In this document: one piece after another, positions 1-64,000 of the stretch
Layout of the letters: every line of letters begins with the position of its first letter
Numbering within the stretch: the stretch's first letter is position 1
Source: Mucilaginibacter celer
Lineage (GTDB): Bacteria > Bacteroidota > Bacteroidia > Sphingobacteriales > Sphingobacteriaceae
Assembly (NCBI RefSeq): GCF_003576455.2
Contig: NZ_CP032869.1
Location: 5,828,001 to 5,892,000 of the forward strand
Direction of reading: 5' to 3'
Length of the DNA stretch: 64,000 bases
Notes under the pieces: model-generated
What the model was told of the DNA's origin: nothing
What the model saw: the letters and a program-made list of their open reading frames with translations, nothing else
Databases searched by the model: none
Made by a program: the position numbers and the translations under genes

Positions 1-162
1 AGCAAAACCCCTCCCGATGACAAGATTTACACCGTAAAACAGGGCGATACACTATACAACATTTCCAAACGTTTTGGAATAACTGTTGATGACCTGAAAG
101 CGCTGAACAGCATGAGTGACAACAACATCAAAATTGGTCAGAAACTGGTAGTTGTTAAGTAG
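1..162 (+). CDS. LysM domain protein, C-terminal end (partial)
   Basis: The frame is open from base 1 and stops at 160-162, so only the last 53 residues are visible. They form one LysM peptidoglycan-binding module: the stretch YTVKQGDTLYNISKRFGI is followed by a DLKALNSM helix and IKIGQKLVV. LysM binds the N-acetylglucosamine backbone of peptidoglycan. The catalytic or other N-terminal part lies outside the window, so the overall role cannot be stated. A repeat-rich spacer follows the stop. Confidence 0.85.
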   Translation, partial: SKTPPDDKIYTVKQGDTLYNISKRFGITVDDLKALNSMSDNNIKIGQKLVVVK

Positions 163-163
163 A

Positions 164-292
164 GAGGCAAGACAGCAAGAGTCAGGAATCAAGATTTAAG
201 ACGATAAGAAACATTAGGAAAGAGAGCATTAGATTATCATGTATCCTGGCTCATGATCTCTTGATTCTTTCATCTTGATTTCTTGACTCTAT
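164..292. repeat. Intergenic inverted repeat
   Basis: GAGTCAGGAATCAAGAT near 179-196 pairs imperfectly with ATCTTGATTTCTTGACTC near 272-289. The element starts directly after the LysM stop codon. It contains no ORF. It resembles the other short palindromic elements that fill gaps in this window. Confidence 0.5.
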
Positions 293-361
293 TCCCCCAA
301 TAGTTAATTGTTGTTAAATAGCATGATCACTCCGGGCATAACAAGTAAATTTACAGCCATT

Positions 362-1150
362 ATGAAATTTTGGCTGTTGCTGATATGTTTTGCCCTTACT
401 GCCCCCGCTGTTTTTGCCCAGCAAAAAACGATTGACGGTGTGGTGTTTGATAAAGACAGCAAAGACCGCATAGCCAAAGTAAATGTTCAGAACATCACCA
501 CCGGCAAATCCATCTACAATACTTTTAAAGGCGAATTCAAAATAGAGGCACAGCCTGGTGATGTGTTGGTTTTTACCAAAGCCGATCATCATCCCGATAC
601 CCTAAAAGTGCAAAATGGTGAAGCGCTGGCCGTGTATATGAAACCAAAGGCCATACAGCTTAAGGAGGTTATTGTACGCGATACTTTAATGAACCCACAG
701 AAAAAGCTGGCTGCCACAAAAAACGATTACACCAAAATATTCGGCCCCCTGAATGATAAGGACCTGCTGAGTTTTGGCCCCGGTGGTGCCGGTTTGAGTA
801 TTGATGCTATTTATAATTCGTTAAGCCGAAGCGGCCGTAATGCGGCTCACCTTCGCGAAACTATCGAAAAAGATTACCAGCAAAGTGTTATTGATTACCG
901 CTTTAACCGCACTTATGTTGGTGCCATTACCAATTTGCAGGGCGAGCAGTTAACCCAGTTTATGATCCGTTACAGGCCGGGCTACTTCCAGGTAAAAAAC
1001 GCCAGCGATTATGAGTTTATCGCTTCTATCAAAACCAACCTGAAACGGTTTTTAAAGTATAGTACCAAACGCTCATACTCGCTCTCGCCACTTGTTACCC
1101 CCGAAGCAGATAAACAGCCTTTGGGCAAAGGGGATATACCACAATATTAA
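362..1150 (+). CDS. Secreted carboxypeptidase-regulatory-like domain protein
   Basis: The chosen ATG at 362 opens a good Sec signal peptide (MKFWLLLICFALTAPAVFAQQ); an upstream start at 308 would bury it. After cleavage, the first 80 or so residues (IDGVVFDKDSKDRIAKVNV..., ...GDVLVFTKADHHPDTLKV) look like a CarboxypepD_reg-like beta-sandwich, common at the N-terminus of Bacteroidota outer-membrane proteins. The rest is basic and lacks a beta-barrel of usable length. It is probably periplasmic or surface-associated. The function is unknown. It lies 131 bp before another envelope protein on the same strand. Confidence 0.7.
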   Translation: MKFWLLLICFALTAPAVFAQQKTIDGVVFDKDSKDRIAKVNVQNITTGKSIYNTFKGEFKIEAQPGDVLVFTKADHHPDTLKVQNGEALAVYMKPKAIQLKEVIVRDTLMNPQKKLAATKNDYTKIFGPLNDKDLLSFGPGGAGLSIDAIYNSLSRSGRNAAHLRETIEKDYQQSVIDYRFNRTYVGAITNLQGEQLTQFMIRYRPGYFQVKNASDYEFIASIKTNLKRFLKYSTKRSYSLSPLVTPEADKQPLGKGDIPQY

Positions 1151-1281
1151 CAGGCGCTTCATTTTAGTATCCAACGTTTGGTTTGTTGTTGCGACAAAAT
1201 TTACCAACCCCATTAAACCCACAGCCAACATTTTTGTTTATTGTAGGTAAAAAAGGAGATTTTTGCTTTAATTTGTTTACT

Positions 1282-2304
1282 ATGTTAAAAACAAAACCGG
1301 TACTACTGTTAATCACATTATCAGTCACGTGCGCGTTATCTGCCAGTGCACAAACCGATACCCTGAAAAAAGACACTGTTAAAATTGACACCGCCGTATT
1401 GAACAAATACCGGATCGACTCCCGGAAAAACGCCATCCCCACCCGCACAAGGCCCGTACAAATACAGCGCGAACAAGTGCCTGTAACCATGCTCGATTAC
1501 AAGGTAAACTACTGGAAAAAGGCTGTAACATTTGGCTTAAACTTTAGCCAGTCGGCATTTAGTAATAACTATAGCTCTGGTGGTGTAAGCGCTGTGGCAT
1601 TAGGCTCCAACTTTATTTACCATACTGAATACAATAAAGCGCCGTTTAGCTATGTATCCGAACTAAACTTGACATACGGCGTATCAAAAAATAAGGGCCA
1701 GGGCAAACGCAAAACTAACGACCGTATTTATTTTGATAATAAAGTAGCCTCGCAATTGTCAAAAAGCTGGTACTTTTTCGGGGCGCTAACCTTCGAGTCG
1801 CAATTTGATAAAGGTTACAATTATGTTGACCAGGGTAACGGAAAGTTTGAACAGCAATACATTTCAAATTTCATGTCGCCCGGTTACACTACCGAATCTG
1901 TCGGTTTCGAGTACAAGCCAACCGGCTGGTTCGACTTGCGTTTAGGTACCGGTACTGCCCGCCAAACTTTTGTATTGGATCATAAAATTCACATTAAAAA
2001 GCAGGATAACTACGGTGTAGATACCCTGAAAACCGTAAAGAATGATCTGGCGTTCCAGGTGGTGGCTTTGCTTGATAAGGATATTGCCAAAAACGTTCAC
2101 CTCAATACCCGTTACGCATTATTCATTCCTTACGGGCAATCACCAAAATTTATTACCCACCGTGTTGATATGGTGATAACGGCCAAAGTAAACAGGCTGA
2201 TCAGTGCCACGGTGAACGGAACGTTTTTATACGACAGGCATACTTCAGACGAGGCGCAGGGTTACGAAGGCCTGGGGCTGGGGATGCTTTACCGATTCCC
2301 GTAA
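1282..2304 (+). CDS. DUF3078-family outer-membrane protein
   Basis: The start at 1282 gives a signal peptide ending ALSASAQ; an in-frame start at 1183 would put 33 unrelated residues in front. The mature protein has the WKKAVTFGLNFSQSAFSNNY-type opening and alternating aromatic beta-strands (for example SWYFFGALTFESQFDKGY) that I recall for the Bacteroidota-specific DUF3078 family. These features suggest an outer-membrane beta-barrel. Its molecular role is not known. A hairpin terminator follows 26 bp after the stop, so it ends its transcript before ffh. Confidence 0.75.
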   Translation: MLKTKPVLLLITLSVTCALSASAQTDTLKKDTVKIDTAVLNKYRIDSRKNAIPTRTRPVQIQREQVPVTMLDYKVNYWKKAVTFGLNFSQSAFSNNYSSGGVSAVALGSNFIYHTEYNKAPFSYVSELNLTYGVSKNKGQGKRKTNDRIYFDNKVASQLSKSWYFFGALTFESQFDKGYNYVDQGNGKFEQQYISNFMSPGYTTESVGFEYKPTGWFDLRLGTGTARQTFVLDHKIHIKKQDNYGVDTLKTVKNDLAFQVVALLDKDIAKNVHLNTRYALFIPYGQSPKFITHRVDMVITAKVNRLISATVNGTFLYDRHTSDEAQGYEGLGLGMLYRFP

Positions 2305-2329
2305 CCGTAGTTTAAAAATATAACCTTAT

Positions 2330-2360
2330 CCGGCCCGACTTTTAAATCGGGCCGGTTTTG
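2330..2360 (+). terminator. Intrinsic terminator
   Basis: CCGGCCCGA at 2330-2338 pairs perfectly with TCGGGCCGG at 2347-2355. An 8-base loop separates them and a T-rich run follows. It closes the DUF3078 gene and separates it from ffh. Confidence 0.85.
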
Positions 2361-2405
2361 TTTTAGGAAAACCGCCAAAATATAAGTTAATATAGTTCAA
2401 AATGA

Positions 2406-2413
2406 TACCTTTG
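2406..2413 (+). promoter_or_regulatory. Bacteroidota-type -7 box of ffh
   Basis: TACCTTTG fits the Bacteroidota sigma-A -7 consensus TAnnTTTG and lies 36 bp before the ffh ATG. The -33 box is weak (GTTA around 2386). Confidence 0.5.
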
Positions 2414-2448
2414 TATCCTTATAAAAAAGATTAAAGTTTTTTACTATA

Positions 2449-3777
2449 ATGTTTGAAAATCTTTCGGATAAACTCGACAGGGCGTTCAAGGTCCTGAAGG
2501 GTCAGGGAACTATTACAGAAATAAACGTGGCCGAAACCATGAAGGAGATCCGCAAGGCCCTTCTTGATGCCGACGTAAACTATAAAACAGCCAAAGCATT
2601 TACCGATGATGTGAGGCAGAAAGCACTTGGCGCTAACGTATTGACCTCAATTTCGCCGGGCCAGTTGCTAACCAAGCTCATGAATGATGAGCTGACCGAA
2701 TTGATGGGCGGCACCACTGCCGATCTTACTTTTCCGGCCACTCCTACCGTCATCCTCATTGCAGGTTTAAACGGTGCGGGTAAAACAACCTTTACCGGTA
2801 AACTGGCCAACTACTTAAAAACACAACGCAATAAAAAACCATTATTGGTTGCCGATGATATTTACCGCCCCGCGGCTATCGACCAATTGGAGGTACTGGG
2901 CCAGCAGATTGGCGTGCCGGTATACTCGAACCGCGATTCGAAAGATCCGGTAGCCATTGCCCGCGAAGGTATAGCCCTGGCAAAACAGAACGGCCAGAAT
3001 GTAGTGATCATTGATACCGCCGGCCGTTTAGCGATAGACGAAGCCATGATGGTGGAGATTGAGCAGGTTAAATCGGCTGTTAAACCGCACGAGATTTTGT
3101 TTGTGGTAGATTCGATGACAGGCCAGGATGCCGTGAATACAGCCAAGGTGTTTAATGACCGTTTGGATTTTACCGGTGTGGTATTAACCAAGCTTGATGG
3201 TGATACCCGTGGTGGTGCGGCGCTATCCATTAAATCGGTAGTTAACAAGCCTATCAAATTTATTGGTACCGGCGAGAAGATGGAAGCGCTCGATGTGTTT
3301 CACCCCGATCGTATGGCATCGAGGATTTTGGGCATGGGCGACGTGGTATCCCTTGTTGAACGCGCACAACAGCAATTTGACGAGAAGGAAGCTGCCGAAC
3401 TCCAGAAAAAGATCCGCAAAAACAAATTCGACTTTAACGATTTTTACGGCCAGATCCAACAAATCAAAAAAATGGGTAACATGAAGGATTTGATGGGCAT
3501 GATTCCCGGCGTGGGTAAAATGATGAAAGATGTAGAGGTTGATGATAACGCTTTTAAAGCTATTGAGGCCATTATCCAATCCATGACCCCGTTTGAAAAA
3601 GAAAACCCCGAAAGCATCAACCAAAGCCGCCGCACCCGTATTGCCAAAGGTTCGGGTACCGATATCCAGGAAGTTAACCGCCTTATGAAGCAGTTTGATG
3701 ATATGAAAAAGGTGATGAAGCAAATGAGCAACCCGGCTGCCATGGCCAATATGATGCGCAGAATGCCGAAGATGTAA
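2449..3777 (+). CDS. ffh: Signal recognition particle protein Ffh
   Basis: The SRP54-type GTPase binds 4.5S RNA and signal sequences and delivers ribosomes to FtsY at the membrane. The 442 residues match the usual Ffh length. An N-terminal helical bundle comes first. The G domain has P-loop GLNGAGKTT at 106-114, then DDIYRPAA, DTAGR and TKLDGDTRGGA. The methionine-rich M domain includes MKDLMGMIPGVGKMM, SRRTRIAKGSG and a C-terminal NMMRRMPKM. The gene is monocistronic between two terminators. Confidence 0.97.
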   Translation: MFENLSDKLDRAFKVLKGQGTITEINVAETMKEIRKALLDADVNYKTAKAFTDDVRQKALGANVLTSISPGQLLTKLMNDELTELMGGTTADLTFPATPTVILIAGLNGAGKTTFTGKLANYLKTQRNKKPLLVADDIYRPAAIDQLEVLGQQIGVPVYSNRDSKDPVAIAREGIALAKQNGQNVVIIDTAGRLAIDEAMMVEIEQVKSAVKPHEILFVVDSMTGQDAVNTAKVFNDRLDFTGVVLTKLDGDTRGGAALSIKSVVNKPIKFIGTGEKMEALDVFHPDRMASRILGMGDVVSLVERAQQQFDEKEAAELQKKIRKNKFDFNDFYGQIQQIKKMGNMKDLMGMIPGVGKMMKDVEVDDNAFKAIEAIIQSMTPFEKENPESINQSRRTRIAKGSGTDIQEVNRLMKQFDDMKKVMKQMSNPAAMANMMRRMPKM

Positions 3778-3802
3778 AAGCATCTGATAAACAATAATAC
3801 AA

Positions 3803-3835
3803 AACGCCGCTTGCCAACAACAAGCGGCGTTTTTA
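3803..3835 (+). terminator. Intrinsic terminator of ffh
   Basis: AACGCCGCTTG pairs with CAAGCGGCGTT, followed by TTTTA. The stem begins 26 bp after the ffh stop. Confidence 0.9.
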
Positions 3836-3890
3836 TTTAAAAAAGGCTTAATTAACACATCTCTCTTGATAAAAGAAGTATATTTAGGGT

Positions 3891-4634
3891 ATGAAATATA
3901 ACCTATTCCTTATACCGGTGCTTGCCTGCACTAAGCTTTTTGCCCAAACCACATATATTAACAAAATTGACAAAGAGCAAAAAATCAGGCAAAAAATAAG
4001 TGTGCTGAAAGCCGATAATAATATCTGGCAAGGAAAATACACCGAATATAACCTGAAAAGTAACTCAATACTTAATGAAGGATATTACAAAAACAACCAA
4101 AAAGATAGCACCTGGAAGTATTACAATAACTGGCAAAAATTAGCGGAGACAGGCGGTTATAAAGCCGACAAGCGTATTGGGGTATGGAGTGCTTTTGATA
4201 ACAAAGGAGAATTAGAGTTGCAGTTTGATTACGATAATGACAGTTTGTTGTTTTATAAGCCAACTATACAGGAGATATTTAAAAAGCAGTATAACCTGAT
4301 AGAGGGAAATGACACAACTTTGGTAGAACTGGATAGAAAACCGATTTTTCTTGATGGGTCATCCACTATGGGGTCTGCAATAGCTGCTACGCTAAGGTAT
4401 CCGGAAGAGGCGAGAAGCCAGCACATTGAGGGCAAAGTAATAGTTGCTTTTAAAGTTAATCTTGATGGAACGGTGAGCAGTTTTAGAGTTTCAAAGTCAT
4501 TGGGTTACGGATGCGATGAGGAAGCATTAAAAGCTATTAAAAATATAAAGGGAAAATGGCTTCCTGCTGTATATCAGGACAGGGAAGTTGTTGTTGAAAA
4601 TGAACTTCCAATTAGTTTTACGCTCAGTTATTAG
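3891..4634 (+). CDS. Secreted TonB-C domain protein with MORN-like repeats
   Basis: A short signal peptide (MKYNLFLIPVLACTKLFAQ) is followed by YwqK/MORN-like repeats at roughly residues 45-120 (GYYKNNQKDSTWKYYNNW, GGYKADKRIGVWSAFD). The C-terminal 90 residues are a TonB-C domain (RYPEEARSQHIEGKVIVAFKVNLDGTVSSFRV...). There is no N-terminal membrane anchor as in true TonB, so it is more likely a periplasmic protein using the TonB-C fold for peptide or peptidoglycan contacts than an energy transducer. Such proteins are frequent in Bacteroidota. It has no operon partner. Confidence 0.8.
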   Translation: MKYNLFLIPVLACTKLFAQTTYINKIDKEQKIRQKISVLKADNNIWQGKYTEYNLKSNSILNEGYYKNNQKDSTWKYYNNWQKLAETGGYKADKRIGVWSAFDNKGELELQFDYDNDSLLFYKPTIQEIFKKQYNLIEGNDTTLVELDRKPIFLDGSSTMGSAIAATLRYPEEARSQHIEGKVIVAFKVNLDGTVSSFRVSKSLGYGCDEEALKAIKNIKGKWLPAVYQDREVVVENELPISFTLSY

Positions 4635-4875
4635 AGTACAAATAAGAAATAAGAGGATTTTAATAATTACAAAGAGAATTTGCATAACCCCCTGGCGAAC
4701 AAAATGAACAAGTGTATAAATTAATATACACATTTTGCTTCTTTAGAGTTTGCAAGTCATTAAAATGTCATTACAGGGCTTATGGCATTCACTTTGATTT
4801 AGTACTGATAACCAATAAGGGTCGTGCATTTAGCTTCCCCCCTTAATGTAATTATTGTTAACTAAATATTTGACC

Positions 4876-5613
4876 ATGAAAAATTTAATTAAACCGGTTT
4901 TGTTTACCGCGGCATTATTTGCTTTCAAAGTTAGTTCGGCACAGATTAATCTTGGTGCAACCACTGCAACTAAAATAGCAACCAAAGTGGCTACGCCATC
5001 AGTTAACGCAGCATCAATTGCACAAAAAACAGTTAATACTACATCAACCGTAGCTACCCAGGCTACTAACCAGGCTCAAAATGTAGCAGCGCGCACCGCA
5101 ACGCAGGCAACCACTAATCAGGCTGTAGCAGGTACTGCGGTAAACCAGGCGGCCAATGTTAACAGCAATGTAGCTTCAACAGTTAACGCTACTGCGGGCT
5201 CAACAGCTGCACAGGCTGGTGTTAACAGCACCACCGCCGTTGCAGGTAATGTAAATACAACAGGTGTAACCGCCGGCAGCGAAAAAGCCTTAAATACTAC
5301 CGAAGGTGTAGCTGCTAATACCACCGAAAAAGTAAGCAGCAATGCTGCTGCCTTAAGGGCTGGTGCAACTACCACAGCGGGTAATACTGCCGTTGCTGCA
5401 GGTACCGGGATTGATCAGGTTAGCAAAAATGTGAGCGTAACCTCAACAGGTAATTTAAACAGCACAAGCAATACTGCGGTTAGTGCTAAAAGCTTAAGGT
5501 CTGCCGTTTCAAACAGCGGGGCTTCAAACACAGCCGTTAAGGCAGGTAAAAAAACTGTAACTGTTAAAACATCGGGCAGCGGTTCATCAAAACTGAGCGC
5601 CACCAAACAGTAA
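4876..5613 (+). CDS. Secreted Ala/Thr/Asn/Val-rich low-complexity protein
   Basis: ATG at 4876 gives a signal peptide ending KVSSAQ; the in-frame start at 4855 only adds seven residues. I do not recognise the family. The mature part, about 225 residues, is built almost only of Ala, Thr, Asn, Val, Ser, Gly, Gln and Lys. Reading through it I find no Phe, Tyr, Trp, His, Cys or Met, and one Asp. Recurrent pieces are ATQATNQA, NTT and TAxxA. The C-terminus is Lys/Ser/Gly-rich. It might be an unstructured surface or matrix protein. A strong terminator follows. Confidence 0.7.
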   Translation: MKNLIKPVLFTAALFAFKVSSAQINLGATTATKIATKVATPSVNAASIAQKTVNTTSTVATQATNQAQNVAARTATQATTNQAVAGTAVNQAANVNSNVASTVNATAGSTAAQAGVNSTTAVAGNVNTTGVTAGSEKALNTTEGVAANTTEKVSSNAAALRAGATTTAGNTAVAAGTGIDQVSKNVSVTSTGNLNSTSNTAVSAKSLRSAVSNSGASNTAVKAGKKTVTVKTSGSGSSKLSATKQ

Positions 5614-5636
5614 TATCATTTACTATACACTAAATC

Positions 5637-5662
5637 AAAAAGGCCGGTTCCGGCCTTTTTGA
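5637..5662 (+). terminator. Intrinsic terminator
   Basis: AAAAAGGCCGG and CCGGCCTTTTT form a perfect A/T-flanked hairpin 24 bp after the preceding stop. Confidence 0.9.
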
Positions 5663-5694
5663 TTATCCGGACATTTTTTTGATCAGCATCAACC

Positions 5695-6618
5695 ATGAAA
5701 AAACTTAAACTTATCCTGCTGCTGGCTTTAGCCGGCCCCGCAGTTTACGCCCAGCAAAAAGCCGATACCGTCACTAAAACCAAAGAGATTTTTGTAAATG
5801 CGGGTGTTCAATATCTTTCAAACCTTACTTATGCCGGCCGGCGGGATGAAAGCAGTGTTCCGGTTTTACTCCCTTCGCTTACACTGGTTAGCAAACATGG
5901 CTTTTTTATAAGCGCTATAGGATATTTTGATTTAAACGGCGACAAATCGGGTACCGAAGGATTGAGCGTAACACCCGGCTATGTTTTTGCGTTTGATGCG
6001 AAGCGGTATTACGGAGGTAATATATCGGCCACTAAATATTTTATTACCGGCAGCAGCCCTATTATCCTCTCATCATTTAATGCCACGCTGGATGGGCAAC
6101 TGTATGCCAATCCCGATGATATTGTAAAATTAAGCGCCGGCATCAGCTACCGTTTCAATAAAAATAACAGTAACGACGTTGTTAACACCGCCGAACTATC
6201 CAAAGAGATTTTTGCGCTGAAAACAGGTGCCGATAAAAAAAGTGGCCTGAAAGTTACGCCTACCGCTACACTGTACGCCGGTACGCAATCTTTCTATCAA
6301 ACCTATTATACCGAATCGCAGGTTACCCGCTCGGTTGCAGTTCCGCAGAAACAAACGCCTATTAATATTTTGTTTCCCAATCAGCCTAAGCAAACTATTA
6401 TTACTCAAACAGTAACACAGCAAAACCAGCGCGAGGTAAGGCAGTATAAACTACTGGCTTTTAGCGGCTCATTACCGGTAACGTATAACATCAACAAATG
6501 GCAAATTTTGTTTACTCCTTATCTTATCAAACCCTTTAACCAGGTTGATTATGTGAGCAACACCAAAATGAACGGCCTGTATTTTTTATTTACCACAGGT
6601 GTTAACGTAACGTTTTAG
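5695..6618 (+). CDS. Putative outer-membrane beta-barrel protein
   Basis: A clear signal peptide (MKKLKLILLLALAGPAVYAQQ) precedes about 285 residues rich in alternating hydrophobic and aromatic strands, ending in FLFTTGVNVTF with a C-terminal Phe typical of barrels. A Gln/Thr-rich insert lies around residues 215-245 (QTIITQTVTQQNQREVRQY). No enzyme motif is visible and I cannot name the family. It begins 33 bp after a terminator and ends 99 bp before the M1 peptidase, so co-transcription with that gene is possible but not shown. Confidence 0.65.
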   Translation: MKKLKLILLLALAGPAVYAQQKADTVTKTKEIFVNAGVQYLSNLTYAGRRDESSVPVLLPSLTLVSKHGFFISAIGYFDLNGDKSGTEGLSVTPGYVFAFDAKRYYGGNISATKYFITGSSPIILSSFNATLDGQLYANPDDIVKLSAGISYRFNKNNSNDVVNTAELSKEIFALKTGADKKSGLKVTPTATLYAGTQSFYQTYYTESQVTRSVAVPQKQTPINILFPNQPKQTIITQTVTQQNQREVRQYKLLAFSGSLPVTYNINKWQILFTPYLIKPFNQVDYVSNTKMNGLYFLFTTGVNVTF

Positions 6619-6717
6619 CGGTGTTAAAAAATATCCTGCGCCCTGCACACTATAAGCGCAGATAAAAGGCTGTTTTTATTAGCTTTGTTGTTGTACAATA
6701 CAAATTGAAGGAAGCTT

Positions 6718-8298
6718 ATGCGCAGGATATTTTTAGTTATTTTATCATTATCAACACTTTTTACCATCCCGGCTTTTGCCCAGGTGCCCGGAGCCAATAT
6801 TGATGTTAGGCATTATACGTTTGATATTAAACTTAACGATGCCGATAACAACATCAAAGGCAAGGCTACAGTTACCGCAAAGTTTTTAAGCAATGCCACC
6901 GGCTTCAACCTCGACCTGGTAAAAACTAATGCCAAAGGTAAAGGCATGCTGGTATCGGCGGTAACTGAAAACGGGAAGCCGGTAAAATTTACCCAGGATG
7001 ATGAGCAGCTGAAAATAACCACCCGCGCGCTAAAAGGCAATACACGAGATTATACCATTACTTACAGCGGCATCCCGGCCGATGGCCTCATTATATCAAC
7101 CAACGCTTATGGTCACCGTACTTTTTTTGGTGATAACTGGCCAAACCGCGCCCACAACTGGCTGCCCTGTGTTGATAATATAGCGGATAAAGCCCCTGTT
7201 GATTTTATAGTAACCGCGCCCGACCATTACCAGGTAGTATCAAACGGTTTGCAAACCGAAGAAAAACAATTACCCGGCAAAATGAAGTTAACCCATTGGG
7301 TTGAAACCGTAGCCCTGCCAACCAAGGTAATGGTGATAGGCGTTGCCGAATTTGCCATCGATCATCCGGGTGATGTTAATGGCATCCCGGTGTTTACCTA
7401 CGTGTTTCCGGAAAGCAAGGAAGTTGGATTTAAGAATTATGCGGTAGCTAAAGATATCCTGCCCTATTTTATAAAAAATGTTGGCCCCTACAGTTATGAG
7501 AAGCTGGCCAACGTGCAGTCAAAAACCATTTTTGGCGGTATGGAAAATGCCAGTGCCATTTTTTATTTTGAAGAATCGGTTAAAACACCGGGCATTGAAG
7601 AGCTGATGGCCCATGAAATTGCCCACCAATGGTTTGGCGATGGTGCCAGCGAAAAAAGCTTTGGTCACCTGTGGTTAAGTGAGGGTTTTGCTACTTATAT
7701 GACCAACCTGTACCTCGAAAACAAATACGGTGCCGATACCCTGAAAACCAGGCTTATTGCCGATCGTAAAAAAGTGATAGGCTTTGAAAAAGCCCGTTTA
7801 ACCCCGGTTGTTGACACCGCCGTTAAAACCAAATACATGCAACTGCTCAATGCCAACAGTTACGAAAAAGGCGGCTGGGTACTGCATATGCTAAGGCGCA
7901 ACTTAGGCGATGCCACGTTTTGGAAAGGCATACGTAATTACTACGCCAAATACCAGGGCAGCAACGCCAATACGGATGATTTAAGGCGCATAATGGAGCA
8001 AACCAGCGGTAAAGATCTGAAACAATTTTTTACCCAATGGCTGCGCACCGCCGGCCACCCCAAACTGGCCGTTAAATGGACCTGGGACGAGAAGGAAAGC
8101 AGCCTAACCATCAACGTACTGCAAAACCAGGATTATGTTTACCAGTTTCCGTTAGAGATTGGGATTGATAGTGAAGTATTAACCATCATGGTAAAGGAAA
8201 AATCGGCAACGATACACTACAAAATGAAGGCAAAGCCAACGGATGTTAAGATTGACCCGAACGTGAATTTGCTGGCTACTTTTGATGAGGAAATGTAG
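6718..8298 (+). CDS. Secreted M1-family metalloaminopeptidase
   Basis: A signal peptide (ending IPAFAQ) is followed by the M1 beta-saddle domain. The exopeptidase motif GGMEN is at 273-277. The gluzincin zinc site is HEIAH at 299-303, with the third ligand Glu at 322 in LSEGFATYM. The family removes N-terminal residues from peptides. At 526 residues it lacks the long C-terminal helical domain of PepN, as other short periplasmic M1 enzymes do. It probably acts in the periplasm or outside the cell in peptide nutrition. A repeat element starts eight bases after the stop. Confidence 0.92.
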   Translation: MRRIFLVILSLSTLFTIPAFAQVPGANIDVRHYTFDIKLNDADNNIKGKATVTAKFLSNATGFNLDLVKTNAKGKGMLVSAVTENGKPVKFTQDDEQLKITTRALKGNTRDYTITYSGIPADGLIISTNAYGHRTFFGDNWPNRAHNWLPCVDNIADKAPVDFIVTAPDHYQVVSNGLQTEEKQLPGKMKLTHWVETVALPTKVMVIGVAEFAIDHPGDVNGIPVFTYVFPESKEVGFKNYAVAKDILPYFIKNVGPYSYEKLANVQSKTIFGGMENASAIFYFEESVKTPGIEELMAHEIAHQWFGDGASEKSFGHLWLSEGFATYMTNLYLENKYGADTLKTRLIADRKKVIGFEKARLTPVVDTAVKTKYMQLLNANSYEKGGWVLHMLRRNLGDATFWKGIRNYYAKYQGSNANTDDLRRIMEQTSGKDLKQFFTQWLRTAGHPKLAVKWTWDEKESSLTINVLQNQDYVYQFPLEIGIDSEVLTIMVKEKSATIHYKMKAKPTDVKIDPNVNLLATFDEEM

Positions 8299-8305
8299 TG
8301 TTTGA

Positions 8306-8552
8306 TTGTCTGAATCAGAATTTACAGAATTTTTAAATTAACAGAATGTATTCTAAAAATCCTGAAATTCTCCACCCAAAATCTTCACCCGGCGGTCGTG
8401 AAGACAAGACCGCATACTGGTATTGTCTGAACCGGAATTTGGGGGAATTAAAGAATTTATTGAATTTGATTTGCATTCTGTTAATTCCCCCAAATTCCGG
8501 TTCAGACAACATTCTGAAAATCCTAAAATTCTGTAAATTCTGATTCAGACAA
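8306..8552. repeat. Dispersed TTGTCTGAA...TTCAGACAA repeat, nested copy
   Basis: Outer arms TTGTCTGAATCAGAATTTAC (from 8306) and GTAAATTCTGATTCAGACAA (to 8552) enclose an inner inverted pair. The inner pair is TTGTCTGAACCGGAATTTGG from 8423 and its complement ending at 8509. Related copies lie at 23031, 43811, 48835 and 61728. This one fills the whole gap between two convergent genes and may act as a bidirectional transcript end. A 65-codon reading frame across it is not a gene. Confidence 0.85.
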
Positions 8553-8558
8553 CCTCCC

Positions 8559-11267
8559 CTACTTCGTACTCAGCTTATTAAACTTAATACTATAAGTAAC
8601 CAAAAAATACCGGTTTAGCGTATTATTTTGAGTGTCGGTAATGGAGTTTGTGCCCGTGTAGCGGTAGATGCTCACGTTTTGATCAAACACATCGTATACG
8701 GTAAATTTAAGCTCTCCCCTATCTTTTTTGAGCATCAGCAAAGCTATCGAGGTGCTTATTACGTTAACTCCCTTTTTTAAACCCGGGGCTATCTGGGTGT
8801 TGTAATAAAAATCCTGCTTGGTTTCCCAAACCAATCGCCTGATGGGCCTTAATACCAGGTTATTGTTCAAGTTAAAGTTGCCGGTATGCACGATTCTAAA
8901 ATCGTCGTATTTGTACTTGGTATCGCCTATGTTATAGCCTGCGCCAATGTTTAAAGTTGCTTTTTCTTTCCAGTCAAAATAAACGTTTTGATAGATTCCC
9001 CGGTTAAAGGTATTTTGCCAGCCTTCAACATTGTTTAGCAGGTTGAGGTTTTGATTGTACGAGCCATTTAACGAGGTGGAGAAAAAGATCTGCCAGTCTT
9101 TCATCTTTCTGAAACGTTTGTTGAACCCAACATTGAGGCTATAGCTGGGCCGACCGTCGCGGTTAACTACAGTAACGGTTTGCGACCCGTCTGACCGGAT
9201 GGTTTGCTGATTTATCGACAGGTTTTCCTGTTTATAAACGCCCCCGTAAGCCCACAGGCTTACCTGGCTTTGCGTAGTGTAAAGGCGGTAGCTGATATTA
9301 TAATTATTGTTAATAGTGGGCTTTAAATTAGGATTACCGGTAAACGTATACAGCGGACTGTAAACAATGGTAACCGGCTGCAGGCTTGATATGCCCGGCT
9401 GGTTTACGCCCCGGTCATAACTTATCGATAGTCTGTCGGTTTCAAAGCGAAGAGTTGGCAACAGGAAAAAATAGTTTTGGCTCAGCCTGCTGCTTACAAA
9501 GTTGTTTTCTATCTGCTGCCATTGGGTATTAAGACCGGCAATAATCTGTGTGTTTTTGCCCAGCTGATAGGTAATACCAGGTTTAATGTTCTCTGTCCAC
9601 TGGTCGCGTTTAAGATCAGAGCTTTGGTTTACCAGCAGCGAATCGAAGGTGTTGGTTTTCCTGTCGTAGGTAAACAATTGGTCGCTGCTTTTATTGTAAG
9701 AGTTTGAAGTAGTGATATCCACTGTAAGTTTTTTGGTAATCGGATAGCGATAGCTCAGATCAATATTGCCCGACACATTGTTGGTGGTACGGCTTGAACG
9801 GCGATGCAGGCTATCCGACAGGTTGGCATGCTGGTAATTAACCACATCGCTATTATTAAACGAAGTGTTTTCACCCGGATTGATTTGCAGATTGTTAGAG
9901 ATGTTAAACGATTCGCCCTTATGCTTCCTTGAACGTTTATGAAAGTAAAAATTTTGCCTGTACTGTGTAGAGCTGCCATTGCCAAAATTATTCCCTACCG
10001 AGGTATTCACCGGCATATTAAAATTATTGCGGGTATTACCTGTTGATGAAGCTGTATTATCATTGCCGCTAAAGCTTAACGAAGGGCTAAACCGTAAGTG
10101 ACGAACAGTATCCGGCTCCCACTCAACCAAAGCTGTAGCTGTATGGCTATGGCTGTTTGAGTTGCGGTTATTGGTGTTAGCGCTTAGCAGCGTAGTATCC
10201 TTTAAAAACTGCTGCTGAAAGTTCGACGAGTTATTGATGTTATTGCGCTGCGAGTAAAAATACTGCAGGTTAAGCTTCAGCTTTTTGCCATAGTTTTGAT
10301 TAAGGTTAAAACCACCCGAGGTGATTTTTTCAATTCCGCCCCAGTTACTGGCCCAGCTTGGGCGGCCGTTAAAGGAGGTACTTCCCCCACTGCGGTCAAA
10401 TCCCCCCTCCGAGTAGATTTCCTGGTTAGAAAAGCCTGTATGATTGAGGTTATTGCTCAATCCAATTAAACTCAGTTGTAAAGTATCCCTGAACATGTTA
10501 AACAAGCCGCCGGTTTCATACCTGTCGCGCGAGCCTGCACCGGCAAACACTTTACCAAAAATGCTTCGTTTAATAGCTTTTTTTAGTTTGATGTTGATGA
10601 TTTTGGGCACCTTGGTATCGCTAATGAGGTGATCCGGGTCGTTTTCCCTGTCGTCATAAACCTGCACCTGGGCAACAATTTCGGCATCGAGGTTTTTGGT
10701 AGCTATTTTAGGATCGTTACCAAAAAACTGTTTGCCGTCAATAAGCAGTTTGCTCACATCCTTACCGTTAACGGTGATAGTGCCATCGCCATCAATTTGA
10801 ACACCGGGCAGTTTTTTAAGCAACTCTTCGAGCGCGGCATTGGGCCGGGTTTTAAAGGCGGCTGCATCAAACTCGATGGTATCCTTTTTCATTTTAACAG
10901 GTACGCGTTCGGCCCGTACCACAACCTCGCTCAGCATTTTGCTATTAAGGCTGATATTGCCGATATCCATAACCTCGCCTTTTTTAAAATTAAACTGGCG
11001 GATATAGCTTTTATAGCCGGCGTACGAGATCACCAGCTTTACCCGCGTTTCGGCCGGGAGACGCTGTAACTCAAAGTCGCCGGTTTTTTTACTTAAGGTA
11101 TAGGCAATAAGCGATGAATCTTTAACATCAACCATGGCAACAGTACTTAGCTCAAGCGGCTGTTTACTCACAGAATCGGTTACGCGACCTTTAATAGCGG
11201 CGCGGTTTTGGGCATAACTAACAGAAAAGAAACAAAAAAGCAGTAGTGAAATAAAGGTTGTCTTCAT
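8559..11267 (-). CDS. Outer-membrane beta-barrel protein, TonB-receptor-like
   Basis: The 902-residue protein starts with a signal peptide (MKTTFISLLLFCFFSVSYAQ). Next is a carboxypeptidase-regulatory-like domain (about 23-105) and a plug-like region with LPGVQIDGDGTITVNGKDV and DGKQFFGND. The rest is an Asn/Ser-rich beta-barrel matching the OMP_b-brl_3 type. Such proteins are relatives of TonB-dependent receptors without an evident SusD partner. The substrate is unknown. It resembles the product at 23223-26189 in architecture, so the window holds two paralogues. It is monocistronic. Confidence 0.85.
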   Translation of the reverse strand: MKTTFISLLLFCFFSVSYAQNRAAIKGRVTDSVSKQPLELSTVAMVDVKDSSLIAYTLSKKTGDFELQRLPAETRVKLVISYAGYKSYIRQFNFKKGEVMDIGNISLNSKMLSEVVVRAERVPVKMKKDTIEFDAAAFKTRPNAALEELLKKLPGVQIDGDGTITVNGKDVSKLLIDGKQFFGNDPKIATKNLDAEIVAQVQVYDDRENDPDHLISDTKVPKIINIKLKKAIKRSIFGKVFAGAGSRDRYETGGLFNMFRDTLQLSLIGLSNNLNHTGFSNQEIYSEGGFDRSGGSTSFNGRPSWASNWGGIEKITSGGFNLNQNYGKKLKLNLQYFYSQRNNINNSSNFQQQFLKDTTLLSANTNNRNSNSHSHTATALVEWEPDTVRHLRFSPSLSFSGNDNTASSTGNTRNNFNMPVNTSVGNNFGNGSSTQYRQNFYFHKRSRKHKGESFNISNNLQINPGENTSFNNSDVVNYQHANLSDSLHRRSSRTTNNVSGNIDLSYRYPITKKLTVDITTSNSYNKSSDQLFTYDRKTNTFDSLLVNQSSDLKRDQWTENIKPGITYQLGKNTQIIAGLNTQWQQIENNFVSSRLSQNYFFLLPTLRFETDRLSISYDRGVNQPGISSLQPVTIVYSPLYTFTGNPNLKPTINNNYNISYRLYTTQSQVSLWAYGGVYKQENLSINQQTIRSDGSQTVTVVNRDGRPSYSLNVGFNKRFRKMKDWQIFFSTSLNGSYNQNLNLLNNVEGWQNTFNRGIYQNVYFDWKEKATLNIGAGYNIGDTKYKYDDFRIVHTGNFNLNNNLVLRPIRRLVWETKQDFYYNTQIAPGLKKGVNVISTSIALLMLKKDRGELKFTVYDVFDQNVSIYRYTGTNSITDTQNNTLNRYFLVTYSIKFNKLSTK

Positions 11268-11618
11268 TCAGCGGTTTAGGTGCAAGACGATAAGGGTTAA
11301 AAAATTGTGTTATAGGTATTTGTAGGGCCGGCGGCTTAAGTATGGATAACTTATATCATAGGGTTGGGTAGGGTTTAGTATTTTATATTTTGTTAACTGT
11401 TTTGCTGCTGATCTTTTTCGCTTCGACAAAAACAAGCAGCAAAGGTTTAAAGCATAAAAACCACTCACCTCCTTAACCCACCGCACCTATAACTCCCCAA
11501 AGGGGGCTGATATGCTGTAAATTGTTCCTATAACAGGCAAAAGGCACAAATATTGCCCCCCGCAAAGCAAAAATGCCGCGAAATAGCGGCATTTTAAGGT
11601 TTGTAACATTTGTTTTAC
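11268..11618. other. Intergenic region
   Basis: About 350 bp separate two minus-strand genes. The only clear structure is a terminator hairpin at 11570-11595 (AAAATGCCGC / GCGGCATTTT), placed to end the cupin gene. No ORF with a convincing start was found. Confidence 0.6.
11570..11595 (-). terminator. Intrinsic terminator of the cupin gene
   Basis: AAAATGCCGC and GCGGCATTTT are perfectly complementary around a six-base loop. On the minus strand the stem ends in a T run, 24 bp after the cupin stop. Confidence 0.85.
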
Positions 11619-12029
11619 CTAAACGGCCATAGCCAAAGCCGATTTGCCGGGCTGTACAAGCTGTACTGTACGCTCAATTTTATTTAAAAAGCCGTTGGCA
11701 CCGCCCGGGGTTAGTGTAACCAGTACCTTGCCTGTTTGCGGGGCTGGGTTTTTATAACCATGCAATGTGCCCTTTGGTATGAAGAGGCTTGCACCCTTTT
11801 CGGCATCGTAATATCTGCCACCGGCAAAAAACCTGAAACGGCCTTCAATAACATAAACCACCTTATCGTGGTTATTGCAAAGGTTTAAGGCCACGCCGGC
11901 TTTATAGGGTATTTGCTGTTCAATAATGCTTAAATTACCGCCATCAACTTTTTTATTGAAGATAATGTTGATGTTCATCTCACCGGCGGTATCGTTCCCG
12001 GCGGGTTGTGTTTGATTAATTGTGTTCAT
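11619..12029 (-). CDS. Single-domain cupin protein
   Basis: The ATG at 12029 (MNTINQTQPAGNDTAG) is preferred to a start 62 codons upstream, because that extension is hydrophobic, unrelated and overlaps the promoter region of the divergent gene. The 136 residues form one small beta-barrel: KVVYVIEGRFRFFAGGRYYDAEKG resembles cupin motif 1 and FIPKGTLHGYKN motif 2. The HxH ligand pair of motif 1 is replaced (NNHDK), so metal binding is uncertain. The function is probably sensing or sugar-related, but unassigned. Confidence 0.75.
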   Translation of the reverse strand: MNTINQTQPAGNDTAGEMNINIIFNKKVDGGNLSIIEQQIPYKAGVALNLCNNHDKVVYVIEGRFRFFAGGRYYDAEKGASLFIPKGTLHGYKNPAPQTGKVLVTLTPGGANGFLNKIERTVQLVQPGKSALAMAV

Positions 12030-12239
12030 AAGGTTGTGTATTGATGGTATAGACGGCATTGATAATAAGAATGTTACACAGCCCAATAAATTTTTATACG
12101 TGTTTAACCAAATAATTGCGCAAAAACACGATAAAATAAAGCCCGTTGCATAATAAAATTTTGCCGATTGCGTTTTTAAACTAATATTGTACAAGTAATA
12201 GTATATTGTACCCAATTAATTACCTAAAACCATAACATT

Positions 12240-12647
12240 ATGAAAGCAGCAGGAATCTACAAATCCATTTACGTAACGTTTTACAGGTGGAATGTTAAAA
12301 ACTTCGGTCATGGCGGCCTGCCAAAAGCCAATGCCCTTTTTGGTGCCAGTTTTTTAATGATCGTTTTGCTGGCCATTTTAACTACCGTTGCCCAGTTGCT
12401 TTTAAACACCGGCTGGTTTGAAGTAAGCCCTGCATCCGGCCTGATGATTTTATTGGGAGCTACCGGTGCGTTGGTACTTAACTACTTTGTTTTGTTAAAC
12501 AGCCGTTACTTTAAAAAAGTTAATCTCGCTTTCGAACGGATCAGCAAACACAACCCTAATACCTGGAGTGTAATGCTGATGATTTGTGTGATAGTTTCAT
12601 GCAGCTTTGTGCTGGTGGTTTGCGAGGCTGGTGCTTTATTACGATAA
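12240..12647 (+). CDS. Small membrane protein, three predicted helices
   Basis: The 135-residue protein has hydrophobic segments at about 34-55 (ASFLMIVLLAILTTVAQLLL), 67-87 (GLMILLGATGALVLNYFVLL) and 109-130 (SVMLMICVIVSCSFVLVVC). A basic/aromatic N-terminus precedes them. I do not recognise the family. It is divergent from the cupin gene and closed by its own terminator. A similar three-helix small protein is encoded at 14665-15054, but I see no convincing sequence match between them. Confidence 0.65.
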   Translation: MKAAGIYKSIYVTFYRWNVKNFGHGGLPKANALFGASFLMIVLLAILTTVAQLLLNTGWFEVSPASGLMILLGATGALVLNYFVLLNSRYFKKVNLAFERISKHNPNTWSVMLMICVIVSCSFVLVVCEAGALLR

Positions 12648-12668
12648 GAATAATATTTACAATATATT

Positions 12669-12697
12669 AAAAACCCGCCTGCAAGGTGGGTTTTTTG
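12669..12697 (+). terminator. Intrinsic terminator
   Basis: AAAACCCGCCTG pairs with CAAGGTGGGTTTTTT (one mismatch near the loop), 22 bp after the small membrane protein. Confidence 0.85.
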
Positions 12698-12760
12698 TTG
12701 GCTGGAGGTTTTATCAATCGGTAAAAATATATACTTTCGCTTCAATTAACTATTATCACA

Positions 12761-14302
12761 GTGTTGGTTAAAACCTTTGGAAGCGCAGTTTACGGCATAC
12801 AAGCCATTACCATAACTATTGAAGTGAACGCCGGTGGCGGAAAGGCTGCCTATTTTGTGGTTGGCCTGCCGGATAATGCTGTTCGCGAATCAATGCAGCG
12901 TGTTGAAACAGCCTTGCAAACCAATGGATACCGCATGCCACGGCAGCGGATTGTGGTGAACATGGCTCCGGCCGATATCCGCAAGGAGGGCTCGGCTTAT
13001 GATTTAACGATAGCCATTGCCATTATGGCCGCCTCGAGCCAGGTTGAAACCGAACAACTTGAAAAATACATCATTATGGGCGAGCTTTCGCTTGATGGAA
13101 GCCTGCAGCCCATAAAAGGGGCTTTACCCATAGCGATACAGGCCCGCAAGGATGGCTTTAAAGGCTTTATCCTCCCCAAACAAAACGCCCGCGAAGCTGC
13201 AATAGTGAACGACCTGGAAGTTTACGGCGTTGAAAGCATTGCCGATGTGGTTGGCTTTTTTAACGGCACAACCCCTCTTAAGCCAGAAATAGTAAACACC
13301 CGCGAAGAGTTTTACGACAGCCTGTGCAATTACGACAGCGATTTTAGCGAAGTAAAAGGACAGGAAAACATTAAACGCGCGCTGGAAATTGCAGCAGCCG
13401 GAGGGCATAACGTAATATTGATCGGTCCGCCGGGAGCTGGTAAAACCATGCTGGCCCGCAGGCTGCCCTCCATACTGCCGCCGCTTAATTTATACGAGGC
13501 GCTGGAAACTACCAAAATTCACTCGGTAGCCGGGAAGCTTTCGGCAGCGGATGCTTTGGTTACCGTAAGGCCATTCAGGAGCCCGCACCATACCATCAGC
13601 GACGTAGCCCTGGTTGGCGGCGGAAGCAACCCGGCCCCCGGTGAGATCTCGCTGGCGCACAATGGCGTTTTGTTTTTGGATGAATTGCCGGAGTTTAAAC
13701 GCAGCGCCCTTGAGGTAATGCGTCAGCCGTTGGAAGAGCGGAGAGTAACCATATCGCGGGCAAAGTTTACGGTTGATTATCCAAGCAGTTTTATGTTGGT
13801 GGCAAGTATGAACCCCTGCCCCTGCGGATATTATAACCACCCCGAAAAAGAATGCATCTGCCCTCCCGGCATGGTGCAAAAATATCTGAGTAAAATTTCC
13901 GGTCCGCTGTTGGACAGGATCGACCTGCATGTGGAAGTAACGCCCGTTAACTTCAGCGAGCTATCATCCGACCGTGCCGCCGAGAAAAGTGAACTGATCC
14001 GCGAGCGGGTAATCAAAGCTCGTGAGGTACAGGTAAATCGCTTCGGCGACAGACCCGATTTGCATGCCAATGCCCAAATGAGCTCCCAAATGGTGCGTGA
14101 GCAATGTAAAATTGATCTTGCCGGCCAAACTCTCCTTAAAAAAGCAATGGAAAAACTGGGGCTTTCGGCAAGGGCTTATGACAGGATTTTGAAAGTATCA
14201 CGAACTATAGCTGATTTGGCAGGGAGCGAGGATATTAAACTGGAGCATCTGGCAGAGGCTATTCATTTCAGGAGTTTGGATAGAGAGGGTTGGGCTGGGT
14301 GA
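12761..14302 (+). CDS. YifB/ComM-family Mg-chelatase-like AAA ATPase
   Basis: The 513 residues match the family length. An N-terminal Lon-S5-like ChlI domain ([16 protein letters not shown]... [18 protein letters not shown]) precedes a AAA module with Walker A GPPGAGKT from residue 222 and Walker [10 protein letters not shown]. Then come a cysteine cluster ([20 protein letters not shown]) and a C-terminal Mg-chelatase domain. In naturally competent bacteria ComM is a hexameric helicase that drives branch migration of incoming DNA. The start is GTG at 12761; TTG one codon later is possible. A TATACTTTCG promoter-like element lies about 20 bp upstream. Confidence 0.93.
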
Positions 14303-14314
14303 TAATCAACTTCT

Positions 14315-14668
14315 ATGGGAGCTTTCAATATCTTAAAAACAGAAATTCCGTGTATTAATTGTAATAAACTATTTCCGGTTGAGATCCAGTTTAAGTTTGG
14401 ATTTAAAAGACAGCTTAAATATCAGTTGTACGAAAAGATAATACGGACAGACGGAGAAGATAAAGGTAAAGGTGATATCGGAGCCCCCAATTTGCCCGCT
14501 GTTAATGTTTACGGAATTGCCGAAAATGCTGTTTGTCCTTATTGTTCGTTCTTTAATCCCGAAGAGTTTGATATCAGGGTGGAGTACGATGTATTAAAGA
14601 AAGTTAATGTAATGAAAGATTATCAAAGATATTTGAGCGGAAATGAAGGGAATTATTATGAGATATGA
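14315..14668 (+). CDS. Hypothetical zinc-ribbon-like protein
   Basis: The 117-residue protein has two CxxC pairs far apart (PCINCNKLF near residue 10 and VCPYCSFFN near 72). This is the spacing expected of a zinc ribbon interrupted by a charged beta segment (DGEDKGKGDIG). No closer family is recognised. It starts 12 bp after the yifB stop and overlaps the next gene by ATGA, so the two small proteins are translationally coupled and possibly part of the yifB transcript. Confidence 0.6.
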   Translation: MGAFNILKTEIPCINCNKLFPVEIQFKFGFKRQLKYQLYEKIIRTDGEDKGKGDIGAPNLPAVNVYGIAENAVCPYCSFFNPEEFDIRVEYDVLKKVNVMKDYQRYLSGNEGNYYEI

Positions 14669-15054
14669 TAATGAACACCTGGCTTGATTATATTTTTTAC
14701 CGAACTGTGCAGCTGTTTTATAAACGGGGCGGGCGCAGAGGGCTTCCTGGTGTTATGGTTATTTCTCTGTCGCAATCGTTTTTAATAATGGCTGTAGCTG
14801 TGCTTTTAGAAAACCAGTTTATTGAAAAAACAGCAAGGGATTTATATAAAGAGCTAATCGAATTTGTTCTCATTATTCCTATTCTTCTGGTGTATTACTT
14901 TAACTACCGTAAATACTATGGGAAGTACAATAAGCTAAGGTTTGAAATGAAAAATGAAGATCCCAACAGGAGATTTCTTAAAGGCATTTTGGTATTAGTT
15001 TCGTTAATTATTCCACCTATTATATTTACCATAGTTAGCAAGTACACGCATTGA
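14665..15054 (+). CDS. Small membrane protein coupled to the zinc-ribbon gene
   Basis: The 129-residue product has hydrophobic stretches at about 29-48 (VMVISLSQSFLIMAVAVLLE), 68-85 (FVLIIPILLVYYFNY) and 107-126 (GILVLVSLIIPPIIFTIVS). Its ATG at 14665 overlaps the upstream stop (ATGA); ATG at 14671 is an alternative. The overlap suggests a joint function with the zinc-ribbon protein. No family is recognised. Confidence 0.6.
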   Translation: MIMNTWLDYIFYRTVQLFYKRGGRRGLPGVMVISLSQSFLIMAVAVLLENQFIEKTARDLYKELIEFVLIIPILLVYYFNYRKYYGKYNKLRFEMKNEDPNRRFLKGILVLVSLIIPPIIFTIVSKYTH

Positions 15055-15150
15055 TTTTGCTGCGGTATTTATTATGATTATGAAGTAGAATGAGCTACCA
15101 GAGATAGTATAGTTGGTAAATTCAATAGCACACCTGTATAAACCTAAACA

Positions 15151-15627
15151 ATGGAAGCAAAGAAACCCTCAATGAGCTACCGAATTATTTTGATATCGGC
15201 TTGTTTGTTGGCTTTTGGATATGAACCGATAAAAGAATATTGGGTAACAAGCTGCCAGGATAAAAAATATGGGTTATCCTATAACCGGAAGAGGAAATCA
15301 TTAGGGATACCAGCCATCCCCAGCCACTGGCACATTAAGGAGCGTAATCCCGATTTTATTTGGTGGACAGGTGATGAAAACGTGATAGGCCATAAAAGGA
15401 AATCGATATCTTTTTCCGGTTGCGATATCGTAGAGGAATATGATGTATACACACTTCCAAAGCAAAACGGACAGGGACGATGGATAGAGATAGAATATAA
15501 TTATCCTACTAAAACAAGAAAAGACTCGGTAGTTTACACCTACCAGATTGAACACACTGCAAAGCAGGTTTCAAGGAGTATGGTAGACAGTGTATTGAAA
15601 GCCGATAATATCAATAAAGATTACTAA
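15151..15627 (+). CDS. Hypothetical membrane-anchored protein
   Basis: The 158 residues contain one N-terminal hydrophobic segment (IILISACLLAFGY, about 12-24), a likely uncleaved anchor. The soluble part is basic and aromatic (SHWHIKERNPDFIWWTGDEN) and holds two cysteines (TSCQDK, SGCDIV). It resembles no family I know. It follows two other orphan small genes after 96 bp. Base composition is lower in GC than the neighbouring conserved genes, consistent with accessory DNA. Confidence 0.5.
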   Translation: MEAKKPSMSYRIILISACLLAFGYEPIKEYWVTSCQDKKYGLSYNRKRKSLGIPAIPSHWHIKERNPDFIWWTGDENVIGHKRKSISFSGCDIVEEYDVYTLPKQNGQGRWIEIEYNYPTKTRKDSVVYTYQIEHTAKQVSRSMVDSVLKADNINKDY

Positions 15628-15759
15628 TGTTTTATTCTTGTGTGCTTTGTTGATATTAAATTTTAATTTTTTGATTTATTCAAAATTTAATTTTGTTTTT
15701 ATTTGATTTTATTTTGATTGTTTTTACCTTGCGTAGGTAAACCTATCTAAAACAAATCA

Positions 15760-17211
15760 ATGAAAACCTTTAGCAGAATTTTATTATCGGCGGCGTTTAT
15801 AACCACTCCTCTAATTCTCCGAGCCCAAACAGACGCAGTTGAACAAATCAAACAAGTTGAAAACAACCTCTTCGGCCGGGTACAAATAGCTGGTGAAAAA
15901 ACCTGGAGCCTTGCCGACAGGATGGCTTTCTACAAAATTCCGGGCCTAAGCATCGCGGTGATCCAAAACCATAAAATTGTTTGGGCCAAGGGGTACGGTT
16001 TTGCCAATGATAGCGCTAAAACGCCGGTAACGACTCAAACACTTTTCCAGGCGGCATCTATCAGTAAATCATTAAACGCGGTTGGGGTGCTTAAGCTGGC
16101 GCAGGATAAAAAGCTTGACCTGGATGCCGATATCAACACCTACTTAACCTCGTGGAAGTTCCCTTACGATAGCGTTTCCAAAGGCAAAAGAATCACCACA
16201 GTCAATTTGTTAAGCCATAGCTCGGGCCTTAATGTACATGGTTTCGGCGGTTATGAACCGGGCGTTCCCTTGCCAACTATTGTGCAGGTGCTTAATGGCG
16301 AAAAGCCCGCCAACACGCCGCGCATTCATTCGGTTACCGCGCCTGGCTTAAACTATCAGTATTCGGGCGGTGGCATTACCGTTTCGCAATTGATGGTGAT
16401 GGATATTACCCATCTGCCCTACGCTGATTATATGAAAAAGGAAGTGTTGAACCCCCTGGGTATGAACAGCAGTACCTATGCGCAACCGGCTATCGATGTT
16501 AATAAAGCGCTGTTAGCTACAGCTTATAATGAAGATGGTAAACCTATCAGGGGCAATTACCATATCTACCCGGAACAAGCCGCCGCCGGTTTATGGACTA
16601 ATCCGACAGATTTGGCCAAATACATCATCGCCATACAGCAGGCTTATGAAGGTAAATCAAGCAATGTATTAAACCAGGCAATGGTAAAGCAAATGTTTAC
16701 CGTGCATGCCGGTAATGATGTTGGCCTCGGTGTGTTTATAAGCAAGCCCGATAATGTTTTTTATTTCAGCCATGATGGTGCCAATGCCGGTTTTCGTGCC
16801 CGCTACGTTGGTAGTTTTGAGGGCGGTAACGGCGTAGTGGTAATGGTAAACAGCAACAATGATGGCGTTATCAACGAATTGATTAACAGCGTAGCCAAAG
16901 TTTATGACTTTAAAGGCCTGTATCATCCCAACATAAAAACACTTGTAACCGTACCTGCCGACATATTGAAAACCTATACAGGCAAATTTTTGATTGGTCC
17001 GCCGCGTACTTTAAGTATTACCGAAGATGGCGGACGCCTGTTTGCCCAAGCCATCGGGGATATTAAACGGGAGCTTTACCCGCAAGCGGTCAATCATTTC
17101 TTTTTCCGCGATTTGCCCTACAAACTCGAGTTTAATAAAGATGCCGATGGCAAGCAGCATTTGATATTTTATGGCGATGGGAATAAGATGGAGTTAAAGC
17201 GCGCGGAGTAA
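15760..17211 (+). CDS. Secreted serine hydrolase, class C beta-lactamase family
   Basis: A signal peptide (ending TPLILRAQ) is followed by a beta-lactamase/transpeptidase-like domain. It has S100-I-S-K103 in the SxxK motif, Y201-S-G in place of the YxN motif, and HDGANAG in the KTG position. The last 90 residues (from VTVPADILKTYTGKF) are a small beta-domain of the DUF3471 type. The family includes esterases, D-aminopeptidases and beta-lactamases. With HDG rather than KTG, a peptidase or esterase is more likely than antibiotic resistance. An AT-rich 130 bp spacer lies upstream. Confidence 0.85.
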   Translation: MKTFSRILLSAAFITTPLILRAQTDAVEQIKQVENNLFGRVQIAGEKTWSLADRMAFYKIPGLSIAVIQNHKIVWAKGYGFANDSAKTPVTTQTLFQAASISKSLNAVGVLKLAQDKKLDLDADINTYLTSWKFPYDSVSKGKRITTVNLLSHSSGLNVHGFGGYEPGVPLPTIVQVLNGEKPANTPRIHSVTAPGLNYQYSGGGITVSQLMVMDITHLPYADYMKKEVLNPLGMNSSTYAQPAIDVNKALLATAYNEDGKPIRGNYHIYPEQAAAGLWTNPTDLAKYIIAIQQAYEGKSSNVLNQAMVKQMFTVHAGNDVGLGVFISKPDNVFYFSHDGANAGFRARYVGSFEGGNGVVVMVNSNNDGVINELINSVAKVYDFKGLYHPNIKTLVTVPADILKTYTGKFLIGPPRTLSITEDGGRLFAQAIGDIKRELYPQAVNHFFFRDLPYKLEFNKDADGKQHLIFYGDGNKMELKRAE

Positions 17212-17310
17212 ACCGTGGCCGTTAAAAAATGTTAAACAGGCCGGTTTTAGTATCATGAGGCCGGCTTTAACCGTTTGATAAGTGTAAATTAATGCCATCA
17301 AACCTTTATC

Positions 17311-18231
17311 ATGCGGTTGAAATATCTTGTTTTATTGCTGATGATCTGCTCGTTCCATACGTCGGTTAGCGGGCAGGACAGGGCTGCTACGTTCCGGGCT
17401 GCCGATTCTTTATTCGCCGTAAAAAAATATAAAAAAGCTGCAAAGTTTTATACGGCCTTGCGTGCCGGTGCTAACGGTATCATGGACACAGCACACCTTT
17501 ATAACGCCGCTGCCTGCTGGGCTGCATTGAACAGGCGCGATAGCGCTTACCGTTACCTGGAACTACTAAGCAAACGAAGGTTTAAAAATTACGATAAGCT
17601 TGCTGCCGAACCACTTTTCCGAAAATATCAACATGAAGTACGGTGGGAAGTATTAAAGGATGCCGTGATACACAACCGCACCCAGTTAATTGAGCCGGTA
17701 GCTATCGAGTTTTCGCAGATGCTGAAGGAGTACCAGGCAAACTATGATAAGTATATAAGGCTGTTGAATCGATACGGGAAAAATTCGGCAACGGTAAAAG
17801 AATTTAAAGAATACCTGCACGAAACGGACTCCATTAACTTTATCAAAGTATCATCTATTGTTAATACCTACGGATGGAGGGGGAAAACCTATTTCGGCCG
17901 TGATGCCGCCGAAGCAATGATCATCGTTTTAATGCATGCCGATATCGCCGGCCAAAAAAAGTATTTTTCGATAGTGCGCAATGCCGCCCTCGAAGGCGCT
18001 TTACCTGCCGAAGGCTTTGCCATCATTGCAGAAAATATCGACCTGAATGAAAATAACACGCAAATATACGGAACACACGTAAAAATCACCGATGATGGGC
18101 AATACCAAAGCTTCGCGATAGCCGATGAGGCTGGCGTTGACAAGCGCAGAGAAGAAATAGGGCTTTGCTCGCTGGCTATTTATTTACACAATTTTAAGCC
18201 GGATGGCAGGTCATATTTCCTGGTAAAATGA
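17311..18231 (+). CDS. Secreted DUF6624-like protein with TPR-like N-terminus
   Basis: A signal peptide (MRLKYLVLLLMICSFHTSVSG) precedes a helical region with TPR-like spacing (AADSLFAVKKYKKAAKFY... LYNAAACWAALNRRDSAYRYLELL, about 27-95). The C-terminal half matches my recollection of DUF6624: GWRGKTYFGRDAAEAMIIVLMHAD, YFSIVRNAALEGALPAEGFAIIAEN and NNTQIYGTHV. The biochemical role is unknown. It stands alone, 99 bp after the serine hydrolase gene. Confidence 0.7.
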   Translation: MRLKYLVLLLMICSFHTSVSGQDRAATFRAADSLFAVKKYKKAAKFYTALRAGANGIMDTAHLYNAAACWAALNRRDSAYRYLELLSKRRFKNYDKLAAEPLFRKYQHEVRWEVLKDAVIHNRTQLIEPVAIEFSQMLKEYQANYDKYIRLLNRYGKNSATVKEFKEYLHETDSINFIKVSSIVNTYGWRGKTYFGRDAAEAMIIVLMHADIAGQKKYFSIVRNAALEGALPAEGFAIIAENIDLNENNTQIYGTHVKITDDGQYQSFAIADEAGVDKRREEIGLCSLAIYLHNFKPDGRSYFLVK

Positions 18232-18356
18232 TAGCGCAAATGTGTCGCTGAATACTGTTTGCTGGTGCACGCCCGTGGCGTGTACCCTTTTAAGCATAGT
18301 AAACTAAACAAGCATAGCAAATGCTCATCAACCATGGATATTATTCTATCAAAAGC

Positions 18357-18536
18357 TTAAAAAAAGCAAGGCCCCCTGTTACTCCCTATCGCGAATTTAT
18401 TTACCCTGCCGTGCGAGTGATCGCAGTGGCTGTGGTCGCGATACGTTTTTTGATTTGATGGCTGGCAGTTTACAGGTGCTGCAGGGATAGTTTCAGTCTT
18501 ATTAGGCTGACTAACTATGGTAGTTTGTTTTTTCAT
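18357..18536 (-). CDS. Putative 59-residue His/Cys-containing small protein
   Basis: Reading the minus strand from 18536 gives a 59-codon ORF. It begins MKKQTTIVSQPNK, contains NCQPSNQKTYRDHSHCDHSH in the middle and ends CFF before TAA. An AAGGAGGAG sequence at 18542-18550 sits eight bases before the ATG. That is a far stronger Shine-Dalgarno than usual for Bacteroidota and supports translation. The HSHCDHSH cluster could bind metal or be a modification site. No homologue is recognised and no maturation genes lie nearby. It may be a regulatory or secreted peptide, or chance. Confidence 0.45.
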   Translation of the reverse strand: MKKQTTIVSQPNKTETIPAAPVNCQPSNQKTYRDHSHCDHSHGRVNKFAIGSNRGPCFF

Positions 18537-18639
18537 AACGACTCCTCCTTAGTTTAGATCATGTAGATAATTGGTATAATAAATTTAACTATAAGATTAC
18601 TGATTTGCAATAGCTTTAAATAAAAAATAAATTAAAAAA

Positions 18640-18723
18640 GGCGTCACTGCGAGGCACGAAGCAATTGCGGATTATACAGGGCTTACCTGCTTTCGTGCGA
18701 TTGCTTCGTGCCGCAATAACGCC
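18640..18723. repeat. Palindromic repeat, GTCATTGCGAGG...GAAGCAATC family
   Basis: GGCGTCACTGCGAGGCACGA at the left pairs with the right arm ending CGTGCCGCAATAACGCC, around a variable centre with ATACAGGGCTTACC. Close copies lie at 45327-45408 and 52721-52814, and a half copy at 38374-38403. Confidence 0.85.
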
Positions 18724-18758
18724 TTAACTATGGCGCTCTCAATACCCCGGCTACGTGT

Positions 18759-20549
18759 TTACTTCCCCTTCCAAAACTGCAGGTAATGCAAATTATACCC
18801 ACCGTTATCCGCCTGTACTTTTATTTTATTAGCCCCGGCTTTCAGCACAATATTTTTAACAGCAATAACCTGCCATTTTTTAAATCCGCCGGTATTGGGC
18901 ACAGCAACCTCTTTAGCTTGTGTGGTGTTATTAACCAATACCGATAGTTTGGCATCATCAGTAGCCGAAGCAATTTTGAGGCTAATGGAATATACACCCG
19001 GCGTTTTTACCTGTATGGTGTATTGTGTCCATTCGCCGGTTTCAATATGGTCAACATAGTAGCTGTTGTATTGGGTCGAATCTTTGGTGATGTCCACTCC
19101 GTCGTTACGGTAAACATGGCCGCGGTTACCAACGCCCGGCTTGCCCGAGGTATGATAATCGGCAGTGTCGGTATCAAAATAAGCCGAGCCGTTACGGCCC
19201 AGGTCATAATCAACAGCGTTGATAACCGTGCCATTACCAATTTTATTGGCCTTAAACGGCTTGGTATCTGCCGAATGCGGCTGCCTGAAAATAGCATCGA
19301 TCACATCATGGTGAATAATGGTGTTTTCCAGTTTGGCATAAGTGGCCAGTTCCAGGGTGCCGCTGTATACATTGCTTTCCTTTGGTTTACGGCGACCACT
19401 GTTCATGTATTTGGCCACATCATCATAATTAAGGTTAGATACTATTTCCATCGGGTTGTTATTACCCAGTTTTTTAAGCGGCCATAAGCTCCAGCCAATG
19501 TTATTGCGCTCCAGCAAGCCTATCGCCTGGCTTATCCAGGTGTTGGAGTTTTCGCCGGTTTCGCCAAGCCATACGGGGATGTTGTACTGATCGCGGGTTT
19601 TGATGATATGATCGATGGATTTCTGATCGTTAAAGTTCCAATACTTGTGGAAGCTCAGCACCATGTTTTTATCCCATGGCGGCAAAATACCGTTGTAGTT
19701 ATTACCCCAGCCATTACCTTCAATAATAATAATATGCTTTTTATCCACTTCGCGTATTGCTGCGGTAATATCAACCATCAGCTTGCGTAAAGGGGCGTTG
19801 GTTTTTTCTTTCAACCCGTTTTTATCATTCTGCGGATCATCGAAACCCCAGTTTGGTTCATTAATGATATCATAAGCGCCAATGTAAGGTTCGTTTTTGT
19901 ATCGCTCGGCCAGCCTGCGCCACAGGGCAATGGTTTTGGCTTTGTTGGCCTCGCTATCCCAAAGCGATGGCTTATCCGGGTCGCGGTCAGAAATGTTGAG
20001 ATCGTTACCCTGGCCGCCCGGTGTGGCGTGCAGGTCAAGAATCAGGTACATGTGGTTGGCTTTGCACCAGGCCAGCAAATCGTCGGTCATTTTAAAGCCC
20101 TTTTCAATCCAGGTGTTTTGGCCTGCTACAGGCTCTTTATCCACCGGCAACGTGTACAGGTTATAATGCATAGGCAGGCGTATGGAGTTAAAACCCCAGC
20201 GCTTCATCGAGTCAACATCAATTTTGCGGGTATTATTGGTGAGCCAGGTATCGTAAAATTCTTTGGTTTCGGCAGGCCCCATCAACTCTTCCAACCGCTC
20301 GCGAATGCGGTATTGACGACTATCCTTATTAATGTGCAGCATATAACCTTCCTGCAACATCCAACCACCCAGGCCCATGCCGCGCAGTAATACGTTCTGC
20401 CCTTTTTCGTCCACTATCTTTTTACCATCGGCTTTTAAAAAGCCGGTTTGAGCGTTTCCCTTCAAACTAAATAATAAAGCAGGGGCTGCGGCCAGTATAG
20501 CCTTTGCAGCAGTACTTAGTTTTATATTTTTTATCAATGTTGTTAACAT
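18759..20549 (-). CDS. Secreted GH5 glycoside hydrolase with C-terminal carbohydrate-binding domain
   Basis: A signal region precedes a TIM-barrel of glycoside hydrolase family 5. RGMGLGGWMLQEGYML opens the barrel, the acid/base is E231 in IINEPNW, and the nucleophile is E330 in LGETGE. Residues 440-596 form a beta-sandwich (YDLGRNGSAYFDTDTADYH... GVYSISLKIAS... HYLQFWKGK) like CBM6/35. Retaining beta-glucan hydrolysis is expected; the exact substrate is not shown. It follows the GH30 gene by 36 bp on the same strand, so both are probably one operon. Confidence 0.88.
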   Translation of the reverse strand: MLTTLIKNIKLSTAAKAILAAAPALLFSLKGNAQTGFLKADGKKIVDEKGQNVLLRGMGLGGWMLQEGYMLHINKDSRQYRIRERLEELMGPAETKEFYDTWLTNNTRKIDVDSMKRWGFNSIRLPMHYNLYTLPVDKEPVAGQNTWIEKGFKMTDDLLAWCKANHMYLILDLHATPGGQGNDLNISDRDPDKPSLWDSEANKAKTIALWRRLAERYKNEPYIGAYDIINEPNWGFDDPQNDKNGLKEKTNAPLRKLMVDITAAIREVDKKHIIIIEGNGWGNNYNGILPPWDKNMVLSFHKYWNFNDQKSIDHIIKTRDQYNIPVWLGETGENSNTWISQAIGLLERNNIGWSLWPLKKLGNNNPMEIVSNLNYDDVAKYMNSGRRKPKESNVYSGTLELATYAKLENTIIHHDVIDAIFRQPHSADTKPFKANKIGNGTVINAVDYDLGRNGSAYFDTDTADYHTSGKPGVGNRGHVYRNDGVDITKDSTQYNSYYVDHIETGEWTQYTIQVKTPGVYSISLKIASATDDAKLSVLVNNTTQAKEVAVPNTGGFKKWQVIAVKNIVLKAGANKIKVQADNGGYNLHYLQFWKGK

Positions 20550-20585
20550 GTTGTTTGCCTTGTTTTTGAATGTTACCCTAACCTT

Positions 20586-21995
20586 TTACTGCCAGATATA
20601 TGTGCCTACCGATCCTTTATCCAAACTTACTGCCAGCACTTTTCCCTGGTATTTGATGTTAAAATCCTGCGCGCTATCGCCGGTATTGGCTACAATAAGT
20701 ACCTTTTTACCATCTGGCGTTTTAAAGGCCACGTTGGGTAGGGTATCCGAACTGTTGGAGGCAATCCTCACCGAGCCGGGGCGTACAAATTTTGAAGCAT
20801 GAGCTACCGAGTAATAGGCCACGTTTTTCTTCACCTCGTTTTTATCGATGGTAACAGCACCCTGGCATGATGGGCAGCCGCCCCTGTCGGTATAGGGTTT
20901 ATATTCAGGGTCGGCTGCAAGGTTCCATTCCAGTACGTTGCGGCTCCAGTTGCGTGTAGCGCCAACTATCAGGCGTTTTACCGGCCAGGCAATGTTAATG
21001 GTGCTTTGGTTTTCGGGTTCAACGGTCATCTGCTCGGTAAAATAAATGTTCTTATCCGGGTGAGCGTTATGTACATCCGTAAGCGCCGAGATATCGCCGC
21101 CATACAGGTGGAAGCCCGAGCCATCCACATATTTGCGTGCTGCCGGATCGTTCAATATCGAGATCGGGTAATCGGGCCTGTCGGCATTATGATCATAAAC
21201 AATAATTTTTGTTTTGATGCCGGCTGCTTTAAAGGCCGGGCCGAGATTGTTTTTAATAAAATCGGCTTCATCCGGCGCAACCATCAATAAACTTGGGTTA
21301 TTGCCCGGGTGCAGCGGTTCGTTTTGTATAGTGATGGCATCGATAATAATACCATTAGCTTTCATGGCCTGGATATATTTAACCAGGTATTTGGCATAAA
21401 CGGGGTAACAATTGGGTTTTAACCTGCCGCCGCGGGTATCATTATTGGTTTTCATCCAGGCCGGCGGCGACCATGGCGAGCCCAGAATTTTAATGGCCGG
21501 ATTAATGGCCAAAATCTGTTTCATCACCGGGATCACGTCTGTTTTATCCGCACTCAGATCAAAGTGTTTTAAAGTTGGGTCGGTTTGGCCATCGGGCAGA
21601 TCATCGTACGAAAAAACTTTTTCGTTCAAATCCGAAGCACCAATACTGAGCCTGAGGTAGCTGATACCGATATTATTGCCAGAGGTAGCGAACAGATTTT
21701 TTAACAGTGCGGCGCGGCTTTCGGCACTCATCCTGATAATGTGCATGGCACTGCCCCCGGTTAGCGCAAATCCAAATCCATCAATGGGCTGATAGCGTTG
21801 TTTATCATCAACGGTAATAGTGGTGCCCGAGCCTTCTCCCGGTTTAAATATCAGGGCATCTTTTTGTTGCTCAAAAAGCGCCGACCTATCAGCCTTGGTA
21901 AGCCAAAGGCTGGCCCCGGTTGTTTGCGCGTTTACCGGCGCAAGTGCACACATCAGCAGGCCGCCCAATAAAATCGATTTGATTTGCATGTTCAT
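20586..21995 (-). CDS. Secreted GH30 glycoside hydrolase
   Basis: A signal peptide (ending LAPVNAQ) leads into the GH30 (beta/alpha)8 barrel and side beta-domain. QPIDGFGFALTGGSA is the N-terminal family signature, E226 in IQNEP is the acid/base and E321 in YFTEQM the nucleophile. Family members cleave beta-1,6-glucan, glucosylceramide or related beta-glucosides. Pairing with a GH5 enzyme suggests beta-glucan breakdown, for example of fungal walls, but this is inference. It is the first gene of the two-gene operon; no SusC/SusD pair is adjacent. Confidence 0.9.
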   Translation of the reverse strand: MNMQIKSILLGGLLMCALAPVNAQTTGASLWLTKADRSALFEQQKDALIFKPGEGSGTTITVDDKQRYQPIDGFGFALTGGSAMHIIRMSAESRAALLKNLFATSGNNIGISYLRLSIGASDLNEKVFSYDDLPDGQTDPTLKHFDLSADKTDVIPVMKQILAINPAIKILGSPWSPPAWMKTNNDTRGGRLKPNCYPVYAKYLVKYIQAMKANGIIIDAITIQNEPLHPGNNPSLLMVAPDEADFIKNNLGPAFKAAGIKTKIIVYDHNADRPDYPISILNDPAARKYVDGSGFHLYGGDISALTDVHNAHPDKNIYFTEQMTVEPENQSTINIAWPVKRLIVGATRNWSRNVLEWNLAADPEYKPYTDRGGCPSCQGAVTIDKNEVKKNVAYYSVAHASKFVRPGSVRIASNSSDTLPNVAFKTPDGKKVLIVANTGDSAQDFNIKYQGKVLAVSLDKGSVGTYIWQ

Positions 21996-22275
21996 GAAAT
22001 ATAATTTACAGGTGTATTTGTTGGTATAAACAGGATTTTTTAAGGCTTTTTGAAAATTGGTTGAGTAAAAATATCAAGGTTTTCAATAAAAAGGGGTAAT
22101 TAATCGGTTACAAAAGCATTAAAGATGGGTTGTAGTAGTTAAGAAGTGGTAATCTGAACAAACAAAAAATCTGCAAATGCGTTAAAGTGACGGTTTAAGC
22201 ATATCCGTTTTAATTTTCAATTTAAAACATTTGTTTTTATGAAAACATGTTTATAAATTCACATACAACTATCTC

Positions 22276-22647
22276 ATGAGTACTTCGACAAAAAAGATTA
22301 TCATATTTGATGATGATGAAGACATCCTTTCTATTTGCAGTTATATTTTAGAAGAACAGGGATGGGAAGTACACACCTACAGCGATTGCAATAACATTGT
22401 TGAAAAAGTATCTGCAATTTTACCCGATGTAATTATGATGGATAACTGGATCCCCGATTCGGGCGGCATCATTGCAACGCAAACGCTCAAAAAAACCGAT
22501 GCATTAAAAGATATTCCCGTTATCTATTTTTCGGCCAACAGCGATATCCAGATCCTGGCCAGCCACGCCGGTGCCCAAACCTATTTAGCCAAACCTTTTG
22601 ATCTGGATGATCTGGAGCGGGTAATTAACAGGGTTATTGCGGCGTAG
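22276..22647 (+). CDS. Stand-alone response-regulator receiver protein
   Basis: The 123 residues are one CheY-like receiver domain. Acidic residues FDDDED are at 11-16, the phospho-acceptor is D56 in IMMDNWIPD, the switch serine is S86 in YFSANS and the conserved lysine is K106 in LAKPF. There is no output domain, so it must signal through protein contact or phosphorelay. No kinase is encoded next to it. A 245 bp AT-rich gap precedes it and a repeat-filled gap follows. Confidence 0.93.
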   Translation: MSTSTKKIIIFDDDEDILSICSYILEEQGWEVHTYSDCNNIVEKVSAILPDVIMMDNWIPDSGGIIATQTLKKTDALKDIPVIYFSANSDIQILASHAGAQTYLAKPFDLDDLERVINRVIAA

Positions 22648-22694
22648 GGTAAGAAGGCATATTTTTTTCTTGTTCAATAAACAGCCCTGCTCTT

Positions 22695-22804
22695 ATTTTA
22701 GATTTGCGGCTAAATTTAAAACAGCACCTATCCTTATTTTAGATTTTCGCCTAAGTTTAAAATAGTGTCGGTTCTTATTTTAGATTTAGCCGCAAATCTA
22801 AAAT
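22695..22804. repeat. Three tandem palindromic units, 41-bp period
   Basis: Units begin at 22695, 22736 and 22777, each opening ATTTTAGATTT. In the third, ATTTTAGATTT pairs perfectly with AAATCTAAAAT around AGCCGC; in the first, the loop is the complement GCGGCT. Each unit can form a hairpin, and direct repetition makes alternative pairings possible. The array sits 48 bp after the receiver gene. Confidence 0.75.
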
Positions 22805-23030
22805 AGGAGTTGTGTATAGCCGGCTGCTTTTAAGCACACAAAGAGGAGACGCAAAGTTTTTGAGCGCGCCCTATTCTTCCGAATTTATTTGTAGCGCAAA
22901 CTGTCTCTCATTTTATCGAATCATAACCACTTTTTATACTTCCTTACACTCGTTTTTAACGGATGATTAATATGGTTTCGCGTTTGCAACGGATTAGTCA
23001 CAGGGCCAGTATCCGCTACTATCCCTCTGT
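22805..23030. other. Intergenic region without a gene
   Basis: Together with the repeats on both sides this is a 575 bp gene-free stretch. I see no ORF with a plausible start, no RNA-like hairpin with a T run, and no further repeat unit in this middle part. Confidence 0.5.
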
Positions 23031-23171
23031 TTGTCTGAACCGGGATTTGGGGGGATTTTTTTGATTTATGGGATGCTTGGCACAGGATGAGACAACTTGA
23101 ATTAAACGAATTTATCGGATTCGCTTTACATTCTGTTAATTTCTTAATTCTGTAAATTCTGATTCAGACAA
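23031..23171. repeat. Dispersed TTGTCTGAA...TTCAGACAA repeat
   Basis: The left arm TTGTCTGAACCGGGATTTGG starts at 23031 and the right arm TGTAAATTCTGATTCAGACAA ends at 23171. Here a B-type left arm (CCGGGATTTGGGG) is joined to an A-type right arm (TTCTGATTC), showing that the two arm types are exchangeable. Confidence 0.8.
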
Positions 23172-23208
23172 AAAAGGCCCTTTGCAATACCGCAAAGAGC
23201 CTTTTTGA
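23170..23208 (-). terminator. Intrinsic terminator of the Gly/Pro-rich outer-membrane protein gene
   Basis: AAAAAGGC..CTTTGC pairs with GCAAAGAGCCTTTTT. The T run works in both directions. It directly abuts the repeat at 23031-23171 and follows the minus-strand stop by 15 bp. Confidence 0.85.
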
Positions 23209-23222
23209 TTATCTAATACCGA

Positions 23223-26189
23223 TTAAAACGATCCGGGTCCGCCTGGCCCTCCCGGACCGCCGCCTGGTCCCCCACCGGGGCCGCCAGGGCCGCCGCCATC
23301 GCGGTTAAACCTGCGTTGGCCCGGATCTTGCGCCGGGGCCTTGCCCGCAAATTTTTGTAAACGCAGGGTGAAGCTCAGTAAGTAGTAGCGTCCTAATCTG
23401 TTCACGCTTGATTGTGTGGTGATGTTACCATTAACTATTGATGTGTAGCCAGTGTTTTGGTTAAACATATCATAGGCTGCCAAACGGATGGTAGCGCGAT
23501 GATCTTTTAAAAAGCGGCGCTCAACGTAGGCGTTCAAAATATTGGGGTTTTTGATATCCAAACTGCTGGCGTAACCGTAATTCACCGTGCGGGTAAAATC
23601 ATAGCTTAGTGTCCAATCTTTCCAGAAATAGTTTTTACCGGCCAGGCCAAGGTTTAAAGTGCGAAAGTTTGAACTACCGTCTATCAGTTCGGTGTGTACG
23701 GTGTTGGTTGTTTTGTTAATACCATAACTGCCGCTCGCTTCGGCATCAATAATATCAACAATATTTACCCTGAATTTTAAGCCCGGGGTAAAGTTGAGGT
23801 TTTTTGATATGTTTTTAAGCGCAATGGCCGATGCTGCTACATTGTTACTATCAATACTGTTTGAAAAGGCAATGTTGTTGGTATAGCTAAGGGCGCCATT
23901 AAATTGCAGGGTGAATTTACGCTCGGCCCATGGTTTGGCGTAAGTAATGTTGGCATTGCCCGAGTAATAACCATCGGCATTAAGGTAAGTTGTGAGGTTG
24001 GTGCTTTGCAGGTTTTTTAATGACGGATCTGCCGCTAAAGCTGCCGCGCTAAACTTACGCGGGTATGTGATGGTGTTTTGAACTATTTTGTTTTGTGTAG
24101 CCGTGAAGTTTAAGTTGGTGAAAAATATATCGCCGGTTTGGAAACTGAAGTTATTATACCTTAAAGTAAAGTTGTTGGCAAACTCTGGCTTCAGGTTAGG
24201 ATTACCTTGTACAGGATAAAGCGCGTTGGAGAAATCGATAACCGGTTGTAACTGGCTAAATGACGGCTGATTGCTTCCCCCGTTGTAATTGAAGTTTAAG
24301 CCTTTGCCCCTCGAAAAGTTGTAAGTGAAACGCGCCGTTGGAACCACATTAAACGTAGTTACATGGGTAGCCGAATCATTTTTAAGGTTAAGGCCATTTA
24401 ATATGGCCGGCTGTACACCAACCCCCAGGGTGAAGTTGTATTTCTTCTCAACAAAGCGGTAGTTCAATCCTACTTTGTTTGTGGTGAAATTGTATTTATA
24501 GTTGTTGCTTAGCAAATCGTAATTGTTGAAAGTATTTGCTGCGCTAAGCGTATCTGTTTCTTTATCGCTTTTAGTTGATGAGCGATTGAAAGCATAATTT
24601 AATTCCAGGTAGCCGCGTTTGCTTACCGGCTCCAGGTACGACATATTGGTACCCACGCTGGTAACGCGGCTATTGGTAAATATTTGCTGATTTTCTGGTG
24701 CGGTATGCGGGGCTCCGTCGGCATATTGATAAGTAGGATTATCAAACTGCGTGGTTTTTGACGAGTTGGCACTCACATTAATGCTGAAGTTACGGCCATG
24801 AGCGTTAAAACGATGGTTGTACAACACGTTGATACCGTAGTTGGGCGAAGTACCATCACTGTGCGATAACGATGTATAAGCCTGGTCCTGTAAACCACCA
24901 ACGGTTGATGATACCGTTTCGTTAGCGGTGGTGTTGGTGCTTGAATAGCTAAAGTTTGGTGTTATTTTAAAATAGTTGATGGTATCCGGCTTCCACTCAA
25001 TGTTGAAAGTGAAACGATGGTTGATTGGGTTGTCCGTTTGATCGCTTTTTTGATTACTTACACTTGGGGTTTGGAAATTGTTGGTTTGGATTGATGAACT
25101 TATGGTGTGTGTAGTATTATCGGTAAAGCTGTAGCTCCCGTAAACAGATACGGTTTTGCCCCATTGGTCGCGATAGTTGGCACCGATGTTATGAGCGTTG
25201 GTAATGCCGGGAGCGCTTGTTGTTGAACCGGAGTTACCACGAAGCGCGTTACCACGCCCGCCGCCACCGCCTCCAAAACCGCCGCCGCCACCGCCGCCGC
25301 TTGTTGGCGAGCCGTAAGTGAATGTATTTACGTTGGTGTTATTGATAGTTCCTAAAACAGCAATCTGCTGTTCATTATTAAAGTTAAAAAACTTCAAATC
25401 GCCCAGGTAACGGTTATCATTTGATATGCCCGGTGCTTTTGGTAAAAAGTCGCTGCCATCAGCTGCGGTTGCCTGGCCAAAGTAGCCATGGTTTTTATCC
25501 TTGCGGATGGTGATGTTCAGGATCTTATCCGGCTCGCCGGTTTTTACGCCGGTAAGGTTGGCCTGGTCGCCGTAATCATCAATTACCTGGATGCTTTCCA
25601 CCACATCTGCAGGCAGGTTTTTGGTTGCTGTTTTAACATCGCCGCCAAAAAAATCCTTACCGTTTACACGCACCTTGGTAACCGATTTTCCCTGGGCTGT
25701 TACGTTGCCATCTTTATCCACGTCAACGCCGGGCAGCTTTTTAAGTACATCTTCAACGGGGGCATTTTCACGCACCGGGTAGGCGCTTACCTTGTATTCA
25801 GTGGTATCTTCTTTTAAAACCACCGGGTTAACGCCAACAATGGTAACCTGGTTAAGCATATTGGTTTCGGCCTTTAAAACAATCGCGCCCAGATCAACCG
25901 GTTGTGTACCGGCATCAAGCGAGTAATGTTTTTTGATGGCAGTAAAACCTATCGAGGTAATGGTAAGGGTTAATTTATTGCCTTTAACCACCGGGAAAGA
26001 GAATTTGCCGTTTAAATCGGCTATGGCTATGGTACTGTCGCCTGCGTTTGATACCAGCTTAACGCTGCTGCCGGGCAACGACAGTTTGGTTGAATCGACA
26101 ACGGTTCCCTTCACTTCCCTGCCCGCCTGTGCACGGCCGGTAAAAGTGAGGAAAAGGGTAAAACTCAAAATAAGGAGAAGGGCTTTCAT
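23223..26189 (-). CDS. Outer-membrane TonB-receptor-like protein with Gly/Pro-rich segments
   Basis: The start at 26189 opens the signal peptide MKALLLILSFTLFLTFTGRAQA; the in-frame start seven codons earlier is less likely. A carboxypeptidase-regulatory-like domain (about 25-110) and plug-like LPGVDVDKDGNVTAQGKSV with NGKDFFGGD lead to a large barrel of the OMP_b-brl_3 type. Two odd segments stand out: a run of glycines with FGG around residues 300-315, and a C-terminal tail of about 30 residues made of PGG repeats after RRFNRDGG. The tail lies beyond the barrel and would be exposed. Ligand unknown. Confidence 0.85.
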   Translation of the reverse strand: MKALLLILSFTLFLTFTGRAQAGREVKGTVVDSTKLSLPGSSVKLVSNAGDSTIAIADLNGKFSFPVVKGNKLTLTITSIGFTAIKKHYSLDAGTQPVDLGAIVLKAETNMLNQVTIVGVNPVVLKEDTTEYKVSAYPVRENAPVEDVLKKLPGVDVDKDGNVTAQGKSVTKVRVNGKDFFGGDVKTATKNLPADVVESIQVIDDYGDQANLTGVKTGEPDKILNITIRKDKNHGYFGQATAADGSDFLPKAPGISNDNRYLGDLKFFNFNNEQQIAVLGTINNTNVNTFTYGSPTSGGGGGGGFGGGGGGRGNALRGNSGSTTSAPGITNAHNIGANYRDQWGKTVSVYGSYSFTDNTTHTISSSIQTNNFQTPSVSNQKSDQTDNPINHRFTFNIEWKPDTINYFKITPNFSYSSTNTTANETVSSTVGGLQDQAYTSLSHSDGTSPNYGINVLYNHRFNAHGRNFSINVSANSSKTTQFDNPTYQYADGAPHTAPENQQIFTNSRVTSVGTNMSYLEPVSKRGYLELNYAFNRSSTKSDKETDTLSAANTFNNYDLLSNNYKYNFTTNKVGLNYRFVEKKYNFTLGVGVQPAILNGLNLKNDSATHVTTFNVVPTARFTYNFSRGKGLNFNYNGGSNQPSFSQLQPVIDFSNALYPVQGNPNLKPEFANNFTLRYNNFSFQTGDIFFTNLNFTATQNKIVQNTITYPRKFSAAALAADPSLKNLQSTNLTTYLNADGYYSGNANITYAKPWAERKFTLQFNGALSYTNNIAFSNSIDSNNVAASAIALKNISKNLNFTPGLKFRVNIVDIIDAEASGSYGINKTTNTVHTELIDGSSNFRTLNLGLAGKNYFWKDWTLSYDFTRTVNYGYASSLDIKNPNILNAYVERRFLKDHRATIRLAAYDMFNQNTGYTSIVNGNITTQSSVNRLGRYYLLSFTLRLQKFAGKAPAQDPGQRRFNRDGGGPGGPGGGPGGGPGGPGGPGSF

Positions 26190-26278
26190 AAATTTTTTTT
26201 CAGCGTACAATTGTTGTGTTTGGTGTATAAGACATATTTAAACTACAAATGTTCAACTTAAAATGTACTTATAGCTTA

Positions 26279-26340
26279 ATCAATATATGATTGTTACATT
26301 TTTACGCCCTAAAGCCCTATCAATCATATTATTGTTACAT
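26279..26340. promoter_or_regulatory. Pair of direct repeats in the upstream region
   Basis: ATCAATATATGATTGTTACAT near 26279-26299 recurs as ATCAATCATATTATTGTTACAT near 26319-26340, 40 bp apart. They lie 90-150 bp upstream of the minus-strand outer-membrane gene, within a 380 bp AT-rich gap that contains no other recognisable gene. They may be paired regulator sites; this is inference. Confidence 0.35.
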
Positions 26341-26591
26341 GTGAAGATTAAAACGAAGTGCGTTTTTCGTCTCTTTTTCATCAACATCGCGCTTTAAACG
26401 ATGATGCCCCAATATTTTAGGCTTTTTTTGATTTTGGCTGTAATGATAACCGTTTCGGGCGCGTAAATAATAAGCAATGTTGTTAAAGCGTTAAATAGTT
26501 CACACCAATAATAAACTATTGTTTAAAAACTGTTTATGCAATGGTAACATTATGGCACGAATTTTCGTTATACTTAACCAAACATTAACCT

Positions 26592-26864
26592 ATGAACAAA
26601 ATTAGCAACTCGCTGCACACAAAAGTGCACAAGTGGATCGACGCGATCGGTTTCAGGCTAAACGCCTCACAAACGAATAACAGAAGTCATATCACCACCA
26701 ATCATTATTTTTTTGAAACGTTTAACTTTTTCGAAAAATCGAAAAAAGGGCATCCCGAATACACCAAAATTTTATGTTTTGATGCCTACGGCGAAAAGGT
26801 CAATGTAAAGTCGCTACTTGATTTGCAGGTTGCTTTTTTTGAAAATATCAGCCAGTTGAAATAG
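26592..26864 (+). CDS. Hypothetical 90-residue protein
   Basis: The frame MNKISNSLHTKVHKWIDAIG... ends VAFFENISQLK. It is soluble, basic and rich in Asn, Phe and Lys, with no signal peptide or motif that I recognise. TATACTTAACC about 20 bp upstream could be part of a promoter. Coding status rests on length and isolation only. Confidence 0.4.
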   Translation: MNKISNSLHTKVHKWIDAIGFRLNASQTNNRSHITTNHYFFETFNFFEKSKKGHPEYTKILCFDAYGEKVNVKSLLDLQVAFFENISQLK

Positions 26865-27342
26865 TAAACTTGTTAAGGGTTTTCTTAGCCGCGGTTTAAA
26901 AACGTAAATTATTCCAGCCATACTGGCGCGGATAATATGGAAGGGCCCCGAAGATGGGGAGACTTGTACCTTGCAGTGATGTACCGTTGTTGGTGACAAT
27001 AATAATAACAGCAAGCTTTGATAAAACACGGGCATGTGGAGAAAAAATATTGTCCATCCCAAAAATCTTCCCAAATCACGGTTCAGATAAAGAAATCAGC
27101 GGAATCAACGAAATCAAAATCATCAACGGTCAAAATCGGTGTAATCAAAAATTAATCGGTGTAATCCCAAAAAACAAATCCGAAATCGAACATTCGAAAT
27201 CCGAAATCAAACGAGGGCGTTGCCTGCGGCCGGGCTTTACGCTGCAAGTCCTCGCTTTGCCTGCACTCTATCCTAACGCACGCTGCGGGCTTTCCGCTGC
27301 AATCCTAACGCGGACCCCGCACCAAAACAGCTTTAAATAAAA
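26865..27342. repeat. Repeat-filled intergenic region
   Basis: No gene is supported here. The piece CCCAAATCACGGTTCAGATAA near 27070 is a degenerate half of the TTCAGACAA family. AATCAGCGGAATCAACG and two AATCGGTGTAATC units (27090-27170) recur at 50729-50800. AAATCCGAAATCGAACATTCG (27176-27208) is the complement of the repeat at 33668-33701. A GC-richer part (27210-27310) repeats CGGGCTTTACGCTGCAA and CGGGCTTTCCGCTGCAA. Confidence 0.6.
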
Positions 27343-27370
27343 AATCCTGCCCTTTTTATGAGCAGGATTG
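27343..27370 (-). terminator. Intrinsic terminator of the metalloprotease gene
   Basis: AATCCTG pairs with CAGGATT around a 13-base loop. On the minus strand it is followed by a T-rich run, about 30 bp after the stop. Confidence 0.65.
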
Positions 27371-27400
27371 GGAATAAGATGATTTAAACCTCAGTTCAAA

Positions 27401-30043
27401 TTAAAAATCGAAATTGGTTTTTGGCCAGCAGTTCATGCTGCCTTGTTTAGCATCTAACGGATCCTTTACCGGAGCTGTTAATCCTCTTACCATGCCGCCG
27501 TTGATGTTTACCACCGGGCGGGTTGGGTTAAGGGCTTCTTTGATTCGCAGGTGCAGATCAGCATAATGGGCAGATGTAATGGCATCGCCGCCTTTTGGCA
27601 AACCTGCATCAATTTTCTTTAACTCAACACGCACCATCGGCCTGATATCAGACATGGCAACGTTGATAGGCGTTAAACCCCAGCTTGCCAGCGCTGCTGC
27701 CGGTACGCCGGGATATGAAGCGCTTGCGTCAAGGTTTAACAACGTTTTAAGGTAATCTACATAGGTACGTTGCAGGCTGCGTTTGTAGCTGTCTGGTGTG
27801 CCTGCGCCAAATATGCCGGTATGCAGATCGGTAAATAACTCAGCTACAGTATAAGCATTTTTGCCGTTTTTTGCTTCGTTATCATACATACGCGCCAGCC
27901 TTGATGGGTTGATCTCGTTTGCCAGCAATGAACCCTGCATGGCTTTGATGCGGTTAATAACCACGCCGTTATCAAATTTAGCCAGTTCCGGCTGATTGAT
28001 TAACCAGGTTGGTGTTTTGTACAATTGCTCGTTCAAAAACATGGCAGCTTCGTGCTGGCGGGTTTTGGCAACAAAATCATAAACAGCGCCTTTCTGATCG
28101 TAGGTTTTAAAGTTTTCGTTCATGCCGCCAATATTGGTGGTAACATGGCCCATGTAACGGTAAAATTGGCCAAGCACCTCGTTGTACAGCTCGCTCAGAT
28201 CATCATAATCCTCATTTTGCTGGTACGACCATTTTTCAAGGTTAGGCAAAATGCGTTTTAGGTTGGCAATACCGTAGGTGCTTGCTTTCATGGCATTATC
28301 GCCCAGATCCTCGTTTTGCAAACGCGGATCGATAGAAGTGCCCTGGCGGCCGAAGTAGTATTTAGGATCGCCGGCATGTTTATCGGTCCACTTGGCCAGG
28401 ATCTCTTTTTCCTGTTCGGCAGTTTTGTTGCCTGCAAACCAGGTGTAACCCCATTTAATCGACCAATCGTCGTACTCGCCAATTTGCGGATACAGGTGGG
28501 TTACGCCATCGCCTGGTTGGGCAATGTAGTTAAAACGGGCATAATCCATAATTGATGGTGCCGTGCCGTGTTTATCCGTAAAGGCTTTTGAACGTAAGGA
28601 ATCAACCGCATAAGCATAGCTTGAACCAAAGTTGTGCGGTAAACCCAGGGTGTGACCAATCTCGTGCGATGATACAAAGCGGATCAGTTCGCCCATTTGC
28701 TCGTCGGTAAATTGAGCGTGACGGGCATTGGGGTTTACTGCTGCTGTCTGGATCAGGTACCAATCGCGCAGTAACTGCATTACGTTGTGGTACCAGCCTA
28801 CGTGGCTTTCCAAAATCTCGCCGCTGCGCGGATCGGCAACGTGCGGACCGTAAGCATTTTCAACATCCGATGCAAAATAGCGGATCACGGCATAGCGGGC
28901 ATCTTCGGTGCTAAACTGCGGGTCTTCTTTAGCTGTAGGAGCCGGTTTGGCAACAATAGCGTTTTTGAAGCCGGCAGTTTCAAACGCCTTTTGCCAGTCG
29001 TTTACACCGGCAATAAGGTATGGTACCCATTTTTTAGGTGTTGCCGGATCGATGTAGTATACAATTTGTTTTTTTGGCTCAACCAATTCGCCTTTCGCAT
29101 AAGCTGCCGGGTCTTTAGGTTCCAGCCTCCAACGGTGAATGTAGGCTGTAACCAAAGCTTTTTGCGCGTTGGTACCATAATCGGTTTGACGCTGGCCAAA
29201 AAAGCCTACCCTTGCATCCATAATACGTGGCTTCATCGGGGTTTTAGGCAACAGCAGCATCGAAGTATTCAGTTCGAAACTAATCGCACCGGTGCTGTTA
29301 TCCGTTGGCGATTCGCCCGAGCGATAGGTTTTCAGCGTGTGTGCCTCGATGTTTATCGGGAAGCTTTTAATGCTGTCAATATATGAGCGGGAGTTATCCA
29401 TGCCCATGGTTTTATAAGCTTTCTTGATATCATCAGATAAACCTATCGACTGGATATCGCCGTTATAAAAATCGGTAACATCAATCAGTACGCCTGTAGT
29501 ATCTTTATTAAAAGCCTTAATCTCGAAAGAAGCTAATATGGCATCCAGGTTTGAGTTTTTTACCGATTGGTACATATCGCTGGTACTGTCGGCTCGCATC
29601 GAAAAGCTGGGCACGCGGATAAATACCTGCTTATCGTGGCGCTCCCATTTCCAAACCTGGTCGTTAATTTCTTCGCCGCCATATTGCTGGCCGAAGGTGC
29701 GCAGGCCGCCCGGTGTTTTTACAAAGCGGGTAACTACCAGCATTTCGCGGTTATACAGCGAATCGGGAATTTCGTAGTAATATTTACCATCAACCTTATA
29801 GGTATTGAACAGCCCGCTATCCACCTTGGTTTTGGCCGGGATAAGGTCGCTGAATTTTTTAATACCCTCTTTTTTTGGGGCGCCGGTTGTAGCGGTGGCC
29901 ACCGTACCGTTTGCTGTTGTTGTGGTTTTAAGCGTTAAGGTTTGGTTGGCAGCCTGTTTTTTTGTGGCGCATGAGCCGGCAAAAACTGCAAGTGCCAATA
30001 CTGAGCCGCGCAAACAGATGCCCGGCAGCGAATGTTTCTTCAT
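27401..30043 (-). CDS. Zinc-dependent metalloprotease lipoprotein (DUF5117/DUF4953 type)
   Basis: The signal sequence ends in a lipobox (VFAGSC), so the 880-residue protein should be a lipoprotein. A long N-terminal beta-rich region has DUF5118/DUF5117 character (FSDLIPAKTKVDSGLFNTY..., EEINDQVWKWERHDKQVFIRV). The catalytic part carries a metzincin site, HEIGHTLGLPH, with HEIGH at 460-464, and a met-turn (APSIMDYARFN) about 50 residues later. These features indicate an extracytoplasmic zinc endopeptidase. This family is common in Bacteroidota; substrates are unknown. It is followed on the same strand, 99 bp upstream, by an aspartyl protease gene. Confidence 0.88.
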   Translation of the reverse strand: MKKHSLPGICLRGSVLALAVFAGSCATKKQAANQTLTLKTTTTANGTVATATTGAPKKEGIKKFSDLIPAKTKVDSGLFNTYKVDGKYYYEIPDSLYNREMLVVTRFVKTPGGLRTFGQQYGGEEINDQVWKWERHDKQVFIRVPSFSMRADSTSDMYQSVKNSNLDAILASFEIKAFNKDTTGVLIDVTDFYNGDIQSIGLSDDIKKAYKTMGMDNSRSYIDSIKSFPINIEAHTLKTYRSGESPTDNSTGAISFELNTSMLLLPKTPMKPRIMDARVGFFGQRQTDYGTNAQKALVTAYIHRWRLEPKDPAAYAKGELVEPKKQIVYYIDPATPKKWVPYLIAGVNDWQKAFETAGFKNAIVAKPAPTAKEDPQFSTEDARYAVIRYFASDVENAYGPHVADPRSGEILESHVGWYHNVMQLLRDWYLIQTAAVNPNARHAQFTDEQMGELIRFVSSHEIGHTLGLPHNFGSSYAYAVDSLRSKAFTDKHGTAPSIMDYARFNYIAQPGDGVTHLYPQIGEYDDWSIKWGYTWFAGNKTAEQEKEILAKWTDKHAGDPKYYFGRQGTSIDPRLQNEDLGDNAMKASTYGIANLKRILPNLEKWSYQQNEDYDDLSELYNEVLGQFYRYMGHVTTNIGGMNENFKTYDQKGAVYDFVAKTRQHEAAMFLNEQLYKTPTWLINQPELAKFDNGVVINRIKAMQGSLLANEINPSRLARMYDNEAKNGKNAYTVAELFTDLHTGIFGAGTPDSYKRSLQRTYVDYLKTLLNLDASASYPGVPAAALASWGLTPINVAMSDIRPMVRVELKKIDAGLPKGGDAITSAHYADLHLRIKEALNPTRPVVNINGGMVRGLTAPVKDPLDAKQGSMNCWPKTNFDF

Positions 30044-30142
30044 TTATTAATAATAGTTTGAACCGTAAACTTATATAAAAAAGAGCGCCTTTTTTAATGC
30101 CACGGGGTTTTATTAATAAGAAAATTACACATATTAATAAAA

Positions 30143-31393
30143 TTATATGCGGCGTTTTAAGGTAAGTACAACTTTATCCAGGCGTTTATCGTGATAAACA
30201 TCCAACAGCAGGCTCCGGTCGTCTTTCGATTTTAGGAGCTCGTCAATTTCCTGCAGGGTCATTTTTGCTACGGGTTTAAAATTAATGGCAACTATCTCAT
30301 CATCTCTCTCCAACCCTATTTCATCCCCGGCCGAACCAGGTTCAACCCTGCTGATGATGATACGATCATAGTTATTGCCCGCAGCATAATATTCCAGCCC
30401 GCTCATATCATGCTCAAAAGGTTCGTTAAAGGTTGGTGCCTGTTTTAAATACATTGCGCTATCGGCATAATTGAATATTACCGTGAAACGTTTTAAAATG
30501 CCCATCCCCAGGTTACCATCGCGCTTTACCGAAAGATGGTTTTGATTATTGTCATCATCAGGAAGAGATGCAAGCACTTTTTTTATCCTGAACTTTCCGA
30601 GGTCAAATTCATCAAGCCGGCTTATAAAGCCGTTAATAGGCCCGTTAAGCCCTATCCCGAGATTGGCCGACGAAATAAATTTTTGCGGAAGACCATAGTT
30701 TTTAACATACCGCTCAATTGATACCGGGTGGCCGGCACCCAAATCAACCACCAGTTTGGTTTTTACAGGTGCAATGCCGGGCACAATAACCCTGGCTTCA
30801 ACATAAGGTTTCCTGTCTTCAACGCTCATGTGTATTTTGTTGGCGCGGCGCATGGGTTTCAGGTCTTTAGGGCGGCAAACGGTAACGGTGCTGTCCTGAA
30901 AACTGATTTTTACGGCCAGGTTGTTAAAAAACTCATAACCCAGCAGGCCGTGCACCGGCATACCGGCATAGCCCGAAAGATTAAAAACATCTTTTTTGAG
31001 TATGGCGGCAGCAATATCATAACTCACCAGGCCGGGTATTTCCACGCTTAGGTTTGAAGTTACATAGGCCTCAGAGTCTTCGCCCTCGCCAAGGCCCGGT
31101 ATTTTGAGGGTGCGTTTGTTGGGAATGCTGATAGAATCAATTAATTTGGGATCGGTTATGATCATGAGGCCTACGCCGGTATCCAAAATAAAATTAAAGG
31201 GCCCCTTATTATTGATTTTGAGTTGGATGACCATCAGGTTACGCTCCAGTTTAAAGGGAATGTTAACCTTCTTTTTATTTACCGCAAGATCAAAGTACTG
31301 AGCCCGAACCGTGTTGGCGAAGCAAAATGTGAATATAATTGCAAGCCACAATGCCCCGGATCGGCGTAAAATATAATATAGCTTGTGTAACAA
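30143..31393 (-). CDS. Retropepsin-like aspartyl protease with PDZ domain
   Basis: The signal region (MLHKLYYILRRSGALWLAII...ANTVRAQ) is followed by two pepsin-like halves. FNFILDTGVGLMIIT carries the first catalytic motif as DTG; TKLVVDLGAGHPVSI carries the second as DLG. The C-terminal 90 residues are a PDZ domain (IISRVEPGSAGDEIGLERDDEIVAIN). Family members are periplasmic or surface proteases in Bacteroidota. DLG in place of DTG in the second half is unusual and may affect activity. It is divergent from dacB, with only 59 bp between them. Confidence 0.85.
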   Translation of the reverse strand: MLHKLYYILRRSGALWLAIIFTFCFANTVRAQYFDLAVNKKKVNIPFKLERNLMVIQLKINNKGPFNFILDTGVGLMIITDPKLIDSISIPNKRTLKIPGLGEGEDSEAYVTSNLSVEIPGLVSYDIAAAILKKDVFNLSGYAGMPVHGLLGYEFFNNLAVKISFQDSTVTVCRPKDLKPMRRANKIHMSVEDRKPYVEARVIVPGIAPVKTKLVVDLGAGHPVSIERYVKNYGLPQKFISSANLGIGLNGPINGFISRLDEFDLGKFRIKKVLASLPDDDNNQNHLSVKRDGNLGMGILKRFTVIFNYADSAMYLKQAPTFNEPFEHDMSGLEYYAAGNNYDRIIISRVEPGSAGDEIGLERDDEIVAINFKPVAKMTLQEIDELLKSKDDRSLLLDVYHDKRLDKVVLTLKRRI

Positions 31394-31452
31394 AGTGGTT
31401 ATAGTTGGTATATTAAATTTACGACATTTATTTGTTAAATAAATATTTTATT

Positions 31453-32778
31453 ATGCGAAAAGCAACTATTTCATTTCTGTTAATCATAAGTGTTTTAAGC
31501 CTGTTTCATGATAGTGTTTACGCCCGTTCGATAAAAAAAAGGAAGATTAAAAAGCTTTTCAAACACTCGGCAATTGTAAACAACCATTTTACCGGTTTTG
31601 CACTATATGATATCGACGAGCACAAAATGATCTATGAGCTTAATGCCGATAAATATTTTACCCCGGCATCCAATACCAAGCTGTTCACTTTTTATACCTG
31701 CCTTAAAATGCTGGGCGATAGCATCCCGGCGCTGCGCTACCAAATCCGTGGCGATTCGCTGATATTCTGGGGTACCGGCGATCCTTCATTTTTACACAGC
31801 GACCTGAAAGGTATCAACGGTTTAAACTTTTTAAAAAACAACAGCAAACAGCTTTTTTACTCACCGGGAAATTATACGGGCGAGCTTTTTGGCCCCGGCT
31901 GGGGCTGGGACGATTATAATGACTACTATCAGGCCGAAATAACCGCCCTGCCTATTAAAGATAACGTAGCCCAACTATATGTCGACCATGACGGCAACCT
32001 ACAGGTAAAGCCTTATTATTTAAAGCGTTTTTTAAACCCGGACATCAATTATCACCCCGAAAAGTTTAAAGTAAAGCGCGATTTGCTGAGCAACAATTTT
32101 GTTTACCCTGCCGGGGAGATTCCGCCGGGCTACAGGCAGGAAATTCCCTGGAAAACGAGTTTGCAATTAACTATGGCCCTGCTGCAGGATACCCTGAAAA
32201 AACAGGTATCGCTATTGCAAATCCCGATGCCCGCCGATGCCCAAACCATTTACAACACCAACGCCGATTCGGTTTACCGCCGCATGCTGCAACCCAGCGA
32301 TAATTTTATTGCCGAGCAGCTGCTGTTGGTATGCTCGGCAGTAAAGTTTAATACTTTAAATACTGATTCGGTGATCAGCTATGCTAAAGCAAATTTTTTG
32401 AATGATTTGCCTGATGCCCCGCAATGGGTTGATGGCTCGGGCCTGTCACGCTATAATTTATTTACACCGAGAGATTTGGTAGCGCTGTTGTTAAAAATAC
32501 ATGATGAAGTGAAGGATGAGGCCCTGCTGCACAGTATGATGCCCATTGGCGGGGTAGCGGGCACCATTAAAAGTGCTTACAAAACCGATAATGGCCAGCC
32601 TTTTGTTTGGGCCAAAACGGGCTCGTTAAGCAACAATCACAATCAAAGCGGCTACATTGTTACCCGCAAAGGCAAACGGCTGGCCTTCGCTTTTATGAAC
32701 AATAATTTTGTACAGCCAACCCGCGAGATAAGAGATGAAATGGTGAGGATTGTAACGTATATACACGAGGAGTTTTAG
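31453..32778 (+). CDS. dacB: D-alanyl-D-alanine carboxypeptidase, PBP4/S13 family
   Basis: ATG at 31453 gives a signal peptide ending DSVYARS; the upstream in-frame start at 31432 is less fitting. The active-site motifs of class C low-molecular-mass PBPs are present: S73-N-T-K76, SDN in QPSDNFIAEQLL and KTG in WAKTGSLSNN. The enzyme trims pentapeptide stems and can cleave cross-links in the periplasm. At 441 residues it lacks the full 180-residue insert region of E. coli PBP4 or has a shortened one. It is divergent from the aspartyl protease. Confidence 0.9.
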   Translation: MRKATISFLLIISVLSLFHDSVYARSIKKRKIKKLFKHSAIVNNHFTGFALYDIDEHKMIYELNADKYFTPASNTKLFTFYTCLKMLGDSIPALRYQIRGDSLIFWGTGDPSFLHSDLKGINGLNFLKNNSKQLFYSPGNYTGELFGPGWGWDDYNDYYQAEITALPIKDNVAQLYVDHDGNLQVKPYYLKRFLNPDINYHPEKFKVKRDLLSNNFVYPAGEIPPGYRQEIPWKTSLQLTMALLQDTLKKQVSLLQIPMPADAQTIYNTNADSVYRRMLQPSDNFIAEQLLLVCSAVKFNTLNTDSVISYAKANFLNDLPDAPQWVDGSGLSRYNLFTPRDLVALLLKIHDEVKDEALLHSMMPIGGVAGTIKSAYKTDNGQPFVWAKTGSLSNNHNQSGYIVTRKGKRLAFAFMNNNFVQPTREIRDEMVRIVTYIHEEF

Positions 32779-32901
32779 GAGGTGATTTTCCTCGCCCCCT
32801 CCCCGATCCGTGTCTCCACGGATTGTACTCCCGGCGGAAAGAGGAAAAACGCGGTCGTGGAGACACGACCGCCAGGATGGATATTTTTTTTAACAGCAGA
32901 A

Positions 32902-33669
32902 TTAAAACTCCAGCTCCAGCAAAACCGGGCAATGATCTGAGTGCTTAGCCTCAGGCAAAATAGCCGCCCGGCGAATGTTAGCTTCAAGCGGTGTGCTGGC
33001 CATAGCATAATCAATACGCCATCCTAAGTTTTTACCACGTGCCCCGGCGCGGAAACTCCACCAGGTGTAATTGTGCGGCTCTTTATTTACATGCCGGAAG
33101 GTATCGATAAAGCCACCTTCAATAAAATTCTCCATCCACTCACGTTCTTCGGGCAAAAAGCCTGATGAGTTGGCGTTTGATTTTGGGTTGTGGATATCGA
33201 TAGCCTTGTGGCAGATGTTATAATCGCCGCAAACTACCAGGTTGGGGATGGTTACTTTAAGCAGGGTGAGATATTTGCCAAACTCATCTAAAAAACGATA
33301 TTTAAAAACCTGGCGCTCATCACCGCTCGAGCCCGAGGGGAAATAAACGCTCATTACTGATACCTCATCAAAATCAATGCGGATGCAACGACCTTCGCGG
33401 TCAAAATCGGGGATGCCGCAGCCGTATTCAATATGTTTGGGCAAAATTTTGGTAAAAATGGCGGTGCCGCTGTACCCCTTCTTTTCGGCCGGGAACCAGT
33501 AGTGCTGGTAGCCCATGGCGTCTACCAAACCCAGATCGGTCAGTACATCAGGTGTTGCCTTAATTTCCTGCAGGCAAACAACATCGGCATCTGTTGCCTG
33601 CAACCAGGCCAGCCAGCCTTTGTTGATAGCCGAGCGGATACCGTTAACATTATAAGTGATTATTTTCAT
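32902..33669 (-). CDS. xth: Exodeoxyribonuclease III
   Basis: This is an AP endonuclease/3'-5' exonuclease of base excision repair. The 255 residues show all family motifs: ITYNVNGIRSA near the start, LQEIKA with the metal-binding Glu, GYSGTAIFTK, VCGDYNICH and the final HSDHCPVLLELEF. It is cytosolic and the length is normal. A short repeat (33668-33701) overlaps the start region and separates it from the cyclophilin gene. Confidence 0.96.
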   Translation of the reverse strand: MKIITYNVNGIRSAINKGWLAWLQATDADVVCLQEIKATPDVLTDLGLVDAMGYQHYWFPAEKKGYSGTAIFTKILPKHIEYGCGIPDFDREGRCIRIDFDEVSVMSVYFPSGSSGDERQVFKYRFLDEFGKYLTLLKVTIPNLVVCGDYNICHKAIDIHNPKSNANSSGFLPEEREWMENFIEGGFIDTFRHVNKEPHNYTWWSFRAGARGKNLGWRIDYAMASTPLEANIRRAAILPEAKHSDHCPVLLELEF

Positions 33670-33701
33670 TTCGGATTTGGGATGTTCGATTTCGGATTTG
33701 G
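33668..33701. repeat. ATTTCGGATTTGGGATGTTC dispersed repeat
   Basis: ATTTCGGATTTGGG and GATTTCGGATTTGG flank ATGTTC. The complement of the same arrangement occurs at 27176-27208. It begins at the exonuclease III start codon. Confidence 0.65.
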
Positions 33702-33724
33702 TTAGGCAGCAATTTTAGATGTTT

Positions 33725-34438
33725 TTATTTTTTCTGCGGATAGAGAATTTTATCCAGCTGCTTGCATTCATGTTTACTTAACAGCTCTACAGTCATGGGT
33801 ATATCGGTAGCCGGCCTGTCGTTTTTATCTTTTTTTACAGCAGCTATCCTATCTACCATATCAATGCCTGAAACCACCTCGCCAAAAACGGTATAGTTTT
33901 GATCGAGATGCGGTACGCCTCCTACAGTTTTATACCATTCGCGTTGCCATACCGGTATTTTGCGGCCTTTTAGCCTGGTGTTTTCCAGTGTATCCAGTTT
34001 ACCATCTGTAAAGCGTTTACCCTCCGTAATATAAAACTGGCAGCCGCTTGATGCTTTGGTTGGGTTTTCATCGCGGGCTGCCGCCAATACGCCCCGTTTG
34101 TGAAACAGGCTGTCACGAAACTCGGCCGGAACTGTATAACCTACATCGCCGTTACCCAGTTCGGCACCGGGTTTGGCTTTTACGGGATCTTTCGAATCAG
34201 GGTCGCCGCCCTGGATCATGAAGTTTTGAATTACCCGGTGAAAAAGCGTTCCGTTAAAAAAGCCTTTTTTGGTAAGCTTGATAAAGTTATCCCTGTGTAA
34301 AGGTGTTTCATTATACAAACGGATAATGCAATCGCCATAAGTAGTATGGATGCGCACATACTGGTTTTTAGGCGGGCGGGCAAATGCGGCGGCTGTAATA
34401 CTTAGTAATAAGATGCTTAAAGTAAAAAGTTTCTTCAT
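33725..34438 (-). CDS. Secreted cyclophilin-type peptidylprolyl isomerase
   Basis: A signal peptide (LFTLSILLLSITAAAFA) precedes a cyclophilin fold: YNETPLHRDNFIKLTKKGFFNGTLFHRVIQNFMIQGGDP, then ASSGCQFYITEG and the C-terminal YTVFGEVVSGIDMVDRIA. The enzyme accelerates proline isomerisation of proteins in the envelope. A roughly 35-residue insert (LDTLENTRLKGRKIPVWQREWYK) sits before the last strands, as in other Bacteroidota homologues I recall. A repeat half-element begins four bases upstream of the start codon. Confidence 0.93.
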   Translation of the reverse strand: MKKLFTLSILLLSITAAAFARPPKNQYVRIHTTYGDCIIRLYNETPLHRDNFIKLTKKGFFNGTLFHRVIQNFMIQGGDPDSKDPVKAKPGAELGNGDVGYTVPAEFRDSLFHKRGVLAAARDENPTKASSGCQFYITEGKRFTDGKLDTLENTRLKGRKIPVWQREWYKTVGGVPHLDQNYTVFGEVVSGIDMVDRIAAVKKDKNDRPATDIPMTVELLSKHECKQLDKILYPQKK

Positions 34439-34441
34439 AAG

Positions 34442-34650
34442 GGTTTCTGAACCGGAATTTATCGAATTTATGAATTTTTAGAATTTTATTTTCCCGGTAC
34501 CGTCGTGCCGAATTTATTTCGGCATCCCACCGGACAGGTGTTCGCTTTGCTTAGCGTGGTTGCTTGGGAGTGGGGTGCTGAAATAAATTCAGCATGACAA
34601 TTGGGGTTACAAACAACCATTCACCTAATCAACCCAATCAACCACTCACC
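34442..34650. repeat. Cluster of three repeat types
   Basis: From 34442 there is a half copy of the TCTGAACCGGAATTT element. From 34502 to 34598 a GTCGTGCCGAATTTATTTCG arm pairs with CGAAATAAATTCAGCATGAC-like sequence; both are preceded or followed by CATCCCAC/GTGGGGTG. From 34612 to 34650 a single CAACCATTCACCTAATCAAC unit matches the ends of the element at 49569-49941. No gene lies here. Confidence 0.7.
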
Positions 34651-34655
34651 CAAAC

Positions 34656-35003
34656 CTAAATCACCCCTAATTCCTCAAAATAACTAATAATGAGCGATTT
34701 CATCATCATCTCCTGTTCCAACAGGGTGTAGTTGGGGATAACCTTGGTGCGTTTCCAATGCGGCCAGCCGTCCTGGTCAAGGCCTTCCAGTTCGTAAAAA
34801 CCCATCATGCTCAATAGTCTGCAGGTGGCTATGTGCATCAGCTCTTCCTTTTGGCGCTTGCTGAACTTGCGTGGTCCCTGCCCTAATTCCTGTACCCCTA
34901 TTAAAAACAGCATCACTTTAATGTCGGGCTTTTCGTTATCAAAATCCTCGGCAATGTGTTGCTGCAGTATATCCCATTTTTTATTGATCTCGGCAGGTGT
35001 CAT
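34656..35003 (-). CDS. Conserved hypothetical protein, 115 residues
   Basis: The start is placed at 35003 (MTPAEINKKWD); ATG three codons earlier is possible. The protein is soluble and mostly helical, with EELMHIATCRLLSMMGFYELEGLDQDGWPHWKRTKVIPNYTL in the middle. I recall similar short proteins in Sphingobacteriales but no assigned function. It has no signal peptide. A 173 bp inverted-repeat element begins 22 bp upstream of the start. Confidence 0.65.
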   Translation of the reverse strand: MTPAEINKKWDILQQHIAEDFDNEKPDIKVMLFLIGVQELGQGPRKFSKRQKEELMHIATCRLLSMMGFYELEGLDQDGWPHWKRTKVIPNYTLLEQEMMMKSLIISYFEELGVI

Positions 35004-35024
35004 AGCTTGCAAAGATAGGTTATT

Positions 35025-35197
35025 TCATTGGGTCATTAGGTCATTGAGTCATTTGCTTTGCATGTGGTCTATTCCTTCCTGCCAGGAAAAGGCACCCGGA
35101 AAAATGACTTAATATGTTTCATTAAGTCATTTGCTTTGCACGTGGTTAGCCTTGGTTAATAAAGAGGACAATAAAAAATGACCTAATGACCCAATGA
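35025..35197. repeat. Element with 21-bp perfect terminal inverted repeats
   Basis: TCATTGGGTCATTAGGTCAT at 35025-35044 (plus one T) is perfectly complementary to the sequence at 35177-35197. Inside, GTCATTTGCTTTGCAYGTGG occurs twice (near 35049 and 35126). The layout, short terminal inverted repeats around a non-coding core, is that of a miniature element. No target-site duplication is evident. Confidence 0.75.
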
Positions 35198-35258
35198 TAT
35201 TAAAGCGAAAGGTTTCGATATTGTTACAATGTTGCATTAATATTCCCGTTTTAATACT

Positions 35259-35266
35259 TACTTTTG
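35259..35266 (+). promoter_or_regulatory. -7 box of the small metal-ligand-rich protein gene
   Basis: TACTTTTG fits TAnnTTTG and ends 27 bp before the GTG at 35294. It helps fix the start downstream of 35270. Confidence 0.45.
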
Positions 35267-35293
35267 CTTTATCCCGTTTAATGGGTGTTGACT

Positions 35294-35617
35294 GTGAATA
35301 AAAAACGCCTACATATCGTATTCGCGTGGTTGCTACTGCTAAGCTTTGTAGTTGGCCAGTATGCCGTTTATTCGCACCAGCACGCGCTAATTAAGGGCAT
35401 CACCAAACATAGCCACATCGCTGCCGACAGGCAAACCATCAAAGAAAAATGTTTGCTATGCGATGCCATGCATCATGCCGATGCCGTGGTGTTAACCAAC
35501 AAATTATTTTTAATACCCCTTGTACCATCTACCCATGTTTTTAAACAGGGCGATTACAATTTTGTAAGCCTTGCGCTTATTCTCGCTGCCGGCCGCGCAC
35601 CTCCTGTTGCGGCATAG
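35294..35617 (+). CDS. Small secreted or membrane protein with CxxC/His motif
   Basis: GTG at 35294 (MNKKRLHIVF) is preferred; GTG at 35285 is possible. One N-terminal hydrophobic segment (VFAWLLLLSFVVGQYAVY) is followed by a histidine-rich stretch (SHQHALIKGITKHSHIA), then EKCLLCDAMHHADAV. CxxC followed by HH looks like a metal site and recalls DUF2946-like small proteins linked to metal uptake. It lies 72 bp before the TonB receptor gene and is probably co-transcribed with it. Metal binding is inference. Confidence 0.6.
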   Translation: MNKKRLHIVFAWLLLLSFVVGQYAVYSHQHALIKGITKHSHIAADRQTIKEKCLLCDAMHHADAVVLTNKLFLIPLVPSTHVFKQGDYNFVSLALILAAGRAPPVAA

Positions 35618-35689
35618 TTTCTGCTCTTATTTATTTTTCTAAACAAGCCGCTGTTATAGGGGCATTTATCTATTTCTTAAGTTTTCGTC

Positions 35690-38209
35690 ATGAAATTAAA
35701 GCTTATCAGCTTCGCTATATTATTGTTTTTGTCCGCTCAATTTGTCGCGCTTGCGGACGGCGCTACTCGTAACATAAAAATCAACCTTGTAGAGGATGCC
35801 GCGGGTACCCTTTCAGGTACTATTACCGATAAGGCCGATGGCAAGCCAATTATTGGTGCAACGGTAAATATTCCCGATTTACGTAAGGGTACTATTACCG
35901 ATGTAAATGGTAAATACAGTTTTGGTACAGTGCCCAAAGGGGTTTTCCTGGTGCAGATTACTTATATAGGCTACCTTACAGTTACCCAAAGGGTTGATTT
36001 TTCAAAAACAAGTGTTTTTGATGTGAAAATGCAAACCTCATCGCTCGAGGCCGGTGAGGTTGTTGTTACCGGTGTAAGCAAAGCCACCGAAATAAAACGC
36101 AGCCCTGTGCCTATGTTGGCGGTAGGAAAAGCATATCTTGAGCAGCGTGCGGCGTCTGGTAATGTTATTGATCAGATAGCTACGTTGCCGGGTGTAAGCG
36201 CGGTTACTACAGGCCCAAATGTATCTAAGCCATTTATCCACGGGTTGGGATATAACCGGGTGATAACATTACAGGATGGCATCCGCCAGGAAGGCCAGCA
36301 ATGGGGCGATGAACATGGTATTGAAGTTGATCAAAATTCGATAGACCGTGTAGAGGTGATCAAAGGCCCGGCAAGTTTAAGCTATGGCTCTGACGCTATT
36401 GGTGGTGTTGTAAACCTGATTTCGCCGGCACCTGTTCCCGAAGGAAAGATATTAGGCTCGGTTCAGGGGCTTTATGGCACTAACCAGGGTTTATATAACG
36501 GATCGTTCAGGTTGCAGGGTAATCAAAACGGATTGATTTGGGGTACAGTAGTATCAGCCAAAGGCAGTAAAGATTATCAAAACGAGCACGATGGCCGTGT
36601 ATATGGTACCAACTACCGCGAAAAAGATGCCCGCGTTATGGTTGGGCTTAACAAATCATGGGGATATTCATACCTGCATGCATCGGTGTTTGATGATGAA
36701 CAGTCTATCCCCGATGGTAGCCGCGATTCGCTTACCCGCAAGTTTACACAGCAAATTACCGAAGACGATGCATATAGGCCAATTGTGCCAAACTCGGTTT
36801 TAAACTCCTATAAAATACCAACCCTGCACCAGCATGTGCAACTTTACCGTATTTACAACAACAGTAATTTTATTTTAGGAAATGGTAACCTCGCGGTTAA
36901 CCTCGGCTTTCAATACAGCCACCGCCGCGAATACACGCACCCCGAAGATGGCGATATTGCAGGGCTTAACTTACACCTGTCTACTTATACTTATGATGTT
37001 AAATACAACTTTAATATCGGTAACGATTATGAAACAACCTTTGGCATTAACGGGCAGTATGGCAATAATACCATTGGCGATGCTACCGATTTTCCTATTC
37101 CCGCTTATCATCAATTTGATGTAGGTCCGTTTTTTGTTATCAAAAAAAGCTTTGGCAAGTTAGATGTTTCGGCGGGTGCAAGGTATGATACCCGTTCGTT
37201 CTCAAACGCGGCAGCCTACGTTGATACTTTGGGTGCTAAGGGTTACCCGCAATTGTACACCGGTAGTAATCCCGAAACCGCGGCTAACGTTACCAAACAA
37301 TTTGATGCCTTCAGCAAGCGCTTCAGCGGGTTTTCGGGCAGCTTCGGCGCTACGTATAATGTTTCCGACGCGTTCCTGATCAAGGGCAACATTTCACGCG
37401 GTTTCAGGGCGCCAAGTATTGCCGAAATTTCGGCCAATGGCCCGGATCCGGGTTCACAGATCTATCACATTGGCGATAAAAACTTTAAACCGGAGTTTAG
37501 CCTGCAGGAAGATATCGGTACTTTTTTAACGTTGCCCAATATATCGGCCAGTGTTGAGGTTTTTAATAATAACCTGAGCAATTACATTTATCAGCAACAG
37601 GTTTTAGCGGCCGATGGCAGTCCGGTTTATACACAGGGTTATACAACCTTTACTTATGTGCAAAGTAAAGCCCGCATTTACGGCGGCGAGGTTAGTGTTG
37701 ATTTGCACCCAATTTCGTGGCTGCATTTTGAAAATGCATTAAGCTTAACTTATGGCGAAAATAAGGGTAATGGCGGCCCGATTGCCGATAGCTTGAAATA
37801 TTTGCCATTTATACCACCCTTGCACATTCACTCTGAGCTTCGCGGAACATTTAATGGGGGCTTAGGCAAGCTGAAGAGCCTTTACGCTTTTGTTGGCTTT
37901 GATCACTACAGTGCGCAGGACCGGTTTTTTGCCGCCTACGGAACGGAAACTTACACCGCCGGGTATAATTTGCTAAGTGCTGGTTTTGGAGGTAGCATTG
38001 TAAACAAGGCAGGCCAACCGGTTATTAAGCTTTTTGTTGAAGGAACCAATCTTGCCAATGTTAACTATCAATCAAACATGAGCAGGCTTAAATATTTCGA
38101 CAATCCTACTGTGCCGGAGGGTGTGCGCCCCGGTATATTTAATATGGGCCGCAACATCAGTTTTAAAGTTGTTGTGCCGTTTGGGTTTAACACCAATAAA
38201 AAATCCTAA
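35690..38209 (+). CDS. TonB-dependent receptor
   Basis: Signal peptide (ending FVALADG), carboxypeptidase-regulatory-like domain (LSGTITDKADGKPIIGATVNI..., about 38-125), plug (about 130-250 with LPGVSAVTTGPNVSKPFIHG and VEVIKGPASLSYGSDAIGGVVN) and a 22-strand-type barrel to residue 839. The family imports metal chelates, vitamins or sugars using TonB energy. The plug is canonical, unlike the two OMP_b-brl_3 proteins in this window. Because the preceding small protein has a CxxC/HH motif, a metal ligand such as copper, zinc or haem is plausible but unproven. A terminator follows. Confidence 0.92.
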   Translation: MKLKLISFAILLFLSAQFVALADGATRNIKINLVEDAAGTLSGTITDKADGKPIIGATVNIPDLRKGTITDVNGKYSFGTVPKGVFLVQITYIGYLTVTQRVDFSKTSVFDVKMQTSSLEAGEVVVTGVSKATEIKRSPVPMLAVGKAYLEQRAASGNVIDQIATLPGVSAVTTGPNVSKPFIHGLGYNRVITLQDGIRQEGQQWGDEHGIEVDQNSIDRVEVIKGPASLSYGSDAIGGVVNLISPAPVPEGKILGSVQGLYGTNQGLYNGSFRLQGNQNGLIWGTVVSAKGSKDYQNEHDGRVYGTNYREKDARVMVGLNKSWGYSYLHASVFDDEQSIPDGSRDSLTRKFTQQITEDDAYRPIVPNSVLNSYKIPTLHQHVQLYRIYNNSNFILGNGNLAVNLGFQYSHRREYTHPEDGDIAGLNLHLSTYTYDVKYNFNIGNDYETTFGINGQYGNNTIGDATDFPIPAYHQFDVGPFFVIKKSFGKLDVSAGARYDTRSFSNAAAYVDTLGAKGYPQLYTGSNPETAANVTKQFDAFSKRFSGFSGSFGATYNVSDAFLIKGNISRGFRAPSIAEISANGPDPGSQIYHIGDKNFKPEFSLQEDIGTFLTLPNISASVEVFNNNLSNYIYQQQVLAADGSPVYTQGYTTFTYVQSKARIYGGEVSVDLHPISWLHFENALSLTYGENKGNGGPIADSLKYLPFIPPLHIHSELRGTFNGGLGKLKSLYAFVGFDHYSAQDRFFAAYGTETYTAGYNLLSAGFGGSIVNKAGQPVIKLFVEGTNLANVNYQSNMSRLKYFDNPTVPEGVRPGIFNMGRNISFKVVVPFGFNTNKKS

Positions 38210-38231
38210 CTTAATTTAAACTATATTTATT

Positions 38232-38265
38232 GGAAGCTTCGCTGTAAGGCGAAGCTTTTTTTATT
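38232..38265 (+). terminator. Intrinsic terminator of the TonB receptor gene
   Basis: AAGCTTCGC and GCGAAGCTT form the stem and a run of seven Ts follows. Confidence 0.9.
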
Positions 38266-38373
38266 AAAACAGGTTTTATAGATGATCACATATTCAAGCC
38301 GTGATGCAATTTTTGAAAGTTTGGTGGCTAATATTTAATTTTTTTATTTTTGATAAACTCAATTCACACATAA

Positions 38374-38403
38374 CTGTCATTGCGAAGTACGAAGCAATAG
38401 CGT
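38374..38403. repeat. Half copy of the GTCATTGCGAGG family
   Basis: CTGTCATTGCGAAGTACGAA followed by GCAATAGCG matches the left arm of the palindromes at 45327 and 52721. No right arm is present. It ends 20 bp before tsaE. Confidence 0.7.
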
Positions 38404-38422
38404 AAATGGTAATCATACACAA

Positions 38423-38839
38423 GTGCAACTATCTGTTAACACATTAGCCCAGCTACCGCAAGCTGCCAAAGCCATATTGGATCATTCGGCGGAGAATAAG
38501 ATCTTTTTATTTTACGGCGATATGGGTGCCGGCAAAACAACCCTCATCAAAGCCTTGTGCGAAGAACTGGGTATTGATGAGCCAGCCACGAGTCCTACAT
38601 TCTCTATTGTTAATGAATACATCGGCCGCGACAGCCGCATTTTTCATTTTGATTTTTATCGCCTTAAAACACAAACCGAAGCACTGGATATGGGCTATGA
38701 AGAATATTTTTACAGCGGTGCCTATTGCTTTATTGAGTGGCCCGAAAAAATTCCGGATTTGCTGCCTGATCATTATACAACCGTGAATATCAAGGTCGCG
38801 GATGATAACTCGAGGCTCATCAGCATCCAAAACTTTTAG
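38423..38839 (+). CDS. tsaE: tRNA threonylcarbamoyladenosine biosynthesis ATPase TsaE
   Basis: TsaE is the ATPase that drives the TsaBD complex in making t6A37 on ANN-decoding tRNAs. The 138 residues fit the family. Walker A is GDMGAGKTT at 32-40, followed by the TsaE signature SPTFSIVNEY, HFDFYRL and FIEWPEKI. The start is GTG at 38423. Its end overlaps no other gene once alanine dehydrogenase is started at 38892, 52 bp downstream. Confidence 0.95.
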   Translation: MQLSVNTLAQLPQAAKAILDHSAENKIFLFYGDMGAGKTTLIKALCEELGIDEPATSPTFSIVNEYIGRDSRIFHFDFYRLKTQTEALDMGYEEYFYSGAYCFIEWPEKIPDLLPDHYTTVNIKVADDNSRLISIQNF

Positions 38840-38891
38840 TTCCATCATCCGGCTAATTTTCTTATCTTCATCAGCCTTTAAAAAATACATC

Positions 38892-40118
38892 ATGAGTTCA
38901 GGGATCATTAGTGGGTTTTCGGATATTGCCAAGCAGGCAATGATGCAGCCCCAGGAGTCGTTGCTTGAGGTAAAATCTAAGAAGAACAAATTATATATCG
39001 GCATTCCCAAAGAGATTTCTTTCCAGGAAAACCGGGTGCCCCTAACGCCGTTATCGGTTGCTTTACTGGTTAATAACGGCCACGACGTGCTGTTGGAAAG
39101 CAATGCCGGGCAGGCGGCCAATTTTTCGGATAAAGATTATGCCGATCAGGGCGGACTCATCATTTACGATACCAAGAAGGTTTACGAAGCCGATATCATC
39201 ATTAAAATTGCCCCGCCAACCATGCAGGAAATTGAGATGATGAAACCAGGCCAGTTGCTGATTTCTACCCTGCAAATGGCAACGCTCAAAGCCGAAAGCA
39301 TCCAGGCCCTGATGGCCAAAAAAATTACGGCACTAAGCTTTGAACACCTGCGCGATGAGGGTAATATCCTTACTGTTGTTAGGGCGATGAGTGAAATTGT
39401 TGGCGCTACTTCTATCCTCATCGCTGCCGAATACCTGAGCAATGTTTTCGAAGGCAAAGGCCTGATGTTGGGTGGTATTACCGGCGTGCCCCCTACCGAG
39501 ATCGTGATTTTAGGAGCGGGTACAGTAGGCGAATACGCTGCCCGTACAGCGATATCATTAGGTGCCGAAGTGAAGGTATTCGACCCATCAATTTATAAAC
39601 TCCGCAGATTACAGAATAACATTGGCAGCAGGGTATTTACATCTGTTGTACAGCCTATTGTTTTAGAAAAAGCCATTACTACCTGCGATGTAGCCATTGG
39701 CGCGTTGCGTGCCGAAGATGGCCGTAGTCCGTGCATTATTTCGGAAACAACAGTAAGTAAAATGAAGCGCGATTCGGTGATCATTGATGTAAGTATTGAC
39801 CAGGGGGGCTGCTTTGAAACATCCGAAGTTACCAACCACACCCACCCGGTTTTCCGCAAGTATGATGTTATTCATTATTGCGTGCCTAATATTGCTTCAC
39901 GGGTGGCCCGCACCGCTACTTATGCGCTTACCAATATTTTCGCACCTATTTTACTGGATATCGGCGATCATGGCGGTATCAAAAATGTGATCTGGGAAAA
40001 ATCGGGCGTACGTAACGCTGTTTACATTTACCAGGGGCAGCTTACCAACAAACACATCGGCGACAGGTTCTCCATCCCCTGTAAAGATCTCGACCTGCTC
40101 ATCGTATCGCACCGTTAA
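38892..40118 (+). CDS. ald: Alanine dehydrogenase
   Basis: The enzyme interconverts L-alanine and pyruvate with NAD and ammonia. ATG at 38892 (MSSGIISGFSDIAKQAMM) is chosen; an in-frame extension to 38802 would overlap tsaE. After a 40-residue leader typical of the longer Bacteroidota form, YIGIPKEISFQENRVPLTP carries substrate-binding Arg and Lys. Then come ITALSFEHLRDEG, the Rossmann motif GAGTVGEYAARTA and CVPNIASRVARTATYALTN. A VanX-like dipeptidase starts four bases after the stop, suggesting an alanine-use operon. Confidence 0.92.
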   Translation: MSSGIISGFSDIAKQAMMQPQESLLEVKSKKNKLYIGIPKEISFQENRVPLTPLSVALLVNNGHDVLLESNAGQAANFSDKDYADQGGLIIYDTKKVYEADIIIKIAPPTMQEIEMMKPGQLLISTLQMATLKAESIQALMAKKITALSFEHLRDEGNILTVVRAMSEIVGATSILIAAEYLSNVFEGKGLMLGGITGVPPTEIVILGAGTVGEYAARTAISLGAEVKVFDPSIYKLRRLQNNIGSRVFTSVVQPIVLEKAITTCDVAIGALRAEDGRSPCIISETTVSKMKRDSVIIDVSIDQGGCFETSEVTNHTHPVFRKYDVIHYCVPNIASRVARTATYALTNIFAPILLDIGDHGGIKNVIWEKSGVRNAVYIYQGQLTNKHIGDRFSIPCKDLDLLIVSHR

Positions 40119-40122
40119 TTTT

Positions 40123-40803
40123 ATGGGCAGATATTTTATAATCCTGGTTTTTATTGTTGTGGGATTGAATGCCCGCGCCCAGCACTATAAATATATCGAT
40201 AGTACAAAAATCAGCAATATTGCCCGGTATAAAGTACAGGTAAAAGCCAATCCGGATAAGCAACTTGTCGAAATAAAAAAATATATCCCGCAAATTGTTC
40301 CGGATATCCGCTATGCTACCACCAATAATTTTATGCACCGCCGCATGTACACTGTTGCCAAAGCCTACGCCCGTTTACCGGTGGTAAAAGCCCTGCAACA
40401 GGTGGAGGCTGAACTCAAGACTCAAAATTTAGGACTTAAAATTTACGATGCCTACCGCCCCTACTCGGTTACCGTAGATTTTTACGAAAAAACGCCGGAT
40501 ACTAATTTCGTGGCAAACCCGCGTTTGGGATCAAAACACAACCGGGGCTGTGCCATTGACCTGTCGTTGATTGACCTTAGAACGGGTAAAGAGCTGGATA
40601 TGCCTACACCCTTTGACAGTTTTAGCCGTAAAGCATCGGCTAATTACCCTAATTTATCGCAATTGCAGATCTCAAACCGGGAATTGCTTAAGGCTGTAAT
40701 GGCTAAATATGGCTTCAGGGTGCTTTCTACTGAGTGGTGGCATTATGATTTTAATGGATGGAGTGATTATGAACTGTTGGATGTGCCGTTGCAGAAACTT
40801 TGA
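40123..40803 (+). CDS. D-alanyl-D-alanine dipeptidase (VanX-like, M15D)
   Basis: A signal-like N-terminus (FIILVFIVVGLNARAQ) places the 226-residue enzyme in the periplasm. The M15 zinc site is complete: S137-x-H139-x-x-G-x-A-x-D146 and E204-W-W-H207-Y. The family hydrolyses D-Ala-D-Ala. Next to alanine dehydrogenase this fits recycling of peptidoglycan-derived dipeptide to alanine and pyruvate (inference; ald itself acts on L-alanine, so a racemase would be needed). Vancomycin resistance is unlikely without vanH and vanA. Confidence 0.9.
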   Translation: MGRYFIILVFIVVGLNARAQHYKYIDSTKISNIARYKVQVKANPDKQLVEIKKYIPQIVPDIRYATTNNFMHRRMYTVAKAYARLPVVKALQQVEAELKTQNLGLKIYDAYRPYSVTVDFYEKTPDTNFVANPRLGSKHNRGCAIDLSLIDLRTGKELDMPTPFDSFSRKASANYPNLSQLQISNRELLKAVMAKYGFRVLSTEWWHYDFNGWSDYELLDVPLQKL

Positions 40804-40830
40804 GATGGCGGGATACGATTCAAAAACCGA

Positions 40831-40955
40831 TTGTCATTTAGACGAACCTGCAGAGGAATGAGCGCGGGTGGTGAGGAGAAATCCTGTACGCCCTGCTTCA
40901 CAGCCTTACAAGGCCGCCGTTATGTCGTATAAGATTTCTCTTTCGCGCCACCCGC
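40831..40955. repeat. Intergenic palindromic element, GAGGAGAAATC family
   Basis: GCGGGTGGTGAGGAGAAATC at 40864-40883 pairs imperfectly with GATTTCTCTTTCGCGCCACC... ending at 40955. The upstream TTGTCATTTAGACGAACCTG resembles the head of a widespread Bacteroidota repeat that starts GTCATTTCGACG. It fills the gap before brkB and would be misread as an N-terminal extension of that gene. Confidence 0.65.
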
Positions 40956-41074
40956 AAGCCATTCCCCTGCTTTATCGACATTTTCTTTTTATTAAAGATC
41001 CCGTAGTTTACAAAAGGCATCAATATTGCTTAAACACAATTGAAACAACATTTACACCCTATAAAAAAACAGTT

Positions 41075-42103
41075 ATGAAGTTTTTCAGCAAGGATTACTT
41101 TAAACAATTATGGAAGATTTTACTGGCTTCCTTTACAGGTTTCTCTAAAGATAATGGCTTAAAACTAAGTGCCTCACTGGCTTATTATACCGTTTTTTCT
41201 ATAGCTCCGCTGCTGATTATCGTGATGTCGGTAGCGGGATTGGTATTCAAGCAGGATGCGGTTACTAATAAACTTTATCCGGAGATTGTGCGGTACGTTG
41301 GTCCGCAGCCGGCGGCTCAAATTCAGGATGCCTTGAAGCACCTGGCGCTTTCGGGCAAATCGGGTATGGCTGTGGTAATAGGTGTTGGTACATTGCTGTT
41401 GGGTGCGAGTAGTATTTTTATCGAGATCCAGGATTCACTTAATATCATCTGGAGGGTAAAAGCAAGACCTAAAAGCGGTTGGTTGCAGTTGTTACGCAAC
41501 AGGTTCGTATCGTTTTCATTGATCATTAGCCTGGGCTTTTTATTACTGGCATCATTGATCATAAATATCATTATCCAGGCGATACAAGACCAGGTTCAAC
41601 GGTTTTTGCCGGGTATCGACTCGGTAACGAAAATACTGGTTCAGGGCCTTAACCTGGGTATCACCCTGGTAATTATCACAACACTGTTTAGCATTATATT
41701 CAAGTTTTTGCCCGATGTTAAGATTAAGTGGAAGGATGTTCGCAGCGGATCAATATTTACTGCTATTCTGTTTATGTTAGGCCAATACATTATAAGCTTA
41801 TATATACATTACACCGCGCAAGGTTCAGCTTATGGTGCTGCAGGATCGATCATTGTTATTTTGGTTTGGATCTATTATACATCTGCCATATTATATATTG
41901 GAGCCGAATTTACCCAGGTTTATGCCGAGGCCAGCGGCAGCCATATAGAACCGGCATCATACGCGGTTCATATATTACAAACCGAAGTTGAACACAAGGT
42001 AAGCGTGCTTCCGGCGCAAAACCCGCAATTGCAGGGCAATTTGAAAAAAGTGGAGCAAAAGATTGAGAAGGAGGAAAAAAAGGAAGAAGCGAAGAAGGGA
42101 TAA
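41075..42103 (+). CDS. YihY/BrkB-family inner-membrane protein
   Basis: The ATG at 41075 (MKFFSKDYFKQLWKILLASF) is used because the 69 codons before it run through a repeat element. The 342 residues hold the family signature KLSASLAYYTVFSIAPLLII and six hydrophobic segments. FLPDVKIKWKDV and GSAYGAAGSIIVILVWIYYTSAILYIGAEFTQVYAE are strongly conserved. Its transport or other role is unresolved; the old label ribonuclease BN was wrong. The last 15 residues are a charged Glu/Lys tail. Confidence 0.93.
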   Translation: MKFFSKDYFKQLWKILLASFTGFSKDNGLKLSASLAYYTVFSIAPLLIIVMSVAGLVFKQDAVTNKLYPEIVRYVGPQPAAQIQDALKHLALSGKSGMAVVIGVGTLLLGASSIFIEIQDSLNIIWRVKARPKSGWLQLLRNRFVSFSLIISLGFLLLASLIINIIIQAIQDQVQRFLPGIDSVTKILVQGLNLGITLVIITTLFSIIFKFLPDVKIKWKDVRSGSIFTAILFMLGQYIISLYIHYTAQGSAYGAAGSIIVILVWIYYTSAILYIGAEFTQVYAEASGSHIEPASYAVHILQTEVEHKVSVLPAQNPQLQGNLKKVEQKIEKEEKKEEAKKG

Positions 42104-42121
42104 TATCAGAACTTATAAATG

Positions 42122-42163
42122 AAAACGCCGTTGCATAATTGGATTTGCAACGGCGTTTTGCTT
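42122..42163. terminator. Bidirectional terminator
   Basis: AAAACGCCGTTGCA pairs with TGCAACGGCGTTTT. A/T runs flank both sides, between convergent brkB and porX. Confidence 0.9.
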
Positions 42164-42175
42164 TTTTTAAACCTC

Positions 42176-42205
42176 GCCGCCGCCCGGCTCCAGCCGGGCG
42201 GCGGC
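42176..42205. repeat. GC-rich perfect hairpin
   Basis: GCCGCCGCCCGGCT and AGCCGGGCGGCGGC are perfectly complementary with CC between them, giving a 14-bp stem. It has no T run and sits between the terminator and the porX stop. It may be a second transcript barrier or a repeat unit. Confidence 0.7.
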
Positions 42206-42237
42206 GTAGAGCCCCCAAGATGGTAGCAACACATCCG

Positions 42238-43791
42238 TTACTTAGGCCCGTAAGTAACAATAGGCACAATCATCTCTTCTAACGAAATGCCTCCGTGCTG
42301 AAAAGTTTCGTTATAAAAATTAACAAAGTGGTTGTAGTTATTAGGGTACACAAAGTAGCTATCCTCTTTAGCAAACACAAAGCTTGAGCTGATGTGCAGT
42401 CTTGGCAGCATTGCATCGTGCGGGTTGCGGATGTGGAACACCTCTTTGGCATTATAATTAAGGTTTTTGCCTTGTTTATAGCGCAGGTTGGTGTTGGTAT
42501 TACGGTCGCCTACAATTTTGCTTGGGTTTTTTACGCGGATGGTACCATGATCAGTAGTGATTACTACGCGTACCTGTTTTTGCGCGAGGAATTTAAGCAG
42601 ATCAAGCAATGGTGAATGCTCAAACCATGATAGCGTTAATGAACGGTAAGCGGCATCATCACTGGCCAGCTCGCGGATCATTTGCATATCTGTACGGGCA
42701 TGCGACAGCATATCCACAAAGTTATACACCACAACATTAAGCTCGTTATTCATGAGGTTGTTTACCGATTCGTTCAGCGCACGGCCCTCATCAATGTTTA
42801 ATATTTTGTGGTATGAGTGTTTGCAATCCTTGCGCAGCACACGTTTCAGATGATCGGCTAAAAATTCGGCTTCGTACAGGTTTTTGCCGCCTTCGTCCTC
42901 GTCGTTTTGCCACATACTTGGATAGCGTTTTTCCATATCCAGCGGCATCAGACCCGAGAAGATAGCGTTTCGGGCGTACTGTGTTGCGGTTGGCAGGATG
43001 CTATAATAAGTATCCTCTTCCTCCAACCTGAAATATTCGGATATGATCGGGTTGATGATCTTGAATTGATCGTAACGCAGGTTATCTATCAAAATAAAGA
43101 AAACCGGACCTTTTCCATCCAGCTTAGGGAATACCTTCTTTTTAAACAATTGGATTGACGACGTTGGTGCCAAATCCGGGTTTTTGATCCAGTTTAAATA
43201 GTTACGTTCCACAAATTTGCAAAACTGCATGTTGGCCTCGGCCTTTTGCAGGGTAAGGATCTCGTGCATGCCGGCATCTTCCAGTTTCTCGAGTTCCAGT
43301 TCCCAGTAAATGAGCTTTTTATAAACATCAACCCATTCCTGATGGCTCAGGTTTTCGTTAAGCGTCATGCCCAGGGTACGGAAATCCATCTGGTAGGCCA
43401 TGGTGGTTTTCTCGGTAACCAGGCGCTTGTTTTCGGTAAGCTTTTTAATGGTAAGCAGTATCTGCTTTGGGTGTACCGGCTTGATCAGGTAATCATCAAT
43501 CTTCGAGCCGATGGCATCCTCCATCAAATACTCTTCCTCGTTTTTGGTGATGAGTACGATAGGCACGTCGTTATTGATGTTTTTAATCTGCTGCAGCGTT
43601 TCCAGGCCGGTTAGGCCAGGCATGTTTTCATCTAAAAAAACAAGATCGTAGTAATTGTTTTTGAACGAATCGACTGCATCGTAACCGTTGGTAACGGTGG
43701 TTACTTTGTAGCCCTTTTCGCCCAGGAAAAGTATATGTGGTCGTAGCAGGTCAATTTCGTCATCGGCCCACAAAATGGTGGTGTCTTGCAT
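42238..43791 (-). CDS. porX: PorX: response regulator with PglZ phosphodiesterase domain
   Basis: PorX pairs with the kinase PorY and controls type IX secretion. At 517 residues the length matches. The receiver has WADDE, phospho-acceptor D54 in VFLDENMPG, T82 and K104 in YLIKPVHP. A helical linker (about 130-200) leads to the alkaline-phosphatase-like PglZ domain with FFILIDNLRYDQ, SILPTATQYARNAIFSG, MLSHARTD and VVITTDHGT for metal and catalytic residues. Here it is monocistronic and porY is not in the window. Confidence 0.95.
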   Translation of the reverse strand: MQDTTILWADDEIDLLRPHILFLGEKGYKVTTVTNGYDAVDSFKNNYYDLVFLDENMPGLTGLETLQQIKNINNDVPIVLITKNEEEYLMEDAIGSKIDDYLIKPVHPKQILLTIKKLTENKRLVTEKTTMAYQMDFRTLGMTLNENLSHQEWVDVYKKLIYWELELEKLEDAGMHEILTLQKAEANMQFCKFVERNYLNWIKNPDLAPTSSIQLFKKKVFPKLDGKGPVFFILIDNLRYDQFKIINPIISEYFRLEEEDTYYSILPTATQYARNAIFSGLMPLDMEKRYPSMWQNDEDEGGKNLYEAEFLADHLKRVLRKDCKHSYHKILNIDEGRALNESVNNLMNNELNVVVYNFVDMLSHARTDMQMIRELASDDAAYRSLTLSWFEHSPLLDLLKFLAQKQVRVVITTDHGTIRVKNPSKIVGDRNTNTNLRYKQGKNLNYNAKEVFHIRNPHDAMLPRLHISSSFVFAKEDSYFVYPNNYNHFVNFYNETFQHGGISLEEMIVPIVTYGPK

Positions 43792-43810
43792 GGTATATGT
43801 GTTATATTTT

Positions 43811-43968
43811 CGTCTGAATCAGAATTTTCAGAATTTGAAAATTTTCAGAATGATTCAGTGTAAGGTTAAACGCTTTTCAAATATCGGTTTTTGCCGCTAC
43901 ATTCCGTAAATCCTCAGCTTTTCAAAATTTTGCTAATTCTTAAATTCTGAAAATTCTGATTCAGACAA
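43811..43968. repeat. Dispersed TCTGAATCAGAATTTTCAG...TTCAGACAA repeat
   Basis: The left arm CGTCTGAATCAGAATTTTCA starts at 43811 and the right arm TGAAAATTCTGATTCAGACAA ends at 43968. It separates divergent porX and the HD hydrolase gene and starts 20 bp upstream of the porX ATG, so it may carry or displace the porX promoter. Confidence 0.8.
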
Positions 43969-44044
43969 TAAACCTCAAAGTGAAACATTTGTTGTTGCTT
44001 AGTAAAGGTATTAACAAAATTTAACAAAGCTGCCGGGGTTATTT

Positions 44045-44052
44045 TACCTTTG
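44045..44052 (+). promoter_or_regulatory. -7 box of the HD hydrolase gene
   Basis: TACCTTTG fits TAnnTTTG. It lies 30 bp before the TTG start at 44083 and overlaps an alternative upstream TTG at 44050, which argues against that start. Confidence 0.5.
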
Positions 44053-44082
44053 TTTTACATTTTTGCATTCACAACAGCAACA

Positions 44083-45315
44083 TTGAATAAAAAGAAAATA
44101 ATTAACGATCCGGTTTATGGGTTTATCACCATTCCAACCGAGCTGATCTTCGATTTGATAGCACACCCCTATTTTCAGCGGTTGCGGTATATTAAGCAAT
44201 TGGGCATGACACACCTGGTTTATCCCGGCGCATTGCATACCCGCTTTCATCACGCTTTAGGCGCCATGTACCTCATGGCTACCGCGCTGGAAACCCTGCG
44301 CGGAAAAGGGCACAACATCACCCACGAAGAAGAGGAAGCTGTAACCATAGCTATTTTATTGCATGATATAGGCCACGGCCCTTTCTCGCACGCTTTAGAA
44401 AATACCATTATTGACGGCATTGCGCATGAGGATATTTCGTCTATGCTGATGAACAAGCTTAACGAGGAGTTTGAAGGTAAGCTTACCATGGCTATCAGCA
44501 TTTTTAATGATACCTATCCGCGCAAGTTTTTACACCACCTGGTATCGAGCCAGCTGGATATGGACAGGCTGGATTATTTGAATCGCGACAGTTTCTTCAC
44601 CGGTGTATCCGAAGGGGTGATCAGCTCAGAGCGTATCATCAAAATGCTGAACGTGAAAGATGATCATGTGGTGGTTGACGAAAAAGGCATTTACTCGATA
44701 GAGAAATTTTTGATTGCCCGCCGCCTGATGTACTGGCAGGTGTATCTGCATAAAACCGTAATTGCAGGCGAGGAAGTGCTGACCAAAATATTTAAACGCG
44801 GCCGTAAGTTGATTGCCGATGGCGAAGAGCTTTTCGCTACACCCGCGTTGATGCACTTTTTAAAAAACCGCATCAGCCGGGATGCTTTTATGAACGAGGA
44901 TCATCATCTTGAAACTTTTGCCGGCCTGGATGATACCGATATCATGGCCTCGGTAAAAGTATGGGCCTCACACCCTGATTTTGTATTATCAACACTTTGC
45001 AAAAACCTGGTGCAGCGCAATTTATTCAGGGTTGATATTACTAACGAATGCCCGGATGAGGTTTTTGTGGAGCAATTGCGGCAGAAAGCAATCGAAAAAT
45101 ATGGTATTACTTATGATGATGCGGCTGCTTATTTTGTGTTCACCACATCTATCCGCAATAGCGCCTATAGCCCAGGCGATGGCAATATCGGCATCTTAAT
45201 GAAAAATGGCCACGTAAAAGATATTGCCGAGGCGAGCGATAACTCGAATTTAGTAGCATTGGCCAAAACGGTTAAGAAACACATATTGTGTTATAATAAG
45301 GAGTTGTTGAATTAA
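44083..45315 (+). CDS. HD-domain phosphohydrolase (dGTPase-like)
   Basis: Translation most likely starts at TTG 44083, giving MNKKKIINDPVYGFITIP, the conserved N-terminus I recall for this family. The HD metal site is RFHHALGAMYLM, then LLHDIGHGPFSHALE, and later HLVSSQLDMDRLDYLNRDS. Homologues hydrolyse dNTPs to nucleoside and triphosphate or act on related phosphates. At 410 residues the length is normal for the SAMHD1-like bacterial branch. It is followed by a REP element and then the lpx operon. Confidence 0.9.
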   Translation: MNKKKIINDPVYGFITIPTELIFDLIAHPYFQRLRYIKQLGMTHLVYPGALHTRFHHALGAMYLMATALETLRGKGHNITHEEEEAVTIAILLHDIGHGPFSHALENTIIDGIAHEDISSMLMNKLNEEFEGKLTMAISIFNDTYPRKFLHHLVSSQLDMDRLDYLNRDSFFTGVSEGVISSERIIKMLNVKDDHVVVDEKGIYSIEKFLIARRLMYWQVYLHKTVIAGEEVLTKIFKRGRKLIADGEELFATPALMHFLKNRISRDAFMNEDHHLETFAGLDDTDIMASVKVWASHPDFVLSTLCKNLVQRNLFRVDITNECPDEVFVEQLRQKAIEKYGITYDDAAAYFVFTTSIRNSAYSPGDGNIGILMKNGHVKDIAEASDNSNLVALAKTVKKHILCYNKELLN

Positions 45316-45326
45316 AATTAATGGAA

Positions 45327-45408
45327 CGTCATTGCGAGGAACGAAGCAATCGCACGCAGGCAGGTCCGCCCTGTATAGTTCGCGATTGCTTCGTACCTCG
45401 CAATGACG
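45327..45408. repeat. Palindromic repeat, GTCATTGCGAGG...CCTCGCAATGACG family
   Basis: CGTCATTGCGAGGAACGAAG and its near-perfect complement ending CGCAATGACG at 45408 flank a centre containing GCAGGCAGG and CCCTGTATAGTT. It begins 12 bp after the HD hydrolase stop. Confidence 0.9.
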
Positions 45409-45535
45409 GATGGAGGTTTGTTGGGATTTTGTGTAGGTAGAGCAGATCAAGCCCTCTCACAAATGAAGATACCATGAAAATCAAAACACTTTGAGTCTCA
45501 AAACTTTTTAACGCGTGTTCATAACTCATTAATAA

Positions 45536-45568
45536 TTTGTTGCTTCAATTTTAACATTATAAATTTGC
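45536..45568 (+). promoter_or_regulatory. Promoter with TTTG -33 and TAAATTTG -7 boxes at lpxD
   Basis: TTTG at 45536-45539 and TAAATTTG at 45561-45568 are spaced 21 bp, close to the Bacteroidota consensus. The -7 box ends only three bases before the lpxD ATG, so the transcript from it would be almost leaderless. Confidence 0.6.
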
Positions 45569-45571
45569 CCG

Positions 45572-46621
45572 ATGCAATTTAGTGCTCAAGATATAGCGAT
45601 GCTGCTTAACGGAACAGTTGAGGGTGATGCAGCAGTTACAGTAAACCAGCTGGCTAAAATAGAAGAGGCCGGCGAGAGCTGTCTTTCTTTTTTATCCAAC
45701 CCCAAGTACGAGCAGTATTTGTATACTACCAATGCTTCTATCGTAATTATTAATAATGGCCAGCAGTTAACCGGCCCGGTAAAGGCAACGCTGATCCGTG
45801 TGGAGAATGCCTACAGTGCGTTTACCCAGGTGTTGCAGCAATACAACTCATTCCGGCTTAACAAAAAAGGGATTGAGGAACCTAATTTTATCCATCCATC
45901 CGCACAGGTTGGTGCCGACCCATACATAGGCGCTTTTGCCTACATAGGCCAGGACGTAAAAATTGGTGATAACTGCAAAATCTATCCAAACGTAAACATT
46001 GGCGATAATGTAACACTTGGTAATAATGTTACCCTTTTTGCCGGCGTAACCGTTTATTTTGACTGTGTGATTGGTAATAACGTAACCATCCACTCGGGTA
46101 CGGTTATTGGCAGCGACGGCTTTGGATTTGCCCCTAACCCTGACGGAACTTACACCAAAATTGCCCAGATAGGCAATGTGGTGATTGAGGATGATGTTGA
46201 GGTAGGTGCCAATACGGCTATCGACAGGGCTACCATGGGTTCTACCATTATTCGTAAAGGTGCCAAAATTGATAACCTGGTACAGGTGGCGCATAATGTT
46301 GAGGTGGGTGTAAATACGGTAATTGCAGGGCAGGCAGGTATATCGGGCAGTACTAAAATTGGCGACAGGGTTGTAATCGGCGGGCAGGTTGGTATTGCCG
46401 GTCACCTGAGTATAGCTAACGGTACACAGTTTTCGGCACAAACGGGTATCAACAGTTCTATAACTGAAGAGGGTAAGGTATGGGGAGGTACTCCATATAT
46501 GCCATATAAAGATTACCTTCGTGCCCACGCTAAGTTGCGTAAACTGCCCGAGCTTGACCGCAGGGTTTACGAACTTGAAAAATTGATTGAAGAACTACGT
46601 AAAGGCAAAGCAGCAGAATAA
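45572..46621 (+). CDS. lpxD: UDP-3-O-acylglucosamine N-acyltransferase LpxD
   Basis: LpxD adds the N-linked hydroxyacyl chain in lipid A synthesis. The 349 residues start with the UDP-binding domain (MQFSAQDIAMLLNG..., SCLSFLSNPKYEQYL). They continue as left-handed beta-helix hexapeptide repeats (GDNCKIYPNVNIGDNVTLGNNV), with the catalytic-histidine region (QVAHNVEVGVNTVIAGQAGI). A C-terminal helix ends RVYELEKLIEELRKG. It is the first gene of lpxD-lpxC/fabZ-lpxA, with 21 bp to the next. Confidence 0.97.
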   Translation: MQFSAQDIAMLLNGTVEGDAAVTVNQLAKIEEAGESCLSFLSNPKYEQYLYTTNASIVIINNGQQLTGPVKATLIRVENAYSAFTQVLQQYNSFRLNKKGIEEPNFIHPSAQVGADPYIGAFAYIGQDVKIGDNCKIYPNVNIGDNVTLGNNVTLFAGVTVYFDCVIGNNVTIHSGTVIGSDGFGFAPNPDGTYTKIAQIGNVVIEDDVEVGANTAIDRATMGSTIIRKGAKIDNLVQVAHNVEVGVNTVIAGQAGISGSTKIGDRVVIGGQVGIAGHLSIANGTQFSAQTGINSSITEEGKVWGGTPYMPYKDYLRAHAKLRKLPELDRRVYELEKLIEELRKGKAAE

Positions 46622-46642
46622 CTGTAGCCTGTTAAATTAAAT

Positions 46643-48049
46643 ATGAACGTTAAACAAAGAACTATTAAAGCGCCGGTTTCGGTATCAGGAACAGGCTTGC
46701 ACACCGGTCAGCGGGTTACCATGACCTTTAACCCCGCCCCTGAAAACCACGGTTACAAATTCAGGAGGGTTGATATCCCCGGTTCGCCTATTATTGATGC
46801 CGACGTTGATAACGTAAGCGATACTTCGCGCGGAACATCTATCAGCCAGAACGGTGCTACGGTTAACACTGTTGAGCACGTGCTTGCGGCGTTGGTTGGC
46901 CTTGAGGTGGATAATGTGCTGATTGATATGGATGGTCCTGAAACCCCCATTATGGATGGCAGCTCGATACAATTTGTTGATGTAATTACCGAAACCGGCC
47001 TTGTTGAGCAGGATGCCGACCGCGAATATTACCATATCCCCTACAACATCCACTACTCTGAGCCCGACCGTAAGGTAGAGATGGTAGCTATGCCTTTGGA
47101 TGATTACCGCTTTACCTGCATGGTTGATTATAACTCGCAGGTGTTGGGTAGCCAGCATGCCAGTATCTCAACCATTGGCGAGTTTAAAAAGGAGATCGCT
47201 TCATGCCGTACCTTCTGCTTTTTGCATGAGCTGGAAATGCTGTTGAAGCACGACCTGATAAAAGGCGGCGATCTGAACAATGCCATCGTAGTTGTTGATA
47301 AAGATGTTGACCAGGAAGAATTAAACCACCTGGCCAAACTATTTAACCGTAAAGATATCAGCGTTGCCCCTCAAGGCATCCTGAACAATATCGAACTTCG
47401 CCACCAAAACGAGCCTGCACGTCACAAACTGCTTGACATGATAGGCGATCTGGCTTTGGTTGGCGTGCCTTTGAAAGGTCATATCATGGCTGCAAGGCCG
47501 GGCCACGCCGCTAACGTTGCTTTCGCTAAAAAGATCAAAGCTTTAATTAAAAAAGAAAAAAGCCGCAAGCAGGTAAAAACTTACGACCTGAACGCCAAAC
47601 CGCTTTTTGATACGGTTGATATCATGGGGATGCTACCCCACCGTCAGCCATTCCTGATGATCGATAAGATATTGGAACTTACCAAAAGCCACGTTGTGGG
47701 AGCCAAAAACGTAACCATTAACGAGGAGTTTTTTAAGGGCCACTTCCCTGGAGCACCGATATTTCCGGGTGTGTTGCAGATTGAAGGTATGGTGCAAACC
47801 GGCGGTATCCTGGTATTGAATACCGTTCCCGATCCGCAAAATTACCTTACCCTGTTCCTGAAAATTGAGAACGCACGCTTTAAAAGCAAGGTAGTACCCG
47901 GCGATACTATTATTTACGTGTGCGACCTTACCGCCCCTATCCGCCGCGGCATCGCGACAATGAAAGGTGTAGGCATGGTAGGCGACCGTATTGTTGTTGA
48001 AGCCGAACTGATGGCCCAAATTGTAAAAGTAAAAGAAACAGAAGCATGA
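46643..48049 (+). CDS. lpxC-fabZ: Bifunctional LpxC deacetylase / FabZ dehydratase
   Basis: Residues 1 to about 300 are LpxC (KAPVSVSGTGLHTG, TVEHVLAALVGLEVDNV, GDLALVGVPLKGHIMAARPGHAAN), the zinc deacetylase committing UDP-acyl-GlcNAc to lipid A. Residues about 315-468 are FabZ (MGMLPHRQPFLMIDKILEL, GHFPGAPIFPGVLQIEGMVQ), the hydroxyacyl-ACP dehydratase. The fusion is typical of Bacteroidota and couples fatty-acid and lipid A flux. It overlaps lpxA by ATGA. Confidence 0.97.
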   Translation: MNVKQRTIKAPVSVSGTGLHTGQRVTMTFNPAPENHGYKFRRVDIPGSPIIDADVDNVSDTSRGTSISQNGATVNTVEHVLAALVGLEVDNVLIDMDGPETPIMDGSSIQFVDVITETGLVEQDADREYYHIPYNIHYSEPDRKVEMVAMPLDDYRFTCMVDYNSQVLGSQHASISTIGEFKKEIASCRTFCFLHELEMLLKHDLIKGGDLNNAIVVVDKDVDQEELNHLAKLFNRKDISVAPQGILNNIELRHQNEPARHKLLDMIGDLALVGVPLKGHIMAARPGHAANVAFAKKIKALIKKEKSRKQVKTYDLNAKPLFDTVDIMGMLPHRQPFLMIDKILELTKSHVVGAKNVTINEEFFKGHFPGAPIFPGVLQIEGMVQTGGILVLNTVPDPQNYLTLFLKIENARFKSKVVPGDTIIYVCDLTAPIRRGIATMKGVGMVGDRIVVEAELMAQIVKVKETEA

Positions 48050-48831
48050 TCCAGCCTTTAGCATACATACACCCACAGGCCAAAATAGCCGATAACGTGG
48101 TAATTGAGCCTTTCGTAACCATCCACAAGGATGTTGAAATTGGCGAAGGCACCTGGATCGGCTCCAACTCGGTAATTATGGATGGTGCCCGCATCGGTAA
48201 AAACTGCCGGATCTTCCCCGGCGCGGTAGTATCTGCCCCGCCGCAGGATCTGAAATATAAAGGCGAGCAAAGCACCGTAACCATTGGCGATAACACCACC
48301 ATCCGCGAATGCGTAACCCTTAACCGCGGTACCGCCCTCGATAAGAATACTACCACCATTGGCAGCAACTGCCTGCTGATGGCCTACGTACACGTAGCGC
48401 ACGATTGTGTTATCGGTAACAACGTTATCGTAGCCAACGCTGTACAGCTGGCTGGTCACATTACAGTTTATGATTATGCTTTTATCGGCGGTTCATCTGC
48501 AGTACACCAGTTTGTAGAAATTGGCGCACACAGCATGATCTCGGGCGGTTCGCTGGTACGTAAGGATGTGCCTCCTTATACCAAGGCTGGCAGGGAACCA
48601 TTATCATACGTAGGTATTAACTCGGTAGGTTTGCGCCGCCGTGGCTTTTCTGCTGCAACCATTGCCGAGATCCAGGAGATTTACCGTATTATCTTCTTAA
48701 AAAAGTACAACGTAACCAAAGCCCTCGATATCATTGAAGCCGAGTTTACCCCAAGCGAAGAACGCGATGAGATCATCAACTTCCTCCAAAACTCGCAACG
48801 CGGTATCATGAAAGGGTTTGGGAATACCTGA
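48046..48831 (+). CDS. lpxA: UDP-N-acetylglucosamine acyltransferase LpxA
   Basis: This is the first step of lipid A synthesis, O-acylating UDP-GlcNAc. The 261 residues show the beta-helix (IHPQAKIADNVVIEPFVTIH), the catalytic-histidine region MAYVHVAHDCVIGNNVI, SSAVHQFVEIGAHSMISGGS and the C-terminal helical cap (IQEIYRIIFLKKYNVTKALDII). Its start overlaps the stop of lpxC-fabZ, so translation is coupled. A repeat starts four bases after the stop. Confidence 0.97.
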   Translation: MIQPLAYIHPQAKIADNVVIEPFVTIHKDVEIGEGTWIGSNSVIMDGARIGKNCRIFPGAVVSAPPQDLKYKGEQSTVTIGDNTTIRECVTLNRGTALDKNTTTIGSNCLLMAYVHVAHDCVIGNNVIVANAVQLAGHITVYDYAFIGGSSAVHQFVEIGAHSMISGGSLVRKDVPPYTKAGREPLSYVGINSVGLRRRGFSAATIAEIQEIYRIIFLKKYNVTKALDIIEAEFTPSEERDEIINFLQNSQRGIMKGFGNT

Positions 48832-48834
48832 TAG

Positions 48835-48945
48835 TGTCTGAATCAGAATTTACAGGATTTTAGAATTTTCAGAATCCTGTAAGTTCTGATCTTGCTCTTT
48901 TCAATTCTGTTAATTCTCCCATTCTGAAAATTCTGATTCAGACAA
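48835..48945. repeat. Dispersed TGTCTGAATCAGAATTT...TTCAGACAA repeat
   Basis: The left arm TGTCTGAATCAGAATTTACA begins at 48835 and the right arm TGAAAATTCTGATTCAGACAA ends at 48945. The copy fills almost the entire gap between lpxA and the ABC ATPase gene, whose start codon is four bases further on. Confidence 0.85.
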
Positions 48946-48949
48946 ATAT

Positions 48950-49573
48950 ATGTTGACCATCACCCTCCAAAACATCGGCCGCCGCTTTAACCGCGACTGG
49001 ATTTTTAAAGGGGTAGATTACACTTTTACTTCCGGACAATCGTACGCCATCCTCGGCCATAACGGCTCCGGAAAGTCAACCCTGTTGCAGGTTTTAAATG
49101 GCAGCCTTTCCCCTTCTGCAGGTAAAATTGAATTTGCCGATAACGGAACCGCTATTGAAATTGATAAGGTATTTAATTATCTGAGCCTTGCCGCACCTTA
49201 TTTGGAGTTGATAGAAGAGTTTACACTGAGCGAAATGATCGATTTCCACTTCAAGTTTAAAAGCTTTAAATCGGGGATGGATAAAGAGCAACTCATAGCT
49301 TTGCTAAACCTGCCTAAAAGCACCAATAAGCTTATCAAATATTTCTCATCCGGCATGAAACAGCGCCTTAAACTGGCTCTGGCTTTTTGTGCCGATACCC
49401 CTATGCTGATGCTGGACGAGCCAACATCCAACCTCGATACCCAGGGCGTTGATTGGTACCTTAGTTTGGTACAACAATTTGCGGAAGGGCGTTTAACCAT
49501 TGTATGCTCTAACCAGGAGCATGAGTATGGTTTTTGTGAGCATAGGTTGAGCATTGTGGATTATAAAGGTTAG
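48950..49573 (+). CDS. ABC-transporter ATP-binding protein
   Basis: The 207-residue ATPase has Walker A GHNGSGKST (36-44), a Q-loop region, the signature FSSGMKQR (LSGGQ-like), Walker B and D-loop LMLDEPTSNLD, and a degenerate H-loop (CSNQEHEYGF). No permease gene is adjacent, so the transported substrate is unknown. It follows the lpx operon after a repeat, so a link with envelope lipid export is possible but not shown. Its stop codon lies inside the left arm of a composite repeat element. Confidence 0.9.
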   Translation: MLTITLQNIGRRFNRDWIFKGVDYTFTSGQSYAILGHNGSGKSTLLQVLNGSLSPSAGKIEFADNGTAIEIDKVFNYLSLAAPYLELIEEFTLSEMIDFHFKFKSFKSGMDKEQLIALLNLPKSTNKLIKYFSSGMKQRLKLALAFCADTPMLMLDEPTSNLDTQGVDWYLSLVQQFAEGRLTIVCSNQEHEYGFCEHRLSIVDYKG

Positions 49574-49941
49574 TGAGTGGTTGATTGAGTTGATTAGGTG
49601 AGTGGTTGAGGTTCGATGAGAATGGCTGGCTTGCACAGTTCAATTACGAGGCACCTACGGAGCCAAGACAATGTCGTTAGTTTTGCTATAAACACGATAC
49701 TCCTACGGAGTTGGATTTTATGCAATATCATACCCCATAGGGGTGCCGTGTTTATAGAAAACCCAGCCATAAACAAAACGGCTCCATAGGAGCCTCGTGT
49801 AAACAACTGATAGGTTTTGAATAGAAAAAGGCGCCATTAAAATTCCAAAAATTCTTTAATCCGATAAATTTCGGTTCAGAAAAACCGCTGATCCAACAAC
49901 CCAACCATTCACTTAATCAACCCAATCAACCACTCACTAAC
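49569..49941. repeat. Composite inverted-repeat element overlapping a stop codon
   Basis: The outer arms (49569-49611 and 49902-49941) match in about 37 of 40 positions and contain AGTGAGTGGTTGATTG. A second, inner inverted pair is ACGAGGCACCTACGGAGCC at 49646-49664 and GGCTCCATAGGAGCCTCGT at 49780-49798. A third lies inside that: CTATAAACACGATACTCCTA with its partner around ACCCCATAGGGGTGCCGTGT. No protein is encoded. The left arm includes the last codons and stop of the ABC ATPase gene. Confidence 0.8.
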
Positions 49942-49971
49942 CCCCAAATCAACCATTCACCCACATAACTA

Positions 49972-50003
49972 CTTGTTTCTTTGCACTTAAGTAACTAAGT
50001 TTG
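49972..50003 (+). promoter_or_regulatory. Promoter of efp
   Basis: CTTG near 49972-49975 and TAAGTTTG at 49996-50003 are spaced 20 bp and match the Bacteroidota -33/-7 pattern. The leader to the efp ATG would be about 11 nt. Confidence 0.5.
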
Positions 50004-50020
50004 CGCCTCAATATAATTTT

Positions 50021-50581
50021 ATGGCTAAGGCATCAGACGTTAAAAACGGAAATATACTTCGCTTCAACGGCGAATTAATTCAGGTTGAAGAGTTTATACA
50101 CCGTACCCCGGGCAACTTGCGCGCATTTTACCAGGCCCGTATGCGCAATGTGAAAACAGGTAAACTGGTTGAATACCGTTTCCGTACCGACGAAGAGGTT
50201 GATATTGCCCGCGTTGAAACTAACGATTACCAATATTTGTACGACGAAGGTGATTCATTAGTAGTAATGGATAACACCACATACGATCAGCACAACGTAC
50301 CAAAATCATTATTTGGCCCGGCAGTAAAATTCCTGAAAGAAGGAATGAACGTGATCGTAGCTTTTGAAAGCGATGAGCCTATTATGGGTTCAATCCCAGG
50401 CTCGGCCGAATTAGAGGTTACTTACACCGAGCCTGCTGTTAAAGGCGATACCTCAAGCGGTGCGCTTAAAGCTGCAACCCTCGAAACAGGTGCCGAGATC
50501 CGTGTACCATTGTTCATCAATATCGGCGACAAAATTAAAGTAGATACCGCGTCAGGCTCATACGTAGAGCGCGCGAAATAA
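50021..50581 (+). CDS. efp: Elongation factor P
   Basis: EF-P relieves ribosome stalling at polyproline. The 186 residues show the KOW-like domain I, then two OB domains ending GDKIKVDTASGSYVERAK. The functional loop reads HRTPGNLRAFYQARM; aligning PGNLRAF with E. coli PGKGQAF puts Asn32 where the modified Lys34 would be. The tip is therefore neither Lys nor Arg, and modification by EpmA or EarP type enzymes is not expected. The gene has its own promoter and a strong terminator. Confidence 0.96.
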   Translation: MAKASDVKNGNILRFNGELIQVEEFIHRTPGNLRAFYQARMRNVKTGKLVEYRFRTDEEVDIARVETNDYQYLYDEGDSLVVMDNTTYDQHNVPKSLFGPAVKFLKEGMNVIVAFESDEPIMGSIPGSAELEVTYTEPAVKGDTSSGALKAATLETGAEIRVPLFINIGDKIKVDTASGSYVERAK

Positions 50582-50619
50582 GCCCCGCGCCCCTCCCCTG
50601 ATAGGGAGGAAAGGTTCAT

Positions 50620-50661
50620 AAAAAGAAAGAGGTTTTCGTGAGCGAAAACCTCTTTCTTTTT
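50620..50661. terminator. Strong bidirectional terminator between efp and hisS
   Basis: AAAAAGAAAGAGGTTTTCG and CGAAAACCTCTTTCTTTTT form a perfect 19-bp stem with a TGAG loop. A similar hairpin occurs at 52674-52710 on the other side of hisS. Confidence 0.92.
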
Positions 50662-50728
50662 ATATCTCCTACCGCTGCTACGCGTTAAAAAATCAAATCA
50701 TAATAAGCATACAGCTGGGCGCCTCAAA

Positions 50729-50800
50729 TAATCAGTGTAATCATAACTCAATCGGTGTAATCCCAAAAGAAAAAATCAGCGAAATCAACGTAATCACTCC
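50729..50800. repeat. AATCGGTGTAATC / AATCAGCGAAATCAACG repeat
   Basis: Units AATCAGTGTAATC, AATCGGTGTAATCCC and AATCAGCGAAATCAACGTAA match those at 27090-27170. The repeat ends directly at the hisS stop codon. Confidence 0.65.
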
Positions 50801-50803
50801 AAA

Positions 50804-52579
50804 TCAACGGTTCAGTTTCTCCACTATCTCATCCGCCGTCAGTTTCTCCTGCTCCCCGCTGGTCATATCTTTAAAGCTCAACAATCCACTCTGCATTTCA
50901 TCGGCGCCAATCACAACCACATAAGGGATGTTTTTATTATTGGCGTACTCCATTTGTTTTTTAATCTTGGCCCCGGCAGGATAGAGTTCCGCGTTAATAT
51001 TGTTGCGGCGTAACTGCATTAGTAGAGGCAGTGCATAAAGCTCACCCCCTTTATCAAAATTACAGATCAGTACCTTGGTGGTTTGGTTACTATCGGCAGG
51101 GAAAAGGTTAAGCTCTTCCAGTACATCATAAATCCTATCGGCACCAAAAGAGATCCCTGCACCGGTTAGGCCTTTTAAACCGAACATGCCGGTAAGGTCA
51201 TCATAACGGCCACCGCCGCCAATGCTACCCATATTTACCTCGTTGGTTTTAACCTCGAATATGGCACCGGTATAGTAGTTTAAGCCACGGGCAAGGGTAA
51301 TATCCAGTTCCAGTTTGGCGGTTTGCAGCGGACAGCGTTCAATATAGCCGAAAACGGTTTCTATCTCGTCGCAACCTTTTAAGCCGATTTCTGATGATGC
51401 CAAAGCTTCGCGCAGGCTGGCCAGCTTTTCAACATTGTTTCCTTCAAGCAGGATAACAGGTTTTAATTTGTCGATATCGGCATCAGTAAAACCTTTTTCA
51501 AGCAGCTCTTTTATTACGCCATCCAAGCCAATTTTATCCAGCTTATCTATCGCTACAGTCAAATCAATAATGTTATCAGCTTTGTTTATAACTTGCGCAA
51601 TTCCTGATAGTATTTTTCTATTATTGATTTTTATGCTGAAATCTTTAAGGCCGAGCTTGGTTAAAGCTTCATCATAAATCATCACAAATTCAGCCTCATT
51701 CAATAACGAATCAGAACCAACTACATCGGCATCGCATTGGTAAAACTCGCGATAACGGCCTCGTTGAGGACGATCTGCGCGCCAAACCGGCTGCACCTGG
51801 AAGCGCTTGAACGGGAAGGTGATCTCGTTTTGGTGTTGTACAACGTAGCGCGCGAAGGGCACGGTAAGGTCGTAACGGAGGGCTTTTTTAGATATATTGG
51901 GAGATAATTTAGAAGGCGATAAACTTTTTTTAATCAATATTTCAAAATTGATAAGTCGTTCTAAAGTGGAGTTTGTTTTGATTAGAAATTTAAACCCCTT
52001 AAGAATCTCAGAATATCTTTCATTCGGATTATTGATTGATAAATAATATCTAAATCGGTTTTTATATGGTTTAAATTTTTCCGCATCACCCTTGTTAAAT
52101 AGGTATTTCACAAAAGCATTTTTGATGAAAAAGAAATATTGAGGGGGACTGCTTATTTCTGTGTTGAATAGATTAGATTTTAAAAACCAAGGTAAATCCT
52201 CTTTAATTTCTAAGTCGCTTTTACTTATTATAACATTATCGAGATAAGCAATTTGCTCCGAAAATTCTTCAGCGAGTTTCAAAAAGGTTTCCTTTACCTC
52301 ACTTTCAACAGGCGTGTTTTGATAGTCTTCGATCAGCTTATTTGTAATCCCTGAAGTGTATTCTCCCGATTCCAAGACCTTAAATATTAATCTATCTCCC
52401 TCTTCGCCATATTTACCCATTAGAGTATCGAAGTTTTCCATAGTCGGCGTTTCTATTTGCTGATAGCCGTATTTGCGGAAAACAGATTTGATCGTATCGA
52501 AAATATAGTTGCGTTTCACCATTTCAGCAGGTGAAAAATCGCGGGTGCCTTTGGGTACAGATGGTTTAATGGATGCCAT
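50804..52579 (-). CDS. hisS: Histidyl-tRNA synthetase with large in-frame insertion
   Basis: The start at 52579 (MASIKPSVPKGTRDFSPAEM) is the conserved HisRS N-terminus; an extension to 52720 runs through repeats. Class II motif 1 region (about 20-75), motif 2 FKRFQVQPVWRADRPQRGRYREF, histidine-specific LARGLNYYTGAIFEV, motif 3 GAGISFGADRIYDVL and the C-terminal anticodon domain are all present, so the enzyme should charge tRNA-His. The length of about 591 residues exceeds the usual 420-460. The excess lies at residues 75-229, between ESGEY and SKKALRYDL, where relatives have a short loop. The frame is intact. Confidence 0.93.
   Translation of the reverse strand: MASIKPSVPKGTRDFSPAEMVKRNYIFDTIKSVFRKYGYQQIETPTMENFDTLMGKYGEEGDRLIFKVLESGEYTSGITNKLIEDYQNTPVESEVKETFLKLAEEFSEQIAYLDNVIISKSDLEIKEDLPWFLKSNLFNTEISSPPQYFFFIKNAFVKYLFNKGDAEKFKPYKNRFRYYLSINNPNERYSEILKGFKFLIKTNSTLERLINFEILIKKSLSPSKLSPNISKKALRYDLTVPFARYVVQHQNEITFPFKRFQVQPVWRADRPQRGRYREFYQCDADVVGSDSLLNEAEFVMIYDEALTKLGLKDFSIKINNRKILSGIAQVINKADNIIDLTVAIDKLDKIGLDGVIKELLEKGFTDADIDKLKPVILLEGNNVEKLASLREALASSEIGLKGCDEIETVFGYIERCPLQTAKLELDITLARGLNYYTGAIFEVKTNEVNMGSIGGGGRYDDLTGMFGLKGLTGAGISFGADRIYDVLEELNLFPADSNQTTKVLICNFDKGGELYALPLLMQLRRNNINAELYPAGAKIKKQMEYANNKNIPYVVVIGADEMQSGLLSFKDMTSGEQEKLTADEIVEKLNR
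51893..52357 (-). other. Low-GC in-frame insertion segment within hisS
   Basis: About 155 codons encode a Lys/Phe/Asn/Ile-rich, helix-prone segment (for example PPQYFFFIKNAFVKYLF and RYSEILKGFKFLIKT). Hand counts give 29 G+C in 120 bases at 51961-52080, against 66 in 120 bases at 51721-51840 in the motif 2 coding part. There are no intein splice residues and no stop. I do not recognise the domain. The composition suggests acquisition from elsewhere or very different selection. Confidence 0.75.
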
Positions 52580-52673
52580 GCGGCAAATGTACAAAAAAGC
52601 GGGGTATGCTTGTTTGGCATGGTGATTACTTTGCATGTGAGCCACAAGCCACAGGCTTGCGGCAGCGATTAAC

Positions 52674-52710
52674 AAGAAAGGTGGTTTCGTGTGTGAAACC
52701 ACCTTTCTTG
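52674..52710 (-). terminator. Hairpin terminator-like structure upstream of hisS
   Basis: AAGAAAGGTGGTTTC and GAAACCACCTTTCTT form a perfect 15-bp stem around GTGTGT. On the minus strand it lies downstream of the OMPLA-like gene and upstream of hisS, so it probably ends the former. The layout resembles the hairpin at 50620-50661. Confidence 0.75.
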
Positions 52711-52720
52711 TTCCCTCCAC

Positions 52721-52814
52721 GTCATTGCGAGGTACGAAGCAATCCCCGATTAGCAGGGCGGCTATGCAAGTCCCCCTGTATAGTTTGGGATTGCTTCGTA
52801 CCTCGCAATGACGT
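52721..52814. repeat. Palindromic repeat, GTCATTGCGAGG...CCTCGCAATGACG family
   Basis: CGTCATTGCGAGGTACGAAG and its complement ending at 52814 flank a centre with CAGGGCGGCTATGCAAG and CCCCTGTATAGTTT. The arms are nearly perfect over about 28 bp. Confidence 0.9.
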
Positions 52815-52840
52815 GATGGTAGATGTGTGTGAGAAAAAAT

Positions 52841-53890
52841 TTAACGCTTATGCGCATTAAAGCTCAAACTCGTAGCAAAGCCTATAGTCATATAAGCGTA
52901 ACTATCCTCAAAAAACTGGTTATAATCATCCTGGCCGCGATAGCCACCGCCAACCATAAGCGCGGCATCCGGCATAAACGGAAACTGGTAGTAGTATTTC
53001 AGGCTCACGTTTAGTCGCTTTTTAAAGTTAAAATGCGAGTAGTCGTCATACTTATCGGCAATGTATGTGAAGTCGAAGCGGATGCGCTGCCAGTTTTGGT
53101 AGATTTTTTTGGTTTTATCAGTTGGGTCAACCTCTGCCTTGGCAAAGTTGTACATGCGGCTGCCATTAATACGGATAAAGCCGTAGTGATCTTTCAGTCC
53201 TTCAGATAAGCCAAGGTTAAACAAGCCGGCATGAACTTCCAGTCCCAAATTATCATACCGCTGAATAATGAGATCTTTTTTATCGATGCGTTTACCGTTG
53301 TAAAAAGTAAGGGTATAAAAGTTGGTAGTGAATTTACCGCTATCACGGTTAAAACTGCCATCCGGATTAAGCGATGGGCCGCGTACCCCGTTTGAGTGGT
53401 GCGAATAACCGAATGATAAAAACTGCGGTTTATAAGTATCGGCATTAAGCCTGTAAAAGAAGGTTAAGCCCGGCATAAAGCTTGGCGATTTTACGGGTGC
53501 GCCCTGTGATGATAGTAAACGGATTTTCACCCTTGCTGTGAACACAGCATATAGTGGAGACTTTGGCGTATTGAACAAAACAAAGTTAGGAGCAAGATCG
53601 GCCGTTAACTGTGTTTTTATTTTGTTGAAGTAATCGTTACCCCCTTCGGATACACGCAGATTTTGCTCATAAATATGACCGAATGCCTGGTTAACTAAGC
53701 GTTTTTTAATTAACGCACTGTCGGCTGTAGTATCAGCCGGGGCATTATAACGAATGTCCGCCGAGGCTGTAAATCCATCGGCTAAAATAAAAAGAAAGAT
53801 TGCGCAGACAGTTTTAAGCGCAGTAGCAGCTAAGCGACGGGATAAAACAGGCTTCGCGAAAGCCGGTTTTACAGAAGTAAAATTGATCAA
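52841..53890 (-). CDS. Outer-membrane phospholipase A (OMPLA)-like protein
   Basis: An N-terminal signal region ends near FTASAD. The 349-residue barrel contains Y162-S-H164-H-S166-N-G168, which aligns with the OMPLA active site YSHDSNG (catalytic His and Ser). N190 in TTNFYTLTF is a candidate for the third residue. Strands such as IRFDFTYIADKYDDY and VSLKYYYQFPFMPDAALMVGGGY support a beta-barrel. OMPLA hydrolyses phospholipids in the outer leaflet when the membrane is perturbed. The assignment rests on the motif and barrel features only. Confidence 0.65.
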   Translation of the reverse strand: MINFTSVKPAFAKPVLSRRLAATALKTVCAIFLFILADGFTASADIRYNAPADTTADSALIKKRLVNQAFGHIYEQNLRVSEGGNDYFNKIKTQLTADLAPNFVLFNTPKSPLYAVFTARVKIRLLSSQGAPVKSPSFMPGLTFFYRLNADTYKPQFLSFGYSHHSNGVRGPSLNPDGSFNRDSGKFTTNFYTLTFYNGKRIDKKDLIIQRYDNLGLEVHAGLFNLGLSEGLKDHYGFIRINGSRMYNFAKAEVDPTDKTKKIYQNWQRIRFDFTYIADKYDDYSHFNFKKRLNVSLKYYYQFPFMPDAALMVGGGYRGQDDYNQFFEDSYAYMTIGFATSLSFNAHKR

Positions 53891-54508
53891 TGTATTGTGT
53901 ATTATTTTTACCGATAATGCCTGAAATAGAACTGTTTGTATTTCAATGTGTCATGTTAAAACACTGTTAACAATAACGGCGCAATATTACTTATTATAAG
54001 TTTTTGTTTAATTAGGAATGTGTCAGTATTAAGTAAATGTATGGGGCGAAAAAAACTCGCATCTTGAGAGGGCGCGCGGTGGATAGAGCGAGAGCTGGGG
54101 TGTGTTATACGAGCGATAAACACACGCAGAATAACACACCCCTCTATCCCTCTCAAGAGGGGAATTGCACAATTCCACCGCTTTTCGTATTTCTTCATGA
54201 GGCTCATCCACCCCAAATTATCCATTGTAACCAAGCTTTTACCTCTTTTTTAACAGGCGTATACTTAATTTTTGCGATAATCGTTTTAGCATTGAAAAAA
54301 TGCCAATATATTTAACCCAACCTTAAGGCGTTTTGCTTTAATTTGTAATTAAAACGTTTTATCAACCTGCCGCAATTAAACCATCGGTATGTTTGTAAAC
54401 CTTAAGTTTACCTGAGAGAAGAAAAACAATGAAACCAAAAAACGGGGCTGTCTTAACCAACCAAAACTTATACCCGATAGCTCTGCCTACATTTAACAAT
54501 TATAACTT
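53891..54508. other. Gene-free region with two palindromes
   Basis: No gene is supported in these 618 bp. An imperfect inverted repeat spans 54063-54157, with CTTGAGAGGG at one end and CCCTCTCAAG at the other and GGGTGTGTTAT / ATAACACACCCC inside. A short palindrome, GTAAACCTTAAGTTTAC at 54395-54411, lies 98 bp before the DUF1080 gene and could be a regulator site. Confidence 0.55.
54063..54157. repeat. Imperfect inverted repeat
   Basis: Arms CTTGAGAGGG...GATAGAG...GGTGTGTTAT and ATAACACACCCCTCTATCCC...CTCTCAAG are complementary apart from a GC-rich bulge on the left. It could form a long hairpin of about 95 nt. Confidence 0.7.
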
Positions 54509-55168
54509 ATGAAAAAGATGATGCTTGGCCTGATGGCCATCCCTGCCTTTTGCCTGTCGGTATCGGCCCAGACCAAACTGTTCGACGGTAAAACCACCAA
54601 AGGCTGGCACACCTATTTAAAACAGGAAGTTACGGGCTGGAAAGTTGTTGATGGCGCACTGCAGCTTGACCCCGCTGCACAAGGCCACGGCGACCTGGTT
54701 ACCGACGGCGAGTACGAAAACTACGAACTTACCTTAGAGTGGAATATTACAAAGGAAGGCAACAGCGGCATCATCTTCGGTGTTCATGAAGATCCCGAAT
54801 TTGGCGCTACCTACCTAACCGGTATGGAAATGCAGGTATTGGATAACAAGGATGCCAGCGACAATAAAAAAGAAAACCACCTTGCAGGCTCATTATATGA
54901 TATGATAGCCCCATCAAAAGATGTATGCAAACCGGCCGGCGAATGGAATAAAGTGAAACTACGCAAAAAGGACGGCCAACTTACCTTTTGGCTTAACGGC
55001 ACCCAGATTGTTGATATAAAAATGGGTAGCGACGAATGGAACAAAGCGCTTGCCGATAGCAAATTCAAAAACTGGAAAGGTTTTGCACAATACCCTAAAG
55101 GTCACATTGCCCTGCAGGATCATGGCCACCTGGTAAGCTACCGTAACATTAAACTGAAAGAGCTTTAA
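54509..55168 (+). CDS. Secreted DUF1080 protein, 3-keto-glycoside hydrolase-like
   Basis: A signal peptide (MMLGLMAIPAFCLSVSAQ) precedes one concanavalin-like DUF1080 domain: LFDGKTTKGWHTY, WKVVDGALQ, YENYELTLEWNITKEGNSGIIFGV, EMQVLDNKDA and KGHIALQDHGHLVSYRNIKLKEL. DUF1080 enzymes are now linked to cleavage of glycosides oxidised to the 3-keto form. The two following genes encode a GMC oxidoreductase and its small subunit, which fits that pathway. The 135 bp gap to the next gene leaves co-transcription open. Confidence 0.85.
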   Translation: MKKMMLGLMAIPAFCLSVSAQTKLFDGKTTKGWHTYLKQEVTGWKVVDGALQLDPAAQGHGDLVTDGEYENYELTLEWNITKEGNSGIIFGVHEDPEFGATYLTGMEMQVLDNKDASDNKKENHLAGSLYDMIAPSKDVCKPAGEWNKVKLRKKDGQLTFWLNGTQIVDIKMGSDEWNKALADSKFKNWKGFAQYPKGHIALQDHGHLVSYRNIKLKEL

Positions 55169-55303
55169 TATTTTACCGAACAGGGTTTGTAATAGCGCCT
55201 TGTTTGATATATTTACCAAAACTTAAATTATGTTTAGCATACCATCCGGTGTGCACAAATATTTCTCCTCGCAAAACAAAAGAAGGATACTTTTTGATAC
55301 GAT

Positions 55304-57040
55304 ATGAGCGATCTGCAAATTAAAAAATCATCAACCACTTATGATGTGGTTATTGTTGGTTCGGGCGCGGGCGGCGGTATGGCCGGTTATGTGCTGGCCA
55401 ATGCCGGTGTAAAAGTTTTAATGCTTGAGGCCGGTGCTTACTTTGATCCCGCTAAAGATTCACAGCAACTAAAATGGCCGTGGGAATCACCACGTCGCGG
55501 TGCCGGCACCACCCGCCCTTTCGGCGATTTTGATGCTGCCTTTGGCGGCTGGCAAATTGACGGCGAGCCCTATACCACCAAAGACAACACCGAGTTTTTC
55601 TGGTTCCGCTCGCGTATGCTGGGTGGCCGTACCAATCACTGGGGCCGGATCTCATTAAGGATGGGTCCGAAAGATTTCCAGGCCAAAGATGGCCTTACCG
55701 ATGATTGGCCAATTACGTATGATGATGTAAAACCATACTACGATAAGGTTGACCGTATGATTGGGGTTTACGGCACGAAAGAAAATTTAGAAAACGAGCC
55801 GGATGGCATCTTCCTCCCTCCGCCAAAACCAAGACTTAACGAGCTGTACATTGTACAGGGCGCTCAAAAAGCAGGTGTAAAAATTATCCCGGGCCGTGGT
55901 TCGGTATTAACCGAGGCTTTGCCGGGTAATAAAGATCGTGGCGCATGTTTCTTCTGCGGGCAGTGCGGCCGCAGCTGTAAAGTTTACGGCGATTTCTCGG
56001 CATCATCATGTTTGGTGATCCCGGCTATTAAAACCGGTAACCTGAAAGTGATCCCTAATGCCATGGTGCGCGAAGTGATCACCAATAAAGAAGGCATCGC
56101 AACCGGCGTATCCTACATAAGCAAGGATGATATGCAGGAATACCAGGTAAATGCCAAAGTAGTAGTACTGGGCGCAAGCGCGGGCGAATCGGCAAGGATC
56201 CTGTTAAACTCAAAATCAGAAGCGCATCCGGGCGGTTTAGCTAACAGCAGCGGTGTTGTTGGTAGGTATCTGCACGATTCTACAGGCTCAAGCGCTGGTG
56301 GTTTCCTTCCGCAACTGATGGACCGCAAACGTTATAACGAAGATGGCGTAGGCAGTGTGCACATCTACTCGCCATGGTGGCTGGACAATAAAAAATTGGA
56401 CTTCCCCCGCGGTTATCACATCGAGTACGGCGGCGGCTTCCACATGCCATCGTACGGTTTCGGCGGCGGTATCCAGAATATGAACGGTGCCGTTCCTGGT
56501 CGTGATGGTAAAATGAAAGAGGCCGGTGGTTACGGCGCTTCACTGAAAGATGATTATCGTCGTTTTTACGGTACGCAGTTCGGCATGGCCGGCCGTGGTA
56601 CAGCCATTGCCCGTTACGATAACTATTGCGAGATTGACCCTAACGTGGTTGATAAATATGGCATCCCGGTATTGCGTTTCCACTACAAATGGGCTCCTGA
56701 AGAAATTAAGCAGGCCAAACACATGCAGGAAACTTTCCAGGAAATTATGCACAATATGGGTGGTGCCATTTACGGTCCGCCGCAAGGCCCTGAAACCAAT
56801 TACGGCTTAGAGGCACCGGGTAAAATTATCCATGAGGTAGGTACTATCCGTATGGGTAACGATCCTAAGAAGTCGGCCCTGAACAAATATTGCCAGGCAC
56901 ATGATTGTAAAAACCTGTTTGTGGTTGATGCCGCTCCGTTTGTACAACAAGGCGATAAAAACGCAACATGGACAATCCTTGCCCTATCTATGCGTACCGC
57001 CGAATACATTTTACAGGAAAGAAAAAAATTAAACGTTTAA
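55304..57040 (+). CDS. GMC-family FAD-dependent oxidoreductase
   Basis: The 578 residues open with the FAD motif VVIVGSGAGGGMAGYVLANAG and continue with MLGGRTNHWGRISLR. A cysteine-rich patch follows (GACFFCGQCGRSCKVYG), and the GMC C-terminal domain has VGTIRMGNDPKKSALNKYCQAHDCKNLFVVDAAPF. There is no signal peptide. Relatives are large subunits of sugar dehydrogenases such as glucoside 3-dehydrogenase, working with a gluconate-2-dehydrogenase-subunit-3 partner. That partner is encoded 21 bp downstream, so a complex is likely. Four cysteines in the patch could hold an iron-sulfur cluster (inference). Confidence 0.92.
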   Translation: MSDLQIKKSSTTYDVVIVGSGAGGGMAGYVLANAGVKVLMLEAGAYFDPAKDSQQLKWPWESPRRGAGTTRPFGDFDAAFGGWQIDGEPYTTKDNTEFFWFRSRMLGGRTNHWGRISLRMGPKDFQAKDGLTDDWPITYDDVKPYYDKVDRMIGVYGTKENLENEPDGIFLPPPKPRLNELYIVQGAQKAGVKIIPGRGSVLTEALPGNKDRGACFFCGQCGRSCKVYGDFSASSCLVIPAIKTGNLKVIPNAMVREVITNKEGIATGVSYISKDDMQEYQVNAKVVVLGASAGESARILLNSKSEAHPGGLANSSGVVGRYLHDSTGSSAGGFLPQLMDRKRYNEDGVGSVHIYSPWWLDNKKLDFPRGYHIEYGGGFHMPSYGFGGGIQNMNGAVPGRDGKMKEAGGYGASLKDDYRRFYGTQFGMAGRGTAIARYDNYCEIDPNVVDKYGIPVLRFHYKWAPEEIKQAKHMQETFQEIMHNMGGAIYGPPQGPETNYGLEAPGKIIHEVGTIRMGNDPKKSALNKYCQAHDCKNLFVVDAAPFVQQGDKNATWTILALSMRTAEYILQERKKLNV

Positions 57041-57061
57041 CAAGCAATCCAATAACATATC

Positions 57062-57709
57062 ATGAACAGACGTGACTCCCTTAAAGCATTAGGCTTTACC
57101 ACACTATCGGCAGGATTATTACTGGAAGCCTGTAAAACCGATACTAAAAAAGGCGCAGAAGAAACAACCACAGCCGCCGCAGGCGACGAGGTTGGCCGCC
57201 AGCCCTTTGAGGTTGAGCGTGACAAAAAACTGCATGCCGACAAATTTTTTACCACCGCTGAAATGGCAACCATCACCGTACTGGCCGATATCATTATCCC
57301 TAAGGATGATAAATCGGGCAGCGCTTCAGATGCCAAAGTACCCGATTTTATCGAGTTTATTGTAAAAGACATGCCCGATCATCAAACCCCTATGCGCGGT
57401 GGTTTACGTTGGTTAGATCTGCAATGCCTTAACCGCTTCGGTAAGCCATTTACTGATTGCACTAAAGATCAGCAGATCCAGCTGGTTGATATGATAGCCT
57501 ACCCTAACAAAGCCAAACCCGAAATGGCTCAAGGCGTAGCCTTCTTTAACCGCATGCGCGATTTGACCGCCTCAGGCTTTTTCACCAGCGAAATGGGTGT
57601 AAAGGACGTAGGTTTTGCCGGCAACCAACCCGGCAAATGGACAGGTGTTCCTGAAGATATCCTGAAACATTACGGTATGGAGAATGTGAAAGCTTCGGCT
57701 TCGATGTAA
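57062..57709 (+). CDS. Gluconate 2-dehydrogenase subunit 3 family protein
   Basis: The N-terminus MNRRDSLKALGFTTLSAGLL has a twin-arginine-like pair and ends in a lipobox-like LLEAC, so the 215-residue protein is probably exported by Tat and may carry the folded GMC subunit with it. The body is helical with EMATITVLADIIIPKDDKSGSA, typical of the family. Known members stabilise or export FAD sugar dehydrogenases. A terminator follows 23 bp later, closing the cluster. Confidence 0.9.
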   Translation: MNRRDSLKALGFTTLSAGLLLEACKTDTKKGAEETTTAAAGDEVGRQPFEVERDKKLHADKFFTTAEMATITVLADIIIPKDDKSGSASDAKVPDFIEFIVKDMPDHQTPMRGGLRWLDLQCLNRFGKPFTDCTKDQQIQLVDMIAYPNKAKPEMAQGVAFFNRMRDLTASGFFTSEMGVKDVGFAGNQPGKWTGVPEDILKHYGMENVKASASM

Positions 57710-57732
57710 TAGGTACTAAAACAGATATAAAT

Positions 57733-57759
57733 AAAAAAGGGGCTTAACGCCCTTTTTTT
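57733..57759 (+). terminator. Intrinsic terminator
   Basis: AAAAAAGGGGC / GCCCTTTTTT stem with a short loop and T run after the subunit 3 gene. Confidence 0.9.
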
Positions 57760-57771
57760 ATTTACTGCATC

Positions 57772-57904
57772 TCGCGTTACAAACGCGAAACCATGTTAAG
57801 CGCTCGTTGCAAACGAGCGCAAGTTGTTTTTTGTTTTTATATAACCATTAGTCCTTGCGCTCATTTATAATGAGTGCTTAACATGGGTTTGCGTTTATAA
57901 CGCA
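57772..57904. repeat. Inverted repeat built from smaller palindromes
   Basis: The left arm (57772-57823) includes GCGTTACAAACGC and GCGCTCGTTGCAAACGAGCGC-like hairpins joined by CCATGTTAAGC. The right arm (57854-57904) is its degenerate complement with CTCATTTATAATGAG and GCGTTTATAACGC. About 30 bp of T-rich DNA separates the arms. Two convergent genes end on either side. Confidence 0.8.
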
Positions 57905-57930
57905 ACCGGCTTGCCAAACAAGTACAAACA

Positions 57931-59499
57931 TTACTTCAACTCCCACGCCCCCACCCCAAAGGGCGGCAATCTAACCACAAGCTTCCCTTCTTTCAACACC
58001 GGGCGCACATCACCAATAATGTTAACCGCGTTCCCACCTGCATTAATAACAACCTCAGCTTCCTTATCCCACAAATTAATAGCCACCAAAATAGTTTGAC
58101 CGGCACTTTTACGGATAAAGGAAAAAACGTGCTCTTGATCATTATTAACAGTTTTATAGCTACCGCTGACAAAAGCAGGGTTTGCCTTACGGATGGCAAT
58201 CATTTGCCGGTAATAATTCCATAACGAGTTAGGGTCGTTACGCTCTTCTTCCAGCGAGATCCCGTCGTTAGGTTTATCATCATTAAACTGATCCTTCCAT
58301 GGCCCGGTTTGCTTGTACCACAATGCCATGCCTTTACCGGTATCGCTTTTATACCATTCAAAAGCCTGCCTGTCGGGTATTTCGTTGGCATCGGTAGCGC
58401 CGAAGTTTGCAGAAGTGCCTGTCATCCCCAGCTCCTGGCCGTAATAAATAGCCGGGATGCCACCCATCAGCAGGTTGAAAGCGGCACCAACTTTCAGTTT
58501 TGTCAAATCGCCTTTAACGCCATAACTAAAGCGGGGCACATCATGGTTTTCGATAAAAACCACCTGCTGCTTACCGGGAGGCAGCATAGCCAGTGTTGAA
58601 TCGGCATTAGCTAAAAGCAATTTTTTATCAAATGATCGGATCGCGAAGCAGAGCCTTAAGCCAAATACACCGTCTACACCCGCATTTTGCAGGTATTCGT
58701 TACCGAGGCTAAACCAGTTAGCCTGCTCTGCCACTATTTTTATTTTCGGGTTGATAGTCCGGAGCTTAGCCAACAAGGGGTTCCAAAAAGTTTGAAACAG
58801 GTGCGGGAGGCGGCCTTTATTATCAAGGTCATCCATCATATGGTCCAGGCGGAAACCATCTACTCCATCATCAAATTTGCCATCCGCGTTAGGGTCAATC
58901 CAGTAGCTGAATAGTTTTAAATTGTATGCTTTTGAGGCTTCGCTGTTAAGGTTGGCGGTTGTTATTTTACGTGTTACGCCGTCATATCCCCTTAGGCCTG
59001 TAAGGTTAAATACAATGGTTGAAGGCTTTTTATTTTCCTTATCATCCCATAAAATATAATCACTATAGGGTGATTGGGTGTTGCCGAAAGCCTTCTTCCA
59101 CCATCGTGAATCTTCGGTAACATACTGGGTTTCCATATCCATATAAAACTTCATACCCCGGCGATGGATTTCCCTGATCAGTTTCAGGTAATCGGCCATA
59201 GTGCCATACTTCGGGTCGATCTTTTCAAAATCGGCAGCGAAATAATTATGGTAAAAAGCTGATTCATATAACGGCGTAAGCAGTATGGAGGTAACCCCAA
59301 GCTGCTGCATATAATCAAGTTTCTGCCGGATGCCGTTCAGGTCGCCATGATAGTCGCCGTTACTGTCGTAAAAGCTTCGTTGAAATATATGGTAGATGAT
59401 TTCGTCGTTATTTGCCGCCCCGCTTTTAAGGCTTTGACCCGCAACGGGCGTAAGCCAAAACAGTAAGCAGGCAAATGTTATCAGCCGTGTTAATTTCAT
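57931..59499 (-). CDS. Secreted GH13 alpha-amylase-family protein
   Basis: A signal peptide ending TPVAGQ precedes a GH13 barrel: IIYHIFQRSFYDSNGDYHGDL, nucleophile D219 in DGFRLDHMM, acid/base E258 in VAEQANW and stabiliser D320 in ENHDVPRF. Small C-terminal beta-domain from about 450. It should cleave or transfer alpha-glucosidic bonds, from starch, trehalose or maltodextrin. The METQYVT-type region III is unusual, so the exact specificity is open. It is monocistronic, convergent with the GMC cluster. Confidence 0.92.
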   Translation of the reverse strand: MKLTRLITFACLLFWLTPVAGQSLKSGAANNDEIIYHIFQRSFYDSNGDYHGDLNGIRQKLDYMQQLGVTSILLTPLYESAFYHNYFAADFEKIDPKYGTMADYLKLIREIHRRGMKFYMDMETQYVTEDSRWWKKAFGNTQSPYSDYILWDDKENKKPSTIVFNLTGLRGYDGVTRKITTANLNSEASKAYNLKLFSYWIDPNADGKFDDGVDGFRLDHMMDDLDNKGRLPHLFQTFWNPLLAKLRTINPKIKIVAEQANWFSLGNEYLQNAGVDGVFGLRLCFAIRSFDKKLLLANADSTLAMLPPGKQQVVFIENHDVPRFSYGVKGDLTKLKVGAAFNLLMGGIPAIYYGQELGMTGTSANFGATDANEIPDRQAFEWYKSDTGKGMALWYKQTGPWKDQFNDDKPNDGISLEEERNDPNSLWNYYRQMIAIRKANPAFVSGSYKTVNNDQEHVFSFIRKSAGQTILVAINLWDKEAEVVINAGGNAVNIIGDVRPVLKEGKLVVRLPPFGVGAWELK

Positions 59500-59798
59500 G
59501 GTACATGTAATTGGTTTTTAAAGTAACGTAAAGCGCTGATAATTAACAATGATGATAAGGCTAAAAAATTGCCGATTTTATCCGCTTCGGCAAATAATTA
59601 ACAAATAAACCGGTAAGACTGTATAGGATAGGGATAAAATATGCCACTTTTTGGCTAATTTGATAATGTTTTTAATATGCCTGTTAGTTTATTTTTGTTA
59701 AGTAACACGTGTTGCGCCGTGCCGCCAAAGCATTTGCAGCAGCATATTAACTATGTAAAACATATCCTGTAAATGAAATTTAATTGCCTTATTCCTGC
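59500..59798. other. Divergent intergenic region
   Basis: About 300 bp between divergent GH13 and alcohol dehydrogenase genes should contain both promoters. TATTTTTG at 59690-59697 fits a -7 box for the plus-strand gene, 101 bp before its ATG. No repeat or small ORF is evident. Confidence 0.4.
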
Positions 59799-60920
59799 AT
59801 GAAGGCTATAACGTGTAAAGCTGCAATTGCCGATGGCAAAGGTGGTTTTTTTGTTGAGGATATTGTAGTTCAGCAGCCCCAAAACGATGAGGTATTGATA
59901 AAAATAAAGGCGGCAGGCCTTTGTCATACCGACTATGATTCGTTAAGCTGGGGTAAACAACTGATTTTGGGGCACGAGGGGGCAGGTATAGTTATAGCCA
60001 CAGGGAGCGATGTTAAGAGCGTAACTGCAGGCGACAGCGTGATACTGAACTGGGCAATGCACTGTGGTAAATGCTTTCAATGCCTTGAAGGAAACCAGCA
60101 TTTGTGCGAAGTGGCCTCGCCTGTTGCAGCAGGCGAAAACGGCTATACCCCCGGGCATGCCCACCTGGCCGGAACCACCCTCAATAACCAACCCATTCTG
60201 CGGTCATTCAATATTGGCACCATAGCCGAATATACTTTGGTAAAAGAATCGGCGGTGGTTAAAAACAGTTCAAAAACCATGTCGTTCCCGGCGGCAAGTA
60301 TTATCAGTTGCGGGGTGATGACGGGTTATGGCTCGGTTATTAACGCAGCCAAAGTAAAAGCCGGGGCAAGTGTTGTAGTATTAGGAACCGGCGGTGTTGG
60401 CCTTAATGTTATCCAGGGGGCAAAAGTTGCCCGTGCCGGCAAGATTATCGCAATCGATATCAATGCCAAAAGGCTCGAAATGGCAATGCAATTTGGTGCT
60501 ACACATACCATTTTGGCCGATAAAAATGATGCTGGCCTGCTTGAAGCAGCTAAGGAAGTAAAAAGGCTTACGGAGGGCCGCGGAGCCGATTATGCTTTTG
60601 AATGCACCGCTATTCCTGAATTAGGTGCCGCTCCGCTGGCCATGGTGCGTAATGCCGGTACTGCCGTGCAGGTAAGCGGTATTGAGCAGGAAATTACGAT
60701 AGACATGCGTCTGTTTGAATGGGATAAAATATACATCAATCCGCTTTATGGCAAATGCCGCCCACAAATAGATTTGCCGCATATAGTACAGCTTTACAGT
60801 GAAGGGCACTTATTGCTTGAAGAAATGATTACACGCACTTATAATATACACGAACTGGATAACGCTTTTGATGATATGCTGCAAGGCCGCAACGCAAAAG
60901 GAGTTATCGTTTTCGACTAA
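59799..60920 (+). CDS. Zinc-dependent alcohol dehydrogenase (MDR family)
   Basis: ATG at 59799 (MKAITCKAAIADGKGG) fits the family; a start five codons earlier is possible. Catalytic zinc ligands are in LCHTDYDSL and GHEGAG; the structural zinc site is CGKCFQCLEGNQHLC. The Rossmann motif is VLGTGGVGLNVIQGAK. The N-terminal KAAIADGKGGFFVEDI and overall pattern resemble class III/S-hydroxymethyl-thiol type dehydrogenases. An esterase gene starts eight bases after the stop, as in formaldehyde or aldehyde detoxification pairs, but the thiol cofactor is not known. Confidence 0.88.
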   Translation: MKAITCKAAIADGKGGFFVEDIVVQQPQNDEVLIKIKAAGLCHTDYDSLSWGKQLILGHEGAGIVIATGSDVKSVTAGDSVILNWAMHCGKCFQCLEGNQHLCEVASPVAAGENGYTPGHAHLAGTTLNNQPILRSFNIGTIAEYTLVKESAVVKNSSKTMSFPAASIISCGVMTGYGSVINAAKVKAGASVVVLGTGGVGLNVIQGAKVARAGKIIAIDINAKRLEMAMQFGATHTILADKNDAGLLEAAKEVKRLTEGRGADYAFECTAIPELGAAPLAMVRNAGTAVQVSGIEQEITIDMRLFEWDKIYINPLYGKCRPQIDLPHIVQLYSEGHLLLEEMITRTYNIHELDNAFDDMLQGRNAKGVIVFD

Positions 60921-60928
60921 ACAAGCTC

Positions 60929-61726
60929 ATGCCATTCAGAACTACAGAGATCTCCAACCCGCAATTCGAAAGTAATAATTTACGTTTTATCACGGTTAAA
61001 ACCATCAACCTGAAAGGCCGGGGCGATATTTGCGTTTATGTACCGCGGGGCGTTAGCAAAACCGAAACGCTGCCCATTGTGATATTGCTGCATGGCGTAT
61101 ATGGCAGCGCCTGGAGCTGGGCCATGAGCGCCGGCGTGCATATCAAAACCAACGCTCTTATTGAACAGGGCGAACTGCCTAAAATGATACTGGCCATGCC
61201 ATCTGATGGGCTTTGGGGCGATGGCTCGGGCTATTTGCCGCACAGTGGTCTTAATTTTGAAAAATGGATTGCCGAGGATGTGCAAACTGCCGTGGTAGAA
61301 AACATAACAGGTGCAAAACCCGATTCGCCTTTGTTTATTGCGGGGCTTTCGATGGGCGGTTTCGGTGCCTTGCGTGTGGGGGCTAAATATGGTCATAAAT
61401 TTAAGGCGATAGCAGGCCATTCGTCCATTACCAGCCTGCCGCAAATCAAGCTTTTTGCCGGCGAGCCACTAAAAACATACGCCCAGGATGTGGTGGCCGA
61501 CGAAGATGTACTGGCCACATTTAAAAAATACCGCGATCAGCTGCCGCCGGTAAGATTTGATTGCGGCGTCAACGATCTGCTCATTAACTATAACCGCGAT
61601 CTGCATAAAAAGCTGGAGAAAGAAAAGATCCCTCACATCTACGAAGAACACCCGGGCGGACACGAGTGGGCATACTGGGGTAAGCATATCATAACAACCC
61701 TTAAGTTTTTTGCGAGTAAGCTGTAA
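60929..61726 (+). CDS. Alpha/beta-hydrolase, esterase-D/S-formylthiol hydrolase-like
   Basis: The 265 residues are an esterase-D fold: IVILLHGVYGSAWSW holds the oxyanion region, GLSMGGFGAL the nucleophilic serine elbow, an Asp lies in DCGVNDLLINYN and the histidine in HPGGHEWAYWG. There is no signal peptide, so it acts in the cytosol. It is probably coupled to the alcohol dehydrogenase, as FrmB is to FrmA, hydrolysing the acyl-thiol or ester made by it. The actual substrate is inference. Confidence 0.85.
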   Translation: MPFRTTEISNPQFESNNLRFITVKTINLKGRGDICVYVPRGVSKTETLPIVILLHGVYGSAWSWAMSAGVHIKTNALIEQGELPKMILAMPSDGLWGDGSGYLPHSGLNFEKWIAEDVQTAVVENITGAKPDSPLFIAGLSMGGFGALRVGAKYGHKFKAIAGHSSITSLPQIKLFAGEPLKTYAQDVVADEDVLATFKKYRDQLPPVRFDCGVNDLLINYNRDLHKKLEKEKIPHIYEEHPGGHEWAYWGKHIITTLKFFASKL

Positions 61727-61727
61727 G

Positions 61728-62063
61728 TTGTCTGAACCTAAATTTTAAGGAATTTAAAGGATTTTTTGAATTGGTTCAGAAGTTGTTTAGAAGCAGTGAA
61801 AGCCATTTACATATAAGTAAAACTTCATTGCCCTTGGTTTTAACCAACGGAATAATTAGCGGCGACAAGAGGGCTTCAGCCCAAATCAGCTTGCTTAGTT
61901 GGGCTAAAGCCCGGAATTTGCAGCTCTTCTTCCGTTGGTTAAAACCAACGGCTATGAGTATTTTAATTTTTAAATAGTCTATCAGCATTCTGTAGATTCT
62001 TTAAATTCTCCCAAATTCCAGTTCAGACAAATTCTAAAATTCTGTAAATTCTGATTCAGACAA
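61728..62063. repeat. Dispersed TTGTCTGAA...TTCAGACAA repeat with another element inside
   Basis: The left arm TTGTCTGAACCTAAATTTTA starts two bases after the esterase stop. Two right-arm units, AAATTCCAGTTCAGACAA and TGTAAATTCTGATTCAGACAA, end near 62031 and at 62063. Between them lies a separate element at 61834-61948. The left and right parts resemble the uninterrupted copies elsewhere. Confidence 0.75.
61834..61948. repeat. Element with 19-bp perfect inverted repeats
   Basis: TTGGTTTTAACCAACGGAA at 61834-61852 is the exact complement of TTCCGTTGGTTAAAACCAA at 61930-61948. Inside, GGGCTTCAGCCC and GGGCTAAAGCCC are themselves palindromic. No ORF lies in it. Confidence 0.85.
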
Positions 62064-62129
62064 ACTAACAGTTGAACAATAATGTGCGATTATCATTATT
62101 TTGTCAGTTTTGATTAGTCGAACATACCA

Positions 62130-62238
62130 TTATCACTGTTGGCTGCGTTAATCTACATTGTAGGTTAACACCTGCAAATAGTGATAAGGTTTAGGTTTAA
62201 AGCCCCCAAGCAGCGAGTGCAAGGGGGCTTTTATTTTA
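62130..62238 (+). ncRNA. Candidate structured small RNA or transcribed leader
   Basis: TTATCACT (62130-62137) pairs with AGTGATAA (62180-62187). Within it GTTAATCTAC (62147-62156) pairs with GTAGGTTAAC (62160-62169), with one T-G wobble and an ATT loop. A terminator stem AGCCCCC / GGGGGCT (62201-62229) followed by TTTTATTTT ends it. No ORF lies upstream to need that terminator. It could be an independent small RNA, or an attenuator in the leader of the Gre-like gene, whose ATG is 72 nt further on. No clear promoter was found. Confidence 0.5.
62201..62238 (+). terminator. Terminator at the end of the candidate RNA
   Basis: AGCCCCC and GGGGGCT enclose a 15-base loop and are followed by TTTTATTTT. 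Confidence 0.8.
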
Positions 62239-62309
62239 ATAGGTGCCATTGTTTTTGCTGTGCGATATTCTTCTTTTCTTCTACCTTAGTTTTTTTGTTA
62301 ATACCGTAA

Positions 62310-62762
62310 ATGAGCGATCTTAAAAAACAACTACACCAGCTATGCATTAACTATGTGCGCAAAAGCATGGAGGCGGCCCAGGATGCAATAAATGATGCCC
62401 AAAAAGCATCAACAGATGATACCAAAAGCAGCGCAGGCGATAAGTACGAAACCGGCCGCGAAATGATGCAGCAGGAAACCGACCGTAATATGGCCCAACT
62501 TAACGAGGCTAATAAATTGCTGGTAGCCCTTAACCGAATCAGTACCGCAGGCACATCTGCAAAAGCAGAGCCCGGTAGTGTGATTAGCACCAATAACGGC
62601 AACTTTTACCTGGCCATAAGCGCAGGAAGTTTAATTTTGGATGGTAAAAGCTACTTTGCCGTATCGCCGGCATCGCCGGTAGGCAGCAAACTTATGGGGA
62701 AACAGCCTGGCGACAGCTTTATATTGAACGGCAAAACATACATTATCGAATCGGTTTTGTGA
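62310..62762 (+). CDS. GreA/GreB-like C-terminal domain protein
   Basis: The 150-residue protein has a charged helical N-terminal half (about 1-75, MSDLKKQLHQLCINYVRKSMEAAQDAINDAQK) and a C-terminal half like the GreA/GreB FKBP-like domain (SPASPVGSKLMGKQPGDSFILNGKTYIIESV). Such Bacteroidota proteins are often mislabelled 3-oxoacyl-ACP synthase. A role on RNA polymerase is plausible; whether it cleaves backtracked RNA is unknown. It follows a structured leader or small RNA and may be controlled by it. Confidence 0.75.
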   Translation: MSDLKKQLHQLCINYVRKSMEAAQDAINDAQKASTDDTKSSAGDKYETGREMMQQETDRNMAQLNEANKLLVALNRISTAGTSAKAEPGSVISTNNGNFYLAISAGSLILDGKSYFAVSPASPVGSKLMGKQPGDSFILNGKTYIIESVL

Positions 62763-63095
62763 TGGCTCGCTCGTCAAAGAATATTTTAAAAACACAGAGG
62801 TTGTATCTATAATCTGAAAATTTTATTGTTTTAGCGTACGTAAACGCATGAAAGGCGGTCATTTAGATATTTTTTACAAAACCATCATATTTTTAAAACA
62901 AATAATTTATGATTTTGTAATATATGGTTGCACGCAACCTTGTTTTTCGTTAATATCGAAAAAAATTAACTTTTTTTAAAAATAAAAGCACTCATTCACA
63001 CAAACATGCAGTAATCATCAAATATCTATTGCTATATTTGATGATAACAAAACGTGGGTAATTAACAAAGCATACCCATTAAAAACTAAATATTA
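62763..63095. other. AT-rich upstream region of the RRM gene
   Basis: It contains a small hairpin (GGTTG/CAACC at 62926-62939 followed by TTGTTTTT), a TTTTTCG/CGAAAAA pair at 62943-62963 and the operator-like palindrome at 63014-63045. No gene is visible. Confidence 0.5.
63014..63045 (+). promoter_or_regulatory. Perfect 12-bp palindrome over the -7 box of the RRM gene
   Basis: ATCATCAAATAT (63014-63025) is the exact complement of ATATTTGATGAT (63034-63045), with 8 bases between. TATATTTG at 63033-63040 fits TAnnTTTG, so the right arm covers the -7 box. A repressor site, or a hairpin at the 5' end, are both possible. The expected leader is about 50 nt. Confidence 0.6.
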
Positions 63096-63476
63096 ATGAA
63101 CATATTCGTAGGAAGTCTTCCTTTTTCTTTAGGGGAAGCCGATTTAAGACAGCTTTTCGAAGCTTATGGTGAAGTTAACTCCGTAAAAATTATTATTGAC
63201 AGGGAATCAGGAAGAAGCAAAGGGTTCGGATTCATTGAAATGGCAGATGATGAAGCAGGACAACAAGCTATCAGCGGCCTTAACGGTTCAGAAGTTAAAG
63301 GAAGATCAATTGCAGTAAGCCAGGCAGAAGAAAAAAAACCAGGCGGTGATCGCAGAAGCAGCGGTGGTGGTTACGGTGGTGGCAACCGCAGTGGCGGTGG
63401 TTACGGTGGCGGCAACCGTGGCGGTGGCGGCGGTTACTCGCGCGATAACCGTGGCGGCGGCGGCAAAAGCTGGTAA
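63096..63476 (+). CDS. RRM RNA-binding protein with Gly-rich tail
   Basis: Residues 1-80 are one RRM: RNP2 is IFVGSL at 3-8 and RNP1 is SKGFGFIEM near 47. Residues 88-126 form an RGG/GGGY-type tail. Bacterial single-RRM proteins of this form bind RNA and are often induced by cold, acting much like cold-shock proteins. The palindrome over its promoter suggests regulation. A terminator follows closely. Confidence 0.93.
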   Translation: MNIFVGSLPFSLGEADLRQLFEAYGEVNSVKIIIDRESGRSKGFGFIEMADDEAGQQAISGLNGSEVKGRSIAVSQAEEKKPGGDRRSSGGGYGGGNRSGGGYGGGNRGGGGGYSRDNRGGGGKSW

Positions 63477-63490
63477 AAATATATTAAATT

Positions 63491-63526
63491 AAAATACCGG
63501 GTTTTCCCAATCCGGTATTTTAATTT
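63491..63526 (+). terminator. Intrinsic terminator of the RRM gene
   Basis: AAAATACCGG and TCCGGTATTTTAA pair around TTTTCCCA-type loop sequence, with A/T runs on both sides. Confidence 0.9.
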
Positions 63527-63637
63527 AAAAGTACGCTTACATCTACCTTTTCAGAAAAACAATTCTTTTTTAATCGGGTTACCGCACCGGCGGGGTTTCC
63601 TATGTTCAAAAAATATATTTTCTGAAAGCTTTGTGTG

Positions 63638-64000
63638 CTATTGCCGTATTTGAGGTAACCTAACCTCAAATACCGAACCCTCATTGGGTTTTGAATAGAT
63701 ATTTACCGAGCCATTTAACGTATCAATAAGATGTTTCACCAATGCGAGGCCGAAACCAAAACCGGCCTCGCTGGCTGTTCCTTCTGTTGAGGTGGCATTG
63801 CCTTGTAATATTTTCTCAATGCCCTTTTCATCAATGCCGGTGCCGTTATCCTTTACCCTTATTTGAAGGGTACTATCGGTATCATTTACCTCGAGGCTTA
63901 ATTCAACTTCAACATGGCCGCCCGGCGGGGTAAATTTAATGGCGTTTGAAATAAGGTTGCCGGTTATTTGCAACAATTTATTCTTAGCAAGCGGGATTTG
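63638..64000 (-). CDS. Sensor histidine kinase, C-terminal ATPase domain (partial)
   Basis: The minus-strand frame is open to the window edge; the visible 120 residues are the HATPase_c domain. The N box is NLISNAIKFTPPGG, G1 is DNGTGID and G2 is GFGFGLALVKHL; the protein ends GSVFEVRLPQIRQ. The dimerisation domain and sensor lie beyond base 64000. The ligand and the cognate regulator are unknown. Confidence 0.93.
   Translation of the reverse strand, partial: QIPLAKNKLLQITGNLISNAIKFTPPGGHVEVELSLEVNDTDSTLQIRVKDNGTGIDEKGIEKILQGNATSTEGTASEAGFGFGLALVKHLIDTLNGSVNIYSKPNEGSVFEVRLPQIRQ

Follow-up and report, generated by a model that had tools for sequence, protein, structure and literature searches.

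The question raised by this locus is what a strongly folded, terminator-ended sequence without a protein-coding gene is doing ahead of a gene for a possible RNA polymerase-binding protein. It was found in the window, by which we mean the whole stretch of 64,000 nucleotides of Mucilaginibacter celer DNA analysed, and a sequence-only reading had left the choice between a small RNA and a transcription attenuator. Most of what is known of post-transcriptional regulation in Bacteroidota comes from Bacteroides. Comparison with related loci indicates that the predicted transcript (Table 1) is probably one of a set of paralogous, stress-wired and trans-acting antisense RNAs that block translation initiation.

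The window copy is intergenic, with an esterase gene on one side and a 150-aa gene on the other. As the sequence-only reading had it, there is no ORF of note over the structured stretch: the ORF check of the window gave no credible frame within 62125-62240. A short GTG-start frame spanning the core described below was rejected as coding, since the third positions of the core never vary. The 116 nt of 62125-62240 fold with -50.3 kcal/mol (z -7.3), and the part preceding the terminator has a z of -5.5 when folded alone. The terminator noticed earlier is present and strong. Two nested stems reported with it, TTATCACT (62130-62137) with AGTGATAA (62180-62187) and GTTAATCTAC with GTAGGTTAAC, can both be drawn in the window, but it is a smaller hairpin that is conserved (Table 1). 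Orthologues L012, L014 and L015 have lost the outer stem; its arm AGTGATAA is the start of the invariant core and its other arm TTATCACT falls within the promoter spacer.

Two kinds of repeats lie upstream of the small RNA gene. Just upstream, at 61828-61960, there is a long imperfect inverted repeat (TTGGTTTTAACCAACGG ... CCGTTGGTTAAAACCAACGG) with the palindrome GGGCTTCAGCCC / GGGCTAAAGCCC inside it, which resembles a repeat element, or else the terminator region of the esterase gene. Imperfect direct repeats of the TTCTGTAGATTCTTTAAATTCT / TTCTGTAAATTCTGATTCAGACAAA type occupy 61988-62065, between the esterase gene and the small RNA.

Table 1. Features of the window copy and its neighbours, and predicted targets with conserved sites
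Feature	Position or locus	Strand	Basis or remark
ECF-sigma-like promoter (ACC, 17-nt spacer, CGTT)	62126..62149	+	motif only
Predicted transcript, ~80 nt	62156..62237	+	5' end inferred from promoter motif
5' hairpin, 8 bp, 4-nt loop, TTGTAGGT-TAAC-ACCTGCAA	62158..62177	+	structure conserved, sequence not
Invariant core GTGATAAGGTTTAGGTT, proposed seed	62181..62197	+	sequence comparison
Rho-independent terminator, loop GCAGCGAGTGC, T-rich tail	62199..62237	+	62199-62207 pairs with 62223-62231
Small protein gene, conserved neighbour	62310..62762	+	weak GreA/GreB C-terminal match
RRM-domain RNA-binding protein gene, conserved neighbour	63096..63476	+	Pfam RRM_1, E 5.9e-21
PLD-like gene, predicted target	own L333 and L492		64% identical
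DUF4236 proteins, predicted targets	L423, L436, L494		58-90% identity
Tail-collar proteins, predicted targets	L414 and L415		exact sites, 49% identical; own L344 weaker match

The copies share one order of elements: a promoter, a 5' hairpin whose sequence differs from copy to copy, the unpaired 17-mer GTGATAAGGTTTAGGTT and a Rho-independent terminator. Of 185 elements (137 nonredundant), a sample partly chosen by exact match to the core, 182 have the 17-mer without any change. Among 58 model-selected loci (L050-L107), all 17 bases are kept in all but two, and those two differ in the last bases only; nearly all covariance-model matches, other genera included, have the core unchanged. A perfect stem stands directly upstream of the core in 127 of the 137 nonredundant copies (93%), as against 16% of shuffled sequences; these stems are mostly 6-11 bp long and end mostly 2-5 nt from the core. 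Orthologues keep the 5' hairpin of the window copy, L015 by compensation (TTTGCGGGCG..TGCCTGCAAA). Covariation, which the sequence-only reading had put forward as a check, was found in both hairpins: among 25 loci picked by synteny as orthologues of the window copy, 10 pairs carry changes on both sides, and the covariation score was reached by none of 500 shuffles, nor by slid pairings. Since the MAFFT alignment shifts the 5' hairpin of the subgroup of the window copy by one base, this analysis understates the pairing there. An unpaired, invariant 17-mer between two hairpins is the conserved and accessible seed that characterizes trans-acting small RNAs.

In the 7.15-Mb genome of M. celer there are five strong copies with GTGATAAGGTTTAGGTT and the terminator in common, and two weaker, degenerate-looking ones. 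All 36 sampled Mucilaginibacter genomes have from 1 to 15 matches each. In a larger draw, the covariance model of core and terminator detected the element in 35 of 35 genomes of the genus and in 13 of 25 genera of Sphingobacteriaceae, usually as one copy per genome outside Mucilaginibacter. Named records with an exact 19-mer, a few of which are target sites and not copies, come from Mucilaginibacter, Pedobacter, Hufsiella, Daejeonella, Desertivirga, Paradesertivirga, Olivibacter and a few MAGs. The exact 16-mer was confined to this family among 395 genomes of the class, with none in the ~380 class genomes outside that family. Three genomes of one other genus display an independent expansion with the identical core (L495-L509), where the terminator loops are genus-specific (GCTCTCATAGC, GTGAGGAT, GTAGAGGTAC), no long 5' hairpin is clear and the promoters look RpoD-like. 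A literature search found no description of this small-RNA family. The family is real, new, absent from Rfam and of a known kind, and its copy number, covarying hairpins, invariant core, and promoter motifs and terminator of its own give good support to the small RNA among the earlier suggestions.

Three classes of promoter motifs stand at set distances upstream of the hairpin, the assignment to classes being based on motifs only. A CGTT box stands 7-18 nt upstream of the hairpin in 38 of the 127 copies, with 6.7 expected, and the full ECF-like A[AC]C-N15-18-CGTT, the promoter type of ECF-sigma-dependent small RNAs, in 26 of 127 (0.8 expected; motif only). RpoD-like TAnnTTTG was found in 21 copies (1.5 expected) and sigma54-like TGGnW-N6-TTG in 14 (0.4 expected); rpoN is encoded in the M. 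celer genome. The same three classes (TAnnTTTG, -24/-12 and CGT box) have been described in Flavobacterium psychrophilum (PMC9723704). One M. celer copy (L005) is situated 208 nt after an anti-sigma gene, so labelled by position and size with no Pfam match, which itself follows an ECF sigma gene (Sigma70_r2 and r4). The order ECF sigma, anti-sigma, small RNA recurs at ~50 loci, including those of Hufsiella, Daejeonella and other genera, with one such copy per genome, and this recurrence in several genera suggests that it is the ancestral position. The sigma factors that we infer from the motifs would thus be of ECF, sigma54 and housekeeping type.

Candidate targets were sought by complementarity to the core in 1.63 Mb of the M. 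celer genome (1181 ORFs), or among 619 genes in its unselected part. In the 1.63 Mb, complementary 9-mers were found at -40..+10 of 18 genes, compared to 4.6 in dinucleotide shuffles, only 1 of 200 of which reaches that number. For 8-mers the counts were 36 and 19 (9 of 200 shuffles), such shorter matches being weak evidence. The earlier duplex test included stretches picked for having matches, and the 619-gene test repeats it without them: the 10th best start-codon duplex had -17.6 kcal/mol versus -14.9 (sd 0.6), reached by none of 60 shuffles, and no such excess was seen at -175..-110 of the same genes. Within the coding sequence (+60..+125) the excess was weaker but present, and part of the start-codon signal may therefore be due to composition. 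Across the genus, a search for CCTAAACCTTATCA with an ATG inside the next 25 nt picks out many copies of the RNA gene (reverse strand) but also ~20 ORF starts, where an exact 14-mer complement of the core immediately precedes the ATG. At 20 further sites, drawn by the opposite orientation, the orientation test gave five long ORF starts on the target strand and none on the other. Complementarity of the seed to translation start regions, another trait of trans-acting small RNAs, thus exceeds chance, and some orthologous predicted targets, with diverged flanks, have retained the site between proteins of 49-64% identity (Table 1).

The predicted targets range widely in function (PLD-like, TIR, patatin, tail-collar, DUF4236, TerC and TonB receptor) and belong to no single pathway; some are envelope proteins (TonB receptor L491, TerC L439) and many are not. 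Phage-tail-collar (microcystin-dependent-like) genes are predicted targets in three species (L344 8006, - strand coordinates; L414; L415). The candidates of M. celer itself include TIR and patatin genes. One 20-kb stretch (L364, G000 5.74-5.76 Mb) holds a TIR-domain gene and a patatin-like phospholipase gene, starting at 6912 (+) and 8571 (- strand coordinates), both with core-complementary leaders; these are possibly defence-type genes under the small RNA. At L434 (G027:C11:34456-36756) the leader has two consecutive core-complementary stretches (CCTAAACCTTATCACGGATAAACCTAAACTTACAAACCATG).

The alternative of an attenuator or leader, with feedback on the downstream gene, draws on the position of the window copy, the orthologues of which precede the Gre-like gene on the same strand in ~30 loci of the genus. 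The Gre-like label itself holds in part: a GreA/GreB match exists, but with 18.6 bits it is below the Pfam cut-off of 26.9. The RRM gene comes next after it in the syntenic loci where the flank sufficed. Conservation in the genus extends to the neighbourhood of small RNA, Gre-like gene and RRM gene, but not to an obligatory role as leader. Among the copies with enough flank, the next gene is opposite in orientation in 49 of 118 (~40%), so the element is not generally an attenuator, and the obligatory position ahead of the Gre-like gene was found for the window copy only; the single copies found in other genera do not adjoin it. Moreover, the stretch from the terminator to the Gre-like gene varies from 33 to ~160 nt and is unconserved in sequence, with >1 kb between core and gene in L013 and L014, and no mutually exclusive antiterminator helix was apparent on inspection of alignment A2. 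By eye, TAnnTTNG-like elements precede the Gre-like gene in many orthologues. The small RNA has its own promoter motif and terminator, independent of the downstream gene, as befits a trans-acting RNA. Attenuation is thus a very unlikely explanation, and given the conserved synteny, occasional read-through into the Gre-like gene may occur.

A REP or MITE-like repetitive DNA element that doubles as a terminator and has no RNA function in trans would account for the multiple intergenic copies, their number of 1 to 15 and the palindromic 3' part. It would leave unexplained why the palindromes vary and the unpaired 17-mer does not, why ordered promoter motifs stand at fixed distance on the copies and why complementary sites precede start codons in one orientation, and we regard it as most improbable. 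Equally improbable is that the 17-mer is a protein-bound DNA operator, present both at the small RNA loci and upstream of the supposed targets: the exact motif is indeed common to upstream regions of unrelated genes, but it is not palindromic, its orientation and its position adjoining the ATG are strict, and at the small RNA loci it always follows the promoter and is flanked by hairpin and terminator. Somewhat less remote, but still unlikely, is a base-pairing RNA that, in place of repressing translation, activates its targets or serves as a sponge for another RNA or protein. The direction of regulation cannot be read from sequence, and Flavobacterium Rfp18 is needed for full target levels (PMC9723704); on the other hand, sites at start codons usually mean repression, which has been demonstrated through such a site for FopS (PMC11697453).

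In the antisense repressor that we favour, each copy would consist of its own promoter, a 5' hairpin of its own sequence, probably a protective or structural cap, the unpaired invariant 17-nt seed and the terminator hairpin. Once transcribed, the exposed seed would pair in the cell with sites that resemble AACCTAAACCTTATCAC and immediately precede start codons, cover the translation start region and so block ribosome loading on many mRNAs. Because the invariant core is complementary to sites before start codons, the small RNA probably switches these genes off by base pairing. The copies would be wired to different sigma factors (ECF, sigma54 and RpoD), so that different stresses would converge on one target set. 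The RRM protein encoded near the window copy is a possible partner, as judged from gene order. The copies of another genus without a clear 5' hairpin (L495-L509) count against this reading, as does the functional mix of the predicted targets. More tentatively, and with somewhat less than even confidence, the family can be pictured as a family-wide hub, in which one 17-nt antisense seed, duplicated behind ECF, sigma54 and housekeeping promoters, anchored at the ECF sigma/anti-sigma locus and syntenic with an RRM protein, would hold down accessory genes (PLD, TIR, patatin, tail-collar and DUF4236) in many species. The data suggest that paralogous small RNAs can exchange their promoters and still retain a common seed. 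Because the seed can be read and candidate targets and sigma factors can be named, this family-wide small RNA can be tested directly in soil Sphingobacteriaceae.

RybB, MicA and MicL are ECF-sigma-dependent envelope-stress small RNAs of enterobacteria. The present family resembles them in the ECF-type promoter of many copies, in the copy directly after an ECF sigma/anti-sigma pair and in the proposed pairing at start codons. It differs in being multi-copy with mixed promoters and in its predicted targets, which in the sample examined are not mainly outer-membrane proteins, and we know of no sequence relation between them. Pedo-repair (RF01715) and other Bacteroidota motifs of Rfam are likewise structured RNA candidates in related genera, but neither the window nor 20 further copies gave a match at gathering score (Rfam 15). 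The best match at a loose threshold, Phe_leader with 23.5 bits against a cut-off of 55, was dismissed as chance. Rfp11 and Rfp18 of F. psychrophilum are also Bacteroidota small RNAs, Rfp11 with an ECF-type (CGT-box) promoter; unlike the present RNAs they were described individually and not as a paralogous family (PMC9723704), and the present core was not found outside its one family.

FopS and GibS of Bacteroides thetaiotaomicron, with RbpB, are a close parallel, being a paralogous multi-copy Bacteroidota family of short, terminator-ended RNAs whose shared seed is predicted to pair around translation starts (PMC11697453). FopS has been shown to act by covering the translation start region, so that ribosomes cannot load (PMC11697453). 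In FopS the conserved seed is at the 5' end and the 3' part varies, whereas here the constant core and terminator (3') follow a variable 5' hairpin. FopS is 65-70 nt long, has canonical sigmaABfr promoters and targets mainly susC mRNAs, in contrast to the three promoter classes and mixed predicted targets described here (PMC11697453). An RRM protein is involved there, while here an RRM gene only neighbours the window copy (PMC11697453). In Bacteroidota, the combination of multi-copy small RNAs with a nearby RRM protein may be a design that recurs.
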